Part shown: in pieces, positions 1-64,000 of the stretch
How the letters are laid out: the number at the start of each line of letters is the position of its first letter
Numbering within the stretch: position 1 is the first letter of the stretch
Source of the DNA: Nostoc edaphicum CCNP1411
GTDB lineage: Bacteria > Cyanobacteriota > Cyanobacteriia > Cyanobacteriales > Nostocaceae
Direction: 5' to 3'
Length of the DNA stretch: 64,000 nucleotides
Assembly: GCF_014023275.1 (NCBI RefSeq)
Contig: NZ_CP054698.1
Coordinates: 2,356,001-2,420,000 of the forward strand
Position numbers and translations under genes: made by a program
The notes under the pieces: generated by a model
Seen by the model: only the letters and a program-made list of their open reading frames with translations
What the model was told of the DNA's origin: nothing
The model's database searches: none

Positions 1-2556
1 GTAACTTTGGTAAGGCATCGGGGTCAAATTTAATCAATATCTGCCAGCGATAACGATTAGCTACCCGTAAAATACTCGCTGGTGCTGGCCCTAATATCTC
101 GAATTCTTCTTCTGTACTCAAGGCTGTGGCAATAATTTGCGCCGTATTTTGCACTTGAATCGGGTCGAGACTACTTAACCGCAACAAAATTAACCGCCCA
201 TAAGGGGGATAATTGAGTGCTTGGCGTTGTTCTAACTCAGCTTCAGAGAAAGATTGATAATCGTGCGATCGCACTGCTGCAATTACCTGATGTTCTGTAG
301 TATAAGTCTGCACAATTACCCTACCGGGATCTTCGCCTCTACCAGCACGTCCAGCGACTTGAGTCAAGGTTTGAAATGCTCGTTCACTAGCGCGATAATC
401 TGATAAATTTAGCAATCCATCGGCGGCGACAACGCCCACAAGTGTCACCTGTGGTAAATCCAAACCTTTGGTAAGCATTTGCGTACCGACTAATAAATCC
501 GCTTCGCCGTTGGCAAACTTGGTAAGTAGAGTCCGGTGTGAGCCTTTGTTGCGGGTGGTATCGCTATCAAAACGAATCAAGCGCAACTCTGGGAACTGTC
601 GCGCTAATTCCTGGGTGACTCGTTGAGTACCGCTACCGAAAAATTTCAGGTAAGGGGAACTACAATCAGGGCAAAATTTAGGATGCGATCGCGCATAGTT
701 ACAATAATGACACCGCAATAATTCCGGCGCTTTTTCTTCGGTGTGGTGATACGCCAGCGACACATCACAGTGCGGACATTCCAACACATATCCACAACTG
801 CGGCAAGAGACAAAAGTACTGTGTCCCCGGCGATGGATGAATAAAATTCCCTGCTGTTTTTTTTCTTGCAACTCTTGCAAAGCTGTTTGCAGCGATCTAC
901 TAAATATAGAACGATTTCCCTGCTGCAATTCTTGCCGCATATCAACTATTTCCACAGGCGGTAAAGGGCGGGAGTTGACGCGCTCAGGCAAACTTAAGTA
1001 ATGAGTGCTGAGTGCTGAGTGCTGAGTGCTGAGTGCTGAGTGCTGAGTGAGGAGTGAGGAGTGAGGAGTTACGAATTCTCCCCCTGCCCCCTGCCCCCTG
1101 CCCCCCTGCCTCCTGCCTCCTCACGCTTACCCAACTCTCCAAGGAAGGCGTAGCGGAACCTAACACCAAGGGGCAATTTTCTAATTCGGCTCGCCATTGG
1201 GCGACGGTGCGGGCGTGGTAGGTGGGTATGGGGGAGTCTTGTTTAAAGCTGCTGTCGTGTTCTTCATCTAAAATAATTAAACCCAAGTTGGGCAAAGGGG
1301 CGAAAACGGCGCTGCGGGTACCAATCACAACTTGGGGTTCTCCAGCAAGCATTTGTCGCCAAGTGTCGTAACGTTCACCGTCGGAGAGGGCGCTGTGATA
1401 GACGCTGACTTTATTGCCAAAACGGGCGCGAAAACGATCGGTTAGCTGGGGTGTAAGTCCGATTTCTGGGACTAAAACCAGGGCGGATTTACCTTGGTTG
1501 AGGAGAGGTGCGATCGCTTGCAAATATACTTCGGTTTTTCCTGAACCTGTCACCCCATGCAATAAAACTTGAGCAAATTCATTTAATGTCTGAATTGTTT
1601 CTAAGGCGCTAGCTTGGGCAGTAGTTAAGGATTTAGCACTATCGCCTACTAAAGCTGGCCCCTGTTCTGTTCGCAATACTTCCCGTTCTTCGATGACGAT
1701 GTAGCCTTTTTCCTCCAGCCCTTTCAGGGTAGGAGTAGTTGTTTTGCAAATCTGTAGGAATTCATTTAGCCACAACTCTCCACCACGCCGCCGCAGCACT
1801 TCCAAAATCTCTCGTTGGCGAGTGGTTAAATCTCGATCAACTGTACCTGTGAGGGTAACTGCTTTTTGCAACTTTGGTCGAGTCAGTCGTGGCGGTTCTA
1901 AGTAGCTTTCCACTAAACCAAATCGCAATAACTCCCGAATTCCCCGATAAGCAGATTTTACTTTTTGTTGGAGATAGACAAAACTATAGTCCCCCGCTGC
2001 CTGCCCTTGCAAAAGTTCCCAAACTTGCCGCGCAGTTGGAGTCAGAAAAGCCAAAGGTTCAGGAGATCCCAGTAAATAACGACTCCCCCCTGCCCCCCTG
2101 CCCCCCTGCCCCCCTCCCCCCCTCGCCTCTCACAAGGCGGATACGACGCTGCGATCGCCCCAGCAACCCTGGCGGTAGGGCAACCCGGATTACTTGAATC
2201 AACGGCGTATAGTAATATGCAGCTACTCGATTGAGTAATTCCCAATAAGCACTTGGGAAAAACCCAACGCTGACTATATCTTCTACTTCCCGGATTTTTT
2301 CTGGTGGTAAATCGACATTTGGTTGTGTAAGTAACCGAATCGCGATCGCTCCTAATTGTTGTGCCCCAAACGGCACGCTTAAAATATCCCCTGGTTTGAT
2401 TTCTAACTGGGCTGGCAATCGATAAGTAAATAGTCCTGTACTTCCTGGACAGTCTACCAGTACTTCAACCCACCGATTAAGAGTTGCACCTGGCTGGTAT
2501 GATTCTCTAGGTTCAGATACCACTAAAGGAGATAAATTTACGTCATTAATATACAT
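1..2556 (-). pseudogene. priA: Primosomal protein N' (PriA helicase), frameshifted twice, 3' end outside window
   Basis: PriA is the superfamily 2 DNA helicase that reloads the replisome at stalled forks. Three segments in three frames make up the protein. The N-terminal DNA-binding part starts at 2556 (MYINDVNLSP) and runs into a stop at 2059. The helicase part (about 2085-984) has Walker A GVTGSGKT, DEEHD and GSATPSLESW. The C-terminal part (1003 to 1, still open at the edge) starts HYLSLPERVNSRPLPPVEI and carries the paired zinc-binding cysteines (SCRSCGYVLECPHCD, CHYCNY, CPDC) and helicase motifs through VAGRAGRGEDPGRV. Both frame changes fall in repeats: C/G runs at 2083-2131, and AGTGCTG/AGTGAGG units plus C/G runs at about 1003-1125. 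Both shifts go the same way, so neither restores the other. The family match is certain. Whether this is a real pseudogene, a phase-variable gene or a sequencing error in homopolymers cannot be decided here. Confidence 0.9.
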
Positions 2557-3592
2557 AGTTTCTGACTTTATAGTTAGATATTTTCCTCACATCCCTGGTC
2601 TAAATTAACCTAGCTAAGTCAACTCTAATTTTTTGCTTTCTTAAATTTAAATGGTATTTCTCAATACTGTTATCCTTCATAATACTTGATAAGTTTCCTC
2701 TTATGTAATCTACTAGACAAATTCGTATCAACTAGACGTGCAATAAATATTTGGTACCCACTATACAAATAAAAACATGTCGGCTCTTGCTGCAACAGTT
2801 ACTCATCTACTAAATAGGGAGTAGCCTTTTTCCGCCTATCGATAGATATTCAACCCTTTCTGCTTATGAGATGCTTTTATACAAATAAGAACATCCCGAA
2901 ATTAAGCTGCCATTATTGTAATTTGTATCATCTGGGTAAGTTGAAATCGGGAATGCATAACACTAATACCAAGTTTTTGTTTTATCCAGTGACTTCCAAC
3001 GCCTAAGACATTAAAAATATTTAGAAAAATATATGAAAGTTTAAGAAATTTGGATGGTTAGCTGAGATTTTTATGTTTGTTAAGGTTGAGAAAGTTTGAG
3101 GGGGGTTTGACATATTTGATAATTCGGAAAAAAATGAAGAATATATCTGTTGGGAGCCTAAGAACAAAGTTTTGTTGGGTGCTAAGACCAGTTTCGTTAT
3201 AGGTTGTATAGAACCTTAACCATAGATGCTAGGTAGATGCCAATTTTATCAGAGAAGGCAGGAGGGATAGAGAATAAGGCAGGAGGAAAGAATGATGAAT
3301 GAAAGCTTTAGCTCTGGGTATAAAACCCAGTTTAAAAAGAACAATTGTATCGAGTGGAAAGTGCTGCGAGATACAAAGCGTTCACAGCTTAAGTCCCGGA
3401 CTTTTAAAGGTTGGTTATTCCTGCCTTCTGCCTCCTGCTTCCTGCCTCCTAATCTCTGTAGATAAATTAGCATCAGCCTGTATTTCACTATATAAACGGG
3501 TGCATTGTCCATTAGGGAAAACTACCAAGCCTCAAACGAGTAGCTGTAACTAAATTATGTACCAAACAAAGCAACAATCCCTAAAGGAAACT
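2557..3592. other. Intergenic region upstream of the sigma factor gene, with a repeat remnant
   Basis: About 1 kb of AT-rich sequence between divergent priA and the sigma factor gene; I see no convincing gene. At 3255-3455 there is a repeat whose ends are purine-rich (GGCAGGAGG type) on the left and the complementary pyrimidine-rich type (CTGCCTCCTGC) on the right. Inside it, at about 3303-3333, is the hairpin CTGGGTATAAAACCCAG preceded by GCTTTAGCT. A partial second copy (CTTTAGCTCTGGGTATAGAACC) occurs near 9940. The long leader could hold sigma factor promoters, but none is clear enough to mark. Confidence 0.5.
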
Positions 3593-4732
3593 ATGAATAT
3601 TGTTGAATTGGGAAAAATGGAAATACTGGAGAATGCTGCTGATATCGAAGAACCATCACTTGATAGTTTAAATGCAGTAGCAGAAGAAGAATCTCCAATT
3701 GTAGTAGAAAATCTGGAATCAGAGGAGCGTGACGGGGGGGATGAGATGGCGGCAGCTCGTCCTTCGGGATACAATAAAACCGAACATGATGATGCTGTCG
3801 GCGCGTTTTTTAAGGAAATGGCGCGTTATCCGCTCCTAAAACCTGATGAAGAAGTAGAGTTAGCGCGACGAGTCAGATTTCTAGAAGAATTCAGAGAAAT
3901 ACAAGCGGCTTTACAGTTAAAACTGGAACATGAACCCAGCAAATTAGAAGTAGCTTCCGAGCTACAAATGACGGAAAAGCAATTAGAAAGTCGCTTGTAT
4001 CAAGGTAGAGTAGCGAAACGCAAAATGATTCGCTCAAACCTGAGATTGGTAGTATCTATTGCCAAGCGATATCTAAATCGGGGAGTGCCTTTTCTGGATT
4101 TAATTCAGGAAGGAGCAATGGGTTTAAATCGCGCTACAGAAAAGTTTGATCCCGATAAAGGATACAAGTTTTCTACTTACGCCTATTGGTGGATTAGACA
4201 AGCGATTACTAGGGCTATAGCTAACGATGCGCGGACAATTCGGCTACCTATTCATATTGTTGAAAAGCTTAACAAGCTAAAAAAAGCACAACGAGAACTC
4301 AAACAAAAACTCTGTCGTAATCCTACCGAAGGTGAAATGGCAGAAGCTTTGGAAATTAGTGTGCAACAACTACGCCAACTACAACAACTACGGCGTCAAG
4401 CACTTTCTCTCAACCACCGCGTCGGAAAGGAAGAAGACACGGAATTGATGGATTTACTAGAAGATGAAGACAACCTGTCTCCAGAAGCAAAAATGAATGA
4501 AAACATGATGCGTCAGGAGATTTGGGAAGTCTTGGGTGATGTGTTAACTCCACGGGAGAAAGATGTGATTTCTCTACGCTATGGTTTGACAACCAGCGAA
4601 CCCTGTACCTTAGAAGAAGTTGGCAATATGTTCAATCTTTCTCGTGAGCGGGTGCGCCAAATTCAAAGCAAAGCCATGCGGAAATTGCGGCGTCCTCACA
4701 TAGCCAAACGCTTAAAAGGTTGGTTGATTTAA
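3593..4732 (+). CDS. Group 2 RNA polymerase sigma factor (sigma-70 family)
   Basis: Directs RNA polymerase to alternative promoters, as the non-essential group 2 sigma factors (SigB/C/D/E types) do in cyanobacteria. Region 1.2 (DAVGAFFKEMARYPLL), region 2 (NLRLVVSIAKRYLNRGVPFLDLIQEG, then YKFSTYAYWWIRQAITRAI), region 3 and region 4 with the helix-turn-helix (TLEEVGNMFNLSRERVRQIQ) are all present. The acidic N-terminal 60 residues are variable, and the long region 1.1 of the primary sigma factor is missing. I chose the ATG at 3593 because AAGGAA lies just upstream; an in-frame ATG at 3557 adds 12 residues without a ribosome binding site. It is a single transcription unit. I cannot assign the SigB/C/D/E subtype from sequence alone. 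Confidence 0.93.
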   Translation: MNIVELGKMEILENAADIEEPSLDSLNAVAEEESPIVVENLESEERDGGDEMAAARPSGYNKTEHDDAVGAFFKEMARYPLLKPDEEVELARRVRFLEEFREIQAALQLKLEHEPSKLEVASELQMTEKQLESRLYQGRVAKRKMIRSNLRLVVSIAKRYLNRGVPFLDLIQEGAMGLNRATEKFDPDKGYKFSTYAYWWIRQAITRAIANDARTIRLPIHIVEKLNKLKKAQRELKQKLCRNPTEGEMAEALEISVQQLRQLQQLRRQALSLNHRVGKEEDTELMDLLEDEDNLSPEAKMNENMMRQEIWEVLGDVLTPREKDVISLRYGLTTSEPCTLEEVGNMFNLSRERVRQIQSKAMRKLRRPHIAKRLKGWLI

Positions 4733-4895
4733 TTACATTGATGAAGATAGAGATACAATACCTGACTTAATTAGCTTCGCAATTCGCAAAAACTGGGCGT
4801 TTTGTACCTTTTTTCGGCTTTCGTTTAGTCATTACTCAAAACAAATTGCACAGTTACCTATAGACTATGGACTATGAACTATGGACTATAGACTA

Positions 4896-5402
4896 ATGAC
4901 TTCGTGTAGCAATTTGATTGTGCGTTGTGCTGAACCAGCCGATTGCAGTGTACTGTTTAAATTAATTGAAGGGCTTGCTGAGTATGAAAAATTATCTCAC
5001 GCTATCACTGGCAATGCTCTGGCACTTAAGGAGCATTTATTTGGTTCACGGAGGTATGTAGAGGCAATATTAGCAGAATCTGCGGATCAAGCTATTGGTT
5101 TTGCCCTATTTTTTCATAATTATTCAACATTTTTGACTAAGCCAGGAATTTATCTGGAAGATTTATTTGTTTTACCAGAATATCGTAGGCAAGGTATTGG
5201 TAAAGCTCTCTTGACTAAAGTAGCCCAGATAGCTGTAGAACGTGATTGTGGGCGGTTAGAGTGGAGTGTCTTGGATTGGAACGAGTCAGCCCAAGCATTT
5301 TACCGTAGTATGGGAGCATCTATATTAGATGATTGGAGAATTTGTCGCGTCACAGAAGATGCGCTTACTCAATTGGGATCTGTTAAAAGAATTCACAATT
5401 GA
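4896..5402 (+). CDS. GNAT-family N-acetyltransferase
   Basis: Predicted cytosolic acetyl-CoA-dependent N-acetyltransferase of about 168 residues. The acetyl-CoA loop is visible as YLEDLFVLPEYRRQGIGKALL, followed by the motif-B part WSVLDWNESAQAFYRSMGA. The fold and length resemble diamine (spermidine/spermine-like) acetyltransferases, but the substrate is an inference. An upstream in-frame ATG at 4881 lies within a simple repeat (ACTATGG-type units, about 4858-4892), so ATG 4896 (MTSCSNLIVR) is the more credible start. The gene stands alone between the sigma factor and petJ. Confidence 0.85.
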   Translation: MTSCSNLIVRCAEPADCSVLFKLIEGLAEYEKLSHAITGNALALKEHLFGSRRYVEAILAESADQAIGFALFFHNYSTFLTKPGIYLEDLFVLPEYRRQGIGKALLTKVAQIAVERDCGRLEWSVLDWNESAQAFYRSMGASILDDWRICRVTEDALTQLGSVKRIHN

Positions 5403-5761
5403 TAATAACGCTTCTACTTCGCTAACGTAATTAGCAATAGTAGTGGTAAGCAAGTTTGTAGTAAGGACTTTAGTCCTTATTTTCTAATACCAATTTTCAG
5501 TAAGCTTGCACTTAATAATTACCCCTAACTGAAAATCATTCTTTTCGGCTATTGTTTGCCTAAGCCCTGTGATTAATTTAAGTGTATCTTTATAACTTTT
5601 TGGTATAAGCACTAAAGTGCTTACTACAAACCTCGAAGATTAGAAATCCAAAAACTTTCAAGCGAAGTTTGACAGCTTGTCGTTTGACTATGGCAACGGC
5701 TCAACTGACAATTATGAAAGATATTGCACCGAATAAGCCGTTATTGCAGAGAGAACACGAA

Positions 5762-6097
5762 ATGAAAAAAATGATTACAGTGATGCTGTTAGGCATAGCA
5801 ATCTTCACCTTTGCCTTCAGTAGTCCAGCTTTGGCAGGAGATGCTGCTAGTGGAGCTAAAGTATTTAGTGCCAATTGTGCCTCTTGTCACGCAGGAGGTA
5901 AGAATCTGGTTCAAGCTCCGAAGAACCTGAAGAAGGATGCTTTAGAAAAGTATGGTATGTACTCAGCAGAGGCGATTATCGCCCAAGTTACAAAAGGTAA
6001 AAATGCCATGCCCGCTTTCGGCAGTCGTTTGAAAGCTAACCAGATTGAAGATGTAACTGCTTATGTGCTTTCACAAGCAGATAATGGCTGGAAGTAG
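5762..6097 (+). CDS. petJ: Cytochrome c6
   Basis: Soluble thylakoid-lumen c-type cytochrome that carries electrons from cytochrome b6f to photosystem I or the terminal oxidase, in place of plastocyanin. The precursor has 111 residues: a Sec signal peptide ending at ALA (residue 25), then a mature protein of about 86 residues. The haem site is CASCH (Cys39, Cys42, His43) and the axial Met83 lies in NAMPAF; the tail SQADNGWK is typical. The ATG at 5762 gives a normal signal peptide; an upstream in-frame start at 5669 would add 31 residues with no signal character. A strong terminator follows at 6124. Copper or iron control of petJ is known in the family, but no operator is clear here. Confidence 0.96.
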
Positions 6098-6123
6098 ACT
6101 AAAATCTAACTTCAAGAATTAAT

Positions 6124-6154
6124 AATTAGCGGGGCAAAAAGCCCCGCTAATTTT
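6124..6154 (+). terminator. Rho-independent terminator of petJ
   Basis: A 12-bp perfect stem (AATTAGCGGGGC / GCCCCGCTAATT) with an AAAAA loop, running into TTTT. It begins 26 bases after the petJ stop codon. Confidence 0.93.
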
Positions 6155-6266
6155 GCTGCTGACGAAATTATCAAATAGGATGCTTATACCAATTTTGGAT
6201 TACGAGTCTTTGCAAAAAGATTGTTCCAAAAATATCAAGTAATATTACCTATCCTAATTTGGTATT

Positions 6267-7190
6267 ATGAGTAATTTTTGGCGATTATTGATTAGTGTAA
6301 TTGTTGCTTTCCCTCTCACTTTTTTGACTTTACCTGCACATTCTTCACCCATTTTTATTACCCAAATCACAGCGGGTGATTTCTTGGAGTTGGGTGTAGA
6401 TAAGATGCGGCATGGTGATTATCAGGAAGCAATAAAGAATTTCAACCAGGCGATTGAACTTGAGAAAGATTTTGCTGTGGTTTATAGCGATCGCTGTCTT
6501 GCTTATCTCCAACTACAAGATTACCATCAAGCGATCGCAGATTGTACTCAAGCCATAAATTTTGCACCAGATAACTCTGAGGCTTATCTGAACCGGGGTT
6601 TGGCACTCTACAGACAAGGGGATTATCCCGCTGCCATTGTCGATCATAATCGAGCGATCGCACTTAAACCCTACGATTTTCGAGCTTACTACAACCGCGG
6701 GCTAGCCCGTGCTGGGGAGGGGAAAGACTCGGAGGCAATTCTTGACTTTAATTTAGCTTTAACTCAAATTCCCCGAATTACTAGCTTACTGCTTGCAGAT
6801 ATCTATAATGACCGAGGTTTAGCGCATTTTGTCTTGCAAGATATCCAAACAGCCATGCTCGACTTTAATCTAGCAATTCGTCTCAATGCTAACGATTATA
6901 GAGCGTACTTTAATCGGGGTTGTGCTTGCGGACGAAACGGAGATGACTTTGGTGCAGTGCGTGATTTTTCCCAAGTTATCAGACTGAACCCCAGTAATGC
7001 CGAGGCTTACGTTAATCGGGGAGTAGCTCATTATCGCTTAGGATATCATTTAGCTGCGATCGCTGATCTGCAAAAAGCATCTGAGTATTATGAACATCAA
7101 GGAAAGAAAGTTGCCTACGAAAAAACTCTAGATTTGCTGAAGAATCTGCGACAACAAATTTCGTCTGTAACAGAAATCGCTCTTTTCTAG
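6267..7190 (+). CDS. Exported tetratricopeptide-repeat protein
   Basis: A protein of 307 residues. A Sec signal peptide (hydrophobic residues 5-26, ending near AHSSP) is followed by at least six TPR units with the usual pattern, for example DYQEAIKNFNQAIEL, YHQAIADCTQAI, DYPAAIVDHNRAIAL, DFGAVRDFSQVIRLNP and HLAAIADLQKA. TPR arrays are protein-binding scaffolds; the partner is unknown. The likely location is periplasm or thylakoid lumen. Part of this gene (about 6887-6975) reappears as a fragment at 7843-8085, beyond the convergent Uma2 gene. The upstream spacer is AT-rich with no clear regulatory motif. Confidence 0.85.
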   Translation: MSNFWRLLISVIVAFPLTFLTLPAHSSPIFITQITAGDFLELGVDKMRHGDYQEAIKNFNQAIELEKDFAVVYSDRCLAYLQLQDYHQAIADCTQAINFAPDNSEAYLNRGLALYRQGDYPAAIVDHNRAIALKPYDFRAYYNRGLARAGEGKDSEAILDFNLALTQIPRITSLLLADIYNDRGLAHFVLQDIQTAMLDFNLAIRLNANDYRAYFNRGCACGRNGDDFGAVRDFSQVIRLNPSNAEAYVNRGVAHYRLGYHLAAIADLQKASEYYEHQGKKVAYEKTLDLLKNLRQQISSVTEIALF

Positions 7191-7200
7191 CACTGCAAGC

Positions 7201-7827
7201 CTATACAGGGTATCCACCAGCTTGAAAAATCTGTTCGGCGGTTAAGTTTAACTCTGGGAAAAGAGGTGAGATAATGCGATCGGTATCTTGAAACTGGCTA
7301 ACTTGGTATTCTCCCTCAATTAAAGTGTAGAGCGAGACAGTTGGTTGTTTAGGGTTGCCAATAAATCGCCTACCGCCTAAAGCAGCATAATCTACAATCC
7401 AATATTCTGGGATGCCTACAGCCTCATAGTCAGCAGCTTTTTTTAAATAATCATCACGCCAATTGCTACTAACTACCTCAACTACTAAGGGTATTGATTC
7501 CGCTTGGCTTACAGTAGATTCTTTTTTCCACAGAGGTTCGTTTACCAAATTAGGGAGATTTAATATCAGCACATCTGGTGAGTAAGCCGATTCACTTTCA
7601 GGCGGTTTGACTAATGCTGTTTTTGGGATGCCGTAGCGTAGGCTGATGCGACTATATTCTAGAATAAATTGCTGGACTAAAAATACAATTATCTCTTCAT
7701 GGTTGCCAGTGGGTTGCGGCATCTCTACAATTACTCCATCATGCAATTCATAATGTTTTCCTGTGTTGTCAGGATATTGAGCAACAAATTCATCGAATGT
7801 AACTAGTTTGCGTAAGGCTTGAATCAT
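7201..7827 (-). CDS. Uma2-family (DUF820) PD-(D/E)XK nuclease-like protein
   Basis: A protein of 208 residues from the Uma2 family, which is greatly expanded in cyanobacteria and has a restriction-endonuclease fold; its role is not established. Core residues are visible: SPDVLIL (Asp), then LVVEVVSSN (Glu), then LKKAADYEAVGIPEYWIVD with the conserved Lys/Tyr. It faces the TPR gene (stop codons 10 bases apart), and its upstream side touches a duplicated fragment of that same TPR gene, so it sits between a gene and a partial copy of it. A second, divergent Uma2 gene lies at 43345-43932. Confidence 0.87.
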   Translation of the reverse strand: MIQALRKLVTFDEFVAQYPDNTGKHYELHDGVIVEMPQPTGNHEEIIVFLVQQFILEYSRISLRYGIPKTALVKPPESESAYSPDVLILNLPNLVNEPLWKKESTVSQAESIPLVVEVVSSNWRDDYLKKAADYEAVGIPEYWIVDYAALGGRRFIGNPKQPTVSLYTLIEGEYQVSQFQDTDRIISPLFPELNLTAEQIFQAGGYPV

Positions 7828-7842
7828 AAATTATTGCCATTT

Positions 7843-8085
7843 GTCTCAATGCTAACGATTATAGAGCGTACTTTAACCGGGGTTGTGCTTCTGACTTTTC
7901 ACGGGATCTGGAAAACCTCTCTCTAAATCTCTCTCCTTGTAGGAGAGAGACTTTGAATTTTCCCCCTTCCCGTGTCGGGAAGGGGGCTAGGGGGTTAGGT
8001 CTTTCATGAGCTTTTCCACATGACGTGAAAAGTCAGGGTTGTGCTTGCGGACAAAATAGAGATGACTTTGGTACGAGGCTTTAAG
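7843..8085 (+). pseudogene. Fragment of the TPR gene, interrupted by a MITE
   Basis: Bases 7843-7890 and 8037-8073 together repeat about 6887-6966 of the intact TPR gene with only a few changes (GTCTCAATGCTAACGATTAT... then GGTTGTGCTTGCGGAC...GATGACTTTGG). The two parts are separated by the 146-bp element at 7891-8036. No start codon or open frame remains, so this is a relic and not a gene. Confidence 0.85.
7891..8036. mobile_element. MITE-like element (family B), 146 bp with 10-bp target duplication
   Basis: Ends are a perfect 13-bp inverted repeat (CTGACTTTTCACG / CGTGAAAAGTCAG). It is flanked by direct repeats GGTTGTGCTT at 7881-7890 and 8037-8046. The uninterrupted target GGTTGTGCTTGCGGAC is still present in the intact TPR gene near 6920, which confirms the insertion boundaries. 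Inside are two hairpins, TCTCTCTCCTTGTAGGAGAGAG and a CCCCCTTCCCG / CGGGAAGGGGG stem. There is no coding capacity, so it must have been moved by an enzyme encoded elsewhere. Related internal sequence in the other orientation lies at about 16716-16803. Confidence 0.9.
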
Positions 8086-8315
8086 GCTTATTTCCCTTCA
8101 CTTTTTGGAGCCTAGCTTTCTTATAAAGCACAATGTTTTTAGCCACTTTAAGATCGCATGTCTGGGAATTTGAGCGCTTGAGACAGAATAAAAGATATTC
8201 CAATCCAGATTGAGATCATATTATCAGTAGAACCAAGATCACACTTCAATGAGTTCATCTCGGCTAAACTGAATACTTATATTTAAATATTTATACTTAC
8301 ATAGGAACTTAAATT

Positions 8316-9194
8316 ATGGCAATGAGGAGAGCAGATCGCAGAGATTCTAATTATGATAACGCTGTGAATAATCCTCGCTCAAAGCAGAAAGAACCAACTC
8401 CTTATCATGAGCTTAAACTTTCATTAATGACTGTTCGCCTCAACCTTGAGGAAGCTGCATCTGAACGCGATAAATGGCAACAACGTGCGAAAGAAAATGA
8501 GGAAGCTGCATCCCAACTGGTTCATGTTCAGCAAGAAATTCAAACTTACCAAATCGAAACGAATAAGCTAAAAGAGCAAGTCACTCAAAATTATCGCTTT
8601 TATATTGATGAACAAGAAAATTATCAAAAGACGCTCTGCCTTTATAAAGAAGAAAAAGCGAAAATATCGCAGCTAGTTCATGTTCACCAGCGAGAGATTC
8701 AAACTTGCCAACTCGAAGCTAATGAGCTAAAAGAGCGAGTAACTCAAAATTATAACTTTTATATTGATGAGCAAAAAAGTCATCAGCAAACGCTCTGTCT
8801 CTACAATGAAGAAAAAGCGAGGGCGACTGAATTTATTACTAAATATGAAGCAGTAAACTCTGAACGAGAAATGTATTTGAGTTTATACAATGAGACTAAA
8901 GCAGAACTCAAACATGAGCGTCGCTCCAAAGCTAGTATTAAGGGATGGGAAACTCGTCGCAAAGCCGAGAATGAAAAACTAAAACGGGAAATTTCCCAGA
9001 TGGTTGTGCTATTGCGTGAATCTTTAGAAAGTAAGGATGAAGCAGTAAACAGTCTTTACATTGTCGCAGAGCGTATGGATCGAATTCAATCTCTAGTTGA
9101 TTCGGTGGAAGAAGAAACAACTAACAATCCTATAGGTTTAGTACAAAAGTTTAAACGCATCTGGTTGGCAATTAAAGACATACTTTCTGAATAA
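8316..9194 (+). CDS. Coiled-coil protein of unknown function with an internal duplication
   Basis: A protein of 292 residues, nearly all charged helix, with no signal peptide or membrane segment. I do not recognise the family. Two adjacent copies of a roughly 50-residue unit are plain: SQLVHVQQEIQTYQIETNKL... and SQLVHVHQREIQTCQLEANEL..., each continuing through VTQNY.FYIDEQ and QTLCLY.EEKA. A basic stretch follows (KHERRSKASIKGWETRRKAENEKLKREI), then a C-terminal amphipathic segment (GLVQKFKRIWLAIKDIL). It lies 12 bases upstream of the next gene, so the two are probably cotranscribed. A structural or filament-forming role is possible but is only inferred. Confidence 0.7.
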   Translation: MAMRRADRRDSNYDNAVNNPRSKQKEPTPYHELKLSLMTVRLNLEEAASERDKWQQRAKENEEAASQLVHVQQEIQTYQIETNKLKEQVTQNYRFYIDEQENYQKTLCLYKEEKAKISQLVHVHQREIQTCQLEANELKERVTQNYNFYIDEQKSHQQTLCLYNEEKARATEFITKYEAVNSEREMYLSLYNETKAELKHERRSKASIKGWETRRKAENEKLKREISQMVVLLRESLESKDEAVNSLYIVAERMDRIQSLVDSVEEETTNNPIGLVQKFKRIWLAIKDILSE

Positions 9195-9206
9195 ATAAGT
9201 ATACTC

Positions 9207-9764
9207 ATGAACAAAAAATCACTCCCAGCTACTCAAAAACAAGGTAAAGTGGGGCTGGGAGATCAAATTCGCAGTATTGCCGATCGCCTTAAACAAGAGA
9301 CTGATGTACAGATAAAAGCAACTTCTCGGATTTTAGGGGCTGCTGCTCAAATTGCCGAAAATCATGACCGACTTATTAATGAAGTAGTTGATATGGTTGA
9401 GTCAGACCTGAATGCAGAGAAACAGGTATCTCCGAAGCATATTTATACTGTCGATACTCTGAAAGAACAGTTTAAAACATTACGAAATGCAAAGGCTCAT
9501 TTTAACCTGAAAGTTAGTAGTTGGGAATCACTAGTTAATAAATTAAATGCGGTATTTTCCCAAACAAGCATAATACAGAATAAAACTCAATCAAAGCATG
9601 GCTTGACGAATAATAATGTGATAGTTAGTGAAGACAATTTTAATAATATTGAAAAATTGACAGTTATTTTAGAACCTGATGTTGCAGAAATGTTTCCAAA
9701 TTCGGAAGCAGTAAATGAAGGTCTGCGTTTTTTAATTAGAGTTACGAGTAAAAATAGTTTTTGA
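9207..9764 (+). CDS. Hypothetical helical protein, second gene of a two-gene unit
   Basis: A protein of 185 residues that I do not recognise. The first 110 residues are predicted helical (DQIRSIADRLKQETDVQIKATSRILGAAAQIAENHDRLINEVV...) and are followed by a polar Asn-rich linker. The C-terminal 40 residues (LTVILEPDVAEMFPNSEAVNEGLRFLIRV) resemble the short strand-helix tail seen in small antitoxin-like cyanobacterial proteins; this is a weak likeness. The ATG follows the stop of the coiled-coil gene by 12 bases. A 16-bp perfect hairpin at 9794-9827 closes the unit. Confidence 0.65.
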   Translation: MNKKSLPATQKQGKVGLGDQIRSIADRLKQETDVQIKATSRILGAAAQIAENHDRLINEVVDMVESDLNAEKQVSPKHIYTVDTLKEQFKTLRNAKAHFNLKVSSWESLVNKLNAVFSQTSIIQNKTQSKHGLTNNNVIVSEDNFNNIEKLTVILEPDVAEMFPNSEAVNEGLRFLIRVTSKNSF

Positions 9765-9793
9765 AAGCGAATAGGCAATATTTGATATCTGGT

Positions 9794-9827
9794 GAAGGTT
9801 ACATGAGAAAGTTCTCATGTAACCTTC
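9794..9827. terminator. Perfect 16-bp hairpin after the two-gene unit
   Basis: GAAGGTTACATGAGAA, a two-base AG loop, then the exact complement. It starts 30 bases after the stop at 9764. No real T-run follows, so it may be a terminator, an mRNA 3' stabiliser or a protein-binding palindrome. Confidence 0.6.
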
Positions 9828-10041
9828 ATTGTCTTCTCATAAAACCCTGGTTAAACTTACGTTAAGTTCAAGTTAAGTGACACACAAAATTTTTAACAAA
9901 GAAAGGTAGAGGGTGGAACAAAATCAGTATCAATGAAAACTTTAGCTCTGGGTATAGAACCATGTGTTCTCAATGAATTATTTCAGATTGCTAGATAAAA
10001 AGGGGATTAGATACTGTGGGAAAAATTAGTCAGGAGTGCAA

Positions 10042-11313
10042 ATGAACAACTTGTTACCCCACTCTGGAGAAATTATAAGAACATCGGGTAGTATCCTGTC
10101 TTCAGAGGATAGTAGTTTATCTAGCAATACTCGGAAGTGGCGTATTGCTTTATATTCCCACGACACAATGGGGCTAGGACATAAACGCCGTAATTTGTTG
10201 ATTGCTCAAACTTTAGGATGTTCACCCCTAAAAACCGATGTTCTAATGATTAGTGGCATTCAAGATGCCAGCAATGTACCAACACCTCCAGGGGTAGACT
10301 GTTTGACGCTCCCGGCTTTGCATAAAAGCATTGATGGGCAATATCACGCCAGAAGATTGGATCTATCATTGCAGGAAATTATTACACTGCGATCGCAAGT
10401 TATTCTCACCACCATCAAAACATTTAAACCTGATATTTTCATTGTGGATAATGTACCGCGAGGAGCGGTCAGAGAGCTAGATCCAACCCTAAATTACTTG
10501 CGTATTCAAGGAAAAACACACTGCATTTTAGGTTTACGGGATATCTTAGATGAACCCGCTTCTGTGCGTCGAGATTGGAAGCGAGCAGCTAATGAAGAGG
10601 CGATTCAAACTTACTACGATCAGGTTTGGGTGTATGGCGATCGCAACATCTATGACCTAGCAAAAGAGTATCACTTCCAGCCAAAAACTGTTGCCAAATT
10701 CCGCTACACCGGCTATCTTGACCAACGCAGTCGCCTCAAGCATCTGGATTTAGATAGTGTTCAAGCATTTAAATCGCTCAATCTGTCATCTGAACGATTG
10801 GTATTATGCTTAGTGGGAGGCGGACAAGACGGAGCGCAGTTAGCAGAAACATTTGCTCATGCTGAACTACCACGGCAGATGAACGGTATCATTTTGACAG
10901 GCCCGTTTATGCCGCGAGAAGTCCGGCAAAAAATCCAGAACTATGCAGCGCAACGTGACAATCTGCGCGTGTTGGAATATTTAGCCGAGCCAACGCTGTT
11001 ACTAAATCAAGCCGAACGTGTGATTGCAATGGGTGGTTACAATACAACTTGTGAATTGTTGTCATTTGCAAAGCGATCGCTAATTTTACCCCGCATCAAA
11101 CCCCGACGAGAACAATTAATACGTGCTGAACGATTACAAGCACTAGGCTTAATCGATGTACTGCACCCACATCAACTGACACCTACTGCATTAACGAACT
11201 GGCTAAAGCTTGAGGTAGAGACATCACAAGTCCGTAATTTCGTCGATCTCAAAGGACTTACCCGCATTCCCCAATTCGTTAATGAAATCCTCATCTCAGC
11301 TATTTGTCATTAG
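10042..11313 (+). CDS. GT-B fold glycosyltransferase (MurG/GT28-like), first gene of glycan cluster
   Basis: Predicted cytosolic or membrane-associated glycosyltransferase of about 423 residues. After a 35-residue leader comes an N-terminal Rossmann start (RIALYSHDTMGLGHKRRNLLIAQTL) whose GLGHxxR resembles the glycine-rich loop of MurG-like enzymes. The C-terminal half has LVGGGQDGAQLAETF and an acceptor-side motif VIAMGGYNTTCELLSFAKRSLILPR, the nucleotide-sugar site of that group. ATG 10042 follows AGGAG by five bases; the GTG at 10036 overlaps that ribosome binding site and is less likely. It begins a run of five same-strand genes. The sugar donor and acceptor cannot be read from sequence. 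Confidence 0.83.
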   Translation: MNNLLPHSGEIIRTSGSILSSEDSSLSSNTRKWRIALYSHDTMGLGHKRRNLLIAQTLGCSPLKTDVLMISGIQDASNVPTPPGVDCLTLPALHKSIDGQYHARRLDLSLQEIITLRSQVILTTIKTFKPDIFIVDNVPRGAVRELDPTLNYLRIQGKTHCILGLRDILDEPASVRRDWKRAANEEAIQTYYDQVWVYGDRNIYDLAKEYHFQPKTVAKFRYTGYLDQRSRLKHLDLDSVQAFKSLNLSSERLVLCLVGGGQDGAQLAETFAHAELPRQMNGIILTGPFMPREVRQKIQNYAAQRDNLRVLEYLAEPTLLLNQAERVIAMGGYNTTCELLSFAKRSLILPRIKPRREQLIRAERLQALGLIDVLHPHQLTPTALTNWLKLEVETSQVRNFVDLKGLTRIPQFVNEILISAICH

Positions 11314-11363
11314 TCATTTGTCATTGGTCAAAGACAAAAGTTTTACCTCATTAATTACGAATT

Positions 11364-12629
11364 ATGTCAATCCGTATTGGTTATGTTCTCAAACGTTATC
11401 CCCGCTATTCTGAAACCTTTGTCGTCAATGAAATTTTGGCTCATGAAGCGGCTGGCTTAGATATAGAAATTTTCGCTTTACGGCCACTATGTGATACTCA
11501 CTTTCAAAATATTATTTCCCAAGTCCGTGCGTCTGTAAGTTACATTCGGAGGCCAATTCAAGGGCGGGTTAGTGAATCACTCAATAGTCTCGCACCTACA
11601 GCCGCTAGCTATTTTTGGGCAGAGTTACAAGAAGCAAGTAAAGTTATCCCTGACTTTTGGCCAAAACTGGCTTTCGCTCAAGGTGAACAAGCTAGCACTG
11701 TCTACCAAGCCGCATGGTTAGCGCGAGAAGCGCGAGTCAAAGGCATTACTCATTTACACGCTCATTTTGGCACTGTAGCTACTAGTGTCGCTCGGCTAGC
11801 ATCTCACTTTACAGGCATTCCTTATACTTTTACGGCTCATGCTAAAGACATATTTCATGAAAGCGTGGAATTTGAGGATATGCAACGTAAGCTACAGGAT
11901 GCGGCTAGTGTCGTAACTGTCAGTGACTATAATCTCAGATATCTGCACAATACATATAATTTACCCGCAAAGCAAGTTCAGCGCATTTACAACGGGTTAG
12001 ATTTACGACAATTACAATATTCTTCTCCGGCTGAACGTCCGCCATTAATTATCTCAGTCGGTCGGTTAATTGAGAAGAAAGGGCTATCTGTTTTGATTGA
12101 TGCTTGTGCCATTCTCAAGCAGAGAAATTATCAGTTTCAGTGTCAAATTGTCGGTACTGGTTCTTTAGAATTGACTTTGCGTCAGCAAATTATAGATTTA
12201 GAACTGCAATCTATTGTGGAAATTGTCGGCCCGCGTCCACAAAATGAGGTGTTTCAATTAGTACAGAAAGCTGCTGTGTTTGCTACACCTTATGTTATTG
12301 GCAAAGATGGTAATCGGGATGGACTACCAACAGTTTTACTGGAAGCTATGGCTTTAGGAACTCCCTGTGTAAGTACTGATGTAACGGGTATTCCTGAATT
12401 GGTGCGTGATGGCGAGACTGGGTTGATTGTGCCACAACATGATGCTGATAAATTAGCGATCGCACTTGGGCAATTCCTGACTAATTCTGCTTTGCGGGTT
12501 AAGTTGTCAACCCAGGCTAGACAATTAATTGAGTCTGAGTTTGATATTCATTGCAATACTGCAATTTTACGGGAATTATTTCTCACGCATACCGCAAGCG
12601 GAACTCGCAAAGTAGGCGCAAAAGCGTAA
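11364..12629 (+). CDS. Glycosyltransferase family 4 (colanic-acid WcaL-like)
   Basis: A GT4 retaining glycosyltransferase of 421 residues. Visible features are the N-terminal YVLKRYPRYSETFVVNEI, typical of the WcaL/AmsK subgroup; HLHAHFGT; the acceptor-side YTFTAHAKDIF; and the donor-binding part ISVGRLIEKKGLSVLI...VEIVGPRPQNEV, then the E-x7-E motif GLPTVLLEAMALGTPCVSTDVTGIPELV. It is separated from the first gene by 50 bases and from the next by 13. Likely acts at the cytoplasmic membrane on a lipid-linked or secreted glycan, judging from the ABC exporter downstream. Confidence 0.88.
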   Translation: MSIRIGYVLKRYPRYSETFVVNEILAHEAAGLDIEIFALRPLCDTHFQNIISQVRASVSYIRRPIQGRVSESLNSLAPTAASYFWAELQEASKVIPDFWPKLAFAQGEQASTVYQAAWLAREARVKGITHLHAHFGTVATSVARLASHFTGIPYTFTAHAKDIFHESVEFEDMQRKLQDAASVVTVSDYNLRYLHNTYNLPAKQVQRIYNGLDLRQLQYSSPAERPPLIISVGRLIEKKGLSVLIDACAILKQRNYQFQCQIVGTGSLELTLRQQIIDLELQSIVEIVGPRPQNEVFQLVQKAAVFATPYVIGKDGNRDGLPTVLLEAMALGTPCVSTDVTGIPELVRDGETGLIVPQHDADKLAIALGQFLTNSALRVKLSTQARQLIESEFDIHCNTAILRELFLTHTASGTRKVGAKA

Positions 12630-12642
12630 AGGAGGTGTGAAG

Positions 12643-13803
12643 ATGCGAATTGCATACATTTGTGCCGATCCGGGTATACCTGTATTTGGTCAAAAAGGAT
12701 GTTCGATTCATGTCCAAGAGGTGATTCGAGCGTTGCAAAAGCAAGGTAGCCAAGTCACATTATTTGCTACTCGGATTGGGGGAGAATTACCCGCAGATTT
12801 AGCTAATGTTGTTGTTCATCAACTCCCAGTTATCCCCAAATTAGAACGGGCGATGCGAGAGCAAGTTGCTTTAGCGCTCAATCCTGATTTACGTTTAAAT
12901 TTGGAAAGATTTGGCCCCTTTGACTTCATTTATGAACGTTATTCTCTTTGGAGTTATAGCGCGATGGAGTATGCCCAAGCTATGGGAATTCCGGGTTTGT
13001 TGGAGGTAAATTCGCCTCTGATTACAGAACAAGCACAGCATCGGGGTTTGATTGATCGCCAAAGTGCGGAAGAAGTCGCAAATCGAGTTTTTTCAGCAGC
13101 TACAGCACTGATTGCTGTTTCAGATGCAGTGAAAACTTACTTGATGAATTATGTAGACAGTAGCAAAGTTCATGTCATCCCTAATGGTGTCAATCCTCAC
13201 CGCTTTTCTACCCTTCGTCCTACAACTCACCCAGAAACCTTTACAGTGGGATTTGTCGGTACGTTGAAACCGTGGCATGGATTGCCAATTCTCACAGAAG
13301 CTTTTAGTTTACTGTATCAACGTGTTCCCAATGCCAAACTTTTAATTGTTGGCGATGGCCCGGAACGGGAAAATCTGCAAATGGAATTAGCTGCACGGGG
13401 ATTAGATTCTCATACTCAATTTACAGGTGCGGTGAATCCTGATGAAGTTCCTCAATTATTAGCAGCAATGGATGTCGCCGTTGCACCCTACGCCGCGCAA
13501 TCCGATTTTTACTTCTCACCATTGAAAGTATATGAATATATGGCGGCTGGTTTGCCTGTAGTCGTGAGTCAGATTGGGCAATTGGCAGACTTAATTGATA
13601 CAGAGGTGAATGGTATTCTTTGTCCTCCAGGTGATGCGATCGCTTTAGCAGAGGCTTTAGAAAAATTGTGGCGATCGCCTACTCTCCGTCATACTTTAGG
13701 ACAGGCGGCGCGGCAAACGGTGATCGCACATCATACTTGGGATGCGATCGCTCAAAAAATTCTCCATATAGCATCTCCATTGCCGATGGAGGTGAAACGC
13801 TAA
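12643..13803 (+). CDS. Glycosyltransferase family 4
   Basis: A second GT4 enzyme (386 residues). The N-terminal half carries the glycine/His loop FGQKGCSIHVQEVIRAL. The C-terminal half has VGFVGTLKPWHGLPIL, LIVGDGPERENL, the E-x7-E region SPLKVYEYMAAGLPVVVSQIG and a closing amphipathic helix. The ATG at 12643 lies seven bases after GGAGG; an in-frame GTG at 12637 is too close to that site. Its stop (TAA ending 13803) directly abuts the ATG of the ABC transporter at 13804, so translation is probably coupled. Confidence 0.87.
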   Translation: MRIAYICADPGIPVFGQKGCSIHVQEVIRALQKQGSQVTLFATRIGGELPADLANVVVHQLPVIPKLERAMREQVALALNPDLRLNLERFGPFDFIYERYSLWSYSAMEYAQAMGIPGLLEVNSPLITEQAQHRGLIDRQSAEEVANRVFSAATALIAVSDAVKTYLMNYVDSSKVHVIPNGVNPHRFSTLRPTTHPETFTVGFVGTLKPWHGLPILTEAFSLLYQRVPNAKLLIVGDGPERENLQMELAARGLDSHTQFTGAVNPDEVPQLLAAMDVAVAPYAAQSDFYFSPLKVYEYMAAGLPVVVSQIGQLADLIDTEVNGILCPPGDAIALAEALEKLWRSPTLRHTLGQAARQTVIAHHTWDAIAQKILHIASPLPMEVKR

Positions 13804-15597
13804 ATGTCAAAACAAGCTGTTCCTGGTTTGTGGGGAATCCTGGTTTATTTCTGGCCTGACATTCGTCCACAGTTCGGATTACTTTTGATTTCTGCGATCG
13901 CTTTAATTGCAGATGTCGGACTCCGCGTATTAGAACCTTGGCCCCTCAAGTTTGTCTTTGATTACGTTCTCTTGCGTGGCGATAAGATAAATAATATTCC
14001 CATCATTGCTAATTTAGAAGCGATAACATTACTGACATTCTCAGCCGTTGCAGTCTTACTTATTACAGGCTTCCGCGCCCTTGCTGCCTATTGGAGTACT
14101 GTCGGATTAGCAACAGTTGGTAGCCGAGTCATGGCGAAAGTGCGTAATCATTTGTATTGCCATCTGCAAGATTTATCTTTGGCTTATCACACCAAAGCGC
14201 GTAGCGGTGATTTAATTATCCGTGTCAGTAGCGATGCTAGCCGTCTCCAAGAAATTATGATTACGGCAGCATTACCACTAGTAGTCAGCATTCTGACTCT
14301 ATTTGGGATGATTGGGGTGATGTTTTGGATGAATTCCAGCCTGACCCTACTTTCACTATTCACACTACCGTTATTTTGGCTAGTTACTAACCGACTCAGC
14401 CAGCGAATTAAAGATTCCTCATTGAAGCAACGCCACCAAGAAGGTGCTGTGGCGGCGACGGCGGCTGAGTCCATTGCTGCCATTAAATTAGTGAAAGCCC
14501 TATCCTTGCAAGATGCTTTTGCACGAGTATTTGCTCAACAAAATCAGCGTAGTCTCAAAGAAAGCGTCAAAACCCAACGGCTGGCGGCTCACTTGGAACG
14601 TACTGTTGATGCTGTGATTGCACTGGGAACAGCGATCGTTTTATGGTACGGCTCTTGGCTGGCGCTGCGAGATGCGTTAACACCTGGGGATGTGCTGGTA
14701 TTTCTCACCTACCTGAAGAATGCCTTTAAGCCAGTTCAGAACTTCGCTAAGTACACCGGACGACTGGCGAAAGCTGCGGCTTCTAGTGAGCGCATTTTAG
14801 ATGTATTAAATCAGCAACCCGATGTCTATGATTTGCCAGATGCAATCCCCGCCCCGATTTTCCGAGGTACAGTGCGTTTTGATCGCGTCCACTTTGCCTA
14901 TGAATCAGGACAAGTTCTACTGCAAGAAATCAACTTAAACATTCAACCGGGACAACAAGTTGCGATCGTTGGGACTTCTGGTGGTGGTAAGTCTACATTA
15001 GTCAGTCTATTATTACGGCTTTATGACCCTACAGACGGGCGTGTAATGATTGATGGGCGGGATATTCGAGAATATACATTAGCATCATTACGTCCACAAA
15101 TTAGTGTAGTTTTGCAAGATAGTCTCTTATTCGCTGCTAGTATTCGAGAAAACATTGCCTACGGGATTGCCGGGGTGTCTGATGCCGAAATCGAAGACGC
15201 GACTCGTTTAGCTAACGCTCATGAGTTTATCCAAGCTTTACCACAAGGATACGACACCCTTGTAGGGGAAAGAGGCGCAACTCTTTCTGGGGGACAAAGA
15301 CAAAGAATTGCGATCGCTCGTGCTGCTATCCGTCAAGCTCCTATCCTGATTTTAGATGAACCGACTACGGGGTTAGATAAGGGGAATGAGAAGGCTGTGA
15401 TTGATGCGCTGCAACAGTTGTCGGAAAATCGCACTACTTTTTTAATTACTCATGATCTTTATCTGGCAACTCGCGCAGATATGATTCTTTATCTGGAAAA
15501 TGGGCAGGTGGTGGAACAAGGTACTCATCTGGAATTGATGCAACAGAATGGGCGTTATGCGGCTTTGTATCAAGTACAGGGTTCTTTGAGGGTTTAA
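13804..15597 (+). CDS. ABC exporter, fused membrane and ATPase domains (MsbA/lipid-type)
   Basis: A half-transporter of 597 residues that would act as a dimer in the cytoplasmic membrane. Residues about 1-330 hold six membrane helices of the type I exporter fold. The ATPase domain has Walker A GTSGGGKST (about 390-398), the Q-loop in ISVVLQDSLLF, signature TLSGGQRQR (about 493), Walker B ILILDEP (about 514) and the H-loop LITHDL. Its place directly after two GT4 genes suggests export or flipping of the product they build. The cargo is inferred; peptide export is unlikely because there is no C39 peptidase domain. Confidence 0.88.
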   Translation: MSKQAVPGLWGILVYFWPDIRPQFGLLLISAIALIADVGLRVLEPWPLKFVFDYVLLRGDKINNIPIIANLEAITLLTFSAVAVLLITGFRALAAYWSTVGLATVGSRVMAKVRNHLYCHLQDLSLAYHTKARSGDLIIRVSSDASRLQEIMITAALPLVVSILTLFGMIGVMFWMNSSLTLLSLFTLPLFWLVTNRLSQRIKDSSLKQRHQEGAVAATAAESIAAIKLVKALSLQDAFARVFAQQNQRSLKESVKTQRLAAHLERTVDAVIALGTAIVLWYGSWLALRDALTPGDVLVFLTYLKNAFKPVQNFAKYTGRLAKAAASSERILDVLNQQPDVYDLPDAIPAPIFRGTVRFDRVHFAYESGQVLLQEINLNIQPGQQVAIVGTSGGGKSTLVSLLLRLYDPTDGRVMIDGRDIREYTLASLRPQISVVLQDSLLFAASIRENIAYGIAGVSDAEIEDATRLANAHEFIQALPQGYDTLVGERGATLSGGQRQRIAIARAAIRQAPILILDEPTTGLDKGNEKAVIDALQQLSENRTTFLITHDLYLATRADMILYLENGQVVEQGTHLELMQQNGRYAALYQVQGSLRV

Positions 15598-15639
15598 AAC
15601 GCAGAGGGACGCTGAGGTAAGCGCAGAGGTACGCAGAGT

Positions 15640-16620
15640 ATGGGATTTAGTGATGGGAAGATGCCTTTTTTGGCGGATGCGGTTGATCGGTTGCGGGTGG
15701 AAGAGTGTTTTGGGCGGTGTTTAGCGATCGCTGCAAATTGTCGTGCGCAAAAAGTCCGGGTTATTCGTCATAAGTTGGGGCGGCGTTGTTTGATTGAATA
15801 TGAATTGATTCATGATGATGGACAAATAATTACGCTGATTGGTAAGGTTAGGGCTAAGGGAACGGATTTTCATAGTTATGAGTTACAGAAATCTCTATGG
15901 TCAGCCGGATTTGGTGATGATAGTCCTGATGGAATTTCTGTACCTGAACCTGTTGGGGTAATTCCTGAATGGCAAATGTGGTTGCAGCGTAAAGTTGAAG
16001 GGGTTATTGCTACTCAATTTTTATCACAAACTGACAGTATTTTACCCGCAAAACTAATTGCTGAAGCTGCTCACAAATTGCACCAAGCTAATATTGCTCC
16101 TCGCCGTTCTCATACTATGTCAGATGAACTACGAATTTTGCATGAGCGGATTCCATTAGTTACGCAACAATATCCACAATGGGAATCCCGGTTAGAGAGA
16201 ATATTAGAAGCAAGTAATCATTTAGGAAAAAACACGCCAGAAATAAAACATTGTGGTATCCACCGTGATTTTTATCCCGATCAAGTGATTATTAATAATT
16301 CTCGTTTGTATCTCATCGACCTAGATTTATATTGTGAAGGTAATCCGGCGCTTGATATCGGTAACTTCATTGGTCATATTCAAGAATACAGTCTTCGTAC
16401 TTTTGGTAACTCCCAAGTATTACAAGAGTATGAAAATGTTTTAACTGAAAGATTTATTCAGCTTACAAGCGATGAATTCCTCACTGCAATTCAATCCTAT
16501 ACTGCTCTAACTTTAGTCCGGCATATATATATCAGCACCCAATTTGCAGAACGTCGTCCTTTTACAGAAGCACTATTAAATCTGTGTGAACAGCGACTTG
16601 GGATAATTTGTAATTCGTAA
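15640..16620 (+). CDS. Aminoglycoside phosphotransferase-fold kinase-like protein
   Basis: A protein of 326 residues with the APH/choline-kinase fold. The catalytic loop reads HCGIHRDFYPDQVII: the Asp base is kept in HRD, but the usual Mg-binding Asn (HGDxHPGN in APH) is Gln. The metal Asp follows in LYLIDLDLYCEGNPALDIGNF. The N-lobe contains VIRHKLGRRCLIEYEL. It may phosphorylate a sugar or lipid head group of the cluster's product; antibiotic resistance is not implied. The 42-base gap to the ABC gene contains imperfect GCAGAGG-type repeats. Confidence 0.78.
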   Translation: MGFSDGKMPFLADAVDRLRVEECFGRCLAIAANCRAQKVRVIRHKLGRRCLIEYELIHDDGQIITLIGKVRAKGTDFHSYELQKSLWSAGFGDDSPDGISVPEPVGVIPEWQMWLQRKVEGVIATQFLSQTDSILPAKLIAEAAHKLHQANIAPRRSHTMSDELRILHERIPLVTQQYPQWESRLERILEASNHLGKNTPEIKHCGIHRDFYPDQVIINNSRLYLIDLDLYCEGNPALDIGNFIGHIQEYSLRTFGNSQVLQEYENVLTERFIQLTSDEFLTAIQSYTALTLVRHIYISTQFAERRPFTEALLNLCEQRLGIICNS

Positions 16621-16882
16621 TTCGTAATTATAGGGTTTCTGACTTAAGTGCAATACAGTAACCCCAAAACCCTCATGTAGAGACGCGATGAATCGCGTCT
16701 TGAAAGACCAATACAGACCTAACCCCCAGCCCCTTCCCTACAAGGGAAGGGGAGTAAGATTCAAAGCCTCTCTCCTTTTAGGAGAGAGGTTTGGAGAGAG
16801 GTCAAAGTCTATTACAAACGAGAATCGCTATATCTGTCACCCTATTTTTGCGAACTGGTAGTATTTTCAGGAGATAGTATTG
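16621..16882. repeat. Patchwork of dispersed palindromic repeats upstream of the porin gene
   Basis: Contains AATTCGT tandem units (16612-16630) and a CAATACAG...GTAGAGACGCGATGAATCGCGTCT hairpin (about 16650-16700) related to the element at 37358. It also holds a CCCCTTCCCTACAAGGGAAGGGG stem and a CCTCTCTCC/GGAGAGAGG stem (about 16716-16803) related to the inside of the element at 7891. No gene is seen. Confidence 0.7.
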
Positions 16883-18415
16883 ATGGGTTTAATTTTTTTG
16901 CAGAAAATTCGCTTGATTAGTTTAATCATTTCCCTTATCTTGAGCAGCATAAATAAAGCTAATGCAACGACTAAGCCCGTATCAATAGAAAATAATCAAT
17001 TAAACAAAATTACATCAGTTTCTCAATTGTCGGATATTAGTGTTGATAGTTGGGAATTTAAAACACTACAAGCATTGATTGAGCAATATGATTGCGTTAG
17101 TAACACTAATCCTGACAATCAAACTCTAAATAGATATCAATTTGCTACTAAATTAAATGCTTGCATTATACACATAAATGAGCTAATCAGTAATGGTAAA
17201 ATAAATCGAAAAACGTTAACTACCATTCAAAAATTACAAGCAGAGTTTTCGGCAGAATTAGCAACTTTCAGAAATCGCATCGATTTATTAGAAAACAAAG
17301 TGAATGCATTGCAAACACAACAGTTTTCGCCTCAAGTTGAGTTAGAGGGAGAGATTATCTTTGCGATGATTGGAGTTGCTGGTGGAAAAAAAGCCAACAG
17401 TAGAACCAAGCCAATCAATGATAATTTAGTGTTGAGCGATCGCGTCCGTCTTAGCTTAGAGACAAGTTTTACCGGCAAAGACAACTTGCAAATACGCTTG
17501 CAAGGTCGAAATACACCAGAATTGTCAGATTTTACTGGAACTAAAATGGCCAATTTGGGATTTGATGGCGACGATGACAATGAGATGGAAATAGATGAGA
17601 TAGATTATAAATTTCCACTAGGTAAGCAAACTCGCATAACTTTGTACGCTTTAGGAGGAGGATTAGGCGATTTTGTTCCTAGTGTCAATCCTCTGTTTAG
17701 CGGTAGTGGAGACGGATCAATTTCTACATTTGGACGAGAAAATCCGATTCGACGACAAGGTGGCGGTGCAGGTATCGGTATTTCTCATAATTTAAATGAC
17801 TCTCTAAATCTGTCATTGGCATATATTACCAGCGATGCAGCCAATCCAGAGAGGGGAATTTTTGCTAGTCCTCATGGTGCGATCGCTCAAATCACCCTTG
17901 AACCCACCAAAACAACAGCACTTAGCGTTACCTATATCCACTCTTACAATAATGTGAATACCGGCACCGGCAGCGAATTAACTAACAATCCTTTTAATAA
18001 TCAGGCAGATGCCATTACTGCGAATTCCTTTGGTGCAGAAGCCGCTTGGCAACTTAACCCAAGTATCACCCTTGGGGGCCGAGTTGGTTTTATTCATGCG
18101 ACAGCAGAAGATTTAACAGCAACCCCAAATGCTTTTATCTCCACATGGGCGTTACTACTATCGATCAAAGATATTGGACAAGAAGATAGCTTTGCCGGAT
18201 TTGTGGTAGGTCAACCACCTAAAGTAACTGATAATAGTTTCGGCGATACCTTTGAAGATGAGGATACATCTTTACATCTAGAAGCTTTTTACCACCTGCA
18301 AATCACAGATAATCTAGCGATAACTCCAGGTTTATTTGTCATCACGAATCCCGAAAATGATAATAGTAATGACAAAATTTATATTGGTACAGTTCGGACA
18401 ACATTTACCTTTTAA
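16883..18415 (+). CDS. Outer-membrane porin of the cyanobacterial SLH/OprB type
   Basis: A protein of 510 residues. A signal peptide ends near NANA (about residue 28). A degenerate S-layer-homology stretch (VDSWEFKTLQALIEQYDC...NRYQFATKLNACI) should bind cell-wall glycan. A coiled coil (LQAEFSAELATFRNRIDLLENKVNAL) is followed by an OprB-like beta-barrel from about residue 150 to the terminal aromatic residue (TTFTF). Such porins pass small solutes and, in some cases, inorganic iron. ATG 16883 follows AGGAG by nine bases; the TTG at 16880 is less likely. Monocistronic. Confidence 0.9.
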   Translation: MGLIFLQKIRLISLIISLILSSINKANATTKPVSIENNQLNKITSVSQLSDISVDSWEFKTLQALIEQYDCVSNTNPDNQTLNRYQFATKLNACIIHINELISNGKINRKTLTTIQKLQAEFSAELATFRNRIDLLENKVNALQTQQFSPQVELEGEIIFAMIGVAGGKKANSRTKPINDNLVLSDRVRLSLETSFTGKDNLQIRLQGRNTPELSDFTGTKMANLGFDGDDDNEMEIDEIDYKFPLGKQTRITLYALGGGLGDFVPSVNPLFSGSGDGSISTFGRENPIRRQGGGAGIGISHNLNDSLNLSLAYITSDAANPERGIFASPHGAIAQITLEPTKTTALSVTYIHSYNNVNTGTGSELTNNPFNNQADAITANSFGAEAAWQLNPSITLGGRVGFIHATAEDLTATPNAFISTWALLLSIKDIGQEDSFAGFVVGQPPKVTDNSFGDTFEDEDTSLHLEAFYHLQITDNLAITPGLFVITNPENDNSNDKIYIGTVRTTFTF

Positions 18416-18520
18416 CTACAAAAAATTAGATGCTCCGCCTTAGCCAGTAAAATTAGGTCATTGATAAAAAGGATTAACCGTTTTATCTCATCCATAAATA
18501 GAACTAGAGTTTCTTGTACA

Positions 18521-18610
18521 AAATCAAAGTCCCCCTTTTTAAGGGGGATTTAGGGGGATCTAAAAGGTTTTTCTACCGACCAGAGGACTTTTAAAACATC
18601 CTCTAAAAGT
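18521..18610. repeat. Dispersed 90-bp repeat, family D
   Basis: Starts AAATCAAAGTCCCCC, contains a CCCCCTTTTTAAGGGGG hairpin and TAGGGGGATCTAAAA, and ends ACTTTTAAAACATCCTCT. Close copies lie at 40829-40915 and 49036-49124. This copy sits between the convergent porin and glgX genes. Confidence 0.85.
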
Positions 18611-18642
18611 AAAGTTCAAGTGGTATTTTTCTCCTCACACTG

Positions 18643-20769
18643 CTAACTGATCAGGCGTAACACCATCAGAGAACGATCTGTAACTGGTACACTTTGAGAA
18701 CCTGAAACTAACTTTCCCCGATCTAAAAAGCGAGGTTCATTTGTGTCAATTACTATCTCCCATACCTTTTCTTTAAATTCATTAGGTAAAGCAAACTCAA
18801 TTAATTCATAGTGAGCGTTAAAAAATATCAGAAAACTTTCATCAATAATCCGCTCACCACGATCCCCTGGAGTAGCAATTCCCTGCCCATTCAAAAAAAT
18901 CTCCATTACTTTGGCATAACTAACTAGCCACTGTTTCTCAGTCATTCCACTGCCATCAGAATTAAACCAAGCAATATCATTAATGCCTAAACCGTGAATG
19001 GGACGACCTTGAAACCACTTACGTCGTCGGAATACTGGATGCTGATGGCGAAAATTAATTAGTTCACGTGTAAAGTCTAGTAAATCCGAGTTCGCTTTAT
19101 GCAAATCCCAATGCCGCCAGGAAATTTCATTATCTTGGCAGTAGACATTATTATTTCCCTTTTGACTACAGCCAATTTCATCCCCTTCTAATAGCATTGG
19201 GACACCTTGAGATAGCATTAGGGTTGCTAAAAAGTTTCGTCGTTGCCGTTCGCGCAAACGCATTACTTCTGGATCATCCGTTTCACCTTCTACACCACAA
19301 TTCCACGATCTATTATGGCTTTCACCATCTCTACTGTCTTCCCCGTTTGCCTCGTTATGCTTTTCGTTGTAGCTGACTAAATCATTTAACGTGAAACCAT
19401 CATGAGCAGTTATGAAATTAATACTTGCATTTGGGTTGCGCCCGTTTGTTTGATATAGGTCAGGGCTACCGGTAAAACAGTAAGCAAATTGTCCTAAACT
19501 ATCATCTACACCACGCCAAAAATCTCGTACTGTATCCCGATATCTGCCATTCCACTCAGACCAACGCAGTGGAAAGTTCCCAACTTGATAGCCGCCTTCT
19601 CCTAAGTCCCAAGGTTCAGCAATGAGTTTCACATCTGCTAAGATTGGGTCTTGATGAATAATATCAAAGAAGGCTGATAGATTGTCTACCTCATATAATT
19701 CCCGTGCTAGCGCCGAGGCCAAATCAAATCGGAAGCCATCTACATGCATTTCTATTACCCAATAGCGCAGGCTATCCATGATTAACTTCAGAACTTGAGC
19801 ATGACGCACATTCAGAGAGTTACCACAGCCTGTAAAATCCATGTAGTAGCGAGGATCATCTTTAACCAAACGGTAATATACAGAATTATCAATACCTCGC
19901 AAAGATAGCGTTGGCCCGAAATGATTTCCTTCGCCAGTGTGGTTGTAGACTACATCTAAAATCACTTCAATTCCAGCAAAATGAAGTGTTTTGACCATTT
20001 GCTTGAATTCAGTGACTTGTTGTCCCTCAGTCCCACTAGCACTGTAACTAGAATAGGGGGCAAAATAGTTGATGGAATCGTAACCCCAGTAATTCCTTAA
20101 TCCTTTATCTTCTAAATGTCCCGGATGAGATAAAAAGTGATGTACTGGCATCAACTCAACTGCTGTAATTCCTAATTGCTGTAAGTGTTGAATTGCAGCT
20201 GGATGCGCTAACCCTGCATAAGTGCCACGTAACTCTTCTGGAATACCTGGATGTAGTTTAGTAAAACCTTTGACGTGAGTTTCATAAATAACAGTTGTAT
20301 GCCAAGGTGTATTAAGCCGTTTATCATCTTCCCAATCAAAAGATTGATCAACTACAACACACTTTGGCATTATTTTGGCATCATCTAGTTCAGAAAAAAC
20401 TAAGTCTTTTTCTGGAGCGTCTAAAGAGTAGCCAAATACAGATGGATCGTTACTAAATTCACCGTCAATTGCCTTGGTGTAGGGATCAATCAATAGTTTG
20501 TTTGGATTAAATCGATGACCTACCTCCGGTGCCCATGCCCCATGTACTCTAAATCCATACTTTTGACCTGGGCCAACTCCTGGTAAGTAGCCATGCCACA
20601 CAAAATTGTTTTTTTCTGTCAAAGGCACGCGAATTTCTTCGTCATCATTATCAAATAAACAAAGCTCTACCCCTGTTGCATTTTCCGAAAATAAAGCAAA
20701 GTTCGTCCCTTTCCCATCCCAAGTTGCACCTAAAGGATATACATTCCCTGGCCATAAAGTTACATACAT
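18643..20769 (-). CDS. glgX: Glycogen debranching enzyme (isoamylase type)
   Basis: Hydrolyses alpha-1,6 branches of glycogen during its breakdown in the cytosol. 708 residues, the usual length. An N-terminal CBM48 domain (YPLGATWDGKGTNFALFSENATGVELCLF) is followed by a GH13 barrel. The four family motifs are present: DVVYNHT, GFRFDLAS with the nucleophile Asp (about 346), AEPWDLG with the acid/base Glu (about 384) and TAHDGFT (about 455). The C-terminal beta domain is complete. The gene has its own transcription unit, with 440 AT-rich bases upstream. Confidence 0.95.
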   Translation of the reverse strand: MYVTLWPGNVYPLGATWDGKGTNFALFSENATGVELCLFDNDDEEIRVPLTEKNNFVWHGYLPGVGPGQKYGFRVHGAWAPEVGHRFNPNKLLIDPYTKAIDGEFSNDPSVFGYSLDAPEKDLVFSELDDAKIMPKCVVVDQSFDWEDDKRLNTPWHTTVIYETHVKGFTKLHPGIPEELRGTYAGLAHPAAIQHLQQLGITAVELMPVHHFLSHPGHLEDKGLRNYWGYDSINYFAPYSSYSASGTEGQQVTEFKQMVKTLHFAGIEVILDVVYNHTGEGNHFGPTLSLRGIDNSVYYRLVKDDPRYYMDFTGCGNSLNVRHAQVLKLIMDSLRYWVIEMHVDGFRFDLASALARELYEVDNLSAFFDIIHQDPILADVKLIAEPWDLGEGGYQVGNFPLRWSEWNGRYRDTVRDFWRGVDDSLGQFAYCFTGSPDLYQTNGRNPNASINFITAHDGFTLNDLVSYNEKHNEANGEDSRDGESHNRSWNCGVEGETDDPEVMRLRERQRRNFLATLMLSQGVPMLLEGDEIGCSQKGNNNVYCQDNEISWRHWDLHKANSDLLDFTRELINFRHQHPVFRRRKWFQGRPIHGLGINDIAWFNSDGSGMTEKQWLVSYAKVMEIFLNGQGIATPGDRGERIIDESFLIFFNAHYELIEFALPNEFKEKVWEIVIDTNEPRFLDRGKLVSGSQSVPVTDRSLMVLRLIS

Positions 20770-21210
20770 AAGTAAATTTTCAATAATTAGTTTTTCAGTA
20801 AATAATCAACTTAGATTTTCTTGAATAATTAATAATAATTAGTTGGAACTTAAAGTTACTAATAATTCGTTAAAATCACTAATATTAAAATCTAGCTTAT
20901 TAAATAATATTATTTGCTCTATCATTAGTAATAAAAATCTCTATTCCTTAAGTCTGATAAATTGAAGCGTAGGGCAAGAGGCTGGAGGAAAACTGCTCTG
21001 TCTGTAACACCCTATGCAATCTTCATCAGTAAGCGATGCTGAGACGCTACGCGAACACCAACGCTAAAAAGCAAGGGTGTTAAACACTCACTGTTGCACT
21101 AAATTATCATCCTGCTGTCTAAGCTGAACCGTGGAAATATGACAGCGTGTCTTTTGACACGATTTTACTATTACAGCAACAATTCTACGTGGTGACTGTT
21201 TTTACTTGGT
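20770..21210. other. Divergent intergenic region between glgX and the TonB receptor
   Basis: An AT-rich first half is followed by a stretch with GACGCTACGCGAACACC-type repeat sequence. A short palindromic segment GTGTCTTTTGACAC occurs at about 21147-21160. I looked for a cobalamin or TPP riboswitch ahead of the receptor and found no recognisable core. It probably holds the promoters of both genes. Confidence 0.4.
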
Positions 21211-23307
21211 GTGAAAGAGAACGTGAAAAAGGATTTTTTGTTGCTAACAGTTGCTTTACCGAGTTTACTGATAGCTTTTCCTGGCTTTGCTGCTGAGAGT
21301 GAAATTAAGCAGAGAAATACTGATAAATCAACCGAAGTTATTTCAGATATTCCGAGTTTGAGTGAAATCGAGCTACCCGCGACTAATGCCGAATTATTAA
21401 CTCAACAATCTGCACCGAGTGAAGTTAATCCAGAAACTCAGCCAGAACTAGAGCAAGACGATACAGATATTACCATAGAAGCGATCGCAGAACCGGATAA
21501 CCTACCTCAATCTACCCCAACTTACGTAATTGATAAAGAAGAAATTCAAAAGCAGGGCGCTACAAGTCTAGCCGATATCTTAAAAAGAATGCCTGGTTTT
21601 GCAATCAATGATGTTGGTCATGGTGCAGATATTCACACAGGTACATACTATCGCGGAGCTTCAATTAATCAGTCTGTATTTTTGATTAATGGCAGACCAA
21701 TTAACAATAATGTCAACACTTATCATGGTGGAACTGATTTAAATAGCATTCCGGTAGAGTCGATTGAACGAGTAGAATTATATAGCGGCACAGCCTCCGC
21801 ATTGTATGGTTCCTCAGCTTTTGGGGGAGTTGTGAATATCATCACCAAGGAAGGTTATGGCAAACCTAAATTGAGCGCTAGCGCAGAGTTTGGCTCGTTG
21901 AGTTTAAATAATCAGCAAGTGACTTATGGTGGTTCATCTGATAAAGTTAAGTACAACTTTAGCTTTGAAAGATTCTTTATAGATAACCGTTACCGCGTTC
22001 CTGTAGGTGCTGCAAATCGTGATGAGCAGGGATTTTTATCGAATGCAGACACAGCTACAAGTACTTACTTTGGTAGCATTGGACTAGATTTAGATAAAAA
22101 AAATTCATTGAATTTAGATGTTACTGCACTCAGCAGTCGTCGCGGCTTAATTTATTTTGGGTTTCCTCTGCAAAGAGATAGATTAGACCACGATGGTTTA
22201 AATGTTGGCTTATCTTGGAAAACTCGGCTAGGTAATGGTGAAAGCTCCAATCTTACAACCTCAATTGGTTATAACCAAGATTATTTCAGCACTTATGGCC
22301 CTACAGGCGCATTTTACCGTACAGGATCTTTAGATACACAACAACTTACAGCCAGAGTAGATCATGAGTGGAAAGTTACTTCCAATAATAAGTTGCGCTG
22401 GGGATTAGATTTGAAAAACACCGACTTAATCGGTGATGTTTTGAGTACAAATCCTGCGAGAATTGCCAATAACGAAACTGAAGATCGGAGTTTATTCAAT
22501 ACAGCTTTGTTTGCTGTCAATACTTGGAATATTAGCGATAATTTTCTGATAGATTTAGGGCTAAGGCAAAGCTTTGACAGCCAGTTTGGAAATTATCTCA
22601 ATCCTAGTGTTGGGTTACGTTATGCCGTCACACCAATAGTAGCAGTGCGGGGAAGTTGGGCAGGGGGACAGCGCAATCCGGGGTTAGATCAGTTGTATGT
22701 TTATGATACAGTTCATGGTTGGGAACCTAATCCTGATTTAAGACCGGAAACTGGTTCTACTTGGAGTGCGGGAGTAGATGTCAATTTTTCTCAAAATCTG
22801 ATTGGGCAGTTTACTTACTTTGGTAGTAGTATAAGCGATCGCTTGGGAGTCATCGCCGGCAGATGGGAAAACATTGGACTAGTTGATACCAATGGTTTAG
22901 AGGTTGCATTGCAATTAAGAATTGCGGCTGGTTGGTCAACTTTCCTCAACTACACTTATACTGATGCTCAAATAAAAACAGGCTCAGAGAGAGGCTTACA
23001 GTTAGGTTTGATTCCCTACTCTGTACTGCAAACTGGCGTGGGTTATGAAAATTCAGGTTGGCAGGCTAATTTGTATGTTACTTACAATAGTGGCACTCGC
23101 AGAGCCTTCTTTACAAACCCTGGTGACACGATTACAGATTTTTCGCCATCTTTCGTAAATTTAGATTTGAGCGGACGTGTACCTTTAACTAGCAATGTCG
23201 GATTGACAGTTTACTTAGAAAATCTACTAGGTGAGCAATATGAGCGAGTTAATCGCATATATAGCCCTGGATTCACTTTTCGTGTGGGTTTAAACGCCAG
23301 TTTTTAG
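21211..23307 (+). CDS. TonB-dependent outer-membrane receptor
   Basis: Energised uptake of a large or scarce ligand across the outer membrane. 698 residues with GTG start and a signal peptide (LLLTVALPSLLIAFPGFAAE). A low-complexity acidic linker follows, then a plug domain at about residues 105-215 (TYVIDKEEIQKQGATSLADILKRMPGF, VFLINGRPINN, IERVELYSGTASALYGSSAFGGVVNIIT). A 22-strand barrel ends in aromatic-terminated SF. The cyanobacterial AMIN domain often found in siderophore receptors is missing, so the substrate (cobalamin-like or siderophore) is open. No siderophore or TonB/ExbBD genes lie nearby. Confidence 0.9.
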   Translation: MKENVKKDFLLLTVALPSLLIAFPGFAAESEIKQRNTDKSTEVISDIPSLSEIELPATNAELLTQQSAPSEVNPETQPELEQDDTDITIEAIAEPDNLPQSTPTYVIDKEEIQKQGATSLADILKRMPGFAINDVGHGADIHTGTYYRGASINQSVFLINGRPINNNVNTYHGGTDLNSIPVESIERVELYSGTASALYGSSAFGGVVNIITKEGYGKPKLSASAEFGSLSLNNQQVTYGGSSDKVKYNFSFERFFIDNRYRVPVGAANRDEQGFLSNADTATSTYFGSIGLDLDKKNSLNLDVTALSSRRGLIYFGFPLQRDRLDHDGLNVGLSWKTRLGNGESSNLTTSIGYNQDYFSTYGPTGAFYRTGSLDTQQLTARVDHEWKVTSNNKLRWGLDLKNTDLIGDVLSTNPARIANNETEDRSLFNTALFAVNTWNISDNFLIDLGLRQSFDSQFGNYLNPSVGLRYAVTPIVAVRGSWAGGQRNPGLDQLYVYDTVHGWEPNPDLRPETGSTWSAGVDVNFSQNLIGQFTYFGSSISDRLGVIAGRWENIGLVDTNGLEVALQLRIAAGWSTFLNYTYTDAQIKTGSERGLQLGLIPYSVLQTGVGYENSGWQANLYVTYNSGTRRAFFTNPGDTITDFSPSFVNLDLSGRVPLTSNVGLTVYLENLLGEQYERVNRIYSPGFTFRVGLNASF

Positions 23308-23316
23308 GTGTAAAAC

Positions 23317-23389
23317 CTCTGCGTTCTCTGTGACTCTGCGGTTCAAAAGTTATCTATTGAACCACTGAGGCGCAGAGAACACAGAGACA
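23317..23389. repeat. Long imperfect hairpin after the TonB receptor
   Basis: A CTCTGCGTTCTCTGTG arm and its complement CGCAGAGAACACAGAG pair over about 29 bases with some mismatches, around a loop near 23346-23360. It lies just after the receptor stop and could end transcription. The arms belong to the GCAGAGG repeat family also seen at 15598-15640. Confidence 0.65.
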
Positions 23390-23585
23390 AAGAGCAGCTT
23401 TTTGGTAAAAACGAGGCACCGCGATGATACAACATGGTGCGTTAGGTTAAAGTCGTAACGAACCCTACGGTTAAGGCAAGAGACGCGATGAATCGCCGTC
23501 TCTACAATATCAAAAAACCTTAACCGAACCGGATTGTAACGCACCCTATTTAAAATTTATTTTTAATCCGAAATCTAAAATTGTT

Positions 23586-23882
23586 ATGAGAGCCAGAATT
23601 GAAAATAAAATCCTTTTAATCCATCACGAAGATTTGCCAGAGTTTAAGAAGGGTGGTTCGGTAGTGCGAAACTCTTATTTCTGGGCGCTACGTTCAATTG
23701 CTGGTAAAGCTTCGCGTTATCGTGATTGGGAATACGAATCGGAGGTTTGGCTAGCGCTTTCACGAATGCTTTTGTCGTTTGCTGAATCTGGGTATTTGGG
23801 TGTTAGAGAAACCTTGCTGGAGTTTCCTTTATCTCAAGGGGAAATTCCTAGTTTGCTGCGAGATGTGTCAACTTTTGAGTAA
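23586..23882 (+). CDS. Small hypothetical protein
   Basis: A protein of 98 residues, cytosolic by composition, rich in Arg/Glu/Trp, with no recognised motif (MRARIENKILLIHHEDL...). Predicted mostly helical; the segment YESEVWLALSRMLLSFAESGYLGV could be an amphipathic helix pair. The upstream 270 bases are occupied by repeats (hairpin 23317-23389, and a GAGACGCGATGAATCGCCGTCTC unit at about 23482-23507). Judged a real gene on its codon use and ATG, but no function can be given. Confidence 0.55.
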   Translation: MRARIENKILLIHHEDLPEFKKGGSVVRNSYFWALRSIAGKASRYRDWEYESEVWLALSRMLLSFAESGYLGVRETLLEFPLSQGEIPSLLRDVSTFE

Positions 23883-23987
23883 ATTAAATGGCATTTTGCT
23901 TGCAAAAAACACCAAAATGAGTAATACCGTTTCTTTGTGAAGCTGCATATAATTCACCCCCCGGCTATCGCCGTCCCCCCTTGCCAA

Positions 23988-24145
23988 GCTACGGTGCATA
24001 CACAAGTCTAATTACCCCCCTTAATCCCCCCGATGCATTGGGGGGAAATAGAAAATCTAGTTCCCTCCCCTTTGCAAGGGGAGGGTTAGGGTGGGGTAAA
24101 ATCTTGGGTTTTTCGGCGATTTTAGACTTGTGTATACACGGTAGC
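23988..24145. mobile_element. MITE-like element (family A), copy 1, 158 bp with 8-bp target duplication
   Basis: Terminal inverted repeats of about 21 bp begin GCTACGGTG and end CCGTAGC, with the inner part TACACAAGTC / GACTTGTGTA. Direct repeats CTTGCCAA lie at 23980-23987 and 24146-24153. Removing the element restores a CCCCCCTTGCCAAGGGGGG hairpin, so it inserted near the apex of a stem. Inside are a CCCCCC/GGGGGG stem and CCCTCCCCTTTGCAAGGGGAGGG. No coding sequence. Other copies: 40651-40810, 48875-49029 and 52135-52302. Confidence 0.92.
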
Positions 24146-24508
24146 CTTGCCAAGGGGGGACTACAGGGGGGTATTATGATGTGCATCTTCATAGAGAATT
24201 GGTATAAGTCAAATGACCTTTTGAGAAAGCATTTAAGCTTTTTGTGAAAGCATTTAAGTATTTTGAGAAAGCAATTAGGCTTTTTGATAAGTAATCAGCA
24301 AATATACCTGATAATTAAAAATTGTAGCTGCATACCGATGTAATTAATATAACATTATCAAAATAATGCTTGAACTCATCGGGCACTCAAATGAGGTTTA
24401 ATCCGTCACGATTAGCCATCATAGACAAACCCTGGTGAACAGTAGTGCTGAAGCAAGGGTAGTTGTGAGAAAACAATTAAGATGCAGCAGTTAGTGTAGG
24501 AGAACAAC

Positions 24509-24898
24509 GTGAAAATAACGATTATTGCTAAAACATTAATTACATCCATAAGTTTGTTAGCTTTATTTGCCCCAAGTCAAGCATCGGCTCAACTTATACC
24601 GCAACCTTGGGTTTCAGTTGGTGGAAAAGATGGTGATGTAACTTATGCTGTAGGTGCTAGGGCTTTGGATTTCGGGGTTGAGATTGGAACTGGCCCTGAT
24701 GGTGCTACGGGAGTAGATGTTTTGAAATTTATCAGTTTACCTGTAATTTCACCTTATGTAGGAGTTGGACTTTATTCAGAGGATAAAGGTGTTGCAGTTT
24801 CAGGTGGCGTTCAGGTAGGTGCTACTGATAACGTTTTTGTCGGCGCTGGTTACAATTCTATTCGTGGATTTAATGGGCAACTGGGAATAAGATTTTAA
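24509..24898 (+). CDS. Small secreted, probably beta-stranded protein
   Basis: 129 residues with a clear Sec signal peptide (TLITSISLLALFAPSQASA, cleavage near residue 28). The mature part of about 100 residues alternates polar and glycine-rich segments (VSVGGKDGDVTYAVGARALDFGVEIGTG, ISPYVGVGLYSEDKGVAVSGGVQVG) and ends in LGIRF, which resembles the closing strand of a small outer-membrane barrel or periplasmic beta-sandwich. I do not recognise a named family. AGGAG lies ahead of the GTG start. It faces dhaM. Confidence 0.68.
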   Translation: MKITIIAKTLITSISLLALFAPSQASAQLIPQPWVSVGGKDGDVTYAVGARALDFGVEIGTGPDGATGVDVLKFISLPVISPYVGVGLYSEDKGVAVSGGVQVGATDNVFVGAGYNSIRGFNGQLGIRF

Positions 24899-24960
24899 CT
24901 AATTCGTAATTCGTAATTCGTAATGACGTTTTCACAGCGTCATAATTAATTGCGAATTAA

Positions 24961-27477
24961 TTATGCAGGGGGAGTAATTGAAGTTGAGATTAGCTCTCTG
25001 ACATGAACTGCGGAATCTTGTTGTAATGCTGATGCCGCGATCGCTTCACTTTCAACTATACTTAACCGAGCGATCGCTTGCTTCACTCCAGGTATACCTT
25101 GAGGATTCACGCTCAACTCATCCAGCCCTAAGCCTAATAAAATTGGTGTTGCTAAAGTATCTGCTGCCAATTCTCCACATAATCCTACGGAAATTCCCGC
25201 CGTATGGGCAGCTTGGATAGTTTGCTGCACCATTCGCAACACGGCTGGATGTAGCGCATCAACCAAATTTGCCACGCGGGGATTAGTGCGATCGCTAGCC
25301 ATGACGTACTGACTCAGATCGTTAGTCCCTATACTAAAGAAGTCTACTTCAGTTGCTAACTGATCTGCGATCGCAACTGCTGAGGGAACCTCTACCATAA
25401 TCCCCACTTTCATCGCTGCATCAAAGGAAATACCAGCTTGATTTAATTCAGCTTGCACTTCACTCAAAATTGCCTTTGCTGCACGTACCTCCGTCACCGT
25501 AGCAATCATCGGCAACATAATCTTAATTTGATGCCCCACACTGGCTCTCAAAATTGCCCGTAACTGAGTTTTGAACAAATCCAAATGATCTAAACAGAAA
25601 CGAATTCCCCGCCAACCTAAGAAAGGGTTAGCTTCTGGAAACCCGACTCTGATATAGGGAAGTGGCTTATCACCACCAACATCTAAGGTACGAATAATTA
25701 GCGGACGATTATCTAAAACTTGGGCGATCGCCTGATACACTGCTAGTTGTTCTTCTTCAGTGGGGGCGCTTGTCCTATCTAGATATAGAAACTCGGTGCG
25801 AAGTAGTCCCACACCTTCTGCACCACTAGCCACAGCAACTTGGACATCATTTATACTACCAATGTTAGCAAAGACGCTAACTTGCCGACCATCACGAGTA
25901 ATTGCTGGTTGGTGCGCTGTAGCTCGTGCTTCCTGTTGAGCAGTTTGCCAAGCTGACTGTTTTACTGCCAGTAAATCCAGGATATGTGATTCTGGCTCTA
26001 CCCAAGCTCTGCCACTTTCACCATCAAGTGCCATAAGTGTACCATCTGCCAAGTGCAACACCTGGGCATCTACTCCCAAAACTGCGGGAATGCCCAATGT
26101 CCGGGCGATAATTGCGCTGTGGGAAGTGGCGCTACCAGAAGTTGTACAAATACCCAGCACCTTTGTCGGATCTAGTCCAGCGGTGTCTGAGGGGGTTAAA
26201 TCAGTCGCTACCAAAATCGCCGGTGACTCAAGATGGAGGTTAGCCGCAGCATTCCCAGCTAGTAATCGTAGTACCCTTTGCCCGACATCCACAACATCGT
26301 CAACTCGCTCTTGCAGGTAAGAATCTTCAAGTGTGCGGTAGGAAGTCGCTACTTCATCTACTACAGCTTGCCAAGCTGCTTCAGCATTTATATGGTTTTC
26401 TAAAATGCGCTGATGAGCCGCTTCCAACAGTACTGGATCTTCTAAAAATAGTAATTGGGCATCGAAGATGGCGGCTTCAGCGTCACCAATTTGCAGAGAT
26501 GCTTGTGAAAAAATCGCTTGAATTTCCTGTCTAGCAGTGTTAATTGCTGCCTGTACTCGTTGCCACTCTGCATCAGGGTCATCTACGTGATATTCCGTAA
26601 TAGAAATGTGAGTGGGTTGATAATGAACAACAGGTGCGATCGCTATTCCTGGAGAAGCTGCAATTCCTGAAAGTTCGCCGTGAGTTGCTGGGGTAACTTC
26701 ATGATGAAATGCTGGCGGAGAATTCAAGGCAACATTATCTTCACCAAAGTTATTTGCGAATAATGTCTGTAATGCTGCGATCGCCTCATCTGCATCTGAA
26801 CCAGTGGCAGTAATCAGCAGTTCGTGTCCTTGACGCACTCCTAAAGTTGTGACTTGGTTAATACTGTCGCCCCTAACTAGCTCAGTATTTCTCGTTAAAT
26901 TCCGCACCAGAATTTGGGATTGAAACCTAGCTGCGGTTGCGACAAACTGCGCTGCGGGACGGGCGTGTAATCCTAAGCGATTGCTGACAATCAGCCGGAT
27001 TTCTCGCGTTGGTGATTCTACATTAGTTGTTGCTGGGGTGATAGTTGACAACGGCCTACTAATTACACCCAATTGAGTCGCTTTAGCTAAGAGTGCGCCG
27101 CGTGCTTCCGCCATAACTTGGTGAATATCTCTACCAGCCGCCGCAGCTACCACAGCAGCGATCGCACCTTCTACTAGAGGTGCTTCACACAAATACACTT
27201 TTTGCTGCTGTGCTTCTGGCAGAAACTCGATTGCCATTTCTGCACTCAGCAAAGCACTACCCAAATCCATTAATACCAAAACACCATCATCAGAAAATAC
27301 AGAAGCGATCGCTTCATAAACTTGGATAGGATCTGTACCCAATGGATTTTCCGGATCTTCAATACCTGCTGCAACAGCAATGGGAACTTGGCCTTGAACC
27401 ATCTGCGCGGCGAGTTCCCGCACACCCAAGGCTAGTTGTTTACTGTGAGAAACAATAACAATTCCGATCAATGCCAC
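24961..27477 (-). CDS. dhaM: DhaM-type PTS fusion: EIIA(DhaM)-HPr-complete Enzyme I
   Basis: Passes phosphate from PEP to a dihydroxyacetone-kinase partner (DhaK/DhaL) in the cytosol. 838 residues in three modules. An EIIA-Man-like DhaM domain (about 1-130) has the active His11 in IVIVSHS. HPr (about 155-245) has its His in NRLGLHARPAA. Enzyme I (about 265-830) has its phospho-His in GSATSHSAIIARTLGIPAVLG and the PEP-binding MVEVPSAV and SIGTNDLSQY motifs. In E. coli DhaM the EI part is truncated; here it is full length, so this one protein could run the whole relay from PEP. No dhaK, dhaL or sugar EIIBC gene is in the window. Start ATG 27477. Confidence 0.92.
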   Translation of the reverse strand: MALIGIVIVSHSKQLALGVRELAAQMVQGQVPIAVAAGIEDPENPLGTDPIQVYEAIASVFSDDGVLVLMDLGSALLSAEMAIEFLPEAQQQKVYLCEAPLVEGAIAAVVAAAAGRDIHQVMAEARGALLAKATQLGVISRPLSTITPATTNVESPTREIRLIVSNRLGLHARPAAQFVATAARFQSQILVRNLTRNTELVRGDSINQVTTLGVRQGHELLITATGSDADEAIAALQTLFANNFGEDNVALNSPPAFHHEVTPATHGELSGIAASPGIAIAPVVHYQPTHISITEYHVDDPDAEWQRVQAAINTARQEIQAIFSQASLQIGDAEAAIFDAQLLFLEDPVLLEAAHQRILENHINAEAAWQAVVDEVATSYRTLEDSYLQERVDDVVDVGQRVLRLLAGNAAANLHLESPAILVATDLTPSDTAGLDPTKVLGICTTSGSATSHSAIIARTLGIPAVLGVDAQVLHLADGTLMALDGESGRAWVEPESHILDLLAVKQSAWQTAQQEARATAHQPAITRDGRQVSVFANIGSINDVQVAVASGAEGVGLLRTEFLYLDRTSAPTEEEQLAVYQAIAQVLDNRPLIIRTLDVGGDKPLPYIRVGFPEANPFLGWRGIRFCLDHLDLFKTQLRAILRASVGHQIKIMLPMIATVTEVRAAKAILSEVQAELNQAGISFDAAMKVGIMVEVPSAVAIADQLATEVDFFSIGTNDLSQYVMASDRTNPRVANLVDALHPAVLRMVQQTIQAAHTAGISVGLCGELAADTLATPILLGLGLDELSVNPQGIPGVKQAIARLSIVESEAIAASALQQDSAVHVRELISTSITPPA

Positions 27478-27538
27478 ACCGTCAACCTTGTTGAGAGGTT
27501 TGCGTTTAGCTAGTTATCCATTTCATTTTCCCATTCTG

Positions 27539-27757
27539 CTACAGTTGCAACTGCCCGAAAATATTCCGGTCTTTCCAGCTAGAAATGCGAACAAAGTAGC
27601 CTTCTTTTACCGAAATACGTGGTGTCCACTCATAAACTCCATCGCTAGCAGTACGGGAAGAAATGTTTTGGATAAGTTTGTTCCCATCGTACAACTTAAT
27701 CGAGACATCGCCATCAAAATTATCCCGCCACAATATTAAAAAAGGTTGATCCTTCGG
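27539..27757 (-). pseudogene. Fragment of a KNH/Ser-Thr-rich-domain protein
   Basis: An open stretch of about 72 codons after an in-frame TAA, with no proper start (only a TTG at 27733). The translation (PKDQPFLILWRDNFDGDVSIKLY...NISSRTASDGVYEWTP...GYFVRISSWKDRNIFG) has the pattern of the short beta-sandwich KNH/Kre9-like domain found repeated in secreted bacterial proteins. It looks like one domain left from a larger gene. It lies just upstream of dhaM on the same strand. Confidence 0.5.
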
Positions 27758-28285
27758 TTAAAAGTTTGGGCAATCCAAAAACTACTCAGAATGGCAGCAA
27801 AAAAAGCAAAAAATTGATTAGAGGATTTATCCTTGCTTGACCGCAATTCCACAAAAAGTTGTCGTTACCACTTTAAGGCTAATGAGTTGCGATCGCATGA
27901 CCATATACTAGACATCTCTATCTAAGCAAGAATAACAAACGCAGACATGATCTGATTTAGCCAATAAAACTTGTAACACCATCCGCAACCATGCCGAAAG
28001 TTCAGAAAAAAATTCAACATCTACTATCTATATAAAACGCATATTTGATTTCTGAAAAAACTCCGTACAACTAAGAAGCCTTCTTGACTGTAGCAAGATT
28101 GCCTATTGCCTGCCTATCGCGCTTGCGCTGCGCTTGTCTGCGACACGGTGCGCGTTCGCGCACCACGCAAATTAGTTCAGAAATCAAAGCGGATTCCTAT
28201 ATAACCCAGAGATTGCATTGAACAATCGAATGCAAGGCGCTTATGAGAGAACCTTGCATTCCGTGCCTAGAATGATGCTGGAACG
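27758..28285. other. Gene-free stretch between KNH fragment and RTX gene
   Basis: AT-rich spacer with no supported gene. It contains a tight GC-rich palindrome GGTGCGCGTTCGCGCACC at about 28147-28164 inside a run of GCGCTTGCGCTGCGCTTG repeat sequence. The palindrome could act as a terminator or a repeat end for the flanking minus-strand genes. Confidence 0.45.
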
Positions 28286-31207
28286 CTAAACAACCACAAA
28301 ATTATTTTCGGTTAGTGTCACACCACCCAAAAGTTGTGCAAATTTTACCTGAGTAAACCCAGACGCACTACCATCTTGGTCAAAATACAGTTCACCTGTA
28401 GAATTATCGTAGATAAATCGTTGAGCGATCGTCGTTGCAGATGTTCCGAGGGTAAACTGGCTAGCTGAAAGTGAACCTATTGATAACCCGCCACCAAAAC
28501 CAGCAGCCGATACTTGAATAAGTTCATAAGTGGCGTTGAAATCAGAAATAGTATCAATACCTTCATTGGAACTATTGAAAGCAAAGGTATCAGTACCATC
28601 CCCTCCATAAAGTGTGTCATTCCCATAGTTCCCAGAGAGCCTATCGTTGCCATTGCTCCCCACAATATTGTCGTCATAGGCTGTCCCTAAGACCTTTAAT
28701 CTTTCAATATTATTGAAGCTAACGCTACTCGTGCCCACCGTAATTGTTCCAGTATTAGTAGTGGCATCAAAAGTCGAAGTGATCCCCTCTGTAGCATTGC
28801 GGTAATCGACGGACAAGAAATCGTCACCTGTCCCCCCATTTACCGTTTGTGTCACTAAAGAAGAGAAGTTAAACAATAGGGATGGAGATGCAGTGGTTGT
28901 ATAGATAGAATCATTGCCATCGCCCCCAAAGAGTAAGTTATTGCCTATTGAACCGCTAGCATCTAAGGTATCGTCACCAACGCCACCATAGAGGGTGTTA
29001 TTGCCAGAGGAGATAGAGTCGTAGTAGGAGTCGTTATTTACTTCGGCAAAGCCAGAGATATCAAGAAAATCATTACCATTGCCTCCAGAGAGCAGGTTAT
29101 CGCCTAATGAACCAATAGCACTCAAGGTATCATTACCAGCGCCACCGTTGAGGGTATTATTGCCAGAGGAGCGATTGTCGGAGGATCGGAAGTAGTCGCC
29201 GCCAGGTGATGAGTAATAGCCAGAGACGGAGACAGAATCATTGCCATCGCCTCCAATGAGCAGGTTATCACCTGTTGAACCGCTAGCACTCAAGGTATCG
29301 TCACCAGCACCACCGTTGAGAGTATTATTGCCTTCTGGGCGAAGGTCGTCGCCTTTTTCGAGGTAGCTGTTGTAGAACTCATAGCCAGAGGCAACGAGAG
29401 AATCATTGCCATCGCCCCCATTAAGCAGGTTATTTCCTACTAAATAGTCAACAAACAAGCGATCGTCACCAGTACCACCGTTGAGGGTATTATTGCCCGC
29501 ACCACCCCGCAGCAAGTCATTGCCACTTTTGCCGTCAATAATGTCATCACCACCCTGACCATTGATCACATCATCTGAGTTGTCAAAGCCGTTAACATTA
29601 TTGTTTAAGTCATTAAGGAATGTGACTGTGTTCTTCCTGAAGATAGTGCTTTGGGTGGAGTTGGCATCGAAGACATCAAAGCTGTCAGTAATAGTAGTTT
29701 GTCCATAAAACAAGATATTGCCCAAGTCTACAGTGGCTCCTGTAGATTTGCTGAGGTTTTCCAGGTTTTCCAGGGCAAAGTTTTGCAGGATGAGTTTGCT
29801 TCCACCAAACTCTCCTTCAAAAGTGATTTCCAGATTGTTGCCATTCTGGGTGAGCAGCAAATTTTCGGCAGTGAAGCCATCAGTCTGGAAATTTAGAGTG
29901 TCCACTTCGGCAATGACTGCTGCCGAAGGATTTATGCCTTTACCTACTCCACCGAAATCCGTGATAGTATCAGTGCTGCTGTAGGTTAAGGAGCTGTAAA
30001 CAAATTTATCCTTGCCACCGCCACCTGTGAGGATATCAACGCCATAGCCACTGGTACCGTCACCTATGAGAATATCATCGCCCTTGCCACCGTTGAGGGT
30101 ATTATTACCAAAGGCGCCAAAGGCACTAAGAGAATCGTTACCATCGCCCCCAGAGAGCAGGTTGTCACCTGATGAGCCACTAGCACTCAAGGTATCGTCA
30201 CCAGCACCACCATTGAGGGTGTTTTTGTCAGACGAGCGGACACCGGGTTCGTAGTACTCAAAGTCAAGGATGGAGAGAGAATCATTGCCATCGCCCCCAT
30301 TCAGTAGCTTATCGCCTGATGAAAATTCAGTTTGCAAGGTATCGTCACCAGCGCCGCCGTTGAGGGTGTTTTTGCCAGATGAGCGAAAGGTACTAAGAGA
30401 ATCATTGCCATTACCTCCAGAAAGCAGGTTATCGCCTCTTAAATTATTAACATTCAAATAATCGTCATCAGCGCCACCATTGAGGGTGTTATTCCCCGCA
30501 CCACCGTTGAGGGTATCATTCCCCGCACCGCCATTGAGGATATCATTCCCTGCACCACCCCGCAGCAAGTCGTTGCCACTTAAACCATCTATTGTGTCAT
30601 TACCCCCTTGACCATTTATCACATCATCTGAGTTGTCAAAGCCGATAACATTGTTGTTTAGGTCGTTAAGGAAGGTGACTGTATTTTTCTTGAAGATAGT
30701 ACTTTGGGTGGAGTTGGCATCGAAGACATCAAAGCTGTCAGTAATGGTAGTTTGCCCATCAAACAAAATATTGCCCAAGTCTACAGTGGCTCCTGTAGAT
30801 TTGCTGAGGTTTTCCAGGTTTTCCAGGGCAAAGTTTTGCAGGATCAGTTTGGCATTACCAAGCTCTCCTTCAAAAGTGATTTCCAGGTTGTTACCATTCT
30901 GGGTGAGCAGCAGATTTTTCGCAGTTAAAATATCGCCTTGGAATTTTATAATATCCACTTCCGCAATGACTGCTGCCGTAGGGTTTGTTCCTTTACCTAT
31001 GCCATTGAAATCAGTGATAATATCGGTGTCGTAGTTGGGTAAGTTGTTTAAGCTGTAGACAATTTTATCCTTGCCGCCTCCACCTGTGATGGTATCGTTG
31101 CCATAGGTAGGTGTGATGATATCGTTGCCTGCTTTACCGTTAATAGTGTCCGCACCGTTACTACCCAGTAGGGTATCATTACCGTTTGTTCCAACGATAT
31201 TTGCCAT
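28286..31207 (-). CDS. RTX-type calcium-binding repeat protein, probably type I secreted
   Basis: 973 residues made largely of GGxGxDxLx-type nonapeptides (for example GGAGNDILN, GGDGNDSLS), which bind calcium as beta-rolls after secretion. No N-terminal signal peptide, as expected for type I export. The C-terminal part (DTFAFNSSNEGIDTISDFNATYELIQVS...FDQDGSASGFTQVKFAQL) resembles the non-cleaved secretion signal region of cyanobacterial RTX proteins. An insert of about 170 residues (KIVYS...TDIITDF...LENLSKSTGATVDLGNILF...) occurs twice, 351 codons apart, so about a third of the protein is a recent duplication. No enzymatic domain is visible. No hlyB/hlyD genes lie nearby. Confidence 0.9.
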   Translation of the reverse strand: MANIVGTNGNDTLLGSNGADTINGKAGNDIITPTYGNDTITGGGGKDKIVYSLNNLPNYDTDIITDFNGIGKGTNPTAAVIAEVDIIKFQGDILTAKNLLLTQNGNNLEITFEGELGNAKLILQNFALENLENLSKSTGATVDLGNILFDGQTTITDSFDVFDANSTQSTIFKKNTVTFLNDLNNNVIGFDNSDDVINGQGGNDTIDGLSGNDLLRGGAGNDILNGGAGNDTLNGGAGNNTLNGGADDDYLNVNNLRGDNLLSGGNGNDSLSTFRSSGKNTLNGGAGDDTLQTEFSSGDKLLNGGDGNDSLSILDFEYYEPGVRSSDKNTLNGGAGDDTLSASGSSGDNLLSGGDGNDSLSAFGAFGNNTLNGGKGDDILIGDGTSGYGVDILTGGGGKDKFVYSSLTYSSTDTITDFGGVGKGINPSAAVIAEVDTLNFQTDGFTAENLLLTQNGNNLEITFEGEFGGSKLILQNFALENLENLSKSTGATVDLGNILFYGQTTITDSFDVFDANSTQSTIFRKNTVTFLNDLNNNVNGFDNSDDVINGQGGDDIIDGKSGNDLLRGGAGNNTLNGGTGDDRLFVDYLVGNNLLNGGDGNDSLVASGYEFYNSYLEKGDDLRPEGNNTLNGGAGDDTLSASGSTGDNLLIGGDGNDSVSVSGYYSSPGGDYFRSSDNRSSGNNTLNGGAGNDTLSAIGSLGDNLLSGGNGNDFLDISGFAEVNNDSYYDSISSGNNTLYGGVGDDTLDASGSIGNNLLFGGDGNDSIYTTTASPSLLFNFSSLVTQTVNGGTGDDFLSVDYRNATEGITSTFDATTNTGTITVGTSSVSFNNIERLKVLGTAYDDNIVGSNGNDRLSGNYGNDTLYGGDGTDTFAFNSSNEGIDTISDFNATYELIQVSAAGFGGGLSIGSLSASQFTLGTSATTIAQRFIYDNSTGELYFDQDGSASGFTQVKFAQLLGGVTLTENNFVVV

Positions 31208-31557
31208 AACTCTTACTTTCCTAAATCGATTTTTTTAGTAATTTTAAGTTCTCAAACTGCTGTTTTAGAGCATAAAGAAATCGCCAAAATTTGACGTTTT
31301 CGACATTTTTTATACGTCACCCTTGAGGAGATGTCTATGCTTAAATAAGCATCTTTGCATACTCTTCACATTATTCGCCGAGAAATGTATATACAAGTAC
31401 TGAGCTTTGTATATTCTTTATATTCCAATACGGTTTAGTGAAGGCTGAAAGTGATGTAAATCTAAGTATTATTTCCAAGAATGGAAAGAGAGAGTGATGT
31501 ATCTTAAAGGTTTTTCGGAAGATATTACTTTTAGGAGAAGAAATACTGACTTTTGAC
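31208..31557. other. Intergenic region between APC permease and RTX gene
   Basis: About 350 AT-rich bases upstream of the RTX start. I see no gene and no clear repeat; a short open frame here has no supporting features. Confidence 0.4.
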
Positions 31558-33504
31558 TCAACCCCCAACATGAATACCAGGACGCTTATGGGGATTCTTT
31601 TCAGCCCGACGGAGTACTTCACGGGTGACTACAGCAATATCACCTTCACCAAACAAGATAAAACGCAGTAAGTATTGTATAGGATTTCCCTCAACCCAGC
31701 CGAAGTAAGCATGGGGAATTTTACCTGTATGGTCACGTATATAAAGTAGTAAAGCGGCGATCGCATTAGGTACTGCTGCACTTTCAGCCCGGAGGATGCG
31801 ATAATCACCAACTTGCACCCCTTTTACTTTGATCACATCGGCAAATTCCGAGGCATCTGACACCATAATTTCGAGAAACAGAATTGGATCGTTGGGTGGA
31901 ATATGGTTGTCTTCGCGTACCTCTTTCTCTTTCATAAAATACTCTAGGACATCGCCCGTATTCAACCGATTTGCAATCAGTCGTATTGCTCCTTGGCTCT
32001 CTTCGGCAAGGAATTGGCCAGCAAGTTCGTCAACTTCGATCCGTTCTGCTCGCAGTTCTGTTGAACGCCAAACACGAGAAACCAGTGAGGTAAAAATGAT
32101 TGTGCCGATAAAGAAGCCCGCAATCTTAATCCCTTCTGGTCTTTCGATGATATTGACAATAGTGGTATATAAAAATAACAGTGTAATGATCCCCAAAACG
32201 GTTCTTGCCCGCTTCTGTCGGTGACGGTGGGCTGATAAGGTGACGGCAAAGGCGGCTGAGGTGATCAACACAAGCACGCCAGTTGCATAAGCCCCGCCTT
32301 GGGCTTCCACATTTGCTCTGAAGATAATTGTGACTACAAAAGCGATCGCTGTGTAGACTAATACTAAAGGTCGCGTTGCTCGTGCCCAATTGGGTGCCAT
32401 GCCATAACGTGGTAGGTAGCGAGGCACGATATTCAGCAGTCCTGCCATTGCAGATGCACCTGCAAACCACAAAATCGAAATAGTACTTAAATCGTAAATT
32501 GTGCCAAAGCCATTGCCTAAATATAGATGTGCTAAATAAGCAAGGGCGCGTCCATTGGCTTTGCCCCCAGATGCAAATTCTGCCACTGGAATCAGTAAAG
32601 TCGTTATAAAGCTGGTGGTAAGCAAAAAGAAGCTCATAATCAGAGCAGCAGTGGTAAGCAGCTTGCGTGTATTCCGAATCCGCCCTTTAGGATGCTGCGG
32701 AGTGTCGTTATTGCTGCCTTTAACCAGCGGCATAACGGTAACACCGGTCTCAAAGCCTGACAATCCCAGTGCTAGTTTGGGGAATATAAGCAGAGAAATC
32801 CCGATTAGGAGCAAAGGGTTAGAATGGCGGGCAAAAAGTGCAGTCTGCCAGTTAGCGATCGCTCCAGGGTGAGTTAGGATCTGATACGAACCGACGCCAA
32901 CGACAATGAAGTTTAACAGCAGATAAACTCCTACCAAAACTACTGCAATACCAATAGCTTCTCGGAAACCTCTCAAGAAAACTGCACTTAGTAATGCAAC
33001 TAATATCAAGGTTACTGCGATCGTCTGATTATGAAGCCAATTTGGTGTCAGCGGATTTTCGATTATGTGCGCTGTGGCATCAGCCGCTGAAAGAGTAATG
33101 GTAATAATAAAGTCAGTTGCCACAAAACCGAGTAAGCATAGCACAAGTAATTTACCTTGCCACCAGGGAAGCAAACGCTCTAACATTGCGATCGATCCTT
33201 CACCATGAGGGCTTTCGGCTGCAATGCGTCGATAAATTGGCAATGCTCCAAAGAGCGTCAGCAAAACCAGAATCAGGGTTGCTATAGGAGAAAGAGCGCC
33301 AGCCGCCAGTGCTGCAATCCCAGGTTGATAGCCAAGGGTCGAGAAATAATCTACACCAGTCAAGCACATCACCTGCCACCAAGGATGCTGACGATGTGAT
33401 TCTTCTTTGCGGTAAGGGCCTTCCTTCTCTCCTCGGTCTTCTTCAAGCAACCAGTGGATTAACTGGCTGCCAAGCCGTTTTGTTGAAACAATTGATTTAG
33501 CCAT
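31558..33504 (-). CDS. APC-superfamily permease (amino acid or cation transporter)
   Basis: 648 residues. A basic/acidic N-terminal leader of about 45 residues is followed by 12 probable membrane helices. The first carries [20 protein letters not shown], the broken helix typical of APC transporters, and later segments include [17 protein letters not shown] and [16 protein letters not shown]. The last 150 residues are cytosolic ([27 protein letters not shown]...). The arrangement is close to both amino-acid permeases and KimA/KUP-like potassium transporters, and the substrate is undecided. It is divergent from the regulator operon at 33843, with 338 bases between them. Confidence 0.85.
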
Positions 33505-33842
33505 TAAATACGATTGTGTTGCAGAATTCGGCTTTGTGATTTTTTTAAGCCTTTATGATTTATTAAATAAAATTTTGAGTTAAAAATATATAGCATTCTG
33601 CTTATTCATCCGCCAGTTGTATAAGGTTCATTCTGACTCATGACGCCTGAATAGTTTAGCAGGTAGCTATAATAATTCAATTAAGCATTAATCAATATTG
33701 ATATTTGTTAATGAATATGAACCAGAAAGATAAACCTTTTGGAAGATGTTTTAAAATCTTGCATTGATATTAGATTAATTTTGCAATTTAAGTTGATTGC
33801 TTATTAACTGCTGTATCCATTTTAATTTGGAAAGCTTTTAAC

Positions 33843-35537
33843 ATGAAAATATTAGTTGTAGAAGATGATCAGTTAAATGCATACTCACTCAGTGCCGTTT
33901 TGACTAACCAAAACTATGCGGTTGAAATTGCCACTGATGGTGATGCGGCTTGGGATTTTATTCAAACTTACGATTATGATTTAATCCTTCTGGATGTAGT
34001 GTTGCCCAAGCGGGATGGCATTAGTCTTTGTCGTCAAATCCGGTCTAATGGTCTGCAAATGCCAATATTGTTATTGACAGGGTGCGATAGTGGTCATGAG
34101 AAAGCGATCGGATTAGATGCTGGTGCAGATGACTATGTAGTTAAACCCTTTGACCAAGAAGAGTTAATTGCTCGTATTAGGGCGCTATTGCGTCGCAAGG
34201 GCGTAAACTCGAAACCTGTGCTGGAATATGGTAAGTTGCAACTAGATCCTAGTAGTTGTGAAGTGATCTACGCTGGCAATCTACTGCCACTTACTCCAAA
34301 AGAGTATGCTCTGTTAGAGCTATTCTTGCGAAATACTCGGCGGGTATTTAGCTGCGGCATGATTTTAGAACATCTTTGGTCTTATGAAGATACTCCACAA
34401 GAAGAAGCTGTTCGTACCCATATAAAAGGATTACGACACAAACTTAAAGCTGTCGGAGCCGCCAGTGATTTGGTTGAAACAGTTTATGGTATTGGCTATC
34501 GTCTGAAATCACTGGAAGAGGGAGTAGGGAGTAGGGAGCAGGGGGAAAATTCCTCTTTTCTGCACCCTTCACCCTGCCCCTCTGCTTCTTCCCATTCCCC
34601 AGTGCCTAATCTCAAATCACAGCAGCAAGCACTAATGGCAGTTGCGGAAATTTGGCAACGATTTCAAGGGCGGGTGGACGAGCAGGTGAGGTTGCTGGAG
34701 GAGGCGATCGCAACTTTAAATCAAAATACTTCAAATCCCGAATTGCTCTCTGGTGCAGCCAAAGAGGCGCATACCTTGGCAGGATCTTTAGGTACTTTTG
34801 GCTTGCCTCTTGGCTCAAAATTGGCACGCAATATCGAACTGCTGCTGAGTTCTGGTCAAACCTTGAGTAAATTTGAGATTAGCAACCTCGAAAGTTGGGT
34901 AAGGTTATTGCGTCGAGAAATTGAGGGAAACAACACAGCGGTAATATCTGCATCATCAACCCCACAGGTATTAGAAACAGTGACGCAACCGCTGCAAAAT
35001 GAACCATATACAGAAACTAAAATATTGGTTGTAGATGACGATCCGCAAATTCAGGCATTGTTGCAAACTTTACTCAGTCCTTGGGGACTCAAGGCGATCG
35101 CTCTTGAAGATCCGCGTCAGTTCTGGAAAACCTTAGAAGCAGTTGCGCCAGATATGCTGATTCTGGATGTGGAATTACCTCATACAAATGGTATACAACT
35201 TTGTCAATTAGTACGCAACGATTCGCGCTGGAGTGAGTTACCTATCTTATTTCTCACTGTGCATAGCGATGCCGAGATAGTAAATCAGGTGTTTAGCGTT
35301 GGTGCTGATGACTTTGTAAGCAAGCCCATTGTCGGGCCAGAACTTGTAACCCGCATTGTCAATCGCTTAGAACGGGTGAAATTGCGGCAGCGCGTGACGC
35401 AGGGTGGGGAGGTAGGGGGGCAGAGGGGGGAGGGGAGTAAGGGGAGCAGGGGGAGCAGGGGAAGTAAATTCTTCCTTGTCCTCCTTGTCCCCTTTACCAC
35501 CCTCATCCTCCGCTTCTCACAACTTACAAGCTATTAA
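33843..35537 (+). CDS. Multidomain response regulator REC-wHTH-HPt-REC
   Basis: A signalling hub of 564 residues. Receiver 1 (1-118) has its Asp in DLILLDVVLP and Lys in VVKPFD. An OmpR/PhoB winged helix (about 125-222) has LTPKEYALLELFLRN...VRTHIKGLRHKL...VYGIGYRL. A repeat-derived linker occupies about 223-256. An HPt domain has its His in AHTLAGSLGTFG. Receiver 2 (about 391-510) has DMLILDVELP and VSKPIVGPEL. The end (about 515-564) is repeat-encoded, frame-shifted nonsense-like sequence (GGQRGEGSKGSRGSRGS...). The kinase gene overlaps in another frame and continues the expected protein (LQAINELELRVAERTAELI), so the ancestor was probably one REC-wHTH-HPt-REC-PAS-kinase polypeptide. Confidence 0.9.
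   Translation: MKILVVEDDQLNAYSLSAVLTNQNYAVEIATDGDAAWDFIQTYDYDLILLDVVLPKRDGISLCRQIRSNGLQMPILLLTGCDSGHEKAIGLDAGADDYVVKPFDQEELIARIRALLRRKGVNSKPVLEYGKLQLDPSSCEVIYAGNLLPLTPKEYALLELFLRNTRRVFSCGMILEHLWSYEDTPQEEAVRTHIKGLRHKLKAVGAASDLVETVYGIGYRLKSLEEGVGSREQGENSSFLHPSPCPSASSHSPVPNLKSQQQALMAVAEIWQRFQGRVDEQVRLLEEAIATLNQNTSNPELLSGAAKEAHTLAGSLGTFGLPLGSKLARNIELLLSSGQTLSKFEISNLESWVRLLRREIEGNNTAVISASSTPQVLETVTQPLQNEPYTETKILVVDDDPQIQALLQTLLSPWGLKAIALEDPRQFWKTLEAVAPDMLILDVELPHTNGIQLCQLVRNDSRWSELPILFLTVHSDAEIVNQVFSVGADDFVSKPIVGPELVTRIVNRLERVKLRQRVTQGGEVGGQRGEGSKGSRGSRGSKFFLVLLVPFTTLILRFSQLTSY
34513..34612. repeat. Quasi-palindromic element inside the response regulator (in frame)
   Basis: A purine-rich arm (GGGAGTAGGGAGCAGGGGG), apex AAAATTCC, then a pyrimidine-rich arm (CTGCACCCTTCACCCTGCCCC). 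It encodes the linker EQGENSSFLHPSPCPSASS. The same element, about 80% alike, is in frame in the hybrid kinase at 53362-53465. Confidence 0.85.
35400..35518. repeat. Quasi-palindromic element at the regulator/kinase junction
   Basis: A purine arm (GGGGAGGTAGGGGGGCAGAGG, AGCAGGGGGAGCAGGGG), apex AAATTCTT, then a pyrimidine arm (CCTTGTCCTCCTTGTCCCC). It has the same design as the elements at 34513, 53362 and inside priA. The reading frame changes within it, which ends the regulator and starts the kinase frame. Confidence 0.8.
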
Positions 35538-36921
35538 CGAATTGGAATTGAGAGTAGCAGAGCGCACTGCCGAGTTAATTTCCGTGAATCGACAGTTGCA
35601 ATCACAACTTAATGAGCGTCAGCGGACACAGGAAGAATTACGGTTTTCTCAAGCTAGATTTGCACGGATTTTAGATATTGCTGATGATGCAATTATTTCC
35701 ACCAACGGCTTTCAAAGCATCACCTTGTTTAATCAAGGGGCAGAGAAGATTTTCGGCTACTCTGCCCAGGAAGTGATTGGACAGGGCCTTGATTTACTTT
35801 TACCGCAGCGTTTTTTCCACAAGCATCGTCAATATGTGCTTGACTTTGGCCAATCTCCCAATATTGCCCGACGGATGGGAGAACGGCGTGAAATCTATGG
35901 TTGCCGTAAGGATGGGACTGAATTTCCTGCGGAGGCTTCCATCTCCAAAATAGATATGGGTGATGAAATATTTTATACGGTTATCTTGCGGGATATCACA
36001 GAACGTAAGCAAATTGAACGGATGAAAGATGAATTTATTTCTGTTGTTAGTCATGAACTCCGCACGCCTTTAACTTCGATTCACGGCTCTCTAGGAATGC
36101 TAACCAGTGGTTTGCTGCCAACAGATTCGGAGCAGGGAAAACGTTTGCTGCAAATTGCTACTGATAGCACCGAACGCCTAGTACGCTTAATTAACGACAT
36201 CCTAGACATTGAGCGGATCGAGTCGGGTAAGGCAAAGATGGAACCAGAAATCTGCAATATTGTTGACCTGATCACTCAAGCAGTAAATGTTATGCAGCCT
36301 CTAGCTGACAAAGCAGGAGTGAAAGTATCTATTTGTCCCTTATCTGGTCAAGTATTGGCAGATTGCGATCGCATTGTCCAAACCTTGACTAATCTACTCA
36401 GTAACGCGATTAAATTTTCGTCTGCTGGCTCTACGGTTTCCTTAGCGGCGCAACAACAAGGGAATGAAATTTTATTGACAGTCAAAGATACTGGACGCGG
36501 TATACCAACTGACAAACTTGAGAGTATTTTTGAGCGTTTTCAACAAGTTGACTCTTCAGATTCACGCAATCATGATGGTACTGGTTTAGGTTTGGCAATT
36601 TGTAAAAGTATTATGCAACAGCACGGCGGACGCATCTGGGCTGAAAGTACATTGGGCGAAGGTAGCACTTTTTACGTTACTCTGCCGTTATTTGAGACTT
36701 TCCAAAATACTGATTTAGAAGACCCTTCCAATATTCCCATGATTCATAATTGTTACGATCCAAGTATAAATAGCCAACTCAGTCCAAATACAGAATTTTT
36801 GACTAAAGGGCGTGTTAGCACTCAGGAATCTGAACAACAGGTAATGGAGTTACTTCAGCGAATTACTTACAACCAACAAAAGGATAGCAGTGATGACAAC
36901 AAAGCAAATTCTAGTGGTTGA
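35476..36921 (+). CDS. PAS-domain sensor histidine kinase, probably split from the preceding regulator
   Basis: 481 residues as called from the ATG at 35476; the first 15 residues (SLSPLPPSSSAS) are repeat-encoded. From about residue 17: a coiled linker (ELELRVAERTAELISVNRQL), a PAS domain with PAC (RFARILDIADDAIISTNGFQSITLFNQGAEKIFGYSAQEVIG), HisKA with phospho-His in VSHELRTPLTSIHG (about 195), and HATPase with NAIKFS, DTGRGI, FERFQQVD and GTGLGLAICKSI. A polar tail of 55 residues follows. No membrane segment, so it is cytosolic. Its 3' end overlaps the next regulator, which suggests coupled translation. Whether it is made alone or by frameshifting from the upstream gene is open. Confidence 0.88.
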   Translation: MSSLSPLPPSSSASHNLQAINELELRVAERTAELISVNRQLQSQLNERQRTQEELRFSQARFARILDIADDAIISTNGFQSITLFNQGAEKIFGYSAQEVIGQGLDLLLPQRFFHKHRQYVLDFGQSPNIARRMGERREIYGCRKDGTEFPAEASISKIDMGDEIFYTVILRDITERKQIERMKDEFISVVSHELRTPLTSIHGSLGMLTSGLLPTDSEQGKRLLQIATDSTERLVRLINDILDIERIESGKAKMEPEICNIVDLITQAVNVMQPLADKAGVKVSICPLSGQVLADCDRIVQTLTNLLSNAIKFSSAGSTVSLAAQQQGNEILLTVKDTGRGIPTDKLESIFERFQQVDSSDSRNHDGTGLGLAICKSIMQQHGGRIWAESTLGEGSTFYVTLPLFETFQNTDLEDPSNIPMIHNCYDPSINSQLSPNTEFLTKGRVSTQESEQQVMELLQRITYNQQKDSSDDNKANSSG

Positions 36922-37279
36922 TAACGAGCAGTATATTCAAGAAGTTGCCAAGATTTGCTTGGAAACAGTCGCAGGTTGGGAAGTCGAGACAGCGAGTTCT
37001 GGTCAAGAAGGCATAATTAAAGCTGAAACTCGCCAACCAGATGTGATTTTACTAGATGTGATGATGCCAAAGATGGATGGCATCACTACCTTTGAAAAAT
37101 TACAAGCCAATCCATTAACTAAAGCGATTCCGGTAATTTTGTTAACTGCCAAAATCCAGGCTTCCGATCGCCGTCGCTATGCCCAGATGGGAATTATCAG
37201 TGCGATCGCTAAACCATTCAATCCCCTAGAATTAGCTGCTGAAATAGCTGTAGCGTTGGGCTGGAATCTTGAAAAGTAG
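36893..37279 (+). CDS. Single-domain response regulator
   Basis: 128 residues, one receiver domain only: acidic pair in ILVVDNEQ, phospho-Asp in DVILLDVMMPKMDG, Thr in ILLTAKI and Lys in AIAKPFNP. It probably takes phosphate from the kinase encoded just before it and acts by protein contact, since it has no output domain. ATG 36893 lies eight bases after AGGA and overlaps the kinase 3' end by 29 bases; the GTG at 36890 is an alternative. Confidence 0.9.
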   Translation: MTTKQILVVDNEQYIQEVAKICLETVAGWEVETASSGQEGIIKAETRQPDVILLDVMMPKMDGITTFEKLQANPLTKAIPVILLTAKIQASDRRRYAQMGIISAIAKPFNPLELAAEIAVALGWNLEK

Positions 37280-37357
37280 AGTAGTACGGATTGCACTTCT
37301 ACCATACTGAGTGCTGAGTACTTGCACGTAGCTATTTGCCCTGCCCCTTCCCATAGG

Positions 37358-37460
37358 TCAATACAGTTCAGATAAGCCCAAAACACTTGTAGAGACGGCG
37401 ATTCATCGCGTCTTCAAAGACAAGTTATCTACACCAGTAACCTTAACTGAACCGTATTGT
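37358..37460. mobile_element. MITE-like element (family C), 103 bp with 8-bp target duplication
   Basis: Imperfect 18-bp inverted ends (CAATACAGTTCAGATAAG / CTTAACTGAACCGTATTG). They are flanked by direct repeats CCCATAGG at 37350-37357 and 37461-37468. The core carries the hairpin GAGACGGCGATTCATCGCGTC. Relatives of the core or ends occur at about 16650-16700, 23450-23540 and 50688-50790. Confidence 0.82.
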
Positions 37461-37496
37461 CCCATAGGCAACGAGACTAATTATTGAAATCTGAGA

Positions 37497-38204
37497 TTAA
37501 CGCAAACCTAAAATTTCGGAAATCGCCGCTACAATATCCAAATAAAAGTTGCCTTTTACTGCCCGAAATAACTCAAATTTAGAGTCAGGGGCACCAAAAA
37601 ATGGTCTGAGAAACCATCCTAGCTGCATACCAACAAAGGCATAAAGCAATAACCAGGATCTTAAAATAGTAGTGCGGGTTTTTTTGCCAACTTCATCTTG
37701 TTGAGAAAGTAATTGCATTCCTTCATAAAGGAATTTAACGCCAAAGATGCCTGTAATGCCAAAAATTAACACATTCAATAGTTTAAAAAATTGATAAGAA
37801 TCGGGTGTAGTAATCAGAAAAAATAGCGTAACTGGTGCCAAGCTGAATAAAAGCACGCTAATCACTGACACAGAGGTGAGCAACACAACAAAATGCTGTT
37901 GAATACTACTCCGGGAACCAAACAAAACATTAAAAAAGAACAAAGTCGGGAAACAAATAATCAGTGTTAATAAATAAAATGCTGGCAGCTTAATAGCACC
38001 AGATAATGCCTGTCCCCAACTGTTAGATGCACCGATAATTGCACCATAGATTGCAAAGAAAATGGAACTGGTTACAAATAAAGAACTGATTTTATTTTGT
38101 AATCTTATCCCCAGACGAATTTCTTCTAAGAAAGACTGGCGATCGCGCAATAAACTAATCAGTACACCAAATTGTTGAATCCCGCGATTTTTCTTGTCCA
38201 ACAT
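37497..38204 (-). CDS. Integral membrane protein of unknown function (paralogue 1; annotated elsewhere as WH2-domain protein)
   Basis: 235 residues with about six membrane helices and a conserved N-terminal soluble start (GIQQFGVLISLLRDRQSFLEEIRLGIRL). The C-terminal third is LYAFVGMQLGWFLRPFFGAPDSKFELFRAVKGNFYLDIV. Cyanobacterial databases label such proteins 'actin-binding WH2 domain-containing', which the sequence does not support functionally; the topology is nearer to Yip1-like membrane proteins. It is roughly 60% alike to the gene just upstream (38246-38950) and lies 41 bases after it. Confidence 0.75.
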   Translation of the reverse strand: MLDKKNRGIQQFGVLISLLRDRQSFLEEIRLGIRLQNKISSLFVTSSIFFAIYGAIIGASNSWGQALSGAIKLPAFYLLTLIICFPTLFFFNVLFGSRSSIQQHFVVLLTSVSVISVLLFSLAPVTLFFLITTPDSYQFFKLLNVLIFGITGIFGVKFLYEGMQLLSQQDEVGKKTRTTILRSWLLLYAFVGMQLGWFLRPFFGAPDSKFELFRAVKGNFYLDIVAAISEILGLR

Positions 38205-38245
38205 AATTTTATATTTTTATATTTTGTGGAATTACTAATGACTAA

Positions 38246-38950
38246 TTAACGGATTCCCAAAAGATAGCTAATAGCTTGAATCACACTCAGATAAAAATTA
38301 CCTTCTCTTTCGCGGAATAGTTGAAAGACAGAATCAGGTGTGCCAAAAAACGGTCTGAGAGTCCATCCTAACTGACTGCCTACAAAAGCGTAAAGAAATA
38401 ACCAAAATTTTACAATTTTCCGGCGTGTCTTTGTACCTTCATCATCTTGTTCTAAAACTATATTTGTAGCCTGATATAAAGACGAAATTCCAACAAATCC
38501 AGTTAATGCAAAGATAAATACATTTAACAGAATTAAAAATTGGTAATTATTGGTGGTAATTAAGAAAAACAGAGTGATTGGTGCAAAGCTAAATAAAAGT
38601 ACGCTCGTAATTGAAACAGCAGTCAATACTAATGCTAAATGCTGTGCAAAAGTCCGCTTTGAGCCAAAAATAATATTAGCAAAAAACAACGTCGGGATAC
38701 AAATTAGGAGTGTAATTAAATAAAGGGCTGGGAGTTTAATGGCAGAAGACAAAGCTTGCATCCAGCTATGGTATGCACCAATGATTCCGCCATAAGCAGC
38801 GAGAAATAAGGAACTGCAAACCAGCAGCGAAATGATTTTATTTGGTAATCTCGTACCTTGGCGAATTTCCTCTAGAAATCCTTGGCGATCGCGCAGGAAT
38901 CCAATCAGCACTGCAAAGTATTTAATTCCTGATGATTTCCGTTCCATCAT
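38246..38950 (-). CDS. Integral membrane protein of unknown function (paralogue 2)
   Basis: 234 residues and the same plan as the neighbouring paralogue: soluble start GIKYFAVLIGFLRDRQGFLEEIRQGTRLPNK, about six hydrophobic helices, and the C-terminal signature FVGSQLGWTLRPFFGTPDSVFQLFREREGNFYLSVI. The LRPFFGxPDS motif is invariant between the two. It starts 23 bases after the cruP stop, so cruP and both paralogues probably form one transcript. A membrane partner for carotenoid or thylakoid functions is conceivable from context only. Confidence 0.75.
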   Translation of the reverse strand: MMERKSSGIKYFAVLIGFLRDRQGFLEEIRQGTRLPNKIISLLVCSSLFLAAYGGIIGAYHSWMQALSSAIKLPALYLITLLICIPTLFFANIIFGSKRTFAQHLALVLTAVSITSVLLFSFAPITLFFLITTNNYQFLILLNVFIFALTGFVGISSLYQATNIVLEQDDEGTKTRRKIVKFWLFLYAFVGSQLGWTLRPFFGTPDSVFQLFREREGNFYLSVIQAISYLLGIR

Positions 38951-38973
38951 GTTATCCTCACACCGATATTATT

Positions 38974-40521
38974 CTAAGTTTCATCTGAGTAATCACCGCC
39001 AGAACCATACTTCCAGGCATCAATCAAACGATGCCAATAATATTGTTGTTCTTTTGGTTGATTCTTAATCCATGTTTCTAGCATTGGACTTAGCGAAAGC
39101 AAGGCAGTGTATACACCTAAATTACTGTAATGTAACATCCAATCTAGCAAACTTGCCAAACCTACTTGCGGAATTATCTTGGCAACTATTACAGGATGAT
39201 ATAAACCAGTTTTTAACAGTGTTTGGGTTAGTGCCGAAAACTGCACTATATCCTGTAAAAATGGTTTTAGCACTGGTGTACCTAACTGTTGCATTTCCTG
39301 AAATACTGCCGAGAGTAATTGGTTAATTTGATCTGGGGCAATTTTTTGATTTACACCCACACTCATCGCCCTTTGAAACAACCAGGTAACAGTCAAACTC
39401 GGCTGATAGGGTTGCAGCAGTGCTAAGGCTTTTGCAGATAATTGTTCTGTTTCCAGCGCTTCGGAAATGCCATAAGTTAAACGCTTCAGATGACGCACCA
39501 TTGCCCCAAAACCACCAAAACTCAAGGGCGATTGACTACCACTGCTATCTCCGGCTGGAAGAATGCGATTCCAAGGAGTTTTTAGCGGACTTTGGCGATA
39601 GGTGGGAAAGAAACCAAATAGTGCTCGTTGAAATTTCAGTTTGCTCAACTCCACTCCCTGATATTCTGGTAAGAGACGCAGATATTCTTCAAATAGAGCT
39701 TCTAAACTCAAACGTTGGGGTTCTGCATCCATGTAGGTAAACAAGTAAGTGGTTCTGCCATCCCTAGCTGGAAAAGCTTCCCAGAAGTACTGACATTGAT
39801 TCTGCAAGGATGTAAATGATAACAACAAGTCGCCTGAGTGATTTTCCGGAAAACCTTGGGCGCAACTTCCCACAACCAAGCACAGCGCATCTGGTTTTTT
39901 GCCTTGGCGTGCTTGTTGCGTGATGGGTGAAAAATGTCCCATCGCGTCGATTAATAACCGAGTTTTGAATTGGTTATTTACCATCACCCCATCGGGATGA
40001 ACCACTGCTTCGCTAAAGGGTGTATTTTCTAACAACTTTCCCCCGGCGGCGAGAAATCTAGTTTTCAAGGTAGCGAGTAGATAAACTGGATCTACACCGA
40101 TATTCAAAACATCCTCTACCCAAACTTCTGTACCGCCAGCAAAACTAACTCGCGCTGGGTTATATTGAGTGGCGATCGCACTCTCTAATTCTTCCTCAGT
40201 CAGCAAGTTTAATTCCACAAATACATCTAGTTCTTTGCGAGAGATATTCCACTCTTGTTCCCTCCCCCGCAAAATACCGCGTTCCAGCAACGCTACCCGC
40301 AGTCCCTTCACCGCCAAGGCGCAACCAATTAAAATCCCTAAAGTGCCACCGCAGATAAGCACATCGAAGTCTACAGCGCCTAAAGGCTGTTGATTTTCTT
40401 TAACTAACGTTGGTACTGGTGCGGTGTTTTCGCGCAGAGATGTGAGGGTGCGATCGCTTTGGCGCAATCCTCCTAAAACATCGCCGGGTAATTGGGAAAG
40501 AATTTCTTCTGTTAAAGACAT
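38974..40521 (-). CDS. cruP: CruP, lycopene-cyclase-like flavoprotein
   Basis: 515 residues. CruP is conserved in cyanobacteria and plants, is related to the CruA lycopene cyclase, and has been linked to limiting carotenoid epoxide build-up and oxidative damage. The FAD-binding start is DFDVLICGGTLGILIGCALAVKGLRVALLERG, and the CruP hallmarks follow: GREQEWNISRKEL, GTEVWVEDVLNIGVDP, LLIDAMGHFSPI, LCLVVGSCAQGF and GDSSGSQSPLSFGGFGAMVRHL. It is likely thylakoid-associated through its C-terminal helices. It heads a probable operon with two membrane-protein paralogues. Confidence 0.93.
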   Translation of the reverse strand: MSLTEEILSQLPGDVLGGLRQSDRTLTSLRENTAPVPTLVKENQQPLGAVDFDVLICGGTLGILIGCALAVKGLRVALLERGILRGREQEWNISRKELDVFVELNLLTEEELESAIATQYNPARVSFAGGTEVWVEDVLNIGVDPVYLLATLKTRFLAAGGKLLENTPFSEAVVHPDGVMVNNQFKTRLLIDAMGHFSPITQQARQGKKPDALCLVVGSCAQGFPENHSGDLLLSFTSLQNQCQYFWEAFPARDGRTTYLFTYMDAEPQRLSLEALFEEYLRLLPEYQGVELSKLKFQRALFGFFPTYRQSPLKTPWNRILPAGDSSGSQSPLSFGGFGAMVRHLKRLTYGISEALETEQLSAKALALLQPYQPSLTVTWLFQRAMSVGVNQKIAPDQINQLLSAVFQEMQQLGTPVLKPFLQDIVQFSALTQTLLKTGLYHPVIVAKIIPQVGLASLLDWMLHYSNLGVYTALLSLSPMLETWIKNQPKEQQYYWHRLIDAWKYGSGGDYSDET

Positions 40522-40650
40522 TTTGGAAAAACTAAACTCTACATTCCAAAACTACCTGAGAATGAAGAAAGTAGATGCGATCGTGGCCAGGTAAATCGCA
40601 ATTGGAACAGGACTTACGCAAGAGAGATCCCCCCTAACCCCCCTTTTTAA

Positions 40651-40810
40651 GGCTACGGTGTACACACAAGTCGAATTACCCCCCTTAGTCCCCCCTTGCA
40701 AAGGGGGGAAACCGGAAAATCTTGTTCCCTCCCCTTTGCAAGGGGAGGGCTAGGGTGGGGTAAAACCTTGGGTTTTTCAGCTATTTCAGACTTGTGTGTA
40801 CACCGTAGCC
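40651..40810. mobile_element. MITE-like element (family A), copy 2
   Basis: The best-preserved copy: 22-bp perfect inverted ends (GGCTACGGTG... / ...CACCGTAGCC). The flanks are CCCCCCTTTTTAA and TTAAAAAGGGGGG, reverse complements of each other, so this copy again sits at the apex of a C/G stem. No direct target duplication is evident beyond a possible TTAA. Confidence 0.9.
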
Positions 40811-40828
40811 TTAAAAAGGGGGGAACCG

Positions 40829-40915
40829 AAATCAAAGTCCCCCTTTTTAAGGGGGATTTAGGGGGATCTAAAACGTTTTGCTACCGACCAAATAACTTTT
40901 AAAACATCCTTTTAA
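40829..40915. repeat. Dispersed repeat, family D, copy 2
   Basis: Same 90-bp unit as 18521-18610, from AAATCAAAGTCCCCC to ACTTTTAAAACATCC. It lies directly beside MITE-A copy 2, between cruP and the pentapeptide-repeat gene. Confidence 0.85.
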
Positions 40916-40947
40916 GGATTTTTTTATTTAAAAGACCTCACGTTAAA

Positions 40948-42987
40948 TTATCCCAAACCGAATAGTTTTGCGATCGCAGGCAATAATTTATTACCCGCTT
41001 CTACCAGAGAAGCAACAGCAGGTAAGCCTGTAAATATCCCTTTCAACATGGTGATGGCTGTTTTTGCCGTCTTTTGCTTAGTGGATTCTTGAGGAGTTTT
41101 ACCCGCTTCTGCCAAAGTGTTCACCTGTTCTAGCGCTTCGGTTTTGTCTTCTTCTGACAAATATGTGGATTGGACGATCGCATCTTGCAACTGCGACAAT
41201 AATTCTTTGATTCCTGGTTTCTCGGCATCGGTTGCATCAGGTAACTGATTGAGGGCAATACTCACGTTACCGCTAATGGTTCCTAGATTAGCAATAGAAC
41301 TATTGCCAGCGATACCGCTAACATTACTGCTGCCTTCAATATTGATGCCACTGATATCAGACATATTTGTATCTCCTTGTGTATAAAATTTCGGCTGCTT
41401 GAGAGCAGTATCTACCATATTTTCTAAACTAATAATGCGCTGATCTTTTTCTACCAGCAATAATTGCTGACTCTGCGATAAAGCTTTGAGTTGATTATAG
41501 TCATCAAAATATTCTGCACTCAGTTGAGATTTATCGCTACCTGCGGCGGTTTTGGCTCTGAGCAAGATTTTATCATCGCCGCGTTTCTCCATTGCCACGA
41601 TTTCTAACTCGGCTTCGGGATGATTTTCGGCAAGGTTTTTGAAGGCTATGGCAACAGCACGGGGGTCAACGCCTTGATTATGATAAAGGTCGAGGGTGTC
41701 AAAAATTGGCTTGATAAAGTCGGCAAAATCCCCGTCTGCAAATATCTCTTGTTTATTATCAGGTTTGCGGAGAGGATCGGGGTCTTCTTTGGTGGGTAAG
41801 CGCATAAAGACATATTCACACCTCACCCCATGCAATTTAGTTGTATTTGTAATGCCCCAATCTTCGATGTACGCGCCGGTGAGGGTTGCACCTGTTAAAT
41901 CTGTGCCGTCTAGTTGCGTTTGCTTGAGCTTTGCTCTTGACAAATCGGCATCTTGCAAGTTTGCTTCACTGAGATCAGCGCCTATAAAGCTGGCATCTGC
42001 TAGGTTAGCTTTTTGTAAGTTGATACCCCGCAGGTCTTCACGGTCAAAGTTTTTGTCTTGTCCCTGTCCTGTAACTAGCAGTTGACGTACTTGTGAGTTT
42101 TGCAGATAAGTTGAGCCAGAACGAACACGGTCAAGCATTTTGGCTTGATACCAACGGCTACAGATAAGAATAGTTTTTCGGAAATCTGTACTTTTGAGCG
42201 TAGCTTGGGTGAAATCAGCATTGGTTAAATTAGCGCCACGAAAACTTGTACCTCCTGTTGCAGCAAAGGCGATCGCAATATTGCGAATTAAGGAGTGTTT
42301 TTGATCTCCTTTCATAGCTCGCCAGCTGATGTAGATACTAAATAACGTTCCGGCTCCGGCTCCGGCTCCGGCTCCGGCAAAGGCTCCGGCTCCGGCGACG
42401 GTGAAGGCTCCGGCTACGGCAAAGGCTCCAGCGACGGCGAAGGCGACGGTGAAGGCTCCGGCTACGGCAAAGGCTCCAGCGACGGCGAAGGCGAAGGCGA
42501 AAGCGACGGCTCCGGCGAAGGCTCCGGCTCCGGCGAAGGCTCCGACTAAGGCGAAGGCAAAGGCGACGGCGAAGGCGACGGCGAAGGCGAAGGCAAAGGC
42601 GACGGCGAAGGCGACGGCTCCGGCTCCTAAACCAGCTATTATTCCTTGGCGAATTGTGATGAAGAAAAAGGCAATCAATGTGATTAGAGCAACCCAGCCC
42701 CCAATGGAGTCGTCACTGGATGAGCTAAATATCAGCGACACCAAGTAACCATTGATAGCCCAGAGAAATCCTGACAGTCCCGACAATAAGAATGAGATAA
42801 TAACTAAACCAATTGCCGAACGTCGTTGCAGTCCAGCTTTGGCATGGCTGAAGTTTGCCCCTGTCAGGTTGGCGTTGGTGAAGTTTGCACCTCGGATGTC
42901 GGCATAGCTAAAGTTTGCACCCACAAAGTCTTTTCTACCTTTGAAGTTGCGTCCTCGAAGATTTTGACCGGAGAAGTCTAAAGCCAT
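40948..42987 (-). CDS. Pentapeptide-repeat membrane protein with a long Ala/Phe/Gly low-complexity segment
   Basis: 679 residues from ATG 42987 (MALDFSGQNLRG); a TTG at 43011 is possible but has no ribosome binding site. Two pentapeptide blocks with the A(D/N)LxX pattern: GANFTNANLTGANFSHA near the start, and FRGANLTNADFTQA...GADLSEANLQDADLSRAKL in the middle. Between them lie two ordinary membrane helices and about 90 residues made almost only of Ala, Phe, Val and Gly (AFAVAFAFAFAVAF..., AGAGAGAG). The C-terminal 280 residues are soluble and helical, with SDISGINIEGSSNVSGIAGNSSIANLGTISG and a hydrophobic end. Probably membrane-anchored; function unknown. The Ala/Phe segment is coded by GC-rich hexanucleotide repeats unlike the rest of the gene. 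Confidence 0.8.
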   Translation of the reverse strand: MALDFSGQNLRGRNFKGRKDFVGANFSYADIRGANFTNANLTGANFSHAKAGLQRRSAIGLVIISFLLSGLSGFLWAINGYLVSLIFSSSSDDSIGGWVALITLIAFFFITIRQGIIAGLGAGAVAFAVAFAFAFAVAFAVAFAFALVGAFAGAGAFAGAVAFAFAFAVAGAFAVAGAFTVAFAVAGAFAVAGAFTVAGAGAFAGAGAGAGAGTLFSIYISWRAMKGDQKHSLIRNIAIAFAATGGTSFRGANLTNADFTQATLKSTDFRKTILICSRWYQAKMLDRVRSGSTYLQNSQVRQLLVTGQGQDKNFDREDLRGINLQKANLADASFIGADLSEANLQDADLSRAKLKQTQLDGTDLTGATLTGAYIEDWGITNTTKLHGVRCEYVFMRLPTKEDPDPLRKPDNKQEIFADGDFADFIKPIFDTLDLYHNQGVDPRAVAIAFKNLAENHPEAELEIVAMEKRGDDKILLRAKTAAGSDKSQLSAEYFDDYNQLKALSQSQQLLLVEKDQRIISLENMVDTALKQPKFYTQGDTNMSDISGINIEGSSNVSGIAGNSSIANLGTISGNVSIALNQLPDATDAEKPGIKELLSQLQDAIVQSTYLSEEDKTEALEQVNTLAEAGKTPQESTKQKTAKTAITMLKGIFTGLPAVASLVEAGNKLLPAIAKLFGLG

Positions 42988-43068
42988 GTTCCACTTTACG
43001 GAGGTGAGCAAATTTTACTACACGCTCACCCCTGTAAATTCATGAATGGTTAGATATATTTGTTAGTT

Positions 43069-43299
43069 GAGGCTAAAAGGTGCAATTTCGAGGATAAAAG
43101 GCGCAACTTTGAGGATAAAAGGTGCAACTTCGAGGATAAAAGGTGCAACTTCGAGCCTCAGAAGGTCAACGTCGAGCCTCAGAAGGTCAACATTGAGGTT
43201 AAAAGGTGCAACTTCGAGGATCAAACGTGCAACTTCGAGGCTCAGAAGGTCAACGTCGAGCTTCAGAAGGTCAATGTTGAGGTTCTGAGGCTCATTGTT
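43069..43299. repeat. Eleven tandem 21-bp units of two alternating types
   Basis: Type 1 begins GAGGATAAAAGG and ends TGCAACTTC; type 2 begins GAGCCTCAGAAGG and ends TCAACGTC. The order is 1,1,1,1,2,2,1,1,2,2 plus a degenerate last unit. On the + strand the array reads as heptapeptides (EDKRCNF / EPQKVNV) in an open frame from a TTG at 43060 to 43392, but there is no ATG or ribosome binding site, so I do not call a gene. Confidence 0.88.
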
Positions 43300-43344
43300 G
43301 AAGTACAGCCAATACGGTTTGGCTGGGTAATAGTAATTGAGAGT

Positions 43345-43932
43345 TCACTTCCGTCCTGCCAAGACTTGTTCGGCACTCAAATCCAACTGTGAAAAAGTAA
43401 AAGAGATGATGCGTTCTTGTCCTCGGAATACAACAGCATCATAGAACCCTTCTACTAGGGTGCATATTGTTACTATTTCTTGAATTGGGTCAACAATCCA
43501 ATATTCGGGAATTTCCAGAACAGCATACTCAGAACGTTTGCTGCGATAGTCTGTGGTTTGTGTAGATTCGCTGACGACTTCTACCACTAATGTGGGGGGA
43601 GTTTCGTTGAGTTCGATTACAGCTTCTCGATTAGAAAGTGCTTCCCACTGCTGTGTTGGTAATACTACTACATCTGGAATTCGTGAGGTGTCCCAGCGTC
43701 CTTTGCGTGGAGAACACACTCCTACAGAAAACTTTTGTGCTGTCCAATTCTGTCCCATTTTGGCGCTTTCATCATCAAAGCTTCGTTCTAAAAACTTGGA
43801 GATGCCACCGTGCTTGCCAGTGCCAAGGCTGATGGGAATTAATTCTCCATCTACCAATTCATATTGGGTATCCGTGCCATCGTTATACTTAAGATACTCT
43901 GCAAAAGTAAATTTTTTTGTGGTTGCAGTCAT
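43345..43932 (-). CDS. Uma2-family (DUF820) nuclease-like protein
   Basis: 195 residues. Conserved core residues are RIPDVVVLP (Asp), LVVEVVSEST (Glu) and YRSKRSEYAVLEIPEYWIVDP (Lys/Tyr), as in the Uma2 PD-(D/E)XK-like fold. Clearly divergent from the other Uma2 protein at 7201-7827 (shared core, different termini). It stands alone beside the 21-bp array; no partner gene is evident. Confidence 0.87.
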   Translation of the reverse strand: MTATTKKFTFAEYLKYNDGTDTQYELVDGELIPISLGTGKHGGISKFLERSFDDESAKMGQNWTAQKFSVGVCSPRKGRWDTSRIPDVVVLPTQQWEALSNREAVIELNETPPTLVVEVVSESTQTTDYRSKRSEYAVLEIPEYWIVDPIQEIVTICTLVEGFYDAVVFRGQERIISFTFSQLDLSAEQVLAGRK

Positions 43933-43997
43933 AGCGATACCTACGGTGGGCTGCGCCTACGCAATTCTCATTGATGACTCAATACAGTTATTCTACT

Positions 43998-44020
43998 TGC
44001 ATTACAGGAAATACTGATGG
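43998..44020 (+). pseudogene. 5' relic of the small membrane-protein gene
   Basis: ACTTGCATTACAGGAAATACT followed by ATGGAACGTT matches the leader and first codons of the intact gene at 45550, then diverges at once. It lies directly left of the hairpin array. Confidence 0.6.
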
Positions 44021-44063
44021 AACGTTAAAAATTAAGGCGTTGCTGAATCAAGGGATGATTCTT

Positions 44064-45064
44064 GTAGGGTGGGCGTCTCGCCATTGGTGTCAACTTAACG
44101 TGAAACTGCACGTCCACCAGGAATTGAAATTCCTGGCTCATAGCCGAAGTCATCTAAAGATGACTAAATAAAATATCCCGAAAAATCTTGAGTCTACTTC
44201 AGTAGACTTTACCTATTAGGCGGGAACTTCAGTTTCCGACGGGTACTCAAGCCAAGTGAGAAGTCCACCAGGAATTGAAATTCCTGGCTCATAGCCGAAG
44301 TCATCTAAAGATGACTAAATAAAATATCCCGAAAAATCTTGAGTCTACTTCAGTAGACTTTACCTATTAGGCGGGAACTTCAGTTTCCGACGGGTACTCA
44401 AGCCAAGTGAGAAGTCCACCAGGAATTGAAATTCCTGGCTCATGGCCGAAGTCATCTTTAGATGACTAAATAAAATATCCCGAAAAATCTTGAGTCTACT
44501 TCAGTAGACTTTACCTATTAGGCGGGAACTTCAGTTTCCGACGGGTACTCAAGCCAAGTGAGAAGTCCACCAGGAATTGAAATTCCTGGCTCATAGCCGA
44601 AGTCATCTAAAGATGACTAAATAAAATATCCCGAAAAATCTTGAGTCTACTTCAGTAGACTTTACCTATTAGGCGGGAACTTCAGTTTCCGACGGGTACT
44701 CAAGCCAAGTGAGAAGTCCACCAGGAATTGAAATTCCTGGCTCATGGCCGAAGTCATCTTTAGATGACTAAATAAAATATCCCGAAAAATCTTGAGTCTA
44801 CTTCAGTAGACTTTACCTATTAGGCGGGAACTTCAGTTTCCGACGGGTACTCAAGCCAAGCGAGAAGTCCACCAGGAATTGAAATTCCTGGCTCATGGCC
44901 GAAGTCATCTTTAGATGACTAAATAAAATATCCCGAAAAATCTTGAGTCTACTTCAGTAGACTTTACTTATTAGGCGGGAACTTCAGTTTCCGACGGGTA
45001 CTCAAGCCAAGTGAGAAGCCATCCATAGCTTAAGTTGACACTAATGGCAAGATGCCCATCCCAC
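44064..45064. repeat. Composite repeat: 35-bp imperfect inverted ends enclosing the 151-bp tandem array
   Basis: The left end (44064-44098, GTAGGGTGGGCGTCTCGCC...) and the reverse complement of the right end (45030-45064) agree at 30 of 35 positions, and all five differences are transitions. The ends are of the same kind as the GGGTGGGCGTCTCGCC repeat seen at 58320. Nothing in it codes for protein. Confidence 0.85.
44112..45017. repeat. Six tandem 151-bp units, each with three or four hairpins
   Basis: Units start at 44112, 44263, 44414, 44565, 44716 and 44867 and are almost identical. Each contains CCAGGAATTGAAATTCCTGG, an AGTCATCT/AGATGACT stem, AGTCTACTTCAGTAGACT and a weaker GGAAC/GTTTCC stem. 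Units 1, 2 and 4 have loop centre CTAAAG after CATAGCCG; units 3, 5 and 6 have the exact reverse complement CTTTAG after CATGGCCG. It resembles BIME/REP clusters; a transcribed repeat RNA is another possibility. Confidence 0.95.
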
Positions 45065-45090
45065 AAAACTAGTAAAATCATCCCGAAAAT

Positions 45091-45155
45091 ATGGAACGCT
45101 CGAAATTAATTGCTATTCTTACAGGCGCGATTTCGCTCATTTTAGCGATCGCTTT
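45091..45155 (+). pseudogene. Truncated copy of the 61-residue membrane-protein gene
   Basis: ATGGAACGCTCGAAATTAAT and the following bases match the start of the intact gene at 45550 (MERSKLIAILTGAISLILAIA). The match ends at about 45155, where sequence from the vapC-like remnant on the other strand begins. The transmembrane helix is kept and the C-terminal 35 residues are lost. Confidence 0.85.
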
Positions 45156-45207
45156 TGTCATGGAGCGTGAGCCAGCCCCATGTATCAATAAAAAGCTTAT
45201 CCCCCAT
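45142..45207 (-). pseudogene. 5' remnant of a VapC-type PIN-domain toxin gene
   Basis: The ATG overlaps the antitoxin stop (CTATGGGGGATAA), as is usual in such pairs. The frame reads MGDKLFIDTWGWLTLHD, a PIN-domain start with the first catalytic Asp, and then breaks into the truncated membrane-protein copy and stops after 21 codons. Everything after the first strand and helix is missing. Confidence 0.75.
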
Positions 45208-45412
45208 AGAGTTCGTCGTCTAAGTTGGCAGCTAGAGAACCGTGAGATACTGCGCCGATGAAATTTGCCAGGGGATCGCTGCTTTGGGTGTGTGGGTTAG
45301 ATGCTGGTGATTTTTGGGTACGTGCAAGTTGTTGAACATACTGCAACACGTCTTTTAGGTGTTGCTCTGGCAGTTGTTCAATAGCGTCAAAGATAGCTTG
45401 TTTCATTGTCAT
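45197..45412 (-). CDS. VapB-like antitoxin, now without its toxin
   Basis: 71 residues. The N-terminal helical part (MKQAIFDAIEQLPEQHLKDVLQYVQQLARTQ) is followed by a flexible region. The C-terminal tail (DPLANFIGAVSHGSLAANLDDELYGG) is the form seen in cyanobacterial antitoxins paired with PIN toxins and would normally wrap the toxin. The toxin start overlaps its stop codon but the toxin is cut off after 17 authentic residues. It may persist as an autoregulator or as an orphan antitoxin against related toxins elsewhere. Confidence 0.72.
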   Translation of the reverse strand: MTMKQAIFDAIEQLPEQHLKDVLQYVQQLARTQKSPASNPHTQSSDPLANFIGAVSHGSLAANLDDELYGG

Positions 45413-45549
45413 GGCAATAGCTCAATGTCGCTTTCAGGTTATTAATATTTTATGTGCTAAAGTGCGGTTCGCTCACACCCAGAAACAATAGCCGAGTTTA
45501 TTATGTGGATATAGGCACTGCATAACAACTTGCATTACAGGAAATACTA

Positions 45550-45735
45550 ATGGAACGTTCAAAATTAATTGCTATTCTTACAGGCGCGATTTCGATCATT
45601 TTAGCGATCGCTTACCTCATCGTAGTCCAACTACTAGACTACCGGGACATGAAACCCGCCCCCATCAGCCAATTTGACCAAGCGCCTGCAATTATTTCTG
45701 TTGTTTGGCAGATTGACAAAATTACTAGAGTGTAA
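45550..45735 (+). CDS. Small single-helix membrane protein
   Basis: 61 residues: MERSKLIAILTGAISIILAIAYLIVVQLLDYRDM gives one transmembrane helix with a short N-terminal side, then a polar tail (KPAPISQFDQAPAIISVVWQIDKITRV). No name can be given. Two damaged copies of its start lie at 43998 and 45091, so the locus was duplicated at least twice. A terminator follows at 45760; the next gene, ndhF, is 374 bases on, so cotranscription is unlikely. Confidence 0.7.
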   Translation: MERSKLIAILTGAISIILAIAYLIVVQLLDYRDMKPAPISQFDQAPAIISVVWQIDKITRV

Positions 45736-45759
45736 ACTGCATTTAGCTGACTTGTAGAG

Positions 45760-45783
45760 AAAGACGCAATCAGTTGCGTCTTT
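45760..45783 (+). terminator. Rho-independent terminator
   Basis: AAAGACGCAA, loop TCAG, TTGCGTCTTT, followed by TGTC. It lies 24 bases after the small membrane-protein gene. Confidence 0.82.
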
Positions 45784-46039
45784 TGTCATTTATGTCAATA
45801 AGTAAAAATTCACAATGAGTATTGATGAAACCAACAGTTAATTCATAGATAAAAAGCAATACCTATTATTCATTACTCAAATAGTTGATTATATAAGTTT
45901 TATTTAGAGGAATTATCTCAGATTTGTTTAGATAAAGTAATTCCATTTTGTCAAATATAACGGTAAGCTGTTTCTAACAAAATTAAATAAAGATAAATTT
46001 GTCTTATCTGCCTAGGGGTAGCTCATCGTAGACATCGCT

Positions 46040-46075
46040 GGGTTAACAGGGATCAACGCTAGTTGATTCCAAACC
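46040..46075. promoter_or_regulatory. Possible operator upstream of ndhF
   Basis: A dyad GGATCAAC-GCTA-GTTGATTCC at about 46050-46070, 40 bases before the ndhF start. The size fits a LysR-type regulator site (NdhR/CcmR and CmpR control such genes in cyanobacteria), but it does not match their published motifs as I remember them. Confidence 0.3.
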
Positions 46076-46109
46076 CCAACTTTTTGATACAAATTTAGAG
46101 GTTAAGTTG

Positions 46110-47987
46110 ATGGCTCAGTTTCTACTTGAGACTGTTTGGCTAGTTCCTTGCTATGCCTTAATAGGCGGCTTGTTAGCAGTGCCTTGGTCACCGGGGATCA
46201 TTCGGAAAACGGGGCCAAGACCGGCGGGTTATCTAAACTTGGTGATGACATTTTTGGCGTTTGTGCATTGTGCGATCGCCTTACAAGCAACTTGGAATTA
46301 TCCAGCCCAAGAAGTATTTATACCTTGGTTATCTACAGCTGGTTTAGACCTCACTATTGCTTTGGAAATATCCTCAGTTAGTGTTGGCGCTTTAGTTGTG
46401 ATTACTGGGTTAAATTTGCTGGCGCAAATTTATGCCATCGGCTACATGGAAATGGATTGGGGTTGGGGACGCTTCTATTCCTTATTAGGAATGTTTGAAG
46501 CGGGACTATGTGCCCTTGTTCTGTGTAATGACTTGTTCTTCAGCTATGTAATTTTGGAAATCCTTACCCTGGGAACCTACCTGCTAGTTGGCTTATGGTT
46601 TAGCCAGCCGTTGGTAGTCTCAGGTGCAAGGGACGCTTTCTTAACCAAGCGGGTGGGAGACTTATTCTTACTGATAGGCGTATTGGCATTATGGCCCCTC
46701 GCCGGAACTTGGAATTACACAGAATTAGCTGAATGGGCGGCTACTGCTAACGTCAACCCGACAACTATGGCACTGGTAAGTTTAGCTTTAATTGCTGGGC
46801 CGATGGGTAAATGTGCCCAATTTCCCCTGCATTTATGGCTAGATGAAGCGATGGAAGGCCCAGTTCCCAGTACAATTTTGCGGAACTCGGTAGTAGTAGC
46901 TAGTGGTGCATGGGTGCTAATTAAATTGCAACCTGTGTTAAGCATATCGCCCATAGCTTCCTCGGCGATGGTTGTCATTGGTGCGGTGACAGCCGTGGGT
47001 GCTTCGTTAATTGCGATCGCTCAAATTGATCTTAAACGCTGCCAATCCTATTCTGTCAGTGCATACATGGGTTTAGTATTTATCGCCGTGGGAGTGCAAC
47101 AATACGAAGCAGCGCTATTGTTAGTACTCACCCATGCTATATCCGCAGCCCTGTTGGTGATGAGTACTGGGGGAATTATCTGGAATAGCATTACCCAAGA
47201 TGTCACCCAATTAGGCGGATTGTGGAAGCGTCGCCCGATTTCTGCGATCGCTTTTATCGTCGGGACTTTGGGATTAATTGGTTTTCCACCCCTGGGTAGC
47301 TTTTGGGCGCTGATGGAACTAGCAGATGGGTTGTGGGAAACGCAGCCTTGGTTAGTGGGAGTAGTGATCGCGGTAAATGCTTTAACAGCCGTGAGTTTAA
47401 CCAGAGAATTTGGTTTACTTTTTGGTGGTAAAGCTACACAAATGAGTGAGCGATCGCCTGAAGCACACTGGCCGATGATTCTGCCAATGATGATTTTACT
47501 TGGCGTTAGTCTACATCTTCCTTTGATGTTGCAAAGCTTATCACTTTTACCCAATTGGGCAACTCTAAATAAAGATGTCGCACTACTTTTAATTTGGTCG
47601 AGTATTTTCGGTTGCAGTATCACTGGCGTGATTTATTTAGGCAATATTCCTAAACCGATTCGCCTGCCTTGGAAAGGCTTACAAGACTTATTGGCATACG
47701 ACTTTTACACACCCAAACTCTATAAAATGACCATAATTTTTGGAGTTGCCAAAATTTCCCAACTTGCCGATACAATTGACCGCTTTGTAGTCGATGGCAT
47801 CGTTAATTTTGTCGGTTTATTTTCGCTATTAGGGGGCGAAGGTCTTAAATACAGCACCTCTGGACAAGCTCAATTTTATGCCCTCACTGTCCTATTAGGA
47901 GTGAGCGCTTTAGGAATGTGGGTAGCTTGGCCATTTTGGGGAGTGCAGTTTTTAAATTTTGTTTTTCAAATCTCGACAATTGGGTAG
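46110..47987 (+). CDS. ndhF: NAD(P)H dehydrogenase-1 subunit NdhF, CO2-uptake type (F3/F4)
   Basis: A membrane antiporter-like subunit (625 residues) of a specialised NDH-1 complex in the thylakoid that drives CO2 hydration. About 16 hydrophobic helices, with family motifs DLFFSYVILEILTLGTYLLVGLW, GPMGKCAQFPLHLWLDEAMEGPVPSTILRNS (antiporter Lys/His channel residues) and LIAIAQIDLKRCQSYSVSAYMG. ATG 46110 lies nine bases after AGAGG; a TTG three bases earlier is less likely. The cluster with ndhD and a Cup protein marks it as the CO2-uptake and not the respiratory form. No cupS follows, which leans towards the constitutive F4/D4/CupB set, but I could not settle F3 against F4. Confidence 0.9.
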   Translation: MAQFLLETVWLVPCYALIGGLLAVPWSPGIIRKTGPRPAGYLNLVMTFLAFVHCAIALQATWNYPAQEVFIPWLSTAGLDLTIALEISSVSVGALVVITGLNLLAQIYAIGYMEMDWGWGRFYSLLGMFEAGLCALVLCNDLFFSYVILEILTLGTYLLVGLWFSQPLVVSGARDAFLTKRVGDLFLLIGVLALWPLAGTWNYTELAEWAATANVNPTTMALVSLALIAGPMGKCAQFPLHLWLDEAMEGPVPSTILRNSVVVASGAWVLIKLQPVLSISPIASSAMVVIGAVTAVGASLIAIAQIDLKRCQSYSVSAYMGLVFIAVGVQQYEAALLLVLTHAISAALLVMSTGGIIWNSITQDVTQLGGLWKRRPISAIAFIVGTLGLIGFPPLGSFWALMELADGLWETQPWLVGVVIAVNALTAVSLTREFGLLFGGKATQMSERSPEAHWPMILPMMILLGVSLHLPLMLQSLSLLPNWATLNKDVALLLIWSSIFGCSITGVIYLGNIPKPIRLPWKGLQDLLAYDFYTPKLYKMTIIFGVAKISQLADTIDRFVVDGIVNFVGLFSLLGGEGLKYSTSGQAQFYALTVLLGVSALGMWVAWPFWGVQFLNFVFQISTIG

Positions 47988-48038
47988 CAATAACTATCCT
48001 ACTAAAAGTTAACAGTTTAATATTGTGAGGAGAATTCC

Positions 48039-48764
48039 ATGAACATACAAAATCCCCAAATCAATTTTTCCAGAAGAGGTTTATTGAAGTTTAGTGCAGG
48101 TGCGATCGGTACAGGTGTATTGACAGCCGGACTTAGCTCAAACTTACTTGCAGCCGAAAAAAAAGCCCCTGTAGCGCCAGTAGAAGATGATATTACACCT
48201 GATAAGGCACTGCAAGAATTATTAGATGGGAATGACAGATTTGTTAAAGCAAAACGTCGCAATCCCCACCAAACTCAATCACGTTTAGCCGAAGTTGCCA
48301 AAGGTCAAAAGCCCTTTGCTTCTATTCTCGGTTGTGCAGATTCACGAGTACCTTCAGAGATTGTCTTCGACCAGGGACTTGGAGATTTATTTGTCTGCCG
48401 TATAGCTGGTAATATTGCCACAACACAGCAAATTGGTAGCCTAGAATTTGGCAGCTTAGTGTTAGGTTGCAAAGTCATCATGGTACTTGGACATGAAAGA
48501 TGTGGTGCAGTAGATGCCGCAATTAAAGGTGCTCAAGTTCCAGGTCAAATTGGAAGTTTGCTTGCGGCGATTAAACCAAGTGTAGAAAAATCAAAAGAAG
48601 AATCAGGAGATAAGTTAGAAAACGCTTGTAGAGCAAATATTTTGGCACAAGTGGAAAGATTGAAATCATCGCCAGTTTTATCTGATCTAATCAAGGCAGA
48701 AAAGCTGAAAATAGTCGGTGGTTATTACGATTTAGATACTGGGAAAATCAGCGTAGTCGGTTAG
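48039..48764 (+). CDS. Beta-class carbonic anhydrase with Tat-type signal
   Basis: Interconverts CO2 and bicarbonate. 241 residues. A twin-arginine signal (SRRGLLKFSAGAIGTGVLTAGL, then LLAAEKKA) indicates export to lumen or periplasm. Zinc and catalytic residues are in place: Cys99, Asp101 and Arg103 in GCADSRVPSE, and His152 and Cys155 in GHERCGAVDA. It resembles EcaB of Synechocystis, which has been reported as thylakoid-located and tied to CupA/CupB NDH-1 complexes. Its place between ndhF and ndhD, 51 bases after ndhF and behind AGGAG, supports that link directly. Confidence 0.92.
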   Translation: MNIQNPQINFSRRGLLKFSAGAIGTGVLTAGLSSNLLAAEKKAPVAPVEDDITPDKALQELLDGNDRFVKAKRRNPHQTQSRLAEVAKGQKPFASILGCADSRVPSEIVFDQGLGDLFVCRIAGNIATTQQIGSLEFGSLVLGCKVIMVLGHERCGAVDAAIKGAQVPGQIGSLLAAIKPSVEKSKEESGDKLENACRANILAQVERLKSSPVLSDLIKAEKLKIVGGYYDLDTGKISVVG

Positions 48765-48874
48765 CTTTTTTGTCCTTTGTCATTAGTCATTGGTCATTGG
48801 CTAAGAGGTTGTTTAAGAAGTGTTTTGCTGTAATTTTAGGCACTTTTAGATCCCCCTAATCCCCCTCTTAAAAA

Positions 48875-49029
48875 GTCGTATATACACAAGTCTGAAATAG
48901 CTTGATTAACCAAGATTTTACCCCACCCTAACCCTCCCCTTGCAAAGGGGAGGGAACAAGATTTTCCGGTTTCCCCCCTTTACAAGGGGGGATTAAGGGG
49001 GGTAATTAGACTTGTGTGTACACCGTAGG
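48875..49029. mobile_element. MITE-like element (family A), copy 3, left end decayed
   Basis: The right end CTTGTGTGTACACCGTAG is intact; the left end reads GTCGTATATACACAAGTC with several changes. Inside are the same CCCTCCCCTTGCAAAGGGGAGGG stem and CCCCCC/GGGGGG arms as in the other copies, in the opposite orientation to copies 1 and 2. No target duplication is visible. Confidence 0.85.
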
Positions 49030-49035
49030 AACCGG

Positions 49036-49124
49036 AATCAAAGTCCCCCAATTTATCGGGGGATTTGGGGGGAGCTAAAATTTTTGATACCAACAACATG
49101 ACTTTTAAAACATCCTCTAAGAGT
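49036..49124. repeat. Dispersed repeat, family D, copy 3
   Basis: AATCAAAGTCCCCC ... GGGGGGAGCTAAAA ... ACTTTTAAAACATCCTCT, abutting MITE-A copy 3. Together they place about 400 bases of repeat between the carbonic anhydrase gene and ndhD. Confidence 0.82.
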
Positions 49125-49168
49125 AGGTCATAAAGGACAAAAAGCAAAAGAAAAAGGACAAAATTACC

Positions 49169-50665
49169 ATGTTAAGTGTTTTGATTTGGCTGCCAATTTT
49201 AGCTGCTATTTTCATAGCAGTATTACCTCTAAATATTCCTAATTATCGCGTTCGTTTAATAGCATTACTTTTTTCGGGAATAGTTCTCTTCTGGAACCTT
49301 TTTATCCTGCTAAAATTTGATATTAGTAATCCGGGGATGCAATTTAAAGAGTATTTACCCTGGAATGAAACCCTTGGTTTGAGCTATCAATTAGGTGTTG
49401 ATGGGCTTTCTATCTTGATGTTGGTATTAAATAGCCTACTCACCTGGATTGCTGTTTACAGTAGTAGTAAAGAAACTGAACGCCCCCGACTGTTCTACTC
49501 CATGATTTTATTAGTTAGTGGAGGAGTTGCAGGTGCTTTCTTAGCAGAGAATTTGCTGCTATTCTTCCTGTTCTACGAACTAGAATTAATCCCCTTTTAC
49601 TTACTAATTTCCATTTGGGGAGGAGCAAAACGGGGTTATGCTGGGATGAAATTCCTGATTTATACTGCTGTTTCGGGAGCCTTAATTCTGGCAACATTCT
49701 TGGGTATGGTATGGCTGAGTGGTTCTACCAATTTTGCTTTTGATGCCGTCTCTACAGAAAATCTGTCAACAGCAAAACAAATCCTTTTACTAGCAGGAAT
49801 AGTTTTAGGTTTTGGCATTAAAATTCCCTTAATTCCCTTCCATACTTGGCTACCCGATGCTTATGTTGAGGCTTCAGCACCAATTGCCATTCTTCTCGGT
49901 GGCGTGTTAGCAAAGCTGGGAACTTATGGACTGTTGCGATTTGGGTTGGGTATGTTTCCCCATGCTTGGAGTATTATTGCACCGACTTTGGCAATTTGGG
50001 GAGCAATCAGCGCTATCTATGGGGCAGTAATTGCGATCGCTCAAAAAGATATCAAGCGCATGGTAGCATACAGTTCCGTCGGTCACATGGGCTATATCTT
50101 GCTAGCTGGTGCTGCTAGTACTCCTTTAGCACTCGTGGGTGCAGTAGCCCAAATGTTCAGCCACGGCATCATCCTGGCGATTCTCTTCCACTTGGTGGGA
50201 GTCGTAGAAGCGAAAGTTGGTACACGTGAGTTAGATAAACTCAATGGTTTAATGAGTCCCATACGCGGTATACCCTTAATTAGCGCTTTATTAGTTTTAA
50301 GTGGAATGGCTAGCGCAGGTATTCCCGGTTTAACAGGATTTATCGCCGAATTTCTCGTCTTTCAAGGCAGTTTCTCTGCTTTTCCCATCCCGACAATTTT
50401 GTGTGTAGTAGCTAGTGGATTAACCGCAGTTTATTTTGTCATTCTCCTCAACCGCACCTGTTTTGGCAGACTGGATAACTTAGCTTACTATCCCAAAGTC
50501 CTATGGTCTGAGAAAATCCCAGCTTTAATTTTGGCAGCCTTTATCATCTTTTTAGGAGTACAACCCACTTGGTTAGTGCGTTGGAGTGAATCTACAACTA
50601 CAACAATGGTGGCTGCAATTCCCTCCTTAGAAAAAACCGTAATCTCTGAAGTAGCGCTGAAATAG
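49169..50665 (+). CDS. ndhD: NAD(P)H dehydrogenase-1 subunit NdhD, CO2-uptake type (D3/D4)
   Basis: 498 residues, about 14 membrane helices, an antiporter-like proton-pumping subunit at the distal arm. Motifs: LGVDGLSILMLVLNSLLTWIA, ENLLLFFLFYELELIPFYLLISIWGG, GIKIPLIPFHTWLPDAYVEASAPIAILLGGVLAKLGTYGLLRFG and AQKDIKRMVAYSSVGHMGY. It pairs with ndhF upstream and the Cup protein downstream (134 bases). The ATG has AAAGGAC upstream. The repeats between it and the carbonic anhydrase gene may carry or block a promoter. Confidence 0.92.
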   Translation: MLSVLIWLPILAAIFIAVLPLNIPNYRVRLIALLFSGIVLFWNLFILLKFDISNPGMQFKEYLPWNETLGLSYQLGVDGLSILMLVLNSLLTWIAVYSSSKETERPRLFYSMILLVSGGVAGAFLAENLLLFFLFYELELIPFYLLISIWGGAKRGYAGMKFLIYTAVSGALILATFLGMVWLSGSTNFAFDAVSTENLSTAKQILLLAGIVLGFGIKIPLIPFHTWLPDAYVEASAPIAILLGGVLAKLGTYGLLRFGLGMFPHAWSIIAPTLAIWGAISAIYGAVIAIAQKDIKRMVAYSSVGHMGYILLAGAASTPLALVGAVAQMFSHGIILAILFHLVGVVEAKVGTRELDKLNGLMSPIRGIPLISALLVLSGMASAGIPGLTGFIAEFLVFQGSFSAFPIPTILCVVASGLTAVYFVILLNRTCFGRLDNLAYYPKVLWSEKIPALILAAFIIFLGVQPTWLVRWSESTTTTMVAAIPSLEKTVISEVALK

Positions 50666-50799
50666 GAAATAAATCAAAACACTTGTAGAGACGGCGATTT
50701 ATCGCGTCTCAAAACCTATCCGCCCAGACGCAATTTATCGCATCTCAAAACCTATCCCTCAGACGCGATAAATCGCGTCTCTACAAATTTAGAATTACC
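50666..50799. repeat. Three palindromic GAGACGCGAT/ATCGCGTCTC-type units between ndhD and cup
   Basis: GTAGAGACGGCGATTTATCGCGTCTC, then AGACGCAATTTATCGCATCTC, then AGACGCGATAAATCGCGTCTC, with AAAACCTATCC spacers. They fill the ndhD-cup spacer with hairpins and could tune downstream expression or end transcription. Confidence 0.85.
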
Positions 50800-52107
50800 A
50801 TGACAGCAATTAAAACAGCAATTAAATTACCTCCTTCCAAACATGAATTTTCTGAAGTAATTCACCGCTTAGAAGCAGGCGGTGCAATGTTACCCGATAC
50901 CCCAGAAAATTTGATGCAAATCATCGGTTTATATAAAGCTTATGCTGTGCCGATGGATTTCTACTGGCGTGACCTACTTTATATTGCCGAACGCGAATTT
51001 TTAAACCCGCTTCCCTTCTTTAAATACTTCTTACCCAAAGAGTATTTAGAATTGCATAATCATTATGCTGGTGATGATGCCGATTTGCGAATTTGGCGTG
51101 GCGAAGCTACTGCACATCCAGAACTTTTGGCATTTATCGAGAAGGGTGAAACCTTCAAAATGCCGAAGTTATTGCATCACTTGTTCCACGATCGCATTAA
51201 CATGGAATTTGCTGAAGCCTGTATGCGGGCGATGTTGTGGCATAGAGGTATGGGTGGACAATTTGACCCTTACCTAGATTCAGACGAATACAAAGCCAAC
51301 GCCGACAGAGCAATTAAAGCTTACTTCCAAGGGAACCCCGTCATGCTGGGACTTTACAAGCTGTTCCCCGATATGTTTTTGGAACAGTGCCGCCAGATGT
51401 CATACTACGCTAATCTGGGCTTATTCTGGGAAATCATGGCCCCGGTATTCTTTGAAATGTCCGACCGCTATGACGAAGGTACGATTAGCAGCGTCCCAGA
51501 GGCGATGAATTTTTTAGTTAATGGTATATTTGCGATCGCAGGTCGTCCCATTTACCATCACGTTTATATTCGTGGCGAATGCTACGAAATTGTGCCAAAA
51601 TCCAAGGGTTTCATGTGGCTATATGAAGCCGCATTACCATACGTCGAAGCTGTTTTCTACCGCACCGCACCCTTCCGCGGCACAAAATCTTATAATGCTC
51701 AAGCGCGTCAAGTACCAGAAAACCAAAAAGACTTTCACTATGGTATTCTTTACGCTGATGTATTCCCAGTCGGTACTGCTGGCATCCCCCCCACATTATT
51801 AATGCAAGATATGCTGCATTTTTTACCACCATATCTTGTTGATTACTACAGCCAACATTGCCGGGGTGAAGAAGATATGTTGATTCAGTTGGGAGTTAGT
51901 TTTCAACGGTCAATGTACTGTGTTACTTCTGCGGTAATTCAAGCTTTGCGAACTGCACTTTTATATCCTTTAGATGACCAAAATCCCAAGCATTTACAAG
52001 CTAATCGAGATTTTTTTGAGATGCAGTTAAATCGCTTTACTCGACCCGAATATAACATTCGTGATGCTGCTCGTTTGGGAAGTATTCAAAGTCAAGATTA
52101 TAGATGA
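50800..52107 (+). CDS. CO2-hydration protein of the ChpX/ChpY (CupA/CupB) family
   Basis: 435 residues, soluble, bound to the NdhF/NdhD arm of the CO2-uptake NDH-1 complex on its cytosolic side, where it is thought to hydrate CO2 at a zinc site. Family features: VPMDFYWRDLLYIAEREFLNPLPFFKYF, then KLLHHLFHDRINMEFAEACMRAMLWHRGMGGQFDPYLD, a His/Arg-rich segment (residues 126-132) near where the CupA zinc ligands have been described, and the C-terminal IQLGVSFQRSMYCVTSAVIQALRTALLYPL. The family is certain; CupA against CupB is not resolved, though the missing cupS leans to CupB. Confidence 0.92.
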   Translation: MTAIKTAIKLPPSKHEFSEVIHRLEAGGAMLPDTPENLMQIIGLYKAYAVPMDFYWRDLLYIAEREFLNPLPFFKYFLPKEYLELHNHYAGDDADLRIWRGEATAHPELLAFIEKGETFKMPKLLHHLFHDRINMEFAEACMRAMLWHRGMGGQFDPYLDSDEYKANADRAIKAYFQGNPVMLGLYKLFPDMFLEQCRQMSYYANLGLFWEIMAPVFFEMSDRYDEGTISSVPEAMNFLVNGIFAIAGRPIYHHVYIRGECYEIVPKSKGFMWLYEAALPYVEAVFYRTAPFRGTKSYNAQARQVPENQKDFHYGILYADVFPVGTAGIPPTLLMQDMLHFLPPYLVDYYSQHCRGEEDMLIQLGVSFQRSMYCVTSAVIQALRTALLYPLDDQNPKHLQANRDFFEMQLNRFTRPEYNIRDAARLGSIQSQDYR

Positions 52108-52134
52108 GAGATCCCTCCAACCCCCCTTAAAAAG

Positions 52135-52302
52135 GCTACGGTGTATACACAAGTCTCAAATAGTTTACTCACCTATTTTTTCGCGTCAGTTTTACCCCAC
52201 CCTAACCCTCCCCTTGCAAAGGGGAGGGAACTAGATTTTCTATTTCCCCCCTTGGAAAGGGGGGATTAAGGGGGGTAATTTGACTTGTGTATACACCGTA
52301 GC
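52135..52302. mobile_element. MITE-like element (family A), copy 4, with 8-bp target duplication
   Basis: Ends GCTACGGTGTATACACAAGTC and its complement. Direct repeats TTAAAAAG lie at 52127-52134 and 52303-52310, and the restored target is a CCCCCCTTAAAAAGGG stem. Same orientation as copy 3. It lies between the convergent cup and hybrid-kinase genes. Confidence 0.92.
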
Positions 52303-52391
52303 TTAAAAAGGGAAGGGGGGCTTAATTCAAAAAGGTTTGCTCTTATTCCCCCTTTGAAGGGTGGCTAGCGAGGATATTATTGCTACCCAAT

Positions 52392-55300
52392 CTACAATTC
52401 TTCTTGACTGGATAATACTCCTGAAATACTCGTCAATTCCATAATTCTCTCAAACTGAAAATCATGAGCTAAATTTTTAATAAAAGTTTGCAGTACTGCA
52501 TTTTCTGAAGGTATTTGCTCAATCAATTCTAAAATCAGATCATCACTACATTGGGCGGCGGCGGTGTACACTTCTTTCACCCATTCCGGCGACATTTCCG
52601 CGAATAGAGTCACTAAATCTGTATAGGTCAACATTGATTCTATTTCCTGTTGCGTTGCATCTACTATCTGATAGCTTTCTTCTTGATAAATATATTGAAC
52701 TCCTAAATATTCGCTCAATTTTTCTAATAATTTTTCCTCGCGGAAAGGCTTGTTAATATAATCATCACAACCCGCTTTGATCATTACCTCTCGTTGTTCC
52801 TCAAAGGCATTAGCGGTTAAGGCGATAATAATGGTTTTGCAATTTTCGATTGAGGTTTCTTCTCTAGCTTTAATAATTCTTGTGGCTTCATAGCCGTCCA
52901 TAATCGGCATCCGCATATCCATTAAGATTAGCTGTGGTTGCCATGTCTGCCAAAGTGCGATCGCTTCTTGACCATTGGTCGCTTCTTGGACTGCAAAACC
53001 GATAGATGTCAGAATTTTCATTAGCACTAAACGGCTGTCTGTAGAGTCATCAACCACCAAGATGCGGTATTCGCTTTGGGCAGACGCTAAACTAATAACT
53101 TGGCGTCTAGTTTTTTTGATCTGGATTTCGCTAGCTTCGGCTAGACCAATTTGAATATCAAAAGTAAATTTACTTCCCTCGCCAACAGTGCTGGTAACGC
53201 TAACATCTCCCCCCATTAGTTGCACGTATTTGCGGCTGATTGCTAAACCTAATCCCGTTCCCTGTTGAGATTTCCTTCCGGTTTCAGTTTGCCCAAAAGC
53301 TTCAAATAGCAAGTCAATTTCTTCTGGGGCAATACCGCGACCAGTATCTTCTACCTCGAAGATTAGGGATTGGGGACAAGAGGTAGAGGGGCAGGGGGAA
53401 GGGTGCAGAGGAGAGGAATTTTCCCCCTGTTCGCTGCTCTCTGCTCCCCACTTCTCCTGCCCCATGCCTACATACAGCATCACCTTTCCAGTATCGGTAA
53501 ATTTGATCGCATTTCCCAGGAGGTTAAGCAAAATTTGACGCAGTTTACTTTCGTCAGCTTGGATGTATTGGGGAAGGTGAGATGTATATTCAAAGGCCAA
53601 TTCTAATCCTTTAGATGTGGCACGGAAGCGCAACATCTCTTTGAGATTTTCCAACAGGCGAATTAAGTCAAAACTGTTGAGATTTAATGTGATTCTGCCG
53701 GCTTCAATTTTAGACATTTCCAGAATGTCGTTAATCAAGTTGAGGAGATGTTCGCCGGCCCGATTGATGATTGTTAGATTTTGCTGATTTTCAGTAGATA
53801 AATTACGATCATGGCTCATGACTTGGGTAAAACCAAGGATGGCATTGAGTGGGGTACGCAGTTCGTGGCTCATGTTGGCGAGGAATTCGCTTTTGGCGCG
53901 GTTGGCAGCATCAGCAATAATCACAGCTTCTTGCAATGCCTGTGACTGCCTTTGAGTTTGCGCTAGTAATTGTGCCTGCTGTAAAGCAACACCTAACTGA
54001 TTACCAATTTGAACTACGATGTTGATTTCTTCTGATTTCCATTGGCGGGAATCGGAATTTTGATAACTCGCCAGTAATCCCCAAAGCTGAGTACCATACA
54101 AAATGGGGACAATAATGTAGGCTTTTGCCTGAAAGCGCTCTAAGAGTTTGATATAAGCAGGATGAAACTCAGCGTTGTAAATGTCTGGGACACAGCGGAA
54201 ACTTGCACCTTGGGTTGCTTGCAAATAAGGATCTTCCAGTTGGTTATCCGCGCTATCCAAAATTTTCGCTAGGCAATGGCCATCTTGTAAGACACCCTCT
54301 GTGAGATGTGGATGATTGTTGTGTTCTTCTATTAGAGAAATCCAACCGTTACCCACCGACTCGGAGACAAATTCGCCACTCCATTGGGGATTGAAACGAT
54401 AGACAACAACCCGATCGCAGTTGAGTACTTGGCGTAATTCTTCGGTTGTAGCCGCAAATATCGTCTCTAAATCCAGTGTTTGGCGCATTCTTTGAATCAC
54501 TTGGGCGATCGCTCTTTCGCGTTCTGCACTCTCACGCAGGGCTTCTTCGGCTAACTTTCTCTCGGTAATATCTGTAATTGTACCGATGTAACCTTTAATT
54601 TTTCCATCTTCGCCAAATTCTGGTAGAGCCTGACAAATTACCCAGACGACTGCACTATCAGCACGCAAAAAACGATGCTCGTACTTATACATTTTTTGAG
54701 CGGTTCTTGCTTGATTCCATAACAACAAGAACTGTTCTCGGTCGTCTGGATGTACGGCATTTGCCCAACCTGTTCCCAGAGATTCTTCTAAACTGCATCC
54801 AGTAATCTCACTCCAGCGTTGATTAAAATATAAGGCATTGCCATCTACGTCAGCGTGAAATATACAAGCTGGTGAGGCTTCTGCTAGAAGTTGATATCGC
54901 TGCTGACCTGACTGCAAAGCTAGTTCTGCTAATTTGCGATCGTTAATGTCTGCCCAATAACCAACGCATTCTATAGGATAGTTAGCTTCGTCATAAATTA
55001 ACCTCATCTTTTCGTAGAACCAGTGATAAGTTCCATCAGCGTGTAACCAGCGGTATTCGTAGGAAATGTATTCCTGCTCAATCAGCTCCTTAAATTTTTC
55101 TGAGATGAGTTTAATATCTTGTGGGTGGACGTGATGAAGCCAGAAACTAGAATTTTCAATAAAAACACGCGCTTCGTAGCCCACCATTTCTTTAACGTTC
55201 TCACTGATAAAGGTCGTGCTACAATCCTCTGATGTTTTGCTGCTATAAATGACTACAGGGCTAGAGGTGAGCAGATATTGTAGGCGTTCGTTAGCTAAAC

Positions 55301-58061
55301 GCAGTTCTTGTTCGACCTGTTTACGATAGCTAATTTCTACTAAAACTGTGCCGACACCAGAGGGGCGATCGTCTTCTCCAGGAATCGGAAAATAAGAAGC
55401 TAAGAAGTGGCGGATAACATTTGGTTGTTGAATTGATGCGCTGCTTAATTCTTGATTGAGAATGGGTTTACCTGTCAATAAAACCTGTTGATAAATTGGT
55501 TCTACTAGGGGGGACATCTGGGGTAAGACTTCATAAATTCTCTGGCCAATATGATCTTGCTGGGGTAGTCCATTAATCTCCGCTAGCAGTTGGTTGATTT
55601 GCACAAACCGCAGTTGATTATCTACGATATTCATGCCAACGGGGGCACTACTAAAAAAGGCATTGAGGCGAGCTTCTCTGAGTGCTAGTTCTTGTTCTAG
55701 GGTTTTGCGCTCAATCAACCCACCCAACTGAGCAGCAACAGCACTGACTAGCAAAAGCAAACGTCGATCTACCAATACTGAACTACGTTTAAAAAATACT
55801 AAAACTGCTAATACTTGCTTTCCAGAGACTATGGGAACACCAAAACCAGCTTTTAATCCTACTTTGGCTGCTTGTCGCGATCGCAAAAAAATTGGTTGTG
55901 TAACTTTAGAAACATCTTCTATCCATTCTGGTTCCTGGCTCTGCCAAACTCTTCCTGGTAGTCCCACTCCCAAAGGAAATTTCACGGCTTGACTTTGGCG
56001 GCAGAATTCTTCTAAGCTGCTCTGCTCACCGTACCAGCCCAGACTGTGTTCTAAAACAGTTCTGTCTTCATTAGGTGTCCACGCTTCACCAAAATCCCAG
56101 CCAATGGTATGACAAATTAAGCGCAATACCACCATTAAGGCGCTGTTGACATTACTACTGCGAGTGATGGCTTGGGTTGTCAACAGTAACAAACGACTTT
56201 CATTTTCTGCCTGCTTGCGTTCAGTAATATCTTTGGCGGTGCCTAGTACGTACCATTGCCCATAAATCTTGATCATTTCCGCACTCAAAAGTGTTGTCCT
56301 GATTTCTCCTGTTGAAGTGCAGACATCAATCTCATAGTTGCGGATGGCTTTTGTTTGTTGCAAGATATGGGTGAGAAAATTATATTCTTCTGGATTCACC
56401 CAAATATTCAATTCTTGATCGGTGCGATTGATCACCTGAGAACGAGAATAACCAAAAAATCGACAAAAGCTGTCGTTAACTTCGACATAGCGTTTATTGA
56501 GAACAGTAATTAAGGCAATTGGATCGGGAGATGACCGAAAAGCTGATGCTAACTTTTCTTCAGAAGCCCGTCGCGCTGCTTCTGCGCGTTGGCGTTCTTT
56601 TGCCTCCAACACCAAGGATGTTAAATTGCCCAGAGAGCGAGCGAAATTTTGATCTTCTAGCGTCCAATGATGAGTAACTCCCACTGCTTCCAGACATAAA
56701 ACTCCCACAGTCTTTCCCTCCAGCCTAATGGGTGTATCGAGTATAGAAGTGATGTTTAATCTTGAGTAAGACGCAGAAAATTCTTTAGTTCTAGAATCTG
56801 TATGAGCATCATCCGCGGCGATTGGTTGGTCTTGCTGCAAAGCTGCAAAATAAGCTGGATAGTCGGCTGCTGATAAGGAAAGTCCTTCACTATGTTGATT
56901 GCGACTGGCCTCAAATAGATCAAAACACTGAATTTTCATGCCTGTTTCGTCATAGAGCCAAATACTGGTTCGCTCCACCCCAATATTCTTGACAGCCGTT
57001 TCAGTGATTTTACACAAAGCTGCTTTTAAGTCACCCTGATAAAGTGTTTGATTTTGCGCCAGTTGTGTTAGCACTAGATTATGATTGCGGAGCTTAATCG
57101 TGCTTTCTTGGAGTAATTTTTCTACTCCTCGACGCTGTGTAATATTACTAGCAGTGCCTGTCATACCTATAACCAGACCTTCTTCATTGTGTAATGCGAT
57201 CGCATTAAACATCAGATAAAGTAAGGTACCATCTTTAGCTACACAGCTAGTTTCATGTTGAAAGATCGGTTTTCCCTGAAGAACGCAGTCAAAGGCTACT
57301 TTATCTTGAGCAACTTGTGTAGGCGAGATGAAATCAGTCAAGGCACGCCCGATCATTTCTTGGGGTTCGTAGCCATAAATCTGCTTCACTGCCGGGTTAA
57401 CAAAGGTAATTAGTCCATCAATATCTACCGACCAAATCATATCCTGGGATGTTTCTACTAGGTGGCGATATTGACTTTCACTCTTCTTCAGGGCAGCTTC
57501 GACTAAAAGGCATTCGCTTTGATAAACTTCTCTGCAAAAGGCTTTGCTAATGTTAGGGGGAATTTCTTTAAAAATATCTTCTATTTGTCTGTTACAAATA
57601 TTTAAATTAGCTACAATCTGTTGACGCTTTTCAATCTCCTGTTGCAGTTGAGCATTTTGCTCTTTTAACTGTTTTTTCAGTCTTTGGATGGTGAGTTGAT
57701 TTTGTACGCGTAATAAAACTTCTGTAGTTTGGAATGGTTGAGTAATATAGTCAATATCGCCTAAATCAAAGATATTTATCTTTTCAGGTAATTCATCTAA
57801 AATACCGAAAAATATTATTGGAATATCTTGAGTTTTATTGTTAGCTTTCAAATGTTGACAAATGTCATAACCATCCATATCTAGCATAAGAACGTTTAGC
57901 AAAAGCAAATCAGGGAGAAAAGCAAGCGCTGTATTAATTGCCAATTGTCTCGAAATGACACTTTGCACCTGATAACTTTGGTGCTGAAGGATGTCTGATA
58001 AAAAATGTAAATTCTCTAAGTTGCTATCAACTAATAAAATTTTGATTTTTTGAGCATCCAT
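52392..58061 (-). CDS. Giant hybrid histidine kinase with many PAS and GAF domains
   Basis: 1889 residues from ATG 58061 (AGGA just upstream; the TTG at 58085 is less likely). Rough order: degenerate receiver 1-125, coiled coil, PAS 195-330, GAF 340-490, PAS 500-615, GAF 620-780, PAS 795-910, PAS 917-1040, PAS 1050-1175, phytochrome-like GAF 1184-1370, HisKA with His in SHELRTPLNAIL (about 1396), HATPase about 1500-1640, receiver 1668-1790 with intact LILMDMRMP and INKPF, and a helical tail that may be a degenerate HPt. In the first receiver the phospho-Asp is Asn56 (LLLLNVLML) and the Lys is Gln108 (YITQPF). No membrane segments. A repeat-derived insert lies inside HATPase. The signal is unknown; no bilin-binding Cys is clear. 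Confidence 0.9.
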   Translation of the reverse strand: MDAQKIKILLVDSNLENLHFLSDILQHQSYQVQSVISRQLAINTALAFLPDLLLLNVLMLDMDGYDICQHLKANNKTQDIPIIFFGILDELPEKINIFDLGDIDYITQPFQTTEVLLRVQNQLTIQRLKKQLKEQNAQLQQEIEKRQQIVANLNICNRQIEDIFKEIPPNISKAFCREVYQSECLLVEAALKKSESQYRHLVETSQDMIWSVDIDGLITFVNPAVKQIYGYEPQEMIGRALTDFISPTQVAQDKVAFDCVLQGKPIFQHETSCVAKDGTLLYLMFNAIALHNEEGLVIGMTGTASNITQRRGVEKLLQESTIKLRNHNLVLTQLAQNQTLYQGDLKAALCKITETAVKNIGVERTSIWLYDETGMKIQCFDLFEASRNQHSEGLSLSAADYPAYFAALQQDQPIAADDAHTDSRTKEFSASYSRLNITSILDTPIRLEGKTVGVLCLEAVGVTHHWTLEDQNFARSLGNLTSLVLEAKERQRAEAARRASEEKLASAFRSSPDPIALITVLNKRYVEVNDSFCRFFGYSRSQVINRTDQELNIWVNPEEYNFLTHILQQTKAIRNYEIDVCTSTGEIRTTLLSAEMIKIYGQWYVLGTAKDITERKQAENESRLLLLTTQAITRSSNVNSALMVVLRLICHTIGWDFGEAWTPNEDRTVLEHSLGWYGEQSSLEEFCRQSQAVKFPLGVGLPGRVWQSQEPEWIEDVSKVTQPIFLRSRQAAKVGLKAGFGVPIVSGKQVLAVLVFFKRSSVLVDRRLLLLVSAVAAQLGGLIERKTLEQELALREARLNAFFSSAPVGMNIVDNQLRFVQINQLLAEINGLPQQDHIGQRIYEVLPQMSPLVEPIYQQVLLTGKPILNQELSSASIQQPNVIRHFLASYFPIPGEDDRPSGVGTVLVEISYRKQVEQELRLANERLQYLLTSSPVVIYSSKTSEDCSTTFISENVKEMVGYEARVFIENSSFWLHHVHPQDIKLISEKFKELIEQEYISYEYRWLHADGTYHWFYEKMRLIYDEANYPIECVGYWADINDRKLAELALQSGQQRYQLLAEASPACIFHADVDGNALYFNQRWSEITGCSLEESLGTGWANAVHPDDREQFLLLWNQARTAQKMYKYEHRFLRADSAVVWVICQALPEFGEDGKIKGYIGTITDITERKLAEEALRESAERERAIAQVIQRMRQTLDLETIFAATTEELRQVLNCDRVVVYRFNPQWSGEFVSESVGNGWISLIEEHNNHPHLTEGVLQDGHCLAKILDSADNQLEDPYLQATQGASFRCVPDIYNAEFHPAYIKLLERFQAKAYIIVPILYGTQLWGLLASYQNSDSRQWKSEEINIVVQIGNQLGVALQQAQLLAQTQRQSQALQEAVIIADAANRAKSEFLANMSHELRTPLNAILGFTQVMSHDRNLSTENQQNLTIINRAGEHLLNLINDILEMSKIEAGRITLNLNSFDLIRLLENLKEMLRFRATSKGLELAFEYTSHLPQYIQADESKLRQILLNLLGNAIKFTDTGKVMLYVGMGQEKWGAESSEQGENSSPLHPSPCPSTSCPQSLIFEVEDTGRGIAPEEIDLLFEAFGQTETGRKSQQGTGLGLAISRKYVQLMGGDVSVTSTVGEGSKFTFDIQIGLAEASEIQIKKTRRQVISLASAQSEYRILVVDDSTDSRLVLMKILTSIGFAVQEATNGQEAIALWQTWQPQLILMDMRMPIMDGYEATRIIKAREETSIENCKTIIIALTANAFEEQREVMIKAGCDDYINKPFREEKLLEKLSEYLGVQYIYQEESYQIVDATQQEIESMLTYTDLVTLFAEMSPEWVKEVYTAAAQCSDDLILELIEQIPSENAVLQTFIKNLAHDFQFERIMELTSISGVLSSQEEL
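53362..53465. repeat. Quasi-palindromic element inside the kinase ATPase domain (in frame)
   Basis: On the coding strand: purine arm (GGGGAGCAGAGAGCAGCGAACAGGGGG), apex AAAATTCC, pyrimidine arm (CTGCACCCTTCCCCCTGCCCC). It encodes EQGENSSPLHPSPCPSTS between the N box (LLGNAIKFT) and G1 box (DTGRGI). It is the near twin of 34513-34612. Confidence 0.88.
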
Positions 58062-58931
58062 ATCAGTTCCTAAGTTAATTTTCAATCAAGACTAATTTGT
58101 TGAATCAAACTGAACATAAAATCAGAAAGCAAAACTCTGTTACCAGATTGTAAATAAAATCATCGTTGCTTACCACCATACTTCAGCCCAAGGTGTATGG
58201 AAAAGTTGCAGATTAAGTAGAAGAAGTGGTTAATACTGCCAAATCTCTGCGGTGGAAAAATCGGAATAGAAAGATACACGATATAAGGGAACTCCAAGAA
58301 ATAAATTATCCAATATTGTGGGGTGGGCGTCTCGCCCGCCCGTAGCCAAAGGTGGGTAAGCCTTAACGAGGCTTATAGGGGCCATACCTTGCAGGTGACG
58401 CTCCTTCTCTGCGAGACGCTGCGCGAACGTCGCTACCGCTGCGCTAACGCTAAAAGCGTTCTCTCTCGCACGAGTAGCCGTTTCTCTACAAGACAGCGTG
58501 TCTCTACTACCTATAGTTTTGCGTAAATCCTGGCTACGTGCAGCGTCACCGTCAAGAGAAAAATCAGCGGCTCTAGCCCTTAGAATAGCCTGGAGCCTTT
58601 GAATACAAGTGAATTTAATTAACTTTACATTACGTAATTATAGTTTAATTTCTTATTGCCTACTTACCTTGATATCAACTATTCTCAAACTTTTCACCCT
58701 TCTTTTGTTTGATACGGTAAATCCAACCTATGTCTGTACGGTTTACCCGACTGTTTTTAGATTTTGATTTTATTAAATTACTTACTAGAGAGAAGAAACA
58801 AAGCAAATAAAGCTCCTCTCTAAACAAAATAGAGGTTCGATGATTGCTTAAATATCTAAAACCTCTAAATACCTCTAAAACTTTGTTTGATTACCCAAAA
58901 TTGAATTAGAAAGTTAAGGAGAGATTCAGAT
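58062..58931. other. Divergent intergenic region with GC-rich repeats, upstream of hsp20
   Basis: No supported gene. Bases 58320-58560 are a run of dispersed repeat sequence (GGGTGGGCGTCTCGCCCGCCC; TGCGAGACGCTGCGCGAACG) that produces meaningless open frames. At about 58704-58750 two similar arms (CGGTAAATCC and GGTTTACCCG) form a weak dyad about 190 bases before the hsp20 start, a possible heat-shock control site. No CIRCE element is seen. Confidence 0.5.
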
Positions 58932-59477
58932 ATGGCACTCATTCGTTGGGAACCATTCCGTGAAATGGAGATTCTGCGTCGTCAAATGGATCAACTTTTC
59001 TCTGAGCTTACAGCAGCCGAGCGTGGCAACTCAGATATTTCTTCTCCATCACCTAGAACAGCATGGGTTCCTGCTGTTGAATTATACGACAATGGTTCAG
59101 AGTGGCTATTAAGAGTTGAGATTCCAGGCGTAGAAGCTAAAGACTTGGATATTCAAGTCACTCAAGATGCAGTTTCAATTACAGGTGAACATCGTTACGA
59201 AAAACATTCCCAATCTAATGCTAAAGTTCATTCTGAATTCCGGTATGGCAACTTCACCAGAGTAATTGCTCTACCAAGCAAAGTTCAGAATCAACAAGTT
59301 AAGGCAGACTTGAAAGATGGGATTTTAATTTTGACTTTACCCAAGCTTGAGCAAGAGCAAAGCAAGGTATTCAAAGTGAATTTAGGACAATCTCAAAGTG
59401 CTACAGCTTCTATAGAAGCCGGCAACGGTAACACACAACCCAACATTACATCACAGCAAAGTGTTCAAACTGCTTGA
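58932..59477 (+). CDS. hspA: Small heat-shock protein (Hsp20/alpha-crystallin)
   Basis: ATP-independent chaperone that holds unfolding proteins and also binds thylakoid membranes in cyanobacteria. 181 residues. The N-terminal arm ALIRWEPFREMEILRRQMDQLFSEL is typical. The alpha-crystallin domain (about 45-145) has WLLRVEIPGVEAKDLDIQV, VSITGEHRYEKHSQS, FRYGNFTRVIALPSKV and DGILILTLPK. The C-terminal extension is longer than usual and Gln/Ser/Thr-rich; the family's I-x-I/V anchor is not obvious, with KVFKVN nearest. AAGGAGAG precedes the ATG. Monocistronic, with a terminator after it. Confidence 0.93.
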   Translation: MALIRWEPFREMEILRRQMDQLFSELTAAERGNSDISSPSPRTAWVPAVELYDNGSEWLLRVEIPGVEAKDLDIQVTQDAVSITGEHRYEKHSQSNAKVHSEFRYGNFTRVIALPSKVQNQQVKADLKDGILILTLPKLEQEQSKVFKVNLGQSQSATASIEAGNGNTQPNITSQQSVQTA

Positions 59478-59539
59478 GAAGATGTTCTATTTTCTCATTC
59501 AATGGTTTCTATATCTCTGCAATAGGTAAATTTAGATAT

Positions 59540-59574
59540 AAACCCCAGCTAAACTCATCTGCTGGGGTTTTTAT
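59540..59574 (+). terminator. Rho-independent terminator of hsp20
   Basis: AAACCCCAGC, 11-base loop, GCTGGGGTTT, then TTATC. It begins 63 bases after the hsp20 stop. Confidence 0.9.
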
Positions 59575-59581
59575 CGAACAG

Positions 59582-59806
59582 AATTCAGGAGTCAGGAGTC
59601 AGAATTCAGAATGAATTCTGTACGACTGGTGGATGAATAATCGGCGTTTTTGCACCCCCACTAAATTGAAAATTTAGTGGTCTTCAGTCAGTCGCGGGTC
59701 TGAATCCCCGACTGATAGCGCAGCGTAAAGCCTGCGGCATGGCTTCGCTTAGAGCGAGTCCGCGAGCGTCTTGATTCTGACTCCTGAATTCTGACTTCTG
59801 AATTCT
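59582..59806. repeat. Palindromic repeat block with GAATTC-type ends
   Basis: The left side has GAATTCAGGAGTCAGGAGTC and the right side the complementary GACTCCTGAATTCTGAC and TCTGAATTC. Between them are the stems CCACTAAATTGAAAATTTAGTGG and AGTCGCGGGTCTGAATCCCCGACT and a CGCGAGCG-type repeat. The layout is that of an inverted-repeat element about 225 bp long. The 'GGTCTGAATCCCC' piece is part of a hairpin, not a tRNA arm. Confidence 0.7.
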
Positions 59807-59858
59807 TCTTCAATGCTTTTTTACTCAGTACTGTTTCGGTAAATTCAGGGAGAGGGTG

Positions 59859-60218
59859 CTATTCCTCTTGTACATCAACCCAGATGCTACCTTCTTCCAC
59901 ACGAATTGGAAACACTGGTAGTGCCTTTGGTTGTGAAACCAACGACAGTACCTTACCTACACCAGGTGGCCAGGAACACCAGTCTTTTACCTCACCAGTC
60001 CGCAGGTCAAAAGCACTGCGATGGAAAGAACAAACAATTGCCCCACTTTCATTGATTTTGCCACTTTTCAGAGGCAATTTTAAGTGAGGACAGGTGTTAT
60101 CTACAGCATAAAGCTGATTTTCGTGATTCAAAAGCAGAATTTTCCGGTTCCCAACTTTCACCACTTCTCGCGCACCTGGGGAAAGTGCTGCGACTGCAAG
60201 AACTTTAGTCCAACTCAT
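59859..60218 (-). CDS. Rieske-type [2Fe-2S] protein
   Basis: 119 residues from ATG 60218, which has GAGAGGAG close upstream; a longer frame to 60311 has no such site. Both cluster-binding boxes are present: CPHLKLPL (Cys43, His45) and CSFHRSAFDL (Cys63, His66). A plain soluble Rieske ferredoxin of the type that feeds electrons to oxygenases or works as a small redox carrier; no signal or membrane anchor, so it is not the b6f Rieske protein. No oxygenase gene is adjacent. Confidence 0.88.
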   Translation of the reverse strand: MSWTKVLAVAALSPGAREVVKVGNRKILLLNHENQLYAVDNTCPHLKLPLKSGKINESGAIVCSFHRSAFDLRTGEVKDWCSWPPGVGKVLSLVSQPKALPVFPIRVEEGSIWVDVQEE

Positions 60219-60497
60219 TAGGTTCTCCTCTCCTAATATATCTGCTTTCAGTTTCCCGCAATAGTGACCAGTGCGATCGCCTTTTAGTACCGGAGAGTCG
60301 AGAAGGATCAAGTCAGTAGATCACAAACTTTTCCCAAAAAAGCGATTACTGACGAGATATCAAAACTATAAAATCTTACATTAAATTCTATTTTGACACT
60401 GAACAAACTAATTTTTGGGTAAACTAAGGAAAGCACTTACTATCTCGTCATCATAGGGCTTGTAGCTTATCACAGACAATTTTGAGGGATATAAAAA

Positions 60498-62336
60498 ATG
60501 ATTAAGACAAGTTACGAATTTGACCAGTCTATCCTCCCCACAGGATCTTCATTAAAGACTAATATCCTGCTACGTTTTCGTGCTGATATAGCTGAATCTC
60601 CCCGACGTAACCTTAACCTTTCTCTTGTAATTGACCGTTCCGGCTCGATGGCCGGCGCTCCCTTGCATCACGCGCTCAAAGCCGCTGAGTCTGTGGTCGA
60701 TCAACTTGAGCCAGATGACATTCTCTCAGTGGTTGTTTACGACGATGAAGTGAACAGTGTTGTACCACCCCAAGCTGTGACTGACAAGGCCGCACTGAAA
60801 AATTCTATCCGCAAGGTGAGAGCAGGTGGTATTACCAATTTATCAGGGGGATGGCTCAAAGGCTGTGAACACGTAAAGACACGACTTGATCCGCAAAAAA
60901 TCAACCGTGTTCTCCTGCTTACCGATGGTCACGCCAATATGGGCATTCAAGACCCGAAGGTACTGACAGCGACATCGGGGCAAAAAGCTGAGGAAGGCAT
61001 TACTACAACTACGTTAGGTTTTGCTCAGGGTTTTAATGAAGACCTGCTGATTGGGATGGCAAGAGCCGCCACGGGCAACTTCTACTTCATTCAAAGCATC
61101 GATGAAGCAACTGAAGTGTTTAGTATTGAGCTAGACAGTCTCAGAGCAGTAGTGGGACAGAATCTCAAGGTGACGCTGGAATTAGCTGATGGTGTCAGCC
61201 TTGTTGATACCTTAAGTCTTGCTAAAGTTACCCAGAATGACGCTGGTCAAGCTGTTCTCACCTTGGGAGAGCTTTACGAGGGTGAAGACAAACTTCTCGG
61301 CTTGAGTTTGGAGATATCAAGCGCTCAAATTGGTAATTTACCAGTAATGAAGTTGCATTACAGCGCCGATGTTGTGCAGAATAACCTGATTCAAAGCGTA
61401 TCAGGTACAGCCGATATCGTCGCCAAAGTTGGCACCATTGAGGAAGCAGCTTTTGCTTCTACAAGCCATATCATTCTTGAACTGAGTCGCCTCAACATCG
61501 CTAAGGCCAAAGAGACAGGACTCAATCTAGCTGAACATGGCAGACATGAGGAAGCTGAACAAATCCTGCGTGCGCTGGTGAAAGATTTGCGGGATAAAGG
61601 GTTAAATGAGAATTTTGAAATTGCTGAAGAGATCGATCAGCTTGAGTATTTTGCAGGTCGCATCGCCCAAAAAGCTCTAGGCAATGCCGGACGGAAAGAG
61701 ATGCGCGATCAGACTTACCAGACGATGACGCGCAATCGCAGCGATTTGGCGGGTCGCGGTGTCACTGCTGGCGATGAAGTGTACGCAATGCCGATTGTGA
61801 ATGAAGTCGGTTCAGGTGTTGAATTGTACTGCGTTCGTGAAGGCGGTAAACTGCGGGTCAAGGTCATGTCCGAAGGCTACGATTCAACCAAAAACGTCCA
61901 ATTTCCCCGCGCCATTCGTGCCGAGGGGGCACGCTATGTTGTTGAGGGATTGGAACTCTCAACTGATGCCACTTTCTACCGTGTACGTGGTAATATCACC
62001 CGTTTTGCTCAACCAGGTGAAGCAGATATTTTCGTTGCTCCTAGGCGATCGCATCCAACTAACACAGGCAAAGCTTCCAAAGGCCCAGCCAGTGCCGCCG
62101 ATCTTCCCACAACTGACACTGTAGGGGACAGCATTTTAGTTCAGTGTGTTAAAGATGGCAGTAAGCTACGTGCTAGGGTAGTTTCCGACGGATATGAACC
62201 GGATTGGAACATGCGTTTTCCGCGATCGGTTCGCGAGGAAGGTATGCTTTACGTCGTTGATGAAGTCAAAACCGCACCCGATGGCAAGTCTTATATTGCC
62301 TGTGGTGAAATTAAGCGATTTGTCCAACCCACTTGA
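60498..62336 (+). CDS. von Willebrand factor A domain protein with duplicated C-terminal module
   Basis: 612 residues, no signal peptide. The VWA domain (about 40-215) has a complete MIDAS metal site: DRSGS (Asp46, Ser48, Ser50), a Thr in GGITNLSGG and Asp in LLTDGHANMG. A beta-sandwich-like middle and a helical segment (IILELSRLNIAKAKETGLNLAEHGRHEEAEQIL) follow. The end holds two related modules of about 65 residues: VELYCVREGGKLRVKVMSEGYDSTKNVQFPRAIR..., and ILVQCVKDGSKLRARVVSDGYEPDWNMRFPRSVR.... Both end in a TRF/KRF strand. The role is unknown; VWA proteins usually bind partners through the metal site. Confidence 0.87.
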   Translation: MIKTSYEFDQSILPTGSSLKTNILLRFRADIAESPRRNLNLSLVIDRSGSMAGAPLHHALKAAESVVDQLEPDDILSVVVYDDEVNSVVPPQAVTDKAALKNSIRKVRAGGITNLSGGWLKGCEHVKTRLDPQKINRVLLLTDGHANMGIQDPKVLTATSGQKAEEGITTTTLGFAQGFNEDLLIGMARAATGNFYFIQSIDEATEVFSIELDSLRAVVGQNLKVTLELADGVSLVDTLSLAKVTQNDAGQAVLTLGELYEGEDKLLGLSLEISSAQIGNLPVMKLHYSADVVQNNLIQSVSGTADIVAKVGTIEEAAFASTSHIILELSRLNIAKAKETGLNLAEHGRHEEAEQILRALVKDLRDKGLNENFEIAEEIDQLEYFAGRIAQKALGNAGRKEMRDQTYQTMTRNRSDLAGRGVTAGDEVYAMPIVNEVGSGVELYCVREGGKLRVKVMSEGYDSTKNVQFPRAIRAEGARYVVEGLELSTDATFYRVRGNITRFAQPGEADIFVAPRRSHPTNTGKASKGPASAADLPTTDTVGDSILVQCVKDGSKLRARVVSDGYEPDWNMRFPRSVREEGMLYVVDEVKTAPDGKSYIACGEIKRFVQPT

Positions 62337-63711
<1,375 letters not shown>

Positions 63712-64000
63712 TTAGGAATTGGGAATTGGGCATGGGGCATTGGGCATGGGGCATTAGTAATTAAGTTTCTTCCCCAATCTCTAATCCCCAGTACCCAGTA
63801 CCCAATTTGGGATTTGGGTCAAATGGTAAATACTCTGAAAATAAAACGCAATCTAGTATTTTTATTTAGCAAACCAGTGATATGAAGCACGTGTAAATTT
63901 GGATGTTTTGTGCGATGACGCAAAGATTTAAACTGGGAAACCCCAATAAAATCTGAAGTCTCTGAATTACGAATTACGAATTGGTACAAAGCATCCAAAT
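63712..64000. other. Region after gap, short repeats only
   Basis: GGGCATT/GGGCATGGGGCATT units at 63722-63752, CAGTACCCAGTACCC at about 63789, and ACGAATTACGAATT units near 63968-63980. No gene and no strong terminator are evident before the window edge. Confidence 0.6.

Follow-up and report, generated by a model that had tools for sequence, protein, structure and literature searches.

Organization of the locus

The window analysed here is the whole 64,000-nt stretch of Nostoc edaphicum CCNP1411 DNA, and the coordinates given below refer to it unless another locus is named. Between a Uma2 family gene and ndhF3, a tandem repeat search identified an array of six head-to-tail 151-bp units (44112-45017; TRF score 1737), six being the count in the assembled sequence. 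The array is carried by a miniature transposon placed in a palindrome. The features considered are the following.

43345..43932, minus strand: Uma2 family gene (PF05685), neighbour, by profile match
44062..45066, no strand: palindrome holding the inserted element, arms TTGTAGGGTGGGC ... GCCCATCCCACAA
44073..44081, plus strand: left 9-bp target site stretch GCGTCTCGC, at the position of the 9-bp duplication in the family
44082..45046, no strand: miniature transposon (965 bp) carrying the array, with 17-bp inverted ends CATTGGTGTCAACTTAA / TTAAGTTGACACTAATG
44082..44098, plus strand: left terminal inverted repeat, an exact match to the ends of the likely IS4-family parent
44112..44262, plus strand: unit 1, unflipped loop
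44117..44136, plus strand: unit 1 hairpin 1, CCAGGAAT TGAA ATTCCTGG
44148..44165, plus strand: unit 1 hairpin 2 (the loop that flips), AGTCATC TAAA GATGACT
44191..44208, plus strand: unit 1 hairpin 3, AGTCTAC TTCA GTAGACT, terminator-like on the minus strand
44221..44238, plus strand: unit 1 hairpin 4, CGGGAAC TTCA GTTTCCG
44263..44413, plus strand: unit 2, unflipped loop
44414..44564, plus strand: unit 3, flipped loop, A to G at unit position 31
44565..44715, plus strand: unit 4, unflipped loop
44716..44866, plus strand: unit 5, flipped loop, C at unit position 146
44867..45017, plus strand: unit 6, flipped loop, T at unit position 102
45030..45046, minus strand: right terminal inverted repeat, one mismatch
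45047..45055, plus strand: right 9-bp target site stretch GCAAGATGC, at the position of the 9-bp duplication in the family
46107..47987, plus strand: ndhF3, neighbour, followed by genes for carbonic anhydrase, an NDH subunit M homologue and ChpXY

The arms of the outer palindrome (44062-44098 and 45030-45066) match at 86%. As in a MITE, the array element has inverted ends and no transposase of its own, and the ORF listing contained no ORF of at least 80 aa within 44082-45046. Its 9-bp flanks differ at 5 positions when compared directly and at 2 positions when one of them is read as reverse complement; being unequal, these flanks do not amount to a duplication that would prove the insertion of the array element itself. 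The same pair of tips also flanks L105, L109 and the IS copy L199 (relative G032). The right half of the outer palindrome (45029-45099) is itself dispersed, with many matches of 54-71 bases in the genus, so that the array is a repeat within a repeat.

Structure of the repeat unit

When unit 1 was folded, we obtained four hairpins, each with a stem of 7-8 bp and a loop of 4 nt, and the fold was better than those of 200 out of 200 dinucleotide shuffles (z of -4.46 as DNA and -4.23 as RNA). An earlier note on this DNA had described six 151-bp hairpin units with a reversing loop, and the units at 44112-45017, with four hairpins each, bear this out. Comparison of the six units gave five variable positions in all (31, 45, 46, 102 and 146). 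Position 31 is A in units 1, 2 and 4 and G in units 3, 5 and 6, and positions 45-46 are AA in the former and TT in the latter. The change from AA to TT turns the loop TAAA into its exact reverse complement, TTTA, and leaves the arms unchanged. We could confirm by sequence comparison the claim that the two hairpin forms (AGTCATCTAAAGATGACT and AGTCATCTTTAGATGACT) are exact reverse complements. The further claim, that the units are alike but for one linked pair of differences, was right as to the linkage (position 31 with positions 45-46) but not as to this being the sole variation, as positions 102 and 146 vary too.

The single copies L007-L009 of the same genome and L064 of a relative (G019) have the TAAA loop and A at position 31, which is the form of units 1, 2 and 4; we therefore considered the flipped form of units 3, 5 and 6 as derived. 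The C at position 146 of unit 5 is also present in these four single copies, which argues that the units were reshuffled or duplicated more than once. Identity is 97-100% among the array units and 92-93% to the nearest single copies, so that the amplification looks recent, as had been proposed.

The element family in the genome

The earlier note had suggested searching the genome for single units, and this search returned dispersed copies. Precisely, the unit had 42 matches across the genome (8.3 Mb in 6 contigs), of which 36 lie beyond the array; one of the 36 spans only 39 bases. When 24 dispersed copies were aligned with their surroundings, the matched sequence proved to lie inside a roughly 200-bp element whose ends are CAYTGGTGTCAACTTAA; some of the copies have lost an end or diverged there. 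The N. edaphicum genome contains at least 43 elements of the same architecture, array element included, mostly near 200 bp in length. The end motif occurs 81 times genome-wide, against 0 for the reversed control. The interior of a single copy consists of two facing hairpin pairs, each formed by a hairpin, a CTATNAG-type spacer and a second hairpin, in opposite orientations; these are short palindromes in paired, inverted orientation, as in REP, BIME and REPIN sequences. Searches of a plasmid collection gave partial elements in 4 records and in 1 record.

We found 45 end pairs, of which an exact 9-bp duplication flanks 10, and a duplication with at most one mismatch 16. With re-paired flanks, 0.6 exact 9-bp duplications were expected (maximum 3 in 200 trials). 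For the other duplication lengths the exact count was 0 at 4-7 and 11-13 bp, two at 8 bp and one at 10 bp. The element L036 was scored as a miss, its left end having been mis-set by the script; by eye both its stretches are AACCCAACA. The chance pair L038 was left out, which gives 44 rows, and L051 was entered twice among them, which gives 43 distinct elements. In 19 of the 44 rows the flanks beyond the 9 bp are complementary at 7 or more of 10 positions, with the 9 bp at the palindrome centre, versus a mean of 0.2 rows (maximum 2) for letter-shuffled flanks. The family favours the axis of palindromes as its target. The tips are reverse complements with at most 2 mismatches in 13 of 44 elements, a count in which near-palindromic tips are considered both ways. 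In L010, L012, L018 and L029 the 9-bp flanks are reverse complements of each other, exactly or with one mismatch, instead of direct copies, which is what a flip of the target tip following insertion would give.

A probable IS4-family parent

In the N. edaphicum genome the search for a transposase of the kind described below gave two weak fragments and no intact gene, and among the unpaired ends of the loci then examined no inward pair 400-3500 bp apart was found save the array's own. In two of the four genus members scanned, pairs of the same ends lie 0.9 to 1.6 kb apart and enclose degraded copies of one gene. An intact copy from a related Nostoc (L192, 433 aa) is an IS4-family transposase, with scores of 213.7 bits for NF033592 (cut-off 115; NCBIfam) and 54.3 bits for PF01609 (cut-off 23; Pfam). 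The search in the genus gave 20 loci, 10 with both ends, and an exact 9-bp duplication in 4 of these 10; the search in named genomes gave 15 loci, 10 with both ends, and an exact 9-bp duplication in 5 of these 10. Nostoc carneum NIES-2107 accounts for four of the five named-genome duplications, one of them plasmid-borne; there GGCARTGCC is duplicated, and 3 of the 4 are bordered on each side by six complementary bases.

We considered as the likely parent an IS4-family insertion sequence that shares these ends and is present in intact form in related Nostoc. On the basis of the same ends, the intact transposase and the 9-bp duplications, the miniature elements are best read as its non-autonomous, IS4-type relatives. 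The identical 9-bp duplications point, indirectly, to past mobility by IS4-type transposition, and the enzyme indicated by the element ends is an IS4-family DDE transposase and not a RAYT. An IS1-like reading of the inverted end had also been considered and was dropped when the IS4-type transposase was found.

Growth of the array

In single copies the sequence runs ...GCAC-GTCCACC...(hairpins)...GAGAA-GCCAT..., and in the array GAGAA is joined each time to GTCCACC. The array is thus the interior of the element from GTCC to GAGAA, repeated six times. At the unit junction the common sequence is of about 1 bp, which suggests that the first step was more likely a slip or an end joining than an exchange between long repeats. 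Where the array unit begins, tandem duplications of GTCCGCCA(GCAC), 8 or 12 bp long and one or two per copy, are present in 8 of 22 main-subfamily copies, one copy of the 23 (L013) being impossible to parse for this count; the left breakpoint is a hot spot of such duplication.

A replication slip at the hairpins would have produced the first duplication, and unequal exchange would then have enlarged and homogenised the array. The flip in the array and the nearby A to G change would most simply have one origin and have spread with the unit. A search for the same unit junction in the named GTDB genomes, among which records near the N. edaphicum genome may be absent, gave 0 matches. In another genome (G006; locus L156, 771-1927) there is a second array, with five 231-bp units of the same hairpin family. 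One unit of this second array has a loop that is off by one base (CTTTAG).

Probable inversion of the hairpin loops

To count flipped loops we used an anchored hairpin, AGTCNNCT-NN-AGNNGACT, followed by TNNNCNATNAG, which fixes the orientation. In 53 genomes of the genus, there were 996 anchored loops with TC or TT (unflipped) and 119 with GA or AA (flipped), so that 119 of 1,115 TC/TT-type hairpins read flipped. A further 507 loops are TG or TA, and 5 others have a first base different from T (four CA and one GT). Flipped loops are present in 26 of the 53 genomes. Subdivided by stem, the loops are distributed as follows; the flipped counts comprise all 119, and the unflipped counts are among the 82 non-own rows listed (150 of the 996 were listed, 68 of them own).

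GT stems: TT in 22 of 22 unflipped; AA in 19 of 19 flipped
TA stems: TC in 13 of 19 unflipped; GA in 22 of 25 flipped
AT stems: 12 T and 14 C unflipped; 21 T and 14 C flipped
CT stems: 10 C and 3 T flipped
CA stems: 2 T and 1 C unflipped; 18 T and 3 C flipped
TT stems: 5 T unflipped; 5 T and 1 C flipped

On CA stems, 18 of the 21 flipped-looking loops are AA, most of these 18 being from one genome (G044) that has no loop among the unflipped rows listed, and the listed unflipped CA stems mostly have TG or TA. The flipped-looking loops on CA stems may be single substitutions from TTAA, and the same could apply to some flipped-looking loops on other stems; the flipped rows without CA stems are 98.

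The main subfamily in the N. edaphicum genome, taken without the six outer-subfamily copies L007-L012, consists of 23 near-identical copies with a mean pairwise difference of 3.0%. The left hairpin is flipped in 5 of the 23, with 0 one-base intermediates, versus 0.0007 flipped copies expected from independent substitution. For each flipped copy the nearest neighbour is unflipped, at 1-4 differences over about 190 other positions, save that in one case another flipped copy is equally near; this suggests several flip events. L051 (TT) requires a flip and one substitution. Gene conversion between copies may have moved flips from one to another, and for this reason 119 should not be read as a count of events. 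Other hairpins were also reversed: in L108 the right outer hairpin reads as the reverse complement of its usual form (19 copies), and in L011 as the reverse complement of the form shared by L010 and L012. In the array, in L108 and in L011 the loop is replaced by its exact reverse complement while the perfect arms are unchanged. The inversion of the stem-loop, raised as a possibility in the earlier note, is supported, as the loop appears to reverse repeatedly within the repeat family.

We infer that template switching during replication is the likeliest cause of the flips. A polymerase copying one arm would move to the complementary strand at the other arm, copy the loop there and then return, which would leave the 4-nt loop reverse-complemented and the paired stem unchanged. 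Recombination between the arms would yield the same product. The CA stems and the arm length of 7 bp speak slightly against this reading. The right inner hairpin is flipped in 0 of 29 copies, and there are four CA loops versus 507 TG or TA loops, which a uniform flip rate would not predict. TTGA loops are scarcely ever flipped (4 TCAA), and TTCA and TTTA loops do flip.

Alternative explanations

A flipped loop could also arise by two substitutions by way of TTAA, with no inversion, if selection kept the loops as TNNA. TTAA is one step away from both forms and frequent (TG and TA together are 507), and on CA stems the flipped-looking loops are mostly AA while TT is rare among the unflipped rows listed. 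In this case, however, the flipped loops of GT and TA stems would not be expected to match, as they do, the complement of the unflipped loop on the same stem; the main subfamily has 5 flipped copies and 0 of 23 one-base intermediates; the one-base steps GC, AT and CG do not occur among the 124 loops without T as first base; and the longer loops of L108 and L011 are exactly reversed too. We considered this explanation as quite unlikely. That the flips are errors of sequencing or assembly at hairpins is very improbable: they were read from assemblies, and the equivalent element of G019 is interrupted by NN, but in the array the flip goes without exception, in 3 of 3 units, with a base change at a distance of 14 bases, and flipped loops were found in about half of the genomes, as counted above. 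A recombinase or an HUH (Y1) transposase could instead cut the hairpin and rejoin it either way. A check for a REP-associated tyrosine transposase, suggested in the earlier note, was positive for the gene and gave a weak association with the hairpins. Pfam and NCBIfam comparisons of the genome's three PF01797 genes classed L033 as a clear RAYT and L031 as IS200-type, with L032 scoring below the RAYT cut-off. In the motif scan neither the L032 nor the L033 locus contained such a hairpin; at the L031 locus two facing hairpins with the same kind of spacer (1195-1345), a doublet of the general kind but not the fully anchored motif, lie about 150-300 bp upstream of the gene at 1495. Among 30 genus loci with an L032-type gene, the anchored motif was present in 2 (L166 and L168), versus 0.37 expected from its mean density, and absent from 28. 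The G006 array lies directly before a fragment that reads by eye like a RAYT start and later part, and a search of the plasmid collection for relatives of the L031 protein gave no match. The doublet at L031 and the 2 loci versus 0.37 led us to raise our estimate for an enzyme, which we still regard as unlikely; hairpins of different sequence flip, which a sequence-specific enzyme does not readily explain, and the link between RAYT and hairpins suggested by these loci is weak.

The position of the element between the Uma2 gene and ndhF3 could suggest that the array is a selected regulator of the ndhF3 CO2-uptake region, acting as a structured RNA or as serial terminators of leftward transcription. 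In 43900-46200 there are 10 terminator-like sites versus 1.7 expected in shuffles, with one per unit on the minus strand. An array transcribed in the manner of NsiR1 would have a promoter in each repeat; promoter-like sites, on the contrary, are 4 versus 4.8 expected, none of them in the array, and an Rfam search over 43000-46200 gave no relevant match, but one sub-threshold eukaryotic snoRNA outside the array. At 29 loci of relatives, in the approximately 1.5 kb before the match, a unit-like match longer than 40 bases is present only in G032, G006 and G052. The element in G032 is truncated on one side and in opposite orientation; G019 has, in the same outer palindrome, the element of the other subtype that is interrupted by NN; and the end motif is present at 3 of the 29 loci (G008, G019 and G052). 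Such low conservation of position offers no argument for control of ndhF3, and this role also seems unlikely to us. We consider it probable that the array element is an IS4-related mini-transposon with a slip-amplified interior, whose loops were flipped by template switching.

Covariation of the stems

The left hairpins are perfectly paired in 27 of 29 copies despite several stem sequences, and at the same position of the stem L007, L008 and L009, which are close relatives, have C-G, T-A and A-T. Double changes of this sort in a stem are usually taken as a sign of selection for structure. For rRNA genes, PMC8794818 argues that template switching makes double stem changes in one step. We propose tentatively, with more doubt than confidence, that the hairpin repeats of Nostocales are a recorder of template switching, that the switching which flips the loops would also copy one stem arm onto the other, and that their compensatory stem changes could be a mutational product and not the result of selection on RNA. 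A loop flip keeps the stem pairing, so that the flip frequency could gauge template switching with little confounding by selection on the stem. If about one in ten hairpins of the family is flipped, covariation in such repeats would be no face-value proof of a functional RNA. The nesting of a palindrome, a palindrome-seeking IS4-type element, hairpin doublets and internal amplification illustrates a route from a hairpin-rich element to a satellite array.

Relation to known systems

The small dispersed repeats of Nostoc that Elhai described in 2008 are said to be tiny palindromic sequences with compensatory changes, often inside minitransposons, and the hairpins studied here resemble them by that description. 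As described in PMC3116915, REPINs form tandem clusters and are tied to RAYTs; PMC3733652 describes cyanobacterial REPs tagged with GTAG, with GTAG-15 dimers of Anabaena variabilis inside long palindromes. Our elements are like both in having inverted hairpin doublets and also ordered tandem arrays, but unlike REPINs they have a weak RAYT link, and the GTAG families are set beside them by description. By description, too, they resemble Nezha and other cyanobacterial MITEs (PMC3733652, PMC10969869), which are non-autonomous inverted-repeat elements. For BrickBuilt of Porphyromonas gingivalis, PMC4596501 describes a minisatellite inside a MITE, with a 23-nt unit and with forms of the element at 19 places in its genome. 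Our locus is similar in being a tandem array in an intergenic non-autonomous inverted-repeat element, and different in that the expansion affects a single element out of at least 43 and has a four-hairpin unit of 151 bp. Insertion at the axis of REP palindromes is described for ISRm22, of the IS4 family (PMC1525189), and family and palindromy-axis insertion are the same here; the palindromes, however, are other repeats (GGGTGGGC..., TAGGGGCA...) and the copies found in this genome are all non-autonomous.

As regards the loops, the 69 inversions confined to the loop that PMC8794818 describes in rRNA genes, bacterial examples included, mostly concern loops of four nucleotides, and PMC8604942 reports spacer inversions in yeast with arms longer than 9 bp. 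In those cases as in ours the loop is the exact reverse complement between perfect arms, but they are described as rare, in rRNA or yeast genes, whereas here the arms are of 7 bp, the family is mobile and about one loop in ten is flipped-looking. The small inversions of chloroplast hairpins in PMC12928735 are also short segments found in both orientations between inverted repeats; they differ from ours in belonging to plastids, in being ascribed to recombination and in their repeats of 11-24 bp. MITE minisatellites, insertion sequences at the REP axis, tandem REPIN clusters and loop inversion by template switching are each in print. Going by the titles and abstracts listed, we found no description in the literature of loop inversion in a bacterial REP-type repeat, and as far as these go, what is new is that these features occur together and that so large a proportion of the loops of a bacterial repeat family is flipped.

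Other repeats and small ORFs in the window

A small ORF, with start MERSKLIAILTGAIS by eye, begins at 45551, about 550 bp before ndhF3, and the stretch containing it was matched upstream of ndhF3 in many genomes of the genus. A similar ORF start lies to the right of the array (45091 onward), and a 41-base piece upstream of it is also found to the left of the array. At 43067-43284 imperfect copies of a 21-bp sequence (GAGGATAAAAGGTGCAACTTC) stand in tandem and read as a seven-residue motif that recurs, and a similar stretch is present in G018 (L124). A very low-complexity repeat at 42349-42624 lies inside a pentapeptide-repeat gene (PF00805; 40948-43011), and the window contains more tandem arrays, at 8529-8820, 62429-62536 and other positions.
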